A DNA stretch of 32,351 nucleotides from Methanofollis sp. (lineage in GTDB: Archaea > Halobacteriota > Methanomicrobia > Methanomicrobiales > Methanofollaceae). The notes under the pieces were generated by a model. That model was not told where the DNA came from and made no database searches. It saw only the letters and a list, made by a program, of their open reading frames with translations. Shown one piece after another: positions 1 to 32,351 of this stretch. The DNA lies in assembly GCF_028702905.1 (NCBI RefSeq), contig NZ_JAQVNX010000018.1, positions 1 to 32,351 of the forward strand. Direction: 5' to 3'. Made by a program: the position numbers and the translations under genes. The first letter of the stretch is position 1. Each line of letters opens with the position of its first letter.

Positions 1-56
1 TCGGCGTGCCGGCACGGTCCAGAAGATAATTATGCTCGCGGGTCTCCCGTCCACGT

Positions 57-1520
57 ATGATGACCACCCGCCCATCCATCGACCTGAAGGCGATCGCACG
101 GGACGCCATGGAGACGTACGGGTTCTCCCCCCGATTCTCCCCGGCCGTCGAGAGGGAGGTCGGCGCAATCGCGGCGCCGGCCGTGCCGCACGGCGTCCGC
201 GACCTCTCGTCCCTCCTCTGGTCGTCCATCGACAACATCGACTCCCTGGACCTCGACCAGATCGAGTGCTGCGAACGCACGGGCCGCGGCGAGATCCTTG
301 TCAGGGTGGCGATCGCCGACGTCGACGCCTCTGTCCCGAGGGCGTCGGCGGCCGATCGGCATGCCGCCCACAACGGCACCTCGGTCTACACCGGGGTCGA
401 GACCTTCCCCATGCTCCCCGACCGTCTCTCGAAGGGGATCACCTCCCTCCTGCCGGGCCCGCCCCGCCTCGCAATCGTCATCGAGTACACCGTCCGCACC
501 GACGGGAGCACCCACAACGGCAAGATCTACCGGGCCCTCGTCCGCAACAGGGCGAAACTCGTCTACGAAGAAGTCGGCGACTGGCTGGAAGACATCGGCG
601 ATCCGCCCGCGATCTTTTCCGACGTCCCCGGCCTGGAGGAGCAGGTCCTCCTCCAGCACGAGGCGGCCTGCCACCTGAAAAGATACCGGATAGAGCAGGG
701 GGCGCTCGACCTCGAAACCATCGAGGCGGCGCCCGTGATGGAGGAGGGGACGGTGACCGACCTCGTCGTCCCGCGGCAGAACGCGGCCCGGCGCCTCATC
801 GAGGAGTTCATGATCGGGGCGAACGGGGCGGTGGTGGAGTACCTGGGCAGGGCCGGCGTCCCCATGATCCAGAGGGTCGTCCTGACGCCGAAGAACTGGG
901 ACGGGATCGTGGCGACGGCCGCGGAGTACGGCTGGCGCCTGCCGAAGAAACCCAGCGCGAAGGCCCTCTCGAAATTCCTCCTCCGGCGGAAGAAGGCAGA
1001 CCCCGAACGCTTCCCCGACCTCTCCCTGACGATCGTGAAACTTATCGGGCACGGCATCTACCTGCCCCTCGAACCCGGCGAACCGCCGTACGGCCACTTC
1101 GGCCTTGCGGTCACCGACTACACCCACGGCACCGCCCCGAACAGGCGCTATGTCGACGTCGTCATCCAGCGGCTGCTGAAGGCGGCCCTCCAGGGAGAGG
1201 AAACCCCATACACCCGCGACGACCTGGAAAACATCGCCGCATGGCTGACCGACAGGGAGAGAGCGTCCGAGAAGGTGGAGAGGTTCATGCGAAAGGCTGC
1301 GGCCGCGGTGCTCCTGGAGGACCGGATCGGCGAGACCTTCGACGCCCTCGTCACCGGGGCGTCGGAGAAGGGGACGTACGTCAGGATCGTCTCGCCCCCC
1401 GTCGAAGGAAGGGTCATGCAGGGCGAAGGAGGCCTCTCTATCGGGCAGAGGGTCCGCGTCCGCCTGGTACGCACAGACCCGTACAGGGGCTACATCGACT
1501 TCGAGCGGGTCGGGAGATGA
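57..1520 (+). CDS. RNase II/R-family (RNB domain) 3'-5' exoribonuclease with C-terminal S1-like domain
   Basis: A 487-residue RNB-family ribonuclease, expected to degrade RNA processively from the 3' end in the cytoplasm. The RNB catalytic block starts near residue 45. The acidic metal-binding cluster reads SIDNIDSLDLDQIE (57-70), giving Asp at 59, 65 and 67, which match the first three aspartates of E. coli RNase II (D201, D207, D209). The fourth position is Gln68 instead of Asp. A short beta-rich S1-like RNA-binding tail lies at about 427-485. It is shorter than bacterial RNase R and lacks obvious N-terminal cold-shock domains, fitting the compact RNB proteins of archaea and Deinococcus. 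ATGs at 57 and 60 are both possible and neither has a clear Shine-Dalgarno. Codon use is GC-rich like the backbone. Family assignment is firm; activity is less certain because of Gln68. Confidence 0.9.
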   Translation: MMTTRPSIDLKAIARDAMETYGFSPRFSPAVEREVGAIAAPAVPHGVRDLSSLLWSSIDNIDSLDLDQIECCERTGRGEILVRVAIADVDASVPRASAADRHAAHNGTSVYTGVETFPMLPDRLSKGITSLLPGPPRLAIVIEYTVRTDGSTHNGKIYRALVRNRAKLVYEEVGDWLEDIGDPPAIFSDVPGLEEQVLLQHEAACHLKRYRIEQGALDLETIEAAPVMEEGTVTDLVVPRQNAARRLIEEFMIGANGAVVEYLGRAGVPMIQRVVLTPKNWDGIVATAAEYGWRLPKKPSAKALSKFLLRRKKADPERFPDLSLTIVKLIGHGIYLPLEPGEPPYGHFGLAVTDYTHGTAPNRRYVDVVIQRLLKAALQGEETPYTRDDLENIAAWLTDRERASEKVERFMRKAAAAVLLEDRIGETFDALVTGASEKGTYVRIVSPPVEGRVMQGEGGLSIGQRVRVRLVRTDPYRGYIDFERVGR

Positions 1521-1702
1521 GGGCGGATGGTGGGATCGCAAACACAGAGGATTGAGACGAACCGCACAGAAATGTTGGCAAGGCTGTTCAACCGATCTCG
1601 GCTCACGTGAGCGTCCAGATCGGGCCGAAGATCGTACTGCTGTTGTCGATAGGAACGATCACCACACAGCTGCCACCGTCAATCGCTACATAAGGTATTC
1701 TG

Positions 1703-1804
1703 ATGGACACATCTTCAAGAGACAAAGTATCCCATCTGATCCAGCAAGGTGATCTAGTGCTAAAAATTACGAAAGGACTCAAACATCCATTGAAAATCTA
1801 TTAA
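1703..1804 (+). CDS. Possible small ORF (33 aa), unknown
   Basis: ATG at 1703 opens a 33-residue peptide beginning MDTSSRDKVSHLIQQGDLVL. An AAGGT-type ribosome-binding site lies about 7 bases upstream. It runs across the composition change at about 1740, so it could be the truncated head of a gene broken by insertion of the AT-rich island, or chance. No family is recognised and the length is within random expectation. Confidence 0.2.
   Translation: MDTSSRDKVSHLIQQGDLVLKITKGLKHPLKIY
1732..1740 (+). repeat. Left copy of 9-bp inverted repeat bounding the AT-rich island
   Basis: CCATCTGAT here is the exact reverse complement of ATCAGATGG at 3491-3499. The two copies sit at the left and right edges of the compositionally foreign segment. 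It is short, so it may be chance or a scar of insertion. No second copy or target-site duplication was found. Confidence 0.35.
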
Positions 1805-1964
1805 ACTCCTTACCAACAAAAGACTCCCAGATGCAGAGTTTAGCCAATCTTTAGTAAAACAAAACCTAGGGTCAGGGTCTCCGAGTACCAATAAGTTAGT
1901 AAGGGGCAAAACCGGATGAAAATAGCGCAGATTAAAACCAAAAACAGAGAGAAAGAATAGGAAA

Positions 1965-1977
1965 AAATAAAATATAT
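1965..1977 (+). promoter_or_regulatory. Probable archaeal TATA box for the AT-rich dNTPase gene
   Basis: An A-rich stretch followed by AATATAT (about 1971-1977) resembles a BRE/TATA pair. A TATA centre near 1973 predicts transcription start near 2000. That places the purine-rich GAGGGTG (2012-2018) in a short leader just before the conserved reading frame begins. The surrounding DNA is AT-rich, which weakens the call. Confidence 0.4.
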
Positions 1978-2011
1978 CACATACCACATACACACAGATA
2001 TTTTAAGGACA

Positions 2012-2018
2012 GAGGGTG
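2012..2018 (+). promoter_or_regulatory. Shine-Dalgarno-like site GAGGGTG that fixes the unusual dNTPase start
   Basis: GAGGGTG resembles the archaeal GGAGGTG ribosome-binding consensus and lies 6 bases before ACG at 2025 in the dNTPase frame. It is the only good ribosome-binding site upstream of the conserved N-terminus. The GTG inside it (2016) is in frame but is followed at once by TAA, so it cannot be the start. Confidence 0.4.
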
Positions 2019-2024
2019 TAAAAA

Positions 2025-3452
2025 ACGTCAGATTGCAAATTAAACATACTAGCAACCCCAGATTTCGGGGAAAATGTAAAAAGAGAATATTCAGATGCAA
2101 AAGAAGATTACGAAAATAAAAGGAAGGACTGTAAAAGAACAGCTTTTCAAAGAGATAAAGACAGAATACTGTATTCTAAAGCGTTCAGAAGAATGATGCA
2201 CAAAACACAAGTGTGCGTAATTGGTGAAATGAACGAGCACTTAAGAACACGATTAACCCACACGCTTGAAGTATCTCAGATTGCACGAAGTATTGCAAGA
2301 GATCTTAATTTAAATGTTGATTTAGCCGAAGCAATAGCATTAGGGCACGATGTAGGCCACACTCCATTTGGTCACGCAGGAGAAAGGGTATTATCAGATT
2401 TTTTAATTGGCGAAGACAAAAAAATAGAGAAAGACTTTGACTTAAATTTTACAAAAATAAATATGGGATTTAAACATAATTTTCAAAGTGTCAGAATCCT
2501 TACCGAGATTGAAAAAGGATATTACGGAATAACAGGACTAAATTTAACATATCCAGTATTAGAAGGAATATTGAAACATACCAAAATGAAGGTTACAATT
2601 AAAAAAGAAGACGAAAAGGAAAAAAAGCTGATAGAATATGAGAATATAACAAATAATCCAAAATATCACATAGATAAAGAATTTTCATGTTCGATAGAGG
2701 GTCAAATAGTTGCGTTAGCAGATGAAATCGCACAGGTTTCGCATGACTTAGAAGACGCAATAGAAGCGAATTACGACAGTAGCACAATAATAAGATGTAA
2801 ATTGAATGAATTAGCAAATAAAGAAGGAAAAATTCCAGATATAGGATCTCAGCAATTTGTTAAAAAGACCAGCAATGGCGAGTATGAGATTGATGAAAAA
2901 TACTTTAAAAATTTTGTGAGTTATCTAATTGCACAATTGATATATCACGCAGTTACCACAATAGAAAAGAATATGGAACATTATATTGAAAAGAAAAAAA
3001 ATAGTCCACATATAGGATATCCCGTAGATGAAGATCTGGCTACAGCAGATGTGGTCTACAGGGATTATGAATTATATCAAGACCTTGAAAAGATCAAGAA
3101 CAAGTATGTTATAAACAACTATAAAATAAATAGAATCGATGGGAAGGCGAGATTCATAATAAGAAGGTTAATAAAAGCATATTTAACAAATCCAAAGCAG
3201 TTACCAGATTCTATCTTAAAACTGTATTCTAAAGAATGTACGATTGAAGGATTGTTTGAAAAAATCCCAATCGACCATAATAATGAGAAAAACATAAGAT
3301 ATCTCGATAAAGAATGTTTTGAAGACTTTAAGAAACATATCATTAATGATCCTAAATTTTTACGAGCAATTTGCGACTATATTGCGTCCATGACCGACAA
3401 TTATGCAATAGAAGAATATCAGAGACTATATAGCGGGGAGATGAATTTCTAA
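2025..3452 (+). CDS. HD-domain dNTP triphosphohydrolase (dGTPase family), AT-rich, acquired; start codon abnormal
   Basis: A dGTPase/SAMHD1-like HD hydrolase, expected to split dNTPs into deoxynucleoside and triphosphate. Metal ligands are visible when residues are counted from 2025: His79 in the LTHTLEV motif, His108-Asp109 in GHDVGHTPFGH, and Asp233 in ALADEIAQ. The family's N-terminal block RTAFQRDKDRILYSKAFRRM is encoded at 2136-2195, upstream of the first ATG (2193), so 2193 cannot be the true start. The frame is open back to a TAA at 2019-2021 and contains no ATG, GTG or TTG there. ACG at 2025, 6 bases after GAGGGTG, is the best-placed initiation site and looks like an ATG changed by one base. 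The product would be 475 residues; from 2193 it would be 419 and probably dead. The family is sure; whether it is expressed or decaying is open. Confidence 0.8.
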   Translation, partial: TSDCKLNILATPDFGENVKREYSDAKEDYENKRKDCKRTAFQRDKDRILYSKAFRRMMHKTQVCVIGEMNEHLRTRLTHTLEVSQIARSIARDLNLNVDLAEAIALGHDVGHTPFGHAGERVLSDFLIGEDKKIEKDFDLNFTKINMGFKHNFQSVRILTEIEKGYYGITGLNLTYPVLEGILKHTKMKVTIKKEDEKEKKLIEYENITNNPKYHIDKEFSCSIEGQIVALADEIAQVSHDLEDAIEANYDSSTIIRCKLNELANKEGKIPDIGSQQFVKKTSNGEYEIDEKYFKNFVSYLIAQLIYHAVTTIEKNMEHYIEKKKNSPHIGYPVDEDLATADVVYRDYELYQDLEKIKNKYVINNYKINRIDGKARFIIRRLIKAYLTNPKQLPDSILKLYSKECTIEGLFEKIPIDHNNEKNIRYLDKECFEDFKKHIINDPKFLRAICDYIASMTDNYAIEEYQRLYSGEMNF

Positions 3453-3490
3453 AGATACAAATTGTGTTGGATAGAAAGGGAGTTCAGATA

Positions 3491-3499
3491 ATCAGATGG
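3491..3499 (-). repeat. Right copy of 9-bp inverted repeat bounding the AT-rich island
   Basis: ATCAGATGG is the inverted partner of 1732-1740 and overlaps the ATG of the downstream dNTPase at 3496. It marks exactly where AT-rich sequence gives way to GC-rich coding sequence. Confidence 0.35.
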
Positions 3500-4686
3500 A
3501 AATAGATCCTGAGATCCTCGAAGAGATCCGCCACCGCCAGGCCGCGGTCGAGAGGACGTACTCTCCCTATGCCGCACGGAACACCTCTGCCGTCAGGAAG
3601 AATGACGCAAGAGCGGAGGAACCCGTCATCCGCCCGCCCTTCTCCCGCGACGCCGACCGCATCCTCCACTCCCGGGCCTACACCCGGTACATCGACAAGA
3701 CCCAGGTCTTCTCCCTCATCGACAACGACCACATCACCCACCGCGTCCTCCACGTCCAGCTCGTCTCCAAGGTCGCCCGCACCATCGGCCGGGCCCTCGG
3801 CCTCAACGAAGACCTGATCGAGGCCGTCGCCCTCGGCCACGACATCGGGCACGTCCCCTTCGGGCACACCGGGGAGGAGTGCCTGGACGGGATCTGCCGG
3901 CGGGCGGAGGTCGGCGCCTTCAGGCACAACGTGCAGAGCGTCCAGTTCCTCGACGCCATCGAAGACCTGGACCTCACCCTCCAGACACTGGACGGCGTCC
4001 TCTGCCACGACGGCGAGAGGTTCGTCGGCCGCCTCGTCCCGGCCGGACCAATCTCTGCGGCGTCCCTCAGATCGAAGTGTGAGAAGATCCGGGGAGGGAC
4101 GTCGGTCCTCCCGTCCACCATGGAAGGGTGCGTCGTCAGGGCCGCGGACGTCATCGCCTATCTCGGCCGCGACCTCCAGGACGCAATCGAGGTCGGGTTG
4201 ATCGACCGGGACGACGAAGACCTGGCGGCGATCTGCCGGGAGACCTTCGGGATAGACGACTACCGGACGATCACCAGGACGGCCATCGACACCCTCATCA
4301 AAGACATCATCACCGAAAGTTTCGGGAAAGCAGAGATCGCCTTCTCGGACGGGGCCGCAGAGGGCGTGAAACAGATGCAGCAATTCAGCATCGACCGCAT
4401 CTACAACCACCCGCGACTCACCTCCCAGCATGAGAAGATCAGGAGGATGTTCGCCGCCCTCTTCGAGCACTACTCCGCCGACCTCGAAGAGGAGAAGAGG
4501 GACTCCGCCATCTACACCGACTACCTCGACGCCCCCTGGGTCTCGCGGGAGTACAGGGAGACGGCGACGGATGGGGAGAAAGTGCGGGACTTCATCGCCG
4601 GGATGACAGACCGCTACTTCGCCGAGAGCTTCCGGGCGGTCGTCCTGCCGGAGAGGGTCAGGGGGACATACAGGACTGAGGGGTGA
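3496..4686 (+). CDS. HD-domain dNTP triphosphohydrolase (dGTPase family), backbone copy
   Basis: A 396-residue dGTPase-family enzyme, expected to hydrolyse dNTPs to nucleoside plus triphosphate and so control the dNTP pool. The N-terminal block IRPPFSRDADRILHSRAYTR precedes DKTQVF. The HD metal site is His86 (LHVQLVSKVAR), His115-Asp116 (GHDIGHVPFGHTGEE) and Asp218 (RAADVIAY). The C-terminus carries the family's DFIAGMTDRYF segment. ATG at 3496 is preceded by GGGAG (3478-3482), a rather long 13-base gap that still lies inside AT-rich DNA. Codon use is that of the backbone. It follows the AT-rich paralogue by 43 bases in the same direction, so it may now be transcribed from that gene's promoter. 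The two copies share motifs but little else at a glance, so recent duplication is unlikely. Confidence 0.9.
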   Translation: MEIDPEILEEIRHRQAAVERTYSPYAARNTSAVRKNDARAEEPVIRPPFSRDADRILHSRAYTRYIDKTQVFSLIDNDHITHRVLHVQLVSKVARTIGRALGLNEDLIEAVALGHDIGHVPFGHTGEECLDGICRRAEVGAFRHNVQSVQFLDAIEDLDLTLQTLDGVLCHDGERFVGRLVPAGPISAASLRSKCEKIRGGTSVLPSTMEGCVVRAADVIAYLGRDLQDAIEVGLIDRDDEDLAAICRETFGIDDYRTITRTAIDTLIKDIITESFGKAEIAFSDGAAEGVKQMQQFSIDRIYNHPRLTSQHEKIRRMFAALFEHYSADLEEEKRDSAIYTDYLDAPWVSREYRETATDGEKVRDFIAGMTDRYFAESFRAVVLPERVRGTYRTEG

Positions 4687-4865
4687 CCTGGCCCGTCCGA
4701 AAGTTGAAGGGGACGTCACCGTTCGCCGGGTCGATCTCAGCAATGGTGGCACATGAAGTGCATCCGTGAGACCAGGAAGATGAGTCCAGAAGGGGCCACA
4801 TATCCGGGTACCGATCGTCGAACTATGGCGAAAAAGGTAATACCATTCAAGACAACGGTACCACA
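4687..4865. other. Intergenic spacer before the chelatase gene
   Basis: A 179-base gap of mixed composition. No convincing ORF, hairpin or strong TATA box is visible. It presumably holds the promoter of the AAA+/VWA gene, but I cannot point to it. Confidence 0.4.
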
Positions 4866-6854
4866 ATGGCACTCAACGACCGTCCCCCTACCCTCCCGTT
4901 CACAGCCATCATCGGCCAGGACCAGATGAAACTCGCCCTCGTTCTCAATGCCATCAACCCGCGGATCGGCGGCGTGCTGATCCGCGGAGAGAAGGGGACC
5001 GCGAAGTCCACCGCTGTCCGAGCCCTTTCCGGGGTCCTGCCAGGGATCGCCGTCGTGCAAGGGTGCCCCTTCTCCTGCGACCCCGACGACCAGCCCGCCC
5101 TCTGCCCGGCCTGCGCCGCAAAACTCCGCGAGAACGGCGGCCTGGAACGGTCAGAACGCCGGGTCAGGGTCGTCACCCTCCCCCTCGGCGCCACCGAGGA
5201 CCGGGTCGTCGGGACGCTCGACCTCGAACGGGCGATCCGCGAAGGGGTGGCCGCCCTTGAACCCGGCGTGCTCGCCGCCGCACACCGCGGCATCCTCTAC
5301 ATCGACGAGGTCAACCTCCTCGACGACCATATCGTCGACGTCCTCCTGGACGCGGCCGCAATGGGCGTCAACACCGTCGAGCGCGAGGGGATATCCGTCA
5401 CCCACCCTGCCCGCTTCATGCTCGTCGGGACTATGAACCCTGAGGAGGGGGAACTCAGGCCCCAGTTGCTCGACCGCTTCGGCCTGACGGTCTCTGTCGA
5501 GGGCTTCACCGACCCCGATGCCAGGATGGCGGTCATCGCCGCCGCCGAGACCTGGGACAACGATCCCGCGGCGATGGCAGCGTCATGCGCCGCAGCGCAG
5601 GACGACCTCAGGTCGGCGATCACCCGGGCCAGGGCGCTCCTGCCCGGCGTCACGATCGACGACCGCCTCGTCCGCATGGTCGTCGAAGCCTGCATCTCCC
5701 TCGGCATCACCACCCACCGCGCCGAGATCACCGTCGTCAGGGCGGCCCGGACGATCGCGGCCTTCCGGGGGCGGAACACCGTCCTCCCGGCCGACGTCCG
5801 CGAGGCGATGGCCCTCGCCCTCCCCCACCGGATGCGGAGAAAACCCTTTGAAGAGCCAGGGATCGACCAGCAGGCCCTCGACGACCTGGTGCCCGACACC
5901 GAAGACCAGACACCCCAGGACAGCCGCGACGATACCGGCGACGGAGGGGACGAGGGCGACTCCGCCCCGCCCGACGACGGCAGGACAGAGACCAGAGGGA
6001 TCGGCGCCCCGGTCGCAACAGACCCGATCTGGAAGGAGACTCCCTCCGACCGGACCCTCAGGAAAACCGCACGCGGCCGACGGATTGCCACCCCGACAGA
6101 GGACCCCCGGGGCCGACGGACCACCATCACCACGACAGACACCTGGCGCGACATCGCCCTCGACGCCACCCTCCGGGCGGCCGCACCCGCACAGCGGTCC
6201 AGAAAGCCCGGCCCCGGCCTCGCCGTCACCGTCCTCCCCGAAGACCTGCGAAAGGCAGGCCGGACAGGCAAGGCAGAGGTCGCCTGCGTCTTCGTCGTCG
6301 ATGCAAGCGGCTCCATGGGTACTGAAAAAAGGATGGAGTGCGCCAAGGGCGCCGTCTTCTCTCTCCTGGAAGATGCGTACGTCCACCGGGACCGCGTCGG
6401 CCTCGTCGCCTTCAGGGGGACAGGCGCAGACCTTGTCCTCCCCCTCTCCAGAAGCGTCGACCTCGCGTACCGCCGCCTCGCAGAAATACCGACAGGCGGC
6501 CGGACCCCCCTTGCGGCAGGCCTTGCAAAAGGGATGGACGTCCTCCAGAGAGAGCAGAGGAAACGCCGCGAGGTGGTCCCCCTGATGATGCTCATCTCAG
6601 ACGGCCGGGCAAACAGCGGGACAGGCCCGGTCAGGGAGGAACTCGCCCGCGTCTCCGGCGAGATCGCAGACGCCGGCATCAGGACCGTTGTCATCGACAC
6701 CGAGGCGGCGGAGGGCGGCCGAACTCTCTCCCTCGGCTACTGCCGCGAGGTCGCGGAGATGTGCGGCGGGCGGTACTATGCCCTCTCAGACCTCTCCACC
6801 GGAGAGATCGAGACGATCGCCCGTTACGAGGGCGGGAGAGTCTTCGGGGCGTGA
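4866..6854 (+). CDS. Fused AAA+/VWA metal-chelatase motor subunit (ChlI-ChlD / cobaltochelatase-subunit type)
   Basis: A 662-residue protein combining the ATPase (ChlI/BchI-like) and VWA (ChlD/BchD-like) subunits of a metal chelatase. It is expected to drive CobN-type insertion of Co or another divalent metal into a tetrapyrrole. Visible parts are Walker [10 protein letters not shown] (41-49), a four-Cys insertion (C67, C71, C80, C83) that could bind Zn or Fe, Walker B ILYIDEVN (143-150), and an arginine-finger region around LLDRFGL. A charged Pro/Asp-rich linker (about 345-400) follows, then a VWA domain with MIDAS residues DASGS (from 479), TGGRTPL and SDGRANS. It converges with the minus-strand permease gene, with a 9-base gap. 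The partner is very probably the CobN-like protein at 8556-12215. No strong Shine-Dalgarno precedes the ATG at 4866. The metal specificity cannot be read from sequence. Confidence 0.88.
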
Positions 6855-6863
6855 CGCCCCCAC

Positions 6864-7592
6864 TCACACCGTCGCCTTCCTGAACGTCGTCACCGAGACC
6901 GCGAGCACGACCACGGCCCCGAGACCGAGCAGGAGAAGGGTCGCCGCCGGGAAGATCCCTGCTTGAAACGCACGTATGGCGTCGATCGCATAGGAGACGG
7001 GGTTGAGGTGCGCAAGCACCGCAAGCCATCCGGGCATCACCTCGTAGGGCATCAGGGCACTGCTCGTAAAGAAGAGCGGCATCGAGACGACCGCATTGAA
7101 GGCGGCATAGGAGTCGTGGTCTTCGAGGACGAGCGCCACGGTCGTCGTACACGACGAGAGGAGGATGCCGAAGAGGAAGAGGACCCCGTACATCTCGATC
7201 AGCAGCACGGGGTCGAGGAGATGCGCCCCGAGAGCGAGCGCAATGACAAGGATCACCGTGGACTGGAGGAGGCCTCTGAGCGTGATGAAGAGGATCTTGC
7301 CGGCAAGGATGCTCTCGCGCGGTGCGGGCATCGCCAGGAACTTCGGGAGAAAGCCAAGGACCTTGTCGAACATCAGCAGAGACCCCCCCTGCATCGAGGT
7401 GCCGAGCATGGTGAGCACCAGGATGCCGGGCGTGATGAAGTCCAGGTAGTTGTCGGTGAAATTTGTCGGCAATGCAAGCCCGACAAAGATCAGCCAGGCC
7501 GCCGGCATCACCAGGGCCGAGACAACCGAGGTCCGCCCGCGGACCCAGCGGCGAAAGTCCCTCTCCAGGTACGTGAAAGTTCGCCTCATCAT
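6864..7592 (-). CDS. ABC-2 type transporter permease (DrrB-like)
   Basis: A 242-residue polytopic membrane protein of the ABC-2 family. A charged N-terminus (RTFTYLERDFRRWVRGR) leads into about six hydrophobic segments, near residues 23-42, 53-75, 95-120, 125-155, 165-185 and 215-235. It overlaps the upstream ATPase gene by ATGA (start 7592, stop of the ATPase at 7589), so the two are translationally coupled. As the last gene of the cobN operon it may move a tetrapyrrole, corrinoid or metal chelate. That role is inferred only from position, since DrrAB-type transporters are often annotated as drug or lipid exporters. Substrate is unknown. Confidence 0.85.
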   Translation of the reverse strand: MMRRTFTYLERDFRRWVRGRTSVVSALVMPAAWLIFVGLALPTNFTDNYLDFITPGILVLTMLGTSMQGGSLLMFDKVLGFLPKFLAMPAPRESILAGKILFITLRGLLQSTVILVIALALGAHLLDPVLLIEMYGVLFLFGILLSSCTTTVALVLEDHDSYAAFNAVVSMPLFFTSSALMPYEVMPGWLAVLAHLNPVSYAIDAIRAFQAGIFPAATLLLLGLGAVVVLAVSVTTFRKATV

Positions 7593-8548
7593 CGCCTCCG
7601 CAGCATCGTCCTGAAACTATGGAAATCAAACGCGGCCGTCTCTTCCTGGGGCCCGACAAGCGCGAGGAACACATCGTCCAGGGTCGGTTGCCGGATCGAG
7701 ATCGAACTGACCTGCATCCCGGCGGAGGTGAGAGCACGGGCAAGTGCGATCCCGGCTTCTTCGCCGCATTCGGCTTTGAACCTCAATTCATCGCCTTCAC
7801 GCCTGAGAAACAGGGCGCCCTCGACTGTCTCCCCGGCGTACTCCCCGGAGGCGCGGATCGTCACGATATCGCTGCAGAGGTGGGCCTTCAGCGCCGTCGG
7901 CGTATCAGCCGCCGCCACGGCGCCGTGGTCGATGATCGCCACCCGGTCGCAGGCATGGTCTGCCTCGTCCATATAGTGGGTCGTCACGAAGACCGTCATC
8001 CCCCGGTTCTTCAGTGTGGTGATATGCTCCCAGATCTTCCGCCTTGCCGCCACGTCCAGACCGATCGTCGGTTCGTCCAGGAAGAGCACCTCGGGGTCGT
8101 GCACAAGCGCCTGCGCCAGTTCGAGTCGCCGCCGCATCCCGCCGGAGTATGTCCTGACGAGATCGTCGGCCCGGTCCGAGAGGTCCATCAGGGCGATCGC
8201 TTCGTCAGAGGTCTCGTGGGGGCGATCGATCCCGTAGAGTTTTGCAAAAAAAACAACGTTCTCCCGGCCCGTGAGTTTCGGGTCGAGCGCCATGTCCTGC
8301 GGGACATAGCTGATCCGCTCGCGGACCCGTTCGGGGTTCCGGGTCACGGAATACCCGCATATCCTCGCATCCCCGGCCGTGGGCTTGAGAAGCGTCGTCA
8401 GCATCTTCACCGTCGTCGTCTTCCCCGACCCGTTCGGCCCGAGGAGGCCGAAGATCTCGGTGCCGATATCGAGGTTCAGCCCATCCACGGCCCTGAGATC
8501 CCCGAAGGTCCGGGTCAGATTCTCTGTTTCGATCACTGCCATTGTCAT
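7589..8548 (-). CDS. ABC transporter ATP-binding protein (DrrA-like)
   Basis: A 319-residue ABC ATPase that would power the downstream permease at the cytoplasmic face. It has Walker A GPNGSGKTT (37-45), a Q-loop near YVPQDM (81-86), signature TYSGGMRRR (133-141), Walker B VLFLDEP (154-160) and the H-loop histidine in TTHYMDEA. A C-terminal beta-rich extension of about 80 residues matches the DrrA-type tail. It starts 7 bases after the cobN stop. ATG at 8548 abuts the AGGG, while a second ATG at 8542 has better spacing, so the true start may be two codons later. The tight spacing makes it part of the cobN operon. Confidence 0.88.
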   Translation of the reverse strand: MTMAVIETENLTRTFGDLRAVDGLNLDIGTEIFGLLGPNGSGKTTTVKMLTTLLKPTAGDARICGYSVTRNPERVRERISYVPQDMALDPKLTGRENVVFFAKLYGIDRPHETSDEAIALMDLSDRADDLVRTYSGGMRRRLELAQALVHDPEVLFLDEPTIGLDVAARRKIWEHITTLKNRGMTVFVTTHYMDEADHACDRVAIIDHGAVAAADTPTALKAHLCSDIVTIRASGEYAGETVEGALFLRREGDELRFKAECGEEAGIALARALTSAGMQVSSISIRQPTLDDVFLALVGPQEETAAFDFHSFRTMLRRR

Positions 8549-8555
8549 CCCTGTA

Positions 8556-11500
8556 CTACGTCCTGTCGCGCCGCCGTGCCGCCCTGATCTCGTCGAGGTT
8601 TGCGATGGTCACGCCGCCGCCCTGCACCGGGCCGTCGGCGCCGTCGAGTCGGTCTTCGAGCCACCCCTCCGTCTCCAGATAGGCGTCCCTGAGGCATTCG
8701 GCCACCTCGGGGTCCGGACTCCAGAGGCCCCTGCCCTGCGCCTCAAGAAGCCTGCGGCCGATCTCTTCGAGAGCAAAGGGGTTGTTCTCCTGGAAAAAGG
8801 ACCTGTTCTCCGGATCGAGGACGAAGGTCCGTGCGATCGCATCGAAGATCCGATCGTCCACCTCGCCGGTTGCGGCTTCCCAGCCGTAGACCCTTCCCAC
8901 CCTCTTTGCAATGTCGCCGGCGCCCTTGTAGCCGTGCCTCTTCATCCCCTCGATCCAGGCCGGGTTGATCAGTTTGGTCCTGACCACCCGGCCGAGTTCG
9001 GCGGCGAGGGTCCTGACCTCCACCTGCGAGGGCCTCCTCGTGTCGCCGTAGTACGCGGGGACGCGCTTCCCCGAGAGGGACCGTGCCGCGGCTGTCATGC
9101 CGCCGTGCGTCCCGAAGTAGCAGCAGCACCCGCAGAGGTCGTACTCGTCGGTCGCCGTCTTGTTGAAGGTCGCGTCCACGCCTGCAAGGAGGCCGGAGAA
9201 GGCATCGCGTTCATCGCGGCCGGGGTTGTCCCTGCCATAGGCATAGCCGTTCCATTCGATAAAAATTCCGGCAAGGTCCTTCTCTTCCTTCCAGGCCGAC
9301 GAGTAGACCGCAAGGCTCACGCCGTTGCCGTAGGTGCCAGGCCTGCTGGAGAAGATACGCGCCGTCGTGCCCGTCTTCAGGGCGCCGGCACGGATCGGGT
9401 TCATCTCCTCGGGTTCGTCGAGGGCGGCGACCGCCGCGATCGCATCGTCGAGCAGTTCGATGCAGGTGAAAAAACAGTCCCTGAGGATCCCGCTCGCCCG
9501 CACCGTGATATCGACCCGCGGCCGGCCGAGTTCTTCGAGGGGGATCACCCGGAAAGAGACGACTTTTCCGCCCCGCCAGACAGGTTCGACCCCGATGAGG
9601 GCGAGCATCTGGGCGAGTTCCTCGCCGTCGGCCCACATCAGGTCCGACGACATCCAGTACATCGCGATCGAGCGCGGATCCTCCCCGTGCTCCTTGCGAT
9701 GTCCGGCGATCAGCGCATCGGCGAGTCTCCTCCCGACGGCCCATGCGGCACGGGTGGGGACCGAAGCGGGGTCGAGGGAGTAGAAGTTCCGCCCTGTCGG
9801 GAGGACCTCGGGGTGGCCGCGGGTGATCAGGCCCGCGGGGCCGGGTTCGACGAAGCCGCCGTCCAGGGCGTGGAGGAGGCTCTCGATCTCGCCGGAGGCG
9901 TCGATCGCCGCGGCCATGCTCAGGGCCTGCTCTGCCAGGGTTGCGACTGCGTCGGCAGTGCCGGGAAGAGGGGGCCTGCCGCAGGCGTCTTCGACCGCCG
10001 TCCGGGCGTCGGCACCCCGCAGGACGGCATCGACGAACGCGGCCTCAGCCTCGTCACGCGTCCCGACCGCCGCCGGGTTATCGTCGGGGCCGAAGAGGGC
10101 CGAGCCGAGGGCGTCGTCGAACCTGAGCGCCGCCTGGATGAACCTGACGCGGTCGGTCCCTTCGGGGCGGGAGCCGAAGATGTGCATGCCGTCCGGGATC
10201 CGGGAGGACGCCACCTTTGCAAGTTCCTGGTGTGTCCTGGCGACGAAGGCCGGGAAGTCCTGCCGACTCGCCTGCAGTCCGGCGAGATCTGTTTCTTCTT
10301 CCAGTCCGGCCTCGTGGACGGCATCGAGGATCTGGTGCTCCAGGGCATGGGCGCGGGCAGGGTCACTCTCCCGGGCGCGGCCGTACTCGTCGAGTAATGC
10401 CTCCAGGTCCTTGAGTGCGCCATAGAGGCCGGCGGCCTGCATCACGGTCTGCATATGGTCGACGAGCGTCGCGTGGGCCCGGCGTTTGGCGATCGTCCCC
10501 TCGGGAGGGTTGTCGGCATTGTAGATGTAGAGGTGCGGGACCGTCCCGATCGCGATGTCGGGGAAACAGCGGCCTGACAGTGCGACAGATTTTCCAGGCA
10601 GGAACTCAAGGTTGCCGTGCGTCCCCACATGGATGATCGCGTCGGCGCCAAAGACCCGTTCCAGCCAGCGATAGGTCGCCAGGTACTGGTGGGTGGGCGG
10701 GGTCTCCGGGTCGTGGAGGATCCGGCAGACGGTCCCGTCGCACTTCGCCCCGGCGCACCCCCGCTTCGGCTGGACGCAGACGACGGCGTTCCCGAAGCTG
10801 ACTCCGGTGACGACGATCCGCCCCTCATGGACCATTGCCGGCGGGATACCATCGATCTCTTCGCCGGGCGGCCTGCCCCACGCTGTCTCCATCGTCGACC
10901 TGACCACGGGGTCGAGTTCGGCAAACCATGCCACGTACTCGTCAGGGGCGACCTGCGCGAGCGCCCCGCCCGACCGGACGATGGAACCGACAGAGGTCCA
11001 CCTGAAGTCGCTGATCGCTCGTTTTTCCATGATCAGGTCGATCAATGCTTTCCCGTCGGCCGGGGGATCGACCGCGTAGCCCTTCTCCCTGAGGGCGGCG
11101 AGGATCCGGGCAACGCTTTCGAGGGTGTCGAGGTGGGCGCCGGCACCGACGGTCGCTTCGACTGAAGAGCAGGGGTTGTTATGGAGGATAAAGGCGACCT
11201 TCCTCTGTGCGGCCGGTTTTTCCCGGAGAGAGAGCCAGGCCTCGACGCGGCGACAGATCCTCTCGATCCGCTCGGGAATCGGGTCGTGCATCCCGGCATC
11301 GGATTCCTCCGTCCCGGCAGGAAGCATCTCGATCATCCCTTCGAACTCGGGGAGCGCGATCGACCACCCGACCTCGGCGGCAGGAAGGCCGAGAGAGGAG
11401 GCAAGCCATTCCTCCTGGCTCCGGTGGTAGAGAAGCACCGGATGGGCGACAGGGCAGTCGATCTGCCGGGGAAGAGCGCCCGCCGCATCTGCGGTCGGGG

Positions 11501-12215
11501 CATGGAAGACGGGCTGGAGGTTCAGGACAAAGTCCGTCCCGTCCGCGAACCATTCCGCAGCCACCTCGGCGCCGGGCCGTGCACCGAGTTCCCGGTCGCC
11601 CATGGAAAGACAGAAGATCGGGATCACGTCGGCGAAGATCTCGATCCGCCGGACAAGGGCGTCCACGACCCCGCGATCCCCGTTCGCCCAGTAGGTCCGG
11701 GAAAAGACGATCCCGACAGAGCAGGGATGGCGCCTCGGCCGCCAGGCGCGGAAGGACGAGACGTCGGCGAAGGGATCGGGGGCGTCAGGGTGATAGATCC
11801 CTTCCCAGGGGAGAGAGCTCGGGGGTTCGGGTTCGTCGCCGGACCCGTCCGCGACCGCCCGGAGGTACCGCACCATGAGCCTGAAATTTTCGATGCCGCC
11901 GTGGACGACATATGCCGAAACAGCAGCGGCGACCGTGAGGGGGACGGTCGAGAGCGTCCAGAACGCCTCGTCGTGCCCGAAGGAGACGACCGGGATATCG
12001 GTGCGTATCTGCGGGATCAGGTCGTCCCAGGCCCGGTCACGGGACGGGTGGAGGAGGACCAGGTCGGCGTCGGCCTGATCGGCAAGGAACCGGCCCCGTG
12101 CCGCGGGATCGTCGACTTCATGGGTGCCGGTGACGGCGCAGGACACCCCTTCTTCCGCGGCGGCGGCCCTGAGGAGCACGGCGTCGCTCCCCCAGACAAT
12201 CGCGACGATCTTCAT
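8556..12215 (-). CDS. cobN: CobN/Mg-chelatase large-subunit (ChlH-like) protein
   Basis: A 1219-residue protein of the CobN/ChlH family, the porphyrin- or corrin-binding subunit of an ATP-dependent metal chelatase, normally about 1200-1300 residues. Family landmarks include HVGTHGNLEFLPGKSVAL, FGTHGGMTAA, and the C-terminal INPAWIEGMKRHGYKGA segment followed by NPFALEEIGRRLLEA. An unusual cysteine cluster, C1028-G-C-C-C1032, sits just before the FGTHGG motif. The start is placed at 12215 because GGGAGGG lies a few bases upstream there and the protein then begins MKIVAIVWGSD. The ATG overlaps the stop of the preceding 60-codon ORF as ATGA. The AAA+/VWA partner lies just beyond the two ABC genes. 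In methanogens this family is usually assigned to cobalt insertion for B12, but several paralogues occur, so cobalt is likely rather than proven. Confidence 0.88.
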   Translation of the reverse strand: MKIVAIVWGSDAVLLRAAAAEEGVSCAVTGTHEVDDPAARGRFLADQADADLVLLHPSRDRAWDDLIPQIRTDIPVVSFGHDEAFWTLSTVPLTVAAAVSAYVVHGGIENFRLMVRYLRAVADGSGDEPEPPSSLPWEGIYHPDAPDPFADVSSFRAWRPRRHPCSVGIVFSRTYWANGDRGVVDALVRRIEIFADVIPIFCLSMGDRELGARPGAEVAAEWFADGTDFVLNLQPVFHAPTADAAGALPRQIDCPVAHPVLLYHRSQEEWLASSLGLPAAEVGWSIALPEFEGMIEMLPAGTEESDAGMHDPIPERIERICRRVEAWLSLREKPAAQRKVAFILHNNPCSSVEATVGAGAHLDTLESVARILAALREKGYAVDPPADGKALIDLIMEKRAISDFRWTSVGSIVRSGGALAQVAPDEYVAWFAELDPVVRSTMETAWGRPPGEEIDGIPPAMVHEGRIVVTGVSFGNAVVCVQPKRGCAGAKCDGTVCRILHDPETPPTHQYLATYRWLERVFGADAIIHVGTHGNLEFLPGKSVALSGRCFPDIAIGTVPHLYIYNADNPPEGTIAKRRAHATLVDHMQTVMQAAGLYGALKDLEALLDEYGRARESDPARAHALEHQILDAVHEAGLEEETDLAGLQASRQDFPAFVARTHQELAKVASSRIPDGMHIFGSRPEGTDRVRFIQAALRFDDALGSALFGPDDNPAAVGTRDEAEAAFVDAVLRGADARTAVEDACGRPPLPGTADAVATLAEQALSMAAAIDASGEIESLLHALDGGFVEPGPAGLITRGHPEVLPTGRNFYSLDPASVPTRAAWAVGRRLADALIAGHRKEHGEDPRSIAMYWMSSDLMWADGEELAQMLALIGVEPVWRGGKVVSFRVIPLEELGRPRVDITVRASGILRDCFFTCIELLDDAIAAVAALDEPEEMNPIRAGALKTGTTARIFSSRPGTYGNGVSLAVYSSAWKEEKDLAGIFIEWNGYAYGRDNPGRDERDAFSGLLAGVDATFNKTATDEYDLCGCCCYFGTHGGMTAAARSLSGKRVPAYYGDTRRPSQVEVRTLAAELGRVVRTKLINPAWIEGMKRHGYKGAGDIAKRVGRVYGWEAATGEVDDRIFDAIARTFVLDPENRSFFQENNPFALEEIGRRLLEAQGRGLWSPDPEVAECLRDAYLETEGWLEDRLDGADGPVQGGGVTIANLDEIRAARRRDRT

Positions 12216-12394
12216 GCCGTCCCTCCCACAACCGGAAGGCCAGCACAACCCGCATCGCAGGAGACCTCGACGTCGTACATCTCCTCCGGCCGATAGCGAA
12301 AGAGGACCGGCAGCCGAAAGCCGGTCGGAATGCGATCGATTCCATTGCCGGGGCGGATGGCAAGAACAGGGGCAATGAAGCGCGGGCCGTTCAT
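12212..12394 (-). CDS. Small protein (60 aa) translationally coupled to cobN
   Basis: ATG at 12394 opens 60 codons that end in TGA overlapping the cobN ATG (ATGA), the usual sign of coupled archaeal genes. Codon choice is like that of the neighbouring GC-rich genes. The peptide starts MNGPRFIAPVLAIRPG and ends CDAGCAGLPVVGG, with a Cys-x3-Cys pair near the C-terminus that could touch a metal. It is not hydrophobic enough for a membrane helix. The start has no Shine-Dalgarno but a TATA-like stretch lies about 30 bases upstream, which would suit a leaderless transcript. No family is recognised. It could be a chelatase accessory peptide or a leader ORF that sets cobN translation. Confidence 0.5.
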   Translation of the reverse strand: MNGPRFIAPVLAIRPGNGIDRIPTGFRLPVLFRYRPEEMYDVEVSCDAGCAGLPVVGGTA

Positions 12395-12413
12395 AGGAGT
12401 ATATTTTTCAGCG

Positions 12414-12433
12414 TATGATAAAAAGATATCATA
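12414..12433. promoter_or_regulatory. Perfect 7-6-7 dyad overlapping the predicted cobN-operon TATA box
   Basis: TATGATA, a 6-base spacer, then TATCATA form a perfect inverted repeat 20 bases long. Read on the minus strand, this AT-rich stretch lies 20-40 bases upstream of the ATG at 12394, where a TATA box for a near-leaderless transcript would fall. A dimeric repressor bound here would block TBP. The half-site GTATGA resembles the outer part of bacterial NikR boxes, but the spacing is wrong for the E. coli type. Confidence 0.4.
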
Positions 12434-12447
12434 ATTATTTGCAACAT

Positions 12448-12464
12448 TGTGACACCAAATCACA
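12448..12464. promoter_or_regulatory. Second dyad (5-7-5) upstream of the cobN operon
   Basis: TGTGA, 7 bases, TCACA make an inverted repeat just upstream of the TATA-overlapping dyad. It is short and could be chance. Its place in the same intergenic gap makes a second regulator site possible. Confidence 0.25.
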
Positions 12465-12537
12465 CCTCGATAAAAGACGTGTTACCGGCACAGGAAAAGA
12501 TGCCGCCACTGACAGGACGCACGCGCCTTTTCTCTTT

Positions 12538-12807
12538 TCACATCCCCGCAAAGACGCACCCGATGCAGATCGCAAGTTCAAGGGCAGTGATGCCACCGAT
12601 CTCGAACCAGGCCACACCGTCCGGCAGGGCGACCGTCTTCCTCCAGACCGCCAGGATCATCCCGGTCATCAAGAGGATGAGAGCGTTCATGCCGGCGTTG
12701 AGGGGGGAGCCTGTAGCAATGAGAAATGCTGTTGCGGCGACCCCAAGAGGGAAGGCGGCCGTGACGCCAAGGAGGACGGGGGCGTTCCTGGGGGAAGGGG
12801 CGATCAT
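12538..12807 (-). CDS. Small three-helix membrane protein, unknown
   Basis: An 89-residue hydrophobic protein with three likely membrane segments at about 11-32, 39-55 and 66-88. It has one short polar loop (WRKTVALPDG) and almost no tail after the last helix. No family is recognised. A TATA-like CTTTAAATT centred about 30 bases before the ATG predicts a transcript with little or no leader, and no Shine-Dalgarno is present, which agrees. It lies upstream of the cobN operon on the same strand but is separated by 143 bases. It diverges from ugd. A substrate-transport link is possible but has no direct support. Confidence 0.6.
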   Translation of the reverse strand: MIAPSPRNAPVLLGVTAAFPLGVAATAFLIATGSPLNAGMNALILLMTGMILAVWRKTVALPDGVAWFEIGGITALELAICIGCVFAGM

Positions 12808-12832
12808 GGATGGCGGGAATGAGGCAAGATGG

Positions 12833-12842
12833 AATTTAAAGA
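12833..12842 (-). promoter_or_regulatory. TATA box for the small membrane-protein gene (leaderless type)
   Basis: CTTTAAATT on the minus strand is centred about 30 bases upstream of the ATG at 12807. This predicts transcription starting within a few bases of the start codon. Confidence 0.45.
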
Positions 12843-12900
12843 TTGTGAAATGATGGCCAGGAGGATATGAACGCGAGGGCCCGTGCCATCCATGCCAGAG

Positions 12901-12910
12901 GCATTATATG
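12901..12910 (+). promoter_or_regulatory. Possible TATA box for the ugd-led operon
   Basis: CATTATATGC is the best TATA-like element in the gap before ugd. It predicts transcription start near 12930 and a leader of about 70 bases ending in the GGGGG-CAGG ribosome-binding region. This is a single short motif, so the call is weak. Confidence 0.3.
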
Positions 12911-12999
12911 CAGGGAGGCGCAGATGCGGCGATCAAGCCGGCGACACATCACAGAAGAAAAAGAATAATTCAGTCAATCGAGCCGTAACGGGGGGCAGG

Positions 13000-14265
13000 A
13001 TGAGGGTATCTGTAATTGGCGGCGGGTATGTCGGCGTTGTCACCGCTGCGTGCTTTGCACACCTGGGGCACGGTGTCTCGATCGTCGAGGTCGACGCAGG
13101 CAAGGTCAGGACGATCAATGCCGGAGAGCCCCCGATCTATGAGGAAGGGCTCGAAGGACTCCTCAAAGTACATGCCGGGAAGAAACTCGTCGCGGGGACG
13201 GAGTACGGGCCTGTTGCCGACTCGGACCTCTCCTTCATCTGCGTCGGGACGCCGCCGGCATGGGACGGGAGTGCCGACCTCTCGTACATCACCGCGGCGT
13301 GCCGCTCCATCGGCGAGGTCCTCCGCGGCGGGAAGAAGGCGCACACAGTCGTCGTGAAGAGTACCGTGCCGCCGGGAACGACCGAAAACCTCGTCATCCC
13401 CACAGTCAGAGAGGCTTCAGGGCGGAATGACCTCGGCTTTGCGATGAACCCTGAGTTCCTCAGGGAAGGGAGGGCGGTGAAGGACTTCCTCCACCCCGAC
13501 AGGATCGTCATCGGGAGCACCGACCCCGCGGCAGGTGAGCGGGTTTCGAAGGTGTATCAGGGCCTTGACGCCCCGATCATGCGGACAGGCACCACCGCCG
13601 CCGAGATGATCAAGTACGCCTCCAACGCCCTCCTTGCAATGAAGATCTCCTACACCAACGAGATCGGGAACCTCTGCAAGCGCCTCGGCATCGACGTCTA
13701 CGAGGTGATGCAGGGCGTGGGACTCGACAGGAGGGTCTCCCCCCACTTCCTCAACGCGGGCGCCGGTTTCGGCGGCAGTTGTTTCCCGAAAGACGTCGCC
13801 GCCCTCATCCATCTTGCGGAGAGGCACGGGGAGGACCCGGTCCTCCTCCGGTCGGTGATGGAGGTGAACAGGCGGCAACCCCTCCGGATGATCCGGATCC
13901 TGAAGGATCGGGTCGGGGATCTGAACAGCAAAAAAATTGCCGTCCTCGGCCTCGCCTTCAAGGACGGCACCGACGACATCAGGGAGTCGCGGGCGGTCCC
14001 GGTCATCGAGGCCCTGCTGGAGAGTGGGGCGGCGGTCGCCGCCTACGACCCCCTCGCCGTCCCGAACATGCGCCAGGTCTTCCCGCAGATCGAGTACTGC
14101 ACCGGGGCCGCAGAGGCCCTGGCCGGTGCCGACGCCTGCCTGCTGATGACAGAGTGGCCGGAGTTTTCCCGCCTCGACGGCGAGTTCGAACTGATGAAGA
14201 ACCGCGTTGTCATCGAGGGGAGGAGAGTCCTCTCCTGCGACGGGAAGGAGGGCATATGCTGGTAA
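13000..14265 (+). CDS. ugd: UDP-glucose 6-dehydrogenase
   Basis: A 421-residue nucleotide-sugar dehydrogenase that would oxidise UDP-glucose to UDP-glucuronate with two NAD+ in the cytoplasm. The N-terminal Rossmann motif is GGGYVG (7-12). The catalytic cysteine is Cys261 in GFGGSCFPKD. The central helix KYASNALLAMKISYTNEIG and the C-terminal FKDGTDDIRESRA segment are typical of the UDP-Glc/GDP-Man/UDP-ManNAc dehydrogenase family. The start was set at 13000 because the fold begins there with MRVSVIGGGY after a G-rich ribosome-binding region; a longer frame from 12883 adds only non-conserved sequence. It overlaps the nucleotidylyltransferase gene by 10 bases. UDP-glucose is preferred as substrate because of the neighbouring pyrophosphorylase, but UDP-ManNAc is not excluded. 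Confidence 0.88.
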   Translation: MRVSVIGGGYVGVVTAACFAHLGHGVSIVEVDAGKVRTINAGEPPIYEEGLEGLLKVHAGKKLVAGTEYGPVADSDLSFICVGTPPAWDGSADLSYITAACRSIGEVLRGGKKAHTVVVKSTVPPGTTENLVIPTVREASGRNDLGFAMNPEFLREGRAVKDFLHPDRIVIGSTDPAAGERVSKVYQGLDAPIMRTGTTAAEMIKYASNALLAMKISYTNEIGNLCKRLGIDVYEVMQGVGLDRRVSPHFLNAGAGFGGSCFPKDVAALIHLAERHGEDPVLLRSVMEVNRRQPLRMIRILKDRVGDLNSKKIAVLGLAFKDGTDDIRESRAVPVIEALLESGAAVAAYDPLAVPNMRQVFPQIEYCTGAAEALAGADACLLMTEWPEFSRLDGEFELMKNRVVIEGRRVLSCDGKEGICW

Positions 14266-15035
14266 GACAGGGCCTGATCCCGGCGGCAGGGTCTGGGACG
14301 CGCCTCGGGCCCTTCACCAACGCGATCCCGAAAGAACTCCTCCCTGTCGGTGAGAAGGCCGTGATCGAGCACGTGGTCGAGGCGATGGCCGGGGCCGGCA
14401 TCGAGGAGATCGCCATCGTCGTCTCGCCGCACAAGCACGGCCTCTCCGATTACCTCGGTTCGGGGAAACGCTTCGGCGTCACCTGCACCTATGTCGTCCA
14501 GGACGAGCGCCTCGGGCTTGCGAACGCCGTCGCCGCGGGGGAGCACGTCATCGACGGCACCTTCGCCGTCGTCCTCGGCGACAACTTCTTCGCCCCCACG
14601 ACCTTCCTCGCCGACCTCATCGCTTTCCACACCTCCCGGCATGCCGACGCCACCGTCGGCGTCGCCGAGGTGGCCGACGTCACCCGCCACGGGATCATCA
14701 GGCCCGACGGCGACCGCATCCTCGGCATGGTCGAGAAGCCCGCCCCCGAGGAGGCGCCGAGCCGTCTTGGGGCCATCGGCGCCTACGTCTTCGAGAAGAA
14801 CATCTTCGACGCGATCGGGCGGACAGAGCCCGGCTACAAGGGGGAGTACCAGCTCACCGACTCGATAGGACGGGAGATCGAGGAGGGGAAGAGGGTGCTG
14901 TACCGCCAGATCAACGGCATCCACATCGACGTTGGGACCCCGCACGATTTGATGCGGGCGAATGAGTGGTATTTGAGGGAGAACGGGCACGAAAAGAAGG
15001 GCCATCCCCGCACCATCCAGGACGGACGACCATGA
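14256..15035 (+). CDS. Sugar-1-phosphate nucleotidylyltransferase (UTP- or dTTP-glucose-1-phosphate type)
   Basis: A 259-residue nucleotidyltransferase that would form NDP-glucose plus pyrophosphate from glucose-1-phosphate and an NTP. The signature PAAGSGTRLGPFTNAIPKEL (residues 9-28) contains the G-x-G-T-R nucleotide loop and the conserved Lys. VVLGDNFF carries the metal-binding Asp, and EKP (MVEKPAPEEA) and GAYVF match the sugar pocket. GAAGGAGGG sits just upstream of the ATG at 14256, inside the end of ugd. It also overlaps the next gene by ATGA. Its place directly after ugd argues for UTP and supply of UDP-glucose. By length and motifs alone it could equally be RmlA-like. Confidence 0.85.
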   Translation: MLVRQGLIPAAGSGTRLGPFTNAIPKELLPVGEKAVIEHVVEAMAGAGIEEIAIVVSPHKHGLSDYLGSGKRFGVTCTYVVQDERLGLANAVAAGEHVIDGTFAVVLGDNFFAPTTFLADLIAFHTSRHADATVGVAEVADVTRHGIIRPDGDRILGMVEKPAPEEAPSRLGAIGAYVFEKNIFDAIGRTEPGYKGEYQLTDSIGREIEEGKRVLYRQINGIHIDVGTPHDLMRANEWYLRENGHEKKGHPRTIQDGRP

Positions 15036-15967
15036 GAGCCCTTGTTACCGGCGGAGCCGGTTTTATCGGTTCCCACATCATTGCACGGCTGCTCGGCGAG
15101 GGACACGAGGTCGTCTGTCTCGACAACTTCGACCCCTACTACGATCCTGCGGTCAAGCGGGAGAATATCGCACCTTTCGCATCAGACATGAACTTCACCC
15201 CTGTTGAGGGAGATATCAGAGACTCTCGCCTCCTCGCGCAGGTTCTCGAAGACGTCGATTATGTCTTCCACGAGGCGGCACAGGCAGGGGTCCGCATCTC
15301 GGTGGACGACCCGATAAAACCCCATGAGGTAAATGCCACCGGCACCCTCACCCTCCTGCTGGCGGCACGCGATGCCGGCGTCAGGAAGGTCATCTACGCA
15401 TCCTCGTCCTCCGTCTACGGCACCGTGAAGTACCTCCCCTTCGACGAATATCACCCCACCCTCCCGGTCTCGCCCTACGGCGTCTCCAAGTTGATGGCAG
15501 AACACTACTGCCGGGCCTTCGACGATCTCTACGACCTGCCGACCTGTTCGCTCCGGTACTTCACTGTCTACGGCCCCCGCATGAGGCCGGACCTTGCGAT
15601 CAGCATCTTCACCAGGCATGCACTGAAGAACGAACCCATCACGATCTTCGGGGACGGAGAGAAGACACGCGACTTCACCTACATCGACGACATCGTCGAT
15701 GCAAACATCATCGCGATGACGAAAGGAAAGGGAGTGTACAATATCGGCGGCGGCCACCGGGTCTCCATCCAGACACTCGCCGAAAAGATCATCGAGATCA
15801 CCGGGAGCGCGTCTGAGACCAGGTATGCGGAGGCAGTGAAAGGTGATGCAGAACATACCTTCGCCGGGACAGAGAAAGCGAAGAGAGAACTCGGCTGGGC
15901 CCCGCAGACGACACTGGAAGAAGGCCTGAAGAGGTACACAGCATGGGTGTCGACCTCTCAGTCGTGA
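15032..15967 (+). CDS. NAD-dependent sugar-nucleotide epimerase (UDP-glucose/UDP-glucuronate 4-epimerase type)
   Basis: A 311-residue extended short-chain dehydrogenase. The NAD-binding motif is TGGAGFIGSH (6-15), the catalytic serine is in ASSSSVYG, and the YxxxK pair is Tyr149/Lys153 in SPYGVSK. The RYFTVYGPRMRPD segment is typical of UDP-glucuronate and UDP-glucose 4-epimerases. The start at 15032 overlaps the previous stop as ATGA. Following ugd and the pyrophosphorylase, conversion of UDP-glucuronate to UDP-galacturonate is the simplest reading, with UDP-glucose to UDP-galactose as the alternative. It overlaps the next gene by 25 bases. Confidence 0.85.
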   Translation: MRALVTGGAGFIGSHIIARLLGEGHEVVCLDNFDPYYDPAVKRENIAPFASDMNFTPVEGDIRDSRLLAQVLEDVDYVFHEAAQAGVRISVDDPIKPHEVNATGTLTLLLAARDAGVRKVIYASSSSVYGTVKYLPFDEYHPTLPVSPYGVSKLMAEHYCRAFDDLYDLPTCSLRYFTVYGPRMRPDLAISIFTRHALKNEPITIFGDGEKTRDFTYIDDIVDANIIAMTKGKGVYNIGGGHRVSIQTLAEKIIEITGSASETRYAEAVKGDAEHTFAGTEKAKRELGWAPQTTLEEGLKRYTAWVSTSQS

Positions 15968-16884
15968 TCCCCGCCTACAACGAGGAGGAGAATGTCGTAC
16001 CCCTGTACAACGAACTGCACGAGGTGCTCCCCGCCCTCGGCATGACCTATGAGATCCTCTTCGTGGACGACGGTTCGACAGACCGCACCTACCAGAGGTT
16101 GAAAGAGCTCCATGACCTGGATAACACAGTCAGAATCGTCAAGTTCAGGAGCAACTTCGGCCAGAGCGCGGCGATGAAGGCAGGACTCGATTACGCAGCC
16201 GGGGACCGTATCGTCACGATGGACGCGGACCTCCAGAACGATCCCTACGACATCCCGGCACTCCTCCGGAAGATGGACGACGACGAACTCGACGTCGTCT
16301 GTGGCTGGAGGTACAACCGTCATGACCCCGCATCCAAGAAGTTCTTCTCGAAGGGTGCAAACCACCTCAGAAAGATCTTCACGCAGGAGACGATCCACGA
16401 CTCGGGATGCACGCTCAGGGCCTACAGGAGGGAGTGTACCCGGGACCTGGAGTTGTACGGAGAGCTCCACCGGTACATCCCGGCGATGCTCCTCTGGAAG
16501 GGGTATCATGTGGGGGAGATGAAGACCAATCACCGGGACCGGTCCTTCGGGAAGAGCAAATACAACTGGGGCCGCCTGTTCAAGGGGTTCCTGGACCTCC
16601 AGGTGATCACTTTCTGGCAGAGGTACTCGGTCAGGCCGATGCATGTGTTCGGGGGAGCGGGGATTGTTCTTGGAACATTAGGTTTGATTATCACCGGGTA
16701 TCTGATTATAATGCGGTTATTTTTTGGTTTTGGACTGTTGGAACGCCCTCTTTTTCTCGCGGGCATGATACTGTTGATCCTTGGAGTACAGTTTGTTGCG
16801 ATCGGAATTCTGGCAGATATTCTCCTAAAGATCTACTATGGGCAGAACCAGCGAAAGAACTACCTTCTGGAAAAAATTGTATAG
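15943..16884 (+). CDS. Membrane-anchored family 2 glycosyltransferase (DPM1/GtrB/ArnC-like)
   Basis: A 313-residue GT2 enzyme expected to move a sugar from its nucleotide to a polyprenyl phosphate at the inner face of the membrane. It has VVIPAYNEEE (7-16), VDDGSTD (41-47), the DxD pair D94-A-D96 and the SGCTLRAYRRE acceptor motif (154-164). Two C-terminal membrane helices follow at about 235-260 and 268-292. ATG at 15943 has AGAGGT about 8 bases before it, inside the end of the epimerase gene. Base composition changes abruptly within the gene near 16670, so the last 70 codons, which encode the two helices, look AT-richer than the catalytic part. This suggests a recombination junction. The family call is firm; the sugar is unknown. 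Confidence 0.88.
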   Translation: MGVDLSVVIPAYNEEENVVPLYNELHEVLPALGMTYEILFVDDGSTDRTYQRLKELHDLDNTVRIVKFRSNFGQSAAMKAGLDYAAGDRIVTMDADLQNDPYDIPALLRKMDDDELDVVCGWRYNRHDPASKKFFSKGANHLRKIFTQETIHDSGCTLRAYRRECTRDLELYGELHRYIPAMLLWKGYHVGEMKTNHRDRSFGKSKYNWGRLFKGFLDLQVITFWQRYSVRPMHVFGGAGIVLGTLGLIITGYLIIMRLFFGFGLLERPLFLAGMILLILGVQFVAIGILADILLKIYYGQNQRKNYLLEKIV

Positions 16885-16950
16885 ACAGGAGGGCCATATT
16901 CCGCTTAAATCCGCGGCAATATCTCTCTACAAGAAAGATGAGGGATCTCC

Positions 16951-17691
16951 ATGACATCCGAATTAGTTGATCATTTAACTCGGGTTCAAAAATTTGAGGA
17001 AACCGATTTCAGATTGCAGAATCTACGCAGGATGATACAACAAAAAATCAAAGGAAAAAAAGTCCTGGATGCGGGTTGCGGTACCGGCCATATGACCCTG
17101 GATTTATTACACCGCGGATATGACGTAACTGCCATAGACTGTTCCCCGGATTTGATACATCTGGTCGAGAGATCCGCCAAAAATCATGGATATAATGTAA
17201 AAACCTCCCAATTAAACGTAGAGGATTGCTCCCGATTTGGAGAGAATACTTTTGATACCATCGTATGTTTGGACGTGCTCGAACATATTAAAGATGACAA
17301 AAAAGCGCTTCGGAGTCTTCATTTGATATTGCATGATTCCGGGCGATTGATAGTATCAGTTCCATCATTGAAGTCACTGTATGGGGAAAGAGACCTGAAG
17401 ATTGGACATTATAGGAGATATAGCCGAGACGAACTCATCACAAAAATACAGGATGCAGGTTTTCAGATAGAAGAAATAAGATACTGGAATATTTTGGGTG
17501 TATTACCATTTTTCATATCAGAAAAATTGCTCCATACAGCGATTTATGAAGGCATCCGATATTCGAGAGATTCTATCCTCTCAAAAGGATCGAATTCGCT
17601 ATTAAACATGTGGTTTAGAACCGTCGAAAATAACATTAAACTCCCTCTGGGGCTAAGTTTGATCGTATCATGTAAAAAACAGAGTGAATAA
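16951..17691 (+). CDS. Class I SAM-dependent methyltransferase
   Basis: A 246-residue methyltransferase with a Rossmann SAM fold. Motif I is VLDAGCGTGH (38-47), the acidic residue after strand 2 is in TAIDCS, and motif IV lies in TIVCLDVLEHI. The C-terminal third (IRYWNILGVLPFFIS) is hydrophobic and resembles UbiG/methyltransferase-11 proteins of glycan loci. A GAGGGAT site precedes the ATG at 16951. Its stop overlaps the acyltransferase start by one base (TAATG). By context it probably methylates a sugar or lipid-linked glycan. Codon use is AT-richer than in the genes to the left. Confidence 0.8.
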   Translation: MTSELVDHLTRVQKFEETDFRLQNLRRMIQQKIKGKKVLDAGCGTGHMTLDLLHRGYDVTAIDCSPDLIHLVERSAKNHGYNVKTSQLNVEDCSRFGENTFDTIVCLDVLEHIKDDKKALRSLHLILHDSGRLIVSVPSLKSLYGERDLKIGHYRRYSRDELITKIQDAGFQIEEIRYWNILGVLPFFISEKLLHTAIYEGIRYSRDSILSKGSNSLLNMWFRTVENNIKLPLGLSLIVSCKKQSE

Positions 17692-18227
17692 TGTCAAAAT
17701 TAATAGATCGGTATGGGATTTTCAAAATATGTTATTATTCGACGTATTATACCCTCTATGGACTTGTAAAATATCTCCCGCCCCCCATAGGAGATATTCT
17801 GAGGTTCATTGTTCTGAGGATATTTTTGATGAAGTTAAACTGGTGGGTCTGGATAAAAGATGGAGTCACAATAACCTTTCCAGAAAACGTTCGAATAGAC
17901 AAAGACTCAAGCCTGAATGAATATGTATTCATAAACGGATATGGGCGTGTACACATTGGAAATTGTGTTCGTATCGGACACAATACATCAATTATTTCAG
18001 AAGACCATGGATTCGATCGTAAAGATATCCCAATCCACCTTCAAAAGAAGAAAGGAAAACCTGTGATTATTCAAGACGATGTATGGATTGGGTGTAACGT
18101 AACCGTATTAAGAGGGACTACTATCGGTCAGGGAGCAATTATTGGTGCCGGATCCGTGGTTACTAAAGACATTCCCCCGTATGCTATTGCTGTCGGGAAT
18201 CCGGCACGGGTTATAAAATATCGATAA
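17691..18227 (+). CDS. Hexapeptide-repeat acyltransferase (maltose/galactoside O-acetyltransferase type)
   Basis: A 178-residue left-handed beta-helix acyltransferase. Hexapeptide repeats run from about residue 80 (HIGNCVRIGHNTSIISEDHG) through VWIGCNVTVLRGTTIGQGAI to the family ending GNPARVIKYR. The catalytic His is expected in SEDHGF. It would acetylate a glycan or sugar precursor in the cytoplasm. The N-terminal 60 residues are aromatic and hydrophobic, perhaps contacting membrane. Coupling to the methyltransferase (TAATG) suggests joint decoration of one residue. It overlaps the convergent UPF0104 gene tail-to-tail by 17 bases. Confidence 0.85.
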   Translation: MSKLIDRYGIFKICYYSTYYTLYGLVKYLPPPIGDILRFIVLRIFLMKLNWWVWIKDGVTITFPENVRIDKDSSLNEYVFINGYGRVHIGNCVRIGHNTSIISEDHGFDRKDIPIHLQKKKGKPVIIQDDVWIGCNVTVLRGTTIGQGAIIGAGSVVTKDIPPYAIAVGNPARVIKYR

Positions 18228-19212
18228 ATAGCCTGTTTCGGAGAGCGATACTGCCACCGATACCCAGGAGCATGAGATAAATAAAATAGACAATATGATA
18301 TACAAATCCAGAGTTAATTGCAACCTCATTTGGTAGCCCAACAAGGATAAAACCAACACTCCAGGCCCCTTCAACAGTTCCAAATCCCCCGATTCCCTGA
18401 ATCGGCAACACAGTTGAAATGATGGCAAAAGTTGATGCAAAGAGAACCAAAAAGAAACCGATATGGATTTCCATCCCACTAACCAGGAGAAATATTAAAA
18501 GGTACAAAGAGACCCATATCCCACACGAAACCAGGAAAATGAAGATATACTGATTATTTCCGGTTTCTTTTATCTTTTCGAGGCTCTCCACAGCCTCCTC
18601 ACCACACTTTAAGATACAATCTCCGAAACGCCATTTAACGAGGTGACATTTATTAAACAAAATATGGATTGCATAAATAAATTTTCTTCCCGAATGGAGC
18701 AAAAAAAAAAGAGATAGAACCATTGCGATCATAAAAACCCCCACCATCCACGCCGTTTGAACGAGAGTGGAGGAGATCTCGCCAATTATTATGAAAGAAA
18801 TGAGAAAACAGATGGTGATTGCAATAAAATCAAATATCCTTGCAATGGTTAAAGTAGAAACCCCTTCCCCAACATTCCTCCCATCCACTTTTTTCAAGAG
18901 ATAGATATAGGACAATTCCCCGGTTCTGGCCGGCAGAATGCCGTTCACCATATTGTGCACACACACAATCCTGAAGAGAGTGCGTAACCCCACCTCCCGG
19001 TTCAGCAGGATATGAAAACGCAGGGCCCTGAAGAAGTAACTGGAGGTGTAGAGGAAGAAACCCGCAACCAGATAGAGGGGGTCGATATTCGCTATGGTGG
19101 TGACAATGTCTGAAAGGTCTATCTGGGAGAAAAGAAGCGCAAGCAGTATGATGGTGACGATGAGAGCAACACCTTTGGCAAGGACAGAGTGTTTCACCTC
19201 GAAATCACGCAC
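18211..19212 (-). CDS. UPF0104 / lysylphosphatidylglycerol-synthase-TM-like membrane protein (flippase-like)
   Basis: A 333-residue polytopic protein with about eight hydrophobic segments. Family marks are SSYFFRALRFHILLN, NGILPARTGELSYIYLLKK and the C-terminal GIGGFGTVEGAWSVG. Relatives include the membrane part of MprF and archaeal AglD-type proteins. They are associated with lipid or polyprenyl-linked sugar translocation and often lie in glycan loci. The GTG at 19212 lies about 24 bases from the centre of a palindromic TATA sequence at 19231-19240, which would give a leaderless mRNA; other starts a few codons in are possible. It is convergent with the acyltransferase and divergent from the large membrane protein. 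Confidence 0.82.
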   Translation of the reverse strand: MRDFEVKHSVLAKGVALIVTIILLALLFSQIDLSDIVTTIANIDPLYLVAGFFLYTSSYFFRALRFHILLNREVGLRTLFRIVCVHNMVNGILPARTGELSYIYLLKKVDGRNVGEGVSTLTIARIFDFIAITICFLISFIIIGEISSTLVQTAWMVGVFMIAMVLSLFFLLHSGRKFIYAIHILFNKCHLVKWRFGDCILKCGEEAVESLEKIKETGNNQYIFIFLVSCGIWVSLYLLIFLLVSGMEIHIGFFLVLFASTFAIISTVLPIQGIGGFGTVEGAWSVGFILVGLPNEVAINSGFVYHIVYFIYLMLLGIGGSIALRNRLFIDIL

Positions 19213-19230
19213 ACCATTAATCTACATCCA

Positions 19231-19240
19231 CAAATATATA
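19231..19240. promoter_or_regulatory. Palindromic TATA element, possibly bidirectional
   Basis: CAAATATATA lies in the 78-base gap between two divergent genes. On the plus strand it predicts a start near 19262 with a leader of about 29 bases before 19291. On the minus strand it predicts a start close to the GTG at 19212. The ATATAT core reads the same both ways, so one box could serve both genes. Confidence 0.4.
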
Positions 19241-19290
19241 GACCAAACGATACATCGGTATCGAGTCTGTACAGATAAAAAGAAGTGGTG

Positions 19291-21459
19291 ATGAGCATTC
19301 AAGACCTGACGACGATTTTTTCAAAAATAAAGAATATATCAGGCGCGAAGAAAACAGGGGGAGTTTTTGTCTCCTATATTCTTCTGACCGTCCTGCTCAC
19401 CTATCCTGTTGCTTTTCACATAGGTTCGGATATCCCGGGGGGAGGGGATGCATTCTACTGGATGTACTCTCTCTGGTATACGATATATGCCGTGATGCAC
19501 CCCGGCCTTACAAATCTTACCTATAATACCATGCAATTCCACCCATACGGCATCCCAACAATGCCCTTTCCCTCCGCATTTAATCAAGCGCTCTATCTTC
19601 TGATGTCCCCCTTTTTTGAACTCCATGTCATCTATACCATCCTCTGGCTCCTGACGTTTATTCTGGGTGCCTTCGGTGCCTACCTGCTCGTAAAATATCT
19701 GACAGGTAGCACGCCCGCCGCATATATATCCGGAGTCATCTTTGCGTTTGCTCCCTATCACTTCGTGCACGCGCTGGGCCATTTCGGGGCCACCTCCATC
19801 GGGTGGATCCCCTTCTGTGCCCTTTATCTCATGAAGACATTCCGGGAAGGCGGGAGGAAAAATAGCATCCTTGCAGGGATCTTTTTCGTCCTGGTCGCCA
19901 TGAGCGACCTCCAGTATATGGTGTTCATGGGACTGTTCGCACTTCTGTTGTGTCTCTACGAACTCTACCGGATCCATTCGGATGAGCACCTGACAATCGC
20001 AGCCACAATTCAAAAAGTATTCACGAGATATCTACCCTTCGGACTCGTGTCTCTTGCAGGAGTGCTGCCGCTCACCATCAACGACATCCTCGTCGCGACG
20101 TCAGGTACCAACTTCCTGAAGCCAGATCCCATGGAAGCTGTGACATATTCGACAGACCTGCTGAGTTTCTTCCTTCCCTGCCAATTGCATCCCATTTTCG
20201 GGAGCATCGTAACCCCGATCTACACCAACTTCTCCGGAAATAGTACCGAACATACGACGTACATCGGATATGCCGTTTTGATGCTCGCACTATTTGCCTT
20301 CCTGAAATTGAGATCCAGCAGGGAGGTACAGTTCTGGACGATCTCGGCGGTTTCATTTTCCCTTCTCAGTCTGGGGCCCATGCTCTCCATAAACGGCGAG
20401 ACTCAATTTTCTGTTTTCAATACCACAGTGCCCCTCCCACACCTGTTACTGTATTACCTGATCCCCTTTCTGGACAACTGCAGGACCACAGGCAGGTTTT
20501 ATGTGATTGCAGCGCTTGCGTTCGCAGTGCTCGCGGGATACGGTATTGCGGAGTTGCTGAAGAGACGTACCCTGAAGAAGGACGTACTCGTGGTGCTGAT
20601 CGCCGGGGTCGTTATATTTGAGTACCTATGTGTGCCTTACCCCACGTCCTATGTGGATCAACCTGAGTTTTACAGGGAGATTGCCAGGGATAATGAGAAT
20701 TATGCACTCCTGGAGATCCCGGCAACGACAAATTACGGTGCCGGGATAAAAATTGAATATTATCAGACTATACACGGGAAACCCATCGTCGGGGGGCAGG
20801 TTGCACGGACGCCATCAGGAGCACGATCATTTGAGATGAACACCCCGATAATATCAGATCTAACATATTTGAAGGATATACAAGACATCATATCCGAGGA
20901 TAAATCGGACATAGCGGGATCTGTTCTCTCGTACTATAATATAAGATATATCGTAATACACAAAAATTACCTTTCGAAGGAAGAGATAGACTTTTTAAAA
21001 GCATATTCACACGTGATCACGACAGATGAATCTCACATTCGTGAGGATGAAGATTTGATCGCAATAAAAAATCCGCACGGGGTGATAGGAACATTTACGG
21101 CCCTGGGAAACGGATGGCAGAATTTAGAGAACTGGGCCGGTACGCCCACCCGCTGGACAGATGGCAATGCTACGATAACCATATACTCGAAGATGAACAC
21201 CCCAGCAACCATGAACCTTACAGTACGCAGTTTCCACCTCCCGAGAACACTGGAGATCTTCGTGAATGATCACCTCCTCACAGAGACTCAGGTCAACACC
21301 AGTTTTCATTCGATAGGGGTTCCGATCACTCTCATGAGAGGGGAAAACATCGTCCGACTCCACGTGCTTGAGGATGGGGAACGACCATGCGAGGTGTCGG
21401 AAAAGTCAAAGGATACCAGAAAATTAAGTATAGCTGTACAGAATATTTCAATCCAGTGA
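19291..21459 (+). CDS. Large polytopic membrane protein, GT-C glycosyltransferase-like, with C-terminal soluble domain
   Basis: A 722-residue protein with roughly 11-13 membrane helices in the first 440 residues. After the first helix comes an acidic outer-loop motif (GGGDAFYWMYSLW) of the kind that holds the catalytic Asp in GT-C enzymes. A soluble part begins near TSYVDQPEFYREIA. It ends in a beta-sandwich-like domain containing NGWQNLENW and WTDGNATITIY (about 610-720), probably outside the cell. This layout matches archaeal and bacterial membrane proteins thought to add sugars from polyprenyl-phosphate donors. The GT2 enzyme upstream could make such a donor. GTGs at 19285 and 19288 precede the ATG at 19291; the ATG is preferred. 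Activity is inferred from architecture only. Confidence 0.75.
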   Translation: MSIQDLTTIFSKIKNISGAKKTGGVFVSYILLTVLLTYPVAFHIGSDIPGGGDAFYWMYSLWYTIYAVMHPGLTNLTYNTMQFHPYGIPTMPFPSAFNQALYLLMSPFFELHVIYTILWLLTFILGAFGAYLLVKYLTGSTPAAYISGVIFAFAPYHFVHALGHFGATSIGWIPFCALYLMKTFREGGRKNSILAGIFFVLVAMSDLQYMVFMGLFALLLCLYELYRIHSDEHLTIAATIQKVFTRYLPFGLVSLAGVLPLTINDILVATSGTNFLKPDPMEAVTYSTDLLSFFLPCQLHPIFGSIVTPIYTNFSGNSTEHTTYIGYAVLMLALFAFLKLRSSREVQFWTISAVSFSLLSLGPMLSINGETQFSVFNTTVPLPHLLLYYLIPFLDNCRTTGRFYVIAALAFAVLAGYGIAELLKRRTLKKDVLVVLIAGVVIFEYLCVPYPTSYVDQPEFYREIARDNENYALLEIPATTNYGAGIKIEYYQTIHGKPIVGGQVARTPSGARSFEMNTPIISDLTYLKDIQDIISEDKSDIAGSVLSYYNIRYIVIHKNYLSKEEIDFLKAYSHVITTDESHIREDEDLIAIKNPHGVIGTFTALGNGWQNLENWAGTPTRWTDGNATITIYSKMNTPATMNLTVRSFHLPRTLEIFVNDHLLTETQVNTSFHSIGVPITLMRGENIVRLHVLEDGERPCEVSEKSKDTRKLSIAVQNISIQ

Positions 21460-21803
21460 CTGCTCCTCTCCTCTCGTCGGGATATTGGGGGCTTTCATCC
21501 CGGGGAGTGCAGCCCCCTCTAGTGGCACGTCATCCCTCAAGTGTCGGACTTCAGGCACCCTTGATCACGCTCCTCACAACAGGAGAGCGGGCAGGAACAC
21601 TGATCCATCGCCACTCCTCGGCTATCTTCACCGTTGATGGGGCCCCGGTGGGTTTTCCCCCGGCACAGAGACCAGAACAGAATTTTTCAGAACTGAATGT
21701 GAGTCATGTCATCAACGTAACAGAGAGTCCGGATCTGTTTGGGGACACCCTCATAGTATCGCCAGGAACTTTGCTTCATGAACAATTCTACAGTGTTATC
21801 GGA
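21460..21803 (+). other. Region between convergent genes holding an open frame of doubtful coding value
   Basis: A frame open to TAA at 21807-21809 crosses this 344-base gap. It begins inside the previous gene (first ATG at 21387) and encodes a peptide ending NVTESPDLFGDTLIVSPG-type sequence. It has two N-x-T/S sequons and no membrane helix or known motif. It could be the 3' remnant of a secreted or membrane protein left by cassette exchange, or noncoding. It lacks a ribosome-binding site and its start is buried in another gene. No terminator hairpin or poly-T run was identified. Confidence 0.25.
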
Positions 21804-23447
21804 TTATAAATTCCCTTTACGATGCATCCTGAAACCGTTACACCCCAGAACCCGCCTATCCGACTCATTTTCGGCGAGATATTCAAGACATGCCTCCGCG
21901 TCTAAAGCATCCCTATAGTAGAGACCACAGTTCCCTGATATGCACACCTTCATCAGCAACTCATTATTCTCAGGCACGAGAAGAGGCACCGTATGCATGA
22001 GACCGACAGCGACAGCATTCAGGTCCACGTCGGGATCCACGACCCAGAGAACCTTCACGCGACGATAGTGATCTTCCTGGAGCCAGTCGCCCATGACAAA
22101 ATGATAGCGGGCGTTCCGAGGATTCCTTGATACCACATTCATTGCCTGGAGGCAGTGCGAATCCATACGGCGTCCAACACATGCAACGAGCACTTCGTTC
22201 TCGGGTTGTTCTGCTTGCTCAGAGGGCTGAGCATTATAGATGGAGAGAAGCGTTTCGACCTGGTTCTGGAGCGTATATGGCACAATTTTGTGATAACCCG
22301 CGTTCCCAAATTTCTGAATCCTGTCGGGGTTTGAAATAAACTCTAACATCTTCTGAGCCAATTCCTGTGCATTACCCGCCTCAAAGAGAGATCCGGTATT
22401 TCCGTCCTCCACGAGTTCAGGTGTGCCCCCAAGACGAGAAGCAATAACAGGTATTTTTGTGGCCATCGCTTCGGTGATCGTGACCGGTTGATTCTCCGGC
22501 CAGACCGATGGGAGGATAAGGACATCAGTTTCCCGATACGCGTCCTCAATATTCTTGATCTTTCCCCAGAATTTCACCGAACTCTTTAACCCCAGATGCC
22601 GTACTTTTTTCTTACAATCCTCCAGTATCTCCCCTTCACCAACAAGATTGACTCTGTATCGATCTGTATCCCCAAGGAACGGCAGTGCATCCAGAAGAAC
22701 ATGAATGCCTTTATGCCTGCCAAAATATCCAATAAAAGTAAATCTCACTCGTCCACGGTTCTCAGTTTTCGGTATGCGCGTGAAACGTTGAACGTCAATT
22801 CCGTTCCATACGACATTAAATTTAGATTCCGGCGCCCCGGCACGGATGTACGCACGAGCAAGGTACTCACTCGGAGAAATGAGTGCATCAACATCCTGGA
22901 ATTGAAGCGAGATAAAATCCTGCCGCATGCTGATAGGAATACCCATCCCTCCCGTATCGGAGATAAATGGCATGCAGTCCTTGCAGCGGCTATAGTCATG
23001 GCAGATCTCTCCATCGTTTTTCAGGAGCGTGTTTTTAAAACAAAATCCCCAGTGATCGTGGAGGGTTAGTACCGTCCGTATGCCCTTCTGTCTGGCGATA
23101 TGAATAAGTCCGACAGAAAGCCCGATAAGATTATGAAAATGTACAACATCGGGTAGAAATTCATCTAAGAACGCCTTGAAGTGATCTTCGATCTTTTTAT
23201 GAAAAAAGTTAATCTGGCCCTGGTGATAGTCTTCGGATGTGAGGCAAACCCTGTAGACGGTTAAGCCATCGTAGTCTTCCCGCCTCAGCGAATGCCTTTC
23301 ATGACGGGCCTGAATATCCCCCGTAAAGATGGCCACAGTATGACCGAGATCGTGTAATACTTTTGCCTGTGCATGTGCAATTAACTCGGCCCCCCCAACA
23401 AAATAAGGGGGATAGACGTTACAGCAGATAACGATCTTTTTTCCCAT
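21804..23447 (-). CDS. Family 4 glycosyltransferase with extra C-terminal Rossmann-like domain
   Basis: A 547-residue GT-B enzyme. The acceptor domain begins VICCNVYPPYFVGGAELIAH. A cysteine cluster follows at CHDYSRCKDC, as in several GT4 families. The donor domain has FTFIGYFGRHKGIHVLLDAL and the E-x7-E motif in PENQPVTITEAM. After the GT4 core ends (about residue 400), some 140 further residues (from NEVLVACVGRRMDS) form a second alpha/beta unit without visible GT motifs. The start is ATG 23447, with GGGAAGG just before it; an in-frame TTG at 23465 would add six residues. It probably adds one sugar to the surface glycan at the cytoplasmic face. It follows the trifunctional gene on the same strand by about 50 bases. 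Confidence 0.85.
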   Translation of the reverse strand: MGKKIVICCNVYPPYFVGGAELIAHAQAKVLHDLGHTVAIFTGDIQARHERHSLRREDYDGLTVYRVCLTSEDYHQGQINFFHKKIEDHFKAFLDEFLPDVVHFHNLIGLSVGLIHIARQKGIRTVLTLHDHWGFCFKNTLLKNDGEICHDYSRCKDCMPFISDTGGMGIPISMRQDFISLQFQDVDALISPSEYLARAYIRAGAPESKFNVVWNGIDVQRFTRIPKTENRGRVRFTFIGYFGRHKGIHVLLDALPFLGDTDRYRVNLVGEGEILEDCKKKVRHLGLKSSVKFWGKIKNIEDAYRETDVLILPSVWPENQPVTITEAMATKIPVIASRLGGTPELVEDGNTGSLFEAGNAQELAQKMLEFISNPDRIQKFGNAGYHKIVPYTLQNQVETLLSIYNAQPSEQAEQPENEVLVACVGRRMDSHCLQAMNVVSRNPRNARYHFVMGDWLQEDHYRRVKVLWVVDPDVDLNAVAVGLMHTVPLLVPENNELLMKVCISGNCGLYYRDALDAEACLEYLAENESDRRVLGCNGFRMHRKGNL

Positions 23448-23500
23448 GGCCTTCCCACACTTCAAGCCCTACATTCGTCCAACCATTGAACGTTGAAATT

Positions 23501-26500
23501 CTATTTCCGACATTTCCGGAGGATCTCATGCGTTCTGTTTGCCGAGAGGTTGACCTGCAACGAACCGTGACGAATAACAGGCTTAAGGTACGCTAACGCT
23601 AGTCCCCCCCACATCTCTCCCTGTGACGGACCCTCTGCCTCAACGATTCTGCCAGGGATAAAATCGAGGTCCACCCAATGGACATAGGGGGATTTCTCCC
23701 AGCGTACGTCCAGCATCCCCCTACGACACTCAGGATTAAAACTATCGTGCATAACGACAAAAAGAGGTTTTTTAGGGACATAAGAGAGTACAGACTCAAT
23801 ATCCTGTTTTATACCCTCAGCGGAGTGATCACCGTCAATAAGAAGAAAATCAACAGGAATTTGCTCACGATCCAGCTCTTTCAATAAGAGCGGCAGAACA
23901 ATTTGCGAGGGGCCGGTAAAGAAACCGACATTTTTAAACTTTCCAAACCTTTCCGGAATAGTCGGGTCAATATCTATGGAGAATACCGTATGCGAATACT
24001 GTGATATCAAGGACAGGCTTCCACCCATATAGGTCCCTACCTCTATACTACAACGGGGTTTATGCCGGGAGAGCAGAGCAGTCAGGGCCAGCCTTTCAGA
24101 ATGGTTCATTTGCCAGTGTTCGCATAAACAGTCGGGGTAAAGGATATCTTCCCAGTTTTGGGGACCTATCGGCGCTACAGACTCAGGATACGATAGAGAT
24201 GGGCATGTGTTTGCAGACTTCGACACAAGAATTGATAGCAGTTCAAGGATATAATCATCCCATGATTTTATTTTCCGTGTCACAGCGTATCGAGAGAGTT
24301 TAAGGAACAACTCCTTATCAGTGCTCAGGCGATATATCGTATCAGATAGGGCATTTTCATCGGTTACATCTGTCGTCAGGCATCCGCCATCCCCGGCAAG
24401 TTCTGCCATAACCCCTTTATTATAGCAAATACAGGGTTTTCCATGCCAGAGACTTTCAAGGATCGGCATTCCAAATCCCTCGATGACAGAGGGATAAACC
24501 GTGAATGATGATCTTTCATAGAGAGTGTGCAGCGTGGCGTCATCGACAACCCCCTGCCAGTTGATACGAGGGTTATCCAGAGAGATCGACTGTATGTACT
24601 CCGCAATATCGAATGCTCCTGCATATCGATTGCCTACAAGGGTGAGATTCCAGTCGAGATCGGGATACTTCTCCTGCAGTAAAAGACATGCTTGAATGAG
24701 TTTTTTATGATTTTTTCGAGGTTCCAATGTCGAGACACAGAGTATGTCGATAGATTTCGTTTCAAATTCGGGGATTTTTCGTGTTCGAGGTGCTCCTCCA
24801 AATTCCCCGGGAAGCAGATTCGGCATGACGTCACAGCCTTCGATAGTATTATCCTTCCAGAATTCCCTCAGGCATTGGGAAGAATAATACGAAATAGGAA
24901 TCACGACGTCACATTCAGAAATGCCGGTCATATAGTGGCGATGATTCGTCCGGGTGACCGGGTCGGTACAGAAATCCGGGCATAAGACGGGAATAGCGTC
25001 ATAAAATAGTGCCGCCAGCCTGATGCCTTTATTTCGTGCGTATCGGCGGGCGGTGCGTGCTGAGGTCTCGGCGACAGTTTCGGTAAACAGAAGCCAGGAC
25101 GTACCGCCCGGCAATGGAAGATATTCATCAAGCGTGATACTCTGATCATCCGGAGAGAGTCTGCTTTCATCTTTGAGGAGAGGCCCGTTAAATTCTGCCA
25201 ACTGCCTGAATTCGGATCTTTTCGGTAGAATATAGCAATCAGATTCCGGATCCCATACAACAAAAACAGGATCCAGATATCCCTGAAGTTCTTTACACAT
25301 TCGTCGAGTAACGCGAATGACACCCGAATTCGCAGGGTCTCTGACAGCGTTTGTTACATCCACAATTATAGTAAGAGATTTTGCCTCGCGTCCTGCACCA
25401 TCTGCCATGAGATCCCTTATAACCTCATCGTACTCCTCAATAGTACGATTCCACCGGAAAAGTGTGCGGAATCTCTCGAACAATAACTCTCGTCTGGAAA
25501 CTTCAATGTCATGGCCGTTCAGGATCTCACCGGCTTTGACAACCATGTCGGTATTGTCCGTACAGAGGTACCACGGATCAAGAATCACCTCTGGATGCGC
25601 CCCGATATGAAACGCAAGAACCGGACGACCAGACCACTGCATCTCCACGATCGGGAGATTGAATCCTTCCCACAGGGACGGGCTAATGCCCAAATCAACC
25701 AGAGTCATTACTTTTTTTAACTCCGAATCATCGGGAAAACCGATAGGGATTATTGATCTCTGGAGATCAGGAGGTATCTCCACAGCATGAGGATCAGCGA
25801 GGATAAGCAATGTGCATTCAGGGGCGCCATCCCGGATTTGGCGCATTATATCAAACATCGCCTCAGAATTTTTGTAGCAATGAGGCTCCCATCGACCCAG
25901 AGATAAAATGAGTTTTTTTCCCTGAGACCTTAAAGAATCGACTATATCTGTTGCATACCCCGGCGACTCTTCCAGAAGAAGTTCTTTCGAGCCCCAGACC
26001 GGTAAATCAAGATGATCCGCACCCAATAATATCGTTTGAACAGGAACGTCACCATTCGTGTCTATCTTTGACTGAGATTGAACGATATAGTCACTAATGC
26101 CTATGACCAGCGAAGTCTCCGGGAGGAAACGTTTCCGTAAACCACGTAATTTCTCCTGGACTGCCAGAGCACCCCCTGTAAAGCCATCGAGGGGTACCGC
26201 ACCGCAATCCATGAATATGACTTTCAGCCCGTTTCTTCTAAAAAAAGGGATAGATGCAAAAAATGGCCAGCCTCCAATAAGAACAATATCGGGCGTCGAT
26301 TTGTTCTCAAAGTGTTTGGCAAAAGTTTCCTCGATCCATCCGGCGGTATTTTCATTCGAATTCAAATAATCATTTGCGAAATCGGGAACTTCTATAATCC
26401 GAGAAGCAAAACTTTCCAGAACATGACTATCATACTTCTTTGCCGTAACCATAACGGAAATAGTATGTCCACGATTTTTCAAACCCTTCCCCAGTATGAT

Positions 26501-26560
26501 GAATGTTCTGTCGACCCCAAAACGAAATAAAAATCGCTCATTACATATCAGTATATGCAT
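23501..26560 (-). CDS. Trifunctional GT4-GT4-methyltransferase fusion protein
   Basis: A 1019-residue protein with three catalytic units. Unit 1 (about 1-390) is GT-B with LILSLGRWEP and the E-x7-E motif E298/E306 (LWEGFNLPIVEMQ). Unit 2 (about 396-778) is a second GT4, with GVIRVTRRM near its N-terminus, LCVSTLEPRKNHKKL and E694/E702 (VIEGFGMPILESL). Unit 3 (about 800-990) is a class I methyltransferase of the CmcI/Methyltransf_24 type, with IEVGTYMGGSLSLI (839-852) and LLIDGDHSAEG (907-917). ATG 26560 is chosen because GGGGAG lies 9 bases upstream and the fold starts MHILICNERF. The frame upstream to 26620 is non-conserved. It could add two sugars in sequence and methylate one, a compact assembly or capping unit. 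It lies in the AT-richer cassette. Confidence 0.85.
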   Translation of the reverse strand: MHILICNERFLFRFGVDRTFIILGKGLKNRGHTISVMVTAKKYDSHVLESFASRIIEVPDFANDYLNSNENTAGWIEETFAKHFENKSTPDIVLIGGWPFFASIPFFRRNGLKVIFMDCGAVPLDGFTGGALAVQEKLRGLRKRFLPETSLVIGISDYIVQSQSKIDTNGDVPVQTILLGADHLDLPVWGSKELLLEESPGYATDIVDSLRSQGKKLILSLGRWEPHCYKNSEAMFDIMRQIRDGAPECTLLILADPHAVEIPPDLQRSIIPIGFPDDSELKKVMTLVDLGISPSLWEGFNLPIVEMQWSGRPVLAFHIGAHPEVILDPWYLCTDNTDMVVKAGEILNGHDIEVSRRELLFERFRTLFRWNRTIEEYDEVIRDLMADGAGREAKSLTIIVDVTNAVRDPANSGVIRVTRRMCKELQGYLDPVFVVWDPESDCYILPKRSEFRQLAEFNGPLLKDESRLSPDDQSITLDEYLPLPGGTSWLLFTETVAETSARTARRYARNKGIRLAALFYDAIPVLCPDFCTDPVTRTNHRHYMTGISECDVVIPISYYSSQCLREFWKDNTIEGCDVMPNLLPGEFGGAPRTRKIPEFETKSIDILCVSTLEPRKNHKKLIQACLLLQEKYPDLDWNLTLVGNRYAGAFDIAEYIQSISLDNPRINWQGVVDDATLHTLYERSSFTVYPSVIEGFGMPILESLWHGKPCICYNKGVMAELAGDGGCLTTDVTDENALSDTIYRLSTDKELFLKLSRYAVTRKIKSWDDYILELLSILVSKSANTCPSLSYPESVAPIGPQNWEDILYPDCLCEHWQMNHSERLALTALLSRHKPRCSIEVGTYMGGSLSLISQYSHTVFSIDIDPTIPERFGKFKNVGFFTGPSQIVLPLLLKELDREQIPVDFLLIDGDHSAEGIKQDIESVLSYVPKKPLFVVMHDSFNPECRRGMLDVRWEKSPYVHWVDLDFIPGRIVEAEGPSQGEMWGGLALAYLKPVIRHGSLQVNLSANRTHEILRKCRK

Positions 26561-26681
26561 AACCTTCCGCTCCCCTTCGCAAAGCGAATATGCAGTAACA
26601 CCTGCCATATTTCGGCACACATTTTTTCGTTCTATTTAGGTTGCCACTTCGTCATTTGAGTACGAATTCATTATGTGGAAA
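26561..26681 (-). promoter_or_regulatory. Intergenic gap with possible promoter of the trifunctional gene
   Basis: A 121-base AT-rich gap. CCTAAATAG-type sequence on the minus strand (around 26634-26642) and GAAATATGG nearer the gene are TATA-like. Either could let the cassette genes be transcribed separately from the exporter genes upstream. No hairpin was seen. Confidence 0.25.
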
Positions 26682-28244
26682 TTATTTTTTTCCTATCACC
26701 GCGTAGTCCTGAGCCCCGTACAGGATCCCGTTCAGTCTATCAATAGTATGATTATAAGACTCAAAGAAAGCCTTATTTTCGTCATTTGCACCGTCCAGAT
26801 TGGGAAAAATGTGCAGCCTCCATTCCTCAGGTACCGGCGAGGAGAACTGTGTTTCGATCTCCCTGAATCCGGCAACCCCGAAGAGAAACGTCATGGTTTC
26901 AGGGTGGACAGGCCGCACGTGGCTCATGTCGATATAGAAGTTGGCCAGTGAAACAAATGAGAGGGGATTCACCGTTTCGGCGACGAGGTAATACCCGTAC
27001 TGGAGTTTCATACAGCAGAGTTCAAGGAGACGGACGAGGTAGGCAGGTTCAAGGTGCTCGACGACCTGGTCGATGAAGATGCCGTCGAGGCTCCGGTCTT
27101 CGAGGTTTTCGAGATATGATATCGCGTCGACTTTTTCGACGTCCAGCCCCTTCGACCTGCAGAAATGCACCATCGTATCATCGATGTCGACACCCCGGGC
27201 ACCGACCCCGTGCTCCTGTGCCAGTTCAAGGAACTCCCCCCTGCCGCAACCGATGTCCAGGACATTCTTGCGGCCCTCAAAATAGGGGATGAAGGACGCC
27301 TGCCGCTCCTTGATCTCCTGCCGTGAGCCGCGGAAACGTTCCTCGAAGACGAAGTAGTTCAGGCCGGCCCCATCAGGACTTTCAGAGGCCCCGGAGATGC
27401 CTGCACCCTCTCTGGAGGCATTCGAGATCGAGATCCGCTGCTCAAGGACGCGGGCAAGACCGGCCCTGTCCCTGATGTCGGCATCCATCTCGGCGAGCCT
27501 CTCCCGGACTTTTTCTTCGATGAGGGATTCCATCTCGATCTTCATCCGGGCGACGGCATCGTTGACAGAAGAGATCTCGGACCTGATCTCCTCATCCTCA
27601 CGCCGCAGACACTCCTGCATGACCGCCTTGATATCGCTCTTCATTCCCGCAACAATTTTCCGCACCTCGGTCCCGGTCTGCCTCTGGACAGAGGAGATCT
27701 CGTCCCGGAGTTCGACTTCGGTCTGCTGGATCTGGCCTCCGACCTCACCCCGGACCTCGGCCCGGACCTGGTTGAGGACGTCGAGAACCTGCCCTGTGAC
27801 ACCATCCCTCACCGTCTTGATAAATGCACCGTCCGGGTTCAACCGGGATTCCAGGCCTGCAAGCCGCACATTCACGTCATTGAAGACCCGGACGGCACTC
27901 CCATTGAACTCGCTCTGCCTCCAGAACACCGGTTCCACGTACCGCCGCACCTCCCCGTGGACGAGTTCCCGCCCCTTCACCAGGAATTTTCCCGTAAATG
28001 GCCGGTGCGAACTGATGAAGTAACCGGTGTTCTGGATGTTCCAGTTGTCGGAGAGATATACAATATCCCGGGCGACTTCAGATTCTTTCTCTCCCCCCGC
28101 CTGACTTTGAGGGAATGCGGCAGAGACTGGTTCAGGTGGGTAAAGCCCTGCTTCCTTCCGCCGCCTGATGGTCTCCCGGATTCTCTCCATGATCTTTTCG
28201 ACGTCGATCTCGCCGTCGCGGATCTCAAAGGTGTTCTCGTCCAT
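26682..28244 (-). CDS. Coiled-coil methyltransferase, WbdD-like role in glycan chain termination/length control
   Basis: A 520-residue protein in three parts. The N-terminus holds the short amphipathic helix EIDVEKIMERIRETIRRRKE (12-31), found in many O-antigen-locus methyltransferases. A long charged heptad-like coiled coil spans about 150-272. A C-terminal class I methyltransferase has VLDIGCGRGEFLEL (328-341), GVDIDD (351-356) and IDQVVEHLEP (391-400). In E. coli WbdD a methyltransferase caps the chain and a coiled coil measures it; here the order is reversed. It sits directly after Wzt and Wzm, as terminators do in ABC-dependent O-antigen systems. ATG 28253 overlaps the Wzt stop as ATGA, but GGAG is better spaced for ATG 28244, used here. 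No kinase domain is present. AT-richness rises in the last 40 codons. Confidence 0.82.
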   Translation of the reverse strand: MDENTFEIRDGEIDVEKIMERIRETIRRRKEAGLYPPEPVSAAFPQSQAGGEKESEVARDIVYLSDNWNIQNTGYFISSHRPFTGKFLVKGRELVHGEVRRYVEPVFWRQSEFNGSAVRVFNDVNVRLAGLESRLNPDGAFIKTVRDGVTGQVLDVLNQVRAEVRGEVGGQIQQTEVELRDEISSVQRQTGTEVRKIVAGMKSDIKAVMQECLRREDEEIRSEISSVNDAVARMKIEMESLIEEKVRERLAEMDADIRDRAGLARVLEQRISISNASREGAGISGASESPDGAGLNYFVFEERFRGSRQEIKERQASFIPYFEGRKNVLDIGCGRGEFLELAQEHGVGARGVDIDDTMVHFCRSKGLDVEKVDAISYLENLEDRSLDGIFIDQVVEHLEPAYLVRLLELCCMKLQYGYYLVAETVNPLSFVSLANFYIDMSHVRPVHPETMTFLFGVAGFREIETQFSSPVPEEWRLHIFPNLDGANDENKAFFESYNHTIDRLNGILYGAQDYAVIGKK

Positions 28245-28249
28245 CTCTC

Positions 28250-29446
28250 TCATCTCCGCCAGATACAGGGGATATCGACGATCCCGGCATCACGTCCTGT
28301 AGGGATGACATCGAAGGCATATTCCCGGTCATGCCAGTCATAGGGCTGCTGGTTGTGGGTGTGCACCGCAACCGTCAGGAAAAACTTCCCGGCAAGCATC
28401 GGCACTTTCTCGACCTGGAGATCGATATATCCTTTTCCCTCCAGGCACCCGATAGAGACGTCCTTCAGTTCGGTATTGGTCCCGTACAGGTACGCCCCCT
28501 GTTCTGAATAGAGCGCGATCCCGAAGACAGGGTCGGGTATCCGCTCATGGGCGTCGTAGAAGATCCTGACGGTCATGGGGTCGAAGGAGTTGAACCGGAC
28601 ACCCTCGCTGCCGAATTTGTCCAGGAATGTCACGCCGGTGATCTCGACCTTTTTATTCCCCCGGCGGCCCTCGGGTTCCTCAACCTGTGCGGCCTCTTCC
28701 ACCTCTGCAGGTCCCTCCTCTCTCCGCCCATAGACATACCTGTCGATCACCTCGTCCGTCTCGCCGAGGGCGACCTGTTCGCCGTGGTTCAGGAGGAGGG
28801 TCCGGTCGCAGAACCTGCGGACAGACCCCAGGTCGTGGGAGACGAAGACGATCGTCACCCCCTCCTTCCGGTACCTGTTCAGCACGTCCAGGCACTTCTG
28901 CTGGAACTCCATGTCGCCGACCGCGAGCACCTCGTCCATCAGGAGGACCTCGGGGTCGGTCTGGATCGCGGTCGAAAAGGCGAGGCGGACCTGCATCCCC
29001 GAGGAAAAGTTCTTGAGTCTGGTGTCCCGGAACCGTTCGAGCCCGGCAAAGTCCAGAATGTCGTCGATCCGCCCCTCGATCTCCCGCTTCGAGAGGCCCA
29101 TGATCGTGGCATAAGTCCTGATGTTCTCCACCGCGGTGAAGTCGGGGTTGAAGCCGACGCCGAGTTCAAGGAAGGGCGTCACCTTCCTGTGCACGCGAAC
29201 CGCCCCCCGCGTCGGCCGCATGATCCGGGCGAGGAGTTTGAGGAGTGTGCTCTTCCCGCTCCCGTTCTCGCCGATGATCCCGAACATCTCCCCTTCCTCC
29301 ACGGAGAAAGAGACGTCCTTCAATGCCGGGAAGGTCTCGTACTGCGTGGGCCGCAGGAGACCGGTCAGGGCCTCGAAGACCGTCGTCCTCTTCTCGTGCG
29401 GGATGCGAAAGACTTTCTCCACATGATCGACGTCGATGACTCCCAT
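28250..29446 (-). CDS. wzt: Polysaccharide ABC exporter ATPase with C-terminal glycan-binding-type domain
   Basis: A 398-residue Wzt-like ATPase powering glycan export from the cytoplasmic face. It has Walker A GENGSGKST (59-67), the Wzt/TagH marker FLELGVGFNPDFTAVENI (92-109), signature NFSSGMQVR (146-154), Walker B VLLMDEVLAVGD (167-178) and H-loop His204. After an acidic, Glu/Pro-rich linker (about 243-265) comes a beta-rich domain of about 130 residues like Wzt-C, which in bacteria recognises the capped end of the O-antigen. The start codon overlaps the last base of the permease stop, so the pair is coupled. The presence of Wzt-C together with the downstream methyltransferase supports recognition of a methylated terminus. 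Confidence 0.9.
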   Translation of the reverse strand: MGVIDVDHVEKVFRIPHEKRTTVFEALTGLLRPTQYETFPALKDVSFSVEEGEMFGIIGENGSGKSTLLKLLARIMRPTRGAVRVHRKVTPFLELGVGFNPDFTAVENIRTYATIMGLSKREIEGRIDDILDFAGLERFRDTRLKNFSSGMQVRLAFSTAIQTDPEVLLMDEVLAVGDMEFQQKCLDVLNRYRKEGVTIVFVSHDLGSVRRFCDRTLLLNHGEQVALGETDEVIDRYVYGRREEGPAEVEEAAQVEEPEGRRGNKKVEITGVTFLDKFGSEGVRFNSFDPMTVRIFYDAHERIPDPVFGIALYSEQGAYLYGTNTELKDVSIGCLEGKGYIDLQVEKVPMLAGKFFLTVAVHTHNQQPYDWHDREYAFDVIPTGRDAGIVDIPCIWRR

Positions 29447-30228
29447 TACATCTCCTCCGCAAAGCGCGGTTCATAATGTGCAAAGATAAGGTACCCCACA
29501 AGGAGGGCGATGGCGGCCATAACCCCTGCATAGAGCAGGGACCCCGGTATCGCGGGGGTGGAATAGATGATCGTGTCCCGTGCGGCCGTGATGATATGGG
29601 CCATGGGGTTGAGGAGGAAGATCTTCTGCAGGGTCTCGTCGAAGATGGTGATCGGGTAGAGGATCGGCGTCGCAAAGAACCCGGCCTGGAGGATCACCGC
29701 CCAGATGAACTGGACGTCGCGGTAAAAGACGTTGAGGGCGGCAAGAGCGAGGGAAAGGCCCATGGACAGGAGGAAGAGGAGTGCGATGATCAGGGGCACG
29801 TAGACGAGGTTTGCCGAGAGGGGGACCCGGAAATATGCCATGAAGATGACGAAGATCACGGACTCGAAGACGCTCATCAGGAGTGCGGTGATGCAGGACG
29901 AGATCACCAGGATGTCCCGTGGGAAGTAGATCTTCTGGACCATGCTCGGCTTCCCCAGGACCGCGTTGAGGCCCATCGAGGTCGCCCGGGAGAGGAAGTT
30001 CCAGAGGATGATGCCGAGGAGGAGGAAGAGCTGGTAGTACTCCACCTGGATCCGCATCAGGTTCGAGAAGACGACGTACAGGACGATGAGCATCAGCAGG
30101 GGTTCGAGGAGTGACCAGAAGTACCCGAGGACGGAGTTCTTGTACCTCTGCTTGAACTCTCCCCACGCAAGGGTCCAGATGAGGTTCCTGTACCCGTACA
30201 ATTCCTTGAAATGACTAAACACCATCAT
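29446..30228 (-). CDS. wzm: Polysaccharide ABC exporter permease
   Basis: A 260-residue ABC-2 family permease of the Wzm/TagG type with six likely membrane helices. The start [40 protein letters not shown] matches the family's N-terminal interface helix and first helix (written here in two conserved parts: [20 protein letters not shown] and [13 protein letters not shown]). It forms the channel for lipid-linked glycan with the Wzt protein encoded one base downstream. Its start lies 14 bases inside the end of the upstream GT4 gene. Backbone-like codon use. Confidence 0.9.
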
Positions 30229-31285
30229 TCACCACGGCACGGATCTGGTCTGCGAAACGGGGGAGGGCGAAGACCTCTGCCCGCCCGGAACATGCCTCCC
30301 TGTACTGTTCCGGCTCTTTCGAGACGGCGAGGACGGCGTCGCGGATATTCGCCGCGTCCGCCTCCACGAGCACCCCTGTCTCCGGGGTCACGGTCTCCCG
30401 AAAGCCCCCTTCGTCCACCGCAACGACAGGTTTCCCGCTCGCCATCGCCTCGATAGGGGTGAGGCCGAAGTCCTCGTCCATCGCGGTGCAGACGAGGCCC
30501 CGGCACCGGGAGTAGAGGTCGAGCAGGTCCGCCTCCGGGATCTCGCCCCTGACCTCCACATTCGGCGGGAGATTGGCCTGTATCTTCCTTGCATATCCGG
30601 CAGCGTGATCTCCCGCCGCATACCCGCCGACGATCACCAGTTTTTCCTCCGGCATCCGGCGGAAGGCCTCGATCTGGAGTTCGATCCGCTTCTCAGGGTA
30701 CAGCCTGTTCACCGAGAGCCAGAAGTCCCCGTACTCCCTGCAGGAGAACTTCGCGGTGTCCACCGGCGGGTAGATGAGGTCAGACTCCCGCTGGTGGTAG
30801 GCACGGACCCTTTGCCTGGTCGTCTCCGAGATCGCGACGATGCGGTCGACCTGCCGAACCGACCGCTGGTCCAGCCTGCGGTGAACGCCTGCCCAGAGGC
30901 GGAAGGCCTGCCTGGTCACCGGGTCCTGCCGCCGAAGGAAGGTGTCGTACAGGTCGTAGAAGGCCCGCACCGGAGTATAACAGTACCAGAGGTTCGGGTG
31001 ATGACAGTGCGCCGCATAATGGCTCCAGTTCCCGGTGAAGATAAAAAAATCATAGTCGTCCGAGAGATCACAGGAGGAAAAAGATCGTGTCGCGGAGATC
31101 TGCTTCAAAGGGGGAAATTTTATTGTTTTCCCCAGGCTGATGACAGGGACGGACATGTCCATCTTCTCAACGGCATCGACGTCGGTGGTGATGATGTCGG
31201 CACCGAGCACCTGCGCCAGAGTGACGACGACCTTCTCCCCGCCGCCGATAGCCCCGAAATAGTCATGGAAGATGGCTGTCTTCAT
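30215..31285 (-). CDS. Family 4 glycosyltransferase (WbaZ-like, probably mannosyltransferase)
   Basis: A 356-residue GT-B enzyme beginning [20 protein letters not shown], with the WbaZ-type motif [16 protein letters not shown] and, in the donor half, [18 protein letters not shown] and the E-x7-E motif in [13 protein letters not shown]. It would transfer a sugar, plausibly mannose or a GDP-mannose-derived sugar, to the growing lipid-linked glycan in the cytoplasm. The start overlaps the dehydratase stop as ATGA and the end overlaps the Wzm start, placing it in a single minus-strand operon. The donor guess rests on the adjacent GDP-mannose-dehydratase-like gene. Confidence 0.85.
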
Positions 31286-32351
31286 GCCCGCTTCTTCTCG
31301 TCCATGAAGTAGTTGAGCTGGTCCCGGACGATATCTCCAACACTGTACGTCGAGGCGAAGCCAAGTTTCCGCAACTTCGTGATGTCTGCCATCAGGATCG
31401 GAACCTCGGCAGGCCTGAACCGCGCCCCGTCAAAGGAGATCCTGACCTTCCGGCCGCCGCAGACTGCCGTGATCCCCCGGTCGGCGAGAGTATAGTCGAT
31501 GGACCCTTCGAGGAGCATCCGGTCGACATGTGTCTTGTCAAAGCGGACGCCAAACATCTCTGCCGTGTCCTCTCCGGTCGGGTTGTCCACGGACTTCTCG
31601 CCCCCAAACGTCTCGATCCTATCCACCGGCATCCCTGCCGCCTCAAGACTGAGGAGGATATAGGAGAGGACCGAGGTCGTGCGCATGGAACCCTGGTTGT
31701 AGACTTCACCCGGCTTTCCTTTCCCGGCAAGGAGGCAGTAGCCGTTGATGACATCGCGGACATGGGACCAGTCCCTGAAGGCGTTCACATTGCCGATGGT
31801 GACCTGATCGATCTCGCCGGCAACGAGTTTCGCCACCTGGTTGGTGACGACGGAGGTGACGAACATGATCCCCCGGCCGGCCCCCTCGTGGTTGAAGGCA
31901 CGGGAGACGATGGCCTTTGTGCCGTAGGTGTAGAAGTAGTTCCTCATCAGGTGGTCGCCATAGACCTTGCTCACCGCATAGGGCGACATCGGCCTGAGAG
32001 GGTTCGTCTCCTTGATGGGCACCTCGGGAAGGACAGTCGGCTGCGGGAAGATCGCACCGTACTTCTCCTCTGTCCGTGCGTACTGCTCCTTTGAACTGAA
32101 GACCAGCCCGTATTCCTCGGACGACCCGGCAAAAACAATGGTCGGGTCGCAGTCCTTCTTCCGTATGGCTTCGAGAAGGTTATTGGTGCCGATCGAGTTG
32201 ATCTGCGCCGTTTCGACCGGGTGCGTGAACGAACGCGGGACATAGGACTGGGCGCCAAGGTGGAAGACCACATCGGGATCGGCTATATCGAGGGCGGTGG
32301 CAAGGCCGGAAATATCCTCGAGGTTCCCTTCGATAAAGCGGATCCCACCGG
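31282..32351 (-). CDS. NDP-sugar 4,6-dehydratase, GDP-mannose 4,6-dehydratase-like (5' end outside window)
   Basis: An extended SDR enzyme whose N-terminal Rossmann GxxGxxG lies beyond the window. About 355 codons are present, entering in frame as [16 protein letters not shown]. Catalytic residues are the Ser/Glu of GSSEEYG and the YxxxK of [24 protein letters not shown] and the C-terminal segment are typical of GDP-mannose dehydratases, which make GDP-4-keto-6-deoxymannose for rhamnose, fucose or perosamine. An internal GTG at 32271 is not a start because homology continues upstream of it. It leads the minus-strand operon into GT4, Wzm, Wzt and the terminator methyltransferase, so its product is probably a building block of the exported chain. 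Substrate GDP-mannose is likely but not proven. Confidence 0.82.

What the first reader, a model, noticed from the sequence alone, without database searches (positions are those of the whole stretch)
26682..28244. Archaeal coiled-coil methyltransferase with domain order opposite to WbdD
It sits beside Wzm/Wzt with a Wzt-C domain, as a chain terminator-ruler does in bacterial ABC-dependent O-antigen systems. Here the coiled coil (about 150-272) precedes the methyltransferase (about 320-460), and there is no kinase. This suggests an independently built molecular ruler controlling glycan length in an archaeon.
Basis: partly seen in the sequence, partly recalled or inferred. Interest (0 to 1): 0.6.

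Follow-up and report, generated by a model that had tools for sequence, protein, structure and literature searches.

The report
Reversed coiled-coil glycan-capping methyltransferase in archaea
In this methanogenic archaeon, the gene right after a sugar-chain exporter encodes an enzyme that very probably caps the chain with a methyl group from the tip of a long, length-variable protein rod; its relative in E. coli O8 does the same kind of job with the parts in the opposite order, so the rod-as-ruler idea can be tested on natural variants.

Summary
The gene lies on the minus strand (26682-28253, 523 aa) and overlaps wzt by ATGA. AlphaFold2 predicts an N-terminal helical anchor, one unbroken helix at 143-274 (132 residues, about 198 Å), a flexible linker and a methyltransferase at 300-523. 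There is no kinase. The terminator reading is now better grounded: the methyltransferase belongs to the same family as the protein encoded directly after wzt in E. coli O8 clusters, inferred to be the kinase-less O8 WbdD. All 35 distinct full-length archaeal homologues compared lie downstream of a same-strand Wzt-type gene. Their anchor (124±3 aa) and methyltransferase (228±1.5 aa) hardly vary in length, whereas the spacer (69-185 aa) varies, in several by in-frame tandem repeats. Other methyltransferases occur on the same anchor and spacer. The adjacent Wzt keeps three of four residues of the Aquifex methyl-cap pocket. 'Independently built in an archaeon' is not supported: coil-first relatives follow Wzt in Pseudomonas, a full-length O8-type protein in the usual order occurs in this archaeal phylum, and the tree needs only one change of order. 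Verdict: a reversed-polarity variant of O8-type WbdD. Capping and length control are inferred, not shown.

The parts
26682..28253 (-). Anchor-coil-methyltransferase gene (523 aa), proposed chain terminator
   Evidence: ORF; ATGA overlap with wzt; archaeal homologues
28152..28202 (-). Conserved N-terminal amphipathic helix, residues 18-34
   Evidence: Helix in the model; highest hydrophobic moment in the protein; I16, V18, I21, M22, I25 invariant in nine sequences
27870..28244 (-). Conserved N-terminal anchor domain, residues 4-128 (SSHR..GK.LVKGR.LVHGEVRRY..P..Q.EFN), without Pfam match
   Evidence: Profile built from 43 ORFs; length 124 +/- 3 aa; no Pfam hit there
27432..27827 (-). Single long helix, residues 143-274: the coiled coil / spacer
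   Evidence: AlphaFold2; spacer varies 69-185 aa while flanks do not; tandem repeats in relatives
27357..27431 (-). Flexible linker, residues 275-299
   Evidence: No helix or strand; pLDDT mostly below 50
26685..27356 (-). SAM methyltransferase head, residues 300-523, family of the E. coli O8 terminator
   Evidence: Pfam, Foldseek 3dli, profile match to E. coli O8 protein E=1e-41; GxGRGE and VEH motifs conserved
28250..29446 (-). Wzt, ATPase of the glycan exporter
   Evidence: PF00005 and PF14524; best PDB match Aquifex aeolicus Wzt 8dku, E=1.2e-66
28271..28666 (-). Wzt_C carbohydrate-binding domain
   Evidence: PF14524; Thr346, Ala348 and Trp362 of the Aquifex methyl-cap pocket kept, Leu300 is Ala
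29446..30228 (-). Wzm, permease of the glycan exporter
   Evidence: PF01061, E=2.7e-26
30215..31285 (-). GT4 glycosyltransferase, conserved upstream of wzm in most related loci
   Evidence: PF00534; synteny
31282..32349 (-). GDP-mannose 4,6-dehydratase-like enzyme (cut by the contig end)
   Evidence: PF16363, E=6e-61
23501..26620 (-). 1039-aa protein with two GT4-type modules and a C-terminal Methyltransf_24 domain; candidate polymerase
   Evidence: Pfam; also directly downstream in L025/L040 and L126
21804..23465 (-). GT4 glycosyltransferase, 553 aa
   Evidence: Pfam

Best explanation
The protein is the chain-terminating methyltransferase of an ABC-exported archaeal surface glycan, a reversed-polarity relative of the O8-type WbdD of E. 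coli. The conserved N-terminal domain docks it at the membrane or on the polymerase (inferred). The long helix oligomerises as a coiled coil and holds the methyltransferase about 200 Å away (helix predicted; oligomer and distance inferred). When the growing lipid-linked chain is long enough to reach the head, its terminal sugar is O-methylated and growth stops (inferred from the homologue and the synteny). The Wzt carbohydrate-binding domain then recognises the methyl cap and Wzm/Wzt exports the chain (inferred from kept pocket residues). Because the coil grows and shrinks by in-frame repeat duplication between two constant domains, chain length is expected to follow coil length across species.
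For: Head is homologous to the protein directly after wzt in E. coli O8 clusters; literature: O8 WbdD is a methyl-only terminator (PMC3482155). Gene order matches: wzm-wzt-MTase-large GT in E. coli O8 and here, with ATGA coupling. All 35 full-length archaeal proteins have a same-strand Wzt upstream, 24 within 300 bp. Co-occurrence with Wzt_C in 295 genomes: 32 shared, 4.9 expected, p about 1e-30; 28 of 29 genomes with the anchor part. One 132-residue helix, close to the roughly 200 Å of WbdD O9a (PMC5082667). Spacer CV 0.27 against 0.03 (anchor) and 0.007 (head); coil tandem repeats of 21-180 bp, all multiples of 3. Different MTase heads on the same anchor after Wzt. Methyl-pocket residues in Wzt (PMC9445017).
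Against: No enzyme activity, glycan structure or chain length is known for this organism. The anchor is not shown to bind membrane or polymerase; its amphipathic helix has low mean hydrophobicity. About a third of related loci carry a divergent Wzt lacking the pocket Trp, and one (G408/L124) has a 237-aa Wzt too short for the binding domain. [quoted passage not shown] The identity of the E. coli protein as O8 WbdD is by position and literature; the record says only 'methyltransferase domain-containing protein'.
Confidence: 0.6

Rival explanations
1. It is the terminator, but the coil only oligomerises the enzyme and tethers it to the assembly complex; chain length is set by enzyme ratios or kinetics, and coil length drifts neutrally by repeat slippage.
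For: Coil length and hydrophobic period vary widely among relatives, as a loosely constrained tether would; neutral slippage explains tandem repeats; WsaE cap methylation is chain-length independent in vitro.
Against: For WbdD O9a, coil insertions and truncations shift the modal length (PMC5082667), and in E. coli O8 almost all listed members of the 303 genomes match the same gene length.
Confidence: 0.25
2. It O-methylates internal or side-branch sugars of the exported glycan and does not terminate the chain.
For: Methyltransferase heads are interchangeable; the downstream gene carries a second methyltransferase domain that could be the cap enzyme instead.
Against: Homology and position like the E. 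coli O8 terminator; coupling to wzt; partly kept methyl-cap pocket in Wzt.
Confidence: 0.1

Closest known systems
E. coli O8 WbdD (methyl-only O-antigen terminator; loci L144 9001-10278, L143 2831-4264)
   Same: Same methyltransferase family, coil, position directly after wzm-wzt, followed by a large glycosyltransferase
   Different: Order is methyltransferase-coil-tail; no archaeal-type N-terminal anchor
E. coli O9a / Klebsiella O3 WbdD
   Same: Coiled coil as ruler, terminator next to Wzm/Wzt-CBD (literature)
   Different: Has a kinase and caps with methyl phosphate; no WbdD chain among the 60 best PDB matches of our head profile; head N-terminal
Pseudomonas plasmid protein after Wzt (P0002-P0004)
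   Same: Coil-first order, same head family, overlaps wzt, next to a GT and GDP-mannose dehydratase
   Different: N-terminal part contains a DUF4214-like domain; uncharacterised
Archaeal L122/L123 (same phylum)
   Same: Same head family; Wzm/Wzt in the same region, about 12 kb away
   Different: Usual O8-WbdD order; in L123 head about 11-223, then helix 246-318
Geobacillus WsaE (S-layer glycan)
   Same: wzm-wzt-wsaE order and methyl cap on the terminal rhamnose (PMC2943079)
   Different: Head fused to two rhamnosyltransferase modules; sequence not compared here
3dli, Archaeoglobus fulgidus methyltransferase
   Same: Fold and sequence of the head (48% identity, TM 0.92)
   Different: Only the head is solved; no function given in the PDB title

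Membership tests
O8-type WbdD (methyl-only terminator) | Methyltransferase head of the same family | tested here: met
   Archaeal-only profile against E. coli O8 protein E=1e-41; single sequence 1e-27
O8-type WbdD (methyl-only terminator) | Long coiled coil attached to the head | tested here: met
   Helix 143-274; oligomerisation not tested
O8-type WbdD (methyl-only terminator) | Order head - coil - C-terminal anchor | tested here: not met
   Order is anchor - coil - head
O8-type WbdD (methyl-only terminator) | Gene directly after wzm-wzt with a Wzt CBD, followed by a large glycosyltransferase | tested here: met
   E. coli order
O8-type WbdD (methyl-only terminator) | Methylates the non-reducing end and stops elongation | not testable with these tools
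   Needs enzyme assay or glycan analysis
O8-type WbdD (methyl-only terminator) | Membrane association and polymerase recruitment by the end of the coil away from the head | tested here: inconclusive
   Conserved N-terminal domain and amphipathic helix, no direct test
O9a-type WbdD (kinase-methyltransferase) | Kinase domain | tested here: not met
   No kinase in Pfam or NCBIfam
Wzt with carbohydrate-binding domain for methyl caps | Wzt_C domain | tested here: met
   PF14524 E=1.7e-29
Wzt with carbohydrate-binding domain for methyl caps | Methyl pocket Leu300, Thr346, Ala348, Trp362 (A. aeolicus) | tested here: inconclusive
   Three of four kept; Leu300 is Ala and the trap loop is 3 residues shorter

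The most novel reading that the evidence does not exclude
Methanogens and related archaea use a modular termination system: a conserved N-terminal anchor, a coil whose length is quickly reset by tandem-repeat duplication, and an exchangeable capping enzyme at the C-terminus, with polarity opposite to WbdD. Glycan length would be programmed by repeat number, which makes the ruler model testable on natural variants.
Probability: 0.4. Interest if true: 0.72.

Novelty: new variant of a known kind. Interest (0 to 1): 0.55.

Why it matters
Coiled-coil terminators are described in the papers I could read as a bacterial strategy, with the capping enzyme N-terminal to the coil. A reversed version spread through several archaeal families, with constant ends, exchangeable heads and often repeat-built coils, suggests that only the distance between head and anchor needs to be kept, and offers natural length series (for example 38-60 residue coil differences at 70-88% identity) to test whether coil length sets glycan length.

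Tried and rejected
Single-sequence scan of genome contigs found nothing; the alignment scan worked. Viral and phage collections hold no full relatives. The archaeal anchor found no significant match in plasmids, so anchor homology with Pseudomonas is unproven. Independent archaeal origin: not supported (one change of order). Ordinary MetW or other metabolic methyltransferase: rejected by family scores far below cut-off and by context. Repeat lengths as whole heptads: not supported, since units of 7, 11, 15, 19, 26 and 60 aa occur. L142 was first scored coil-first, but its N-terminus does not look like a coil, so it was left out of the second tree, as were the very diverged L125, L127, L062 and L063. 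The Mann 2019 survey of bacterial terminators and the Kelly 2022 paper on Methanoculleus glycans are not held, so prior mention of this reversed order cannot be excluded.

Full report
Observation. It runs 28253-26682 (523 aa) and its ATG overlaps the wzt stop as ATGA. The upstream genes overlap as well: GDP-mannose dehydratase-like, GT4, wzm, wzt. The window is a whole contig of a 2.4 Mb genome. Relatives place it in the order Methanomicrobiales, in a family other than that of Methanoculleus (inference).

Anatomy. Pfam sees only a SAM-methyltransferase and no kinase. AlphaFold2 with 38 sequences shows an N-terminal set of helices, one continuous helix 143-274, a disordered linker and a confident methyltransferase fold 300-523. 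The best solved relative is 3dli from Archaeoglobus fulgidus. The first 128 residues form a conserved domain without a Pfam match. It includes an amphipathic helix that has the highest hydrophobic moment of the protein, although its mean hydrophobicity is low.

Family and context. Homologues occur in Methanomicrobiales, Methanosarcinaceae, Methanoperedens, Methanotrichaceae and other families of the phylum. The order GT4-wzm-wzt-this gene recurs in most loci. All 35 distinct full-length proteins have a same-strand Wzt upstream, 24 of them within 300 bp. In 295 genomes of the phylum, 38 have the family and 38 have Wzt_C over the cut-off; 32 have both, where 4.9 are expected. Of 29 genomes in which the anchor part matches, 28 have Wzt_C. 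The exception, G408 (L124), has a 237-aa Wzt.

Length variation. In those 35 proteins the anchor is 124 ± 3 aa, the methyltransferase 228 ± 1.5 aa and the spacer 131 ± 36 aa, range 69-185. Several spacers are in-frame tandem repeats at DNA level: 33 bp in L055 and L041, 45 bp in L058 and L052, 78 bp in L130, 57 bp in L135, 21 bp in L067, 180 bp in L026. Close relatives differ by 38 residues (88% identity elsewhere), 55 (73%), 60 (70%) or 87 in two blocks (83-91%). The window's own coil shows no strong repeat.

Exchangeable heads. L030, L128, L129 and L130 carry the same anchor but a different methyltransferase. L030 keeps a fragment of the usual head just downstream. L055, L058, L126 and L131 carry a diverged head. 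L062 and L063 have almost no spacer and an altered head, and lack an adjacent Wzt.

Link to a characterised terminator. A protein search with the Pseudomonas relative hit E. coli plasmids next to wzt of the O8 family. In both records the order is wzm-wzt-methyltransferase-large glycosyltransferase-glycosyltransferase-wbdC. That position, and the statement that O8 WbdD is a simple methyltransferase (PMC3482155), identify it as O8 WbdD (inference). A profile built only from archaeal heads matches it at E=1e-41, and the window protein alone at 1e-27. Its order is head-coil-tail. In E. coli O101/O162 a methyltransferase with a coiled coil is needed for chain methylation, and its loss changes chain length (PMC13168486).

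Is the reversed order an archaeal invention? No. Three Pseudomonas plasmid proteins have coil before head and overlap wzt. L123, from the window's phylum, matches E. coli O8 WbdD from residue 3 to 422 and its model has the head first, then a 73-residue helix (lower confidence). On an unrooted tree of heads the two orders are separated by one change (support 90/90) and the archaeal coil-first proteins form one group (100/99). The direction of the change and the homology of the archaeal and Pseudomonas N-termini are open.

Mechanism. In WbdD O9a the coil holds the catalytic head about 200 Å from the membrane-bound polymerase, and coil insertions or truncations lengthen or shorten chains (PMC5082667). 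In the Klebsiella cases studied the terminator sits at the far end of the coil (PMC11231755). A 132-residue helix is about 198 Å long. With the anchor at the N-terminus the geometry is preserved while the order is reversed. Aquifex Wzt recognises a 3-O-methyl cap (PMC9445017); the window Wzt is closest to that protein in the PDB and keeps Thr346, Ala348 and Trp362 but not Leu300. The nearby GDP-mannose dehydratase would fit a rhamnose or mannose glycan (inference). Shown here: sequence, family, synteny, predicted structure, length variation. Inferred: capping, docking, length control, cap recognition.

Limits. No structure of the oligomer, no glycan data, no activity. Neutral slippage could also produce repeat-built coils, so repeats alone do not prove a ruler. 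Two key papers could not be read. An archaeal surface polysaccharide (Methanoculleus marisnigri) with homologues of another coiled-coil terminator, ORF6 of Klebsiella O7, has already been pointed out (PMC11231755), so archaeal terminators as such are not a first.

Noticed in passing
L143 2831-4264 and L144 9001-10278: Two E. coli O8 alleles of the terminator gene are identical except for a perfect 52-residue duplication of the coiled coil (477 against 425 aa), next to identical Wzm and Wzt accessions. Of 303 E. coli genomes with the gene, 23 of the 25 listed match the short form in one piece over its full length.
   Followed up: partly
L021 against window 28250-30228: In a same-genus genome (G009) the terminator is 78% identical, but Wzm and Wzt are of a distant type, so the exporter pair seems to have been exchanged while the terminator stayed.
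   Followed up: partly
L030 2796-4398: A different methyltransferase has replaced the usual head on the anchor and coil; a fragment of the old head remains just downstream.
   Followed up: partly
L062 4867-6012 and L063 7968-9107: Members with no coil and a degenerate head, without adjacent Wzt: possible loss or change of function.
   Followed up: partly
L049, L051, L069 (6195-9557 and similar): Methanosarcina fusion of about 1,100 aa: an extra N-terminal part with a second methyltransferase-like match precedes the anchor; separate about 600-aa versions sit upstream in L035 and L050.
   Followed up: no
window 23501-26620 (C-terminal part): The downstream two-module glycosyltransferase carries a second methyltransferase domain (Methyltransf_24) near its C-terminus.
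   Followed up: no
window 4866-12248: CobN-like chelatase (1230 aa), a protein with AAA and VWA domains (662 aa) and an ABC ATPase stand together.
   Followed up: no
L124 1094-1807: A Wzt of only 237 aa, too short for the carbohydrate-binding domain, in a cluster that still has the anchor-coil-methyltransferase protein.
   Followed up: no
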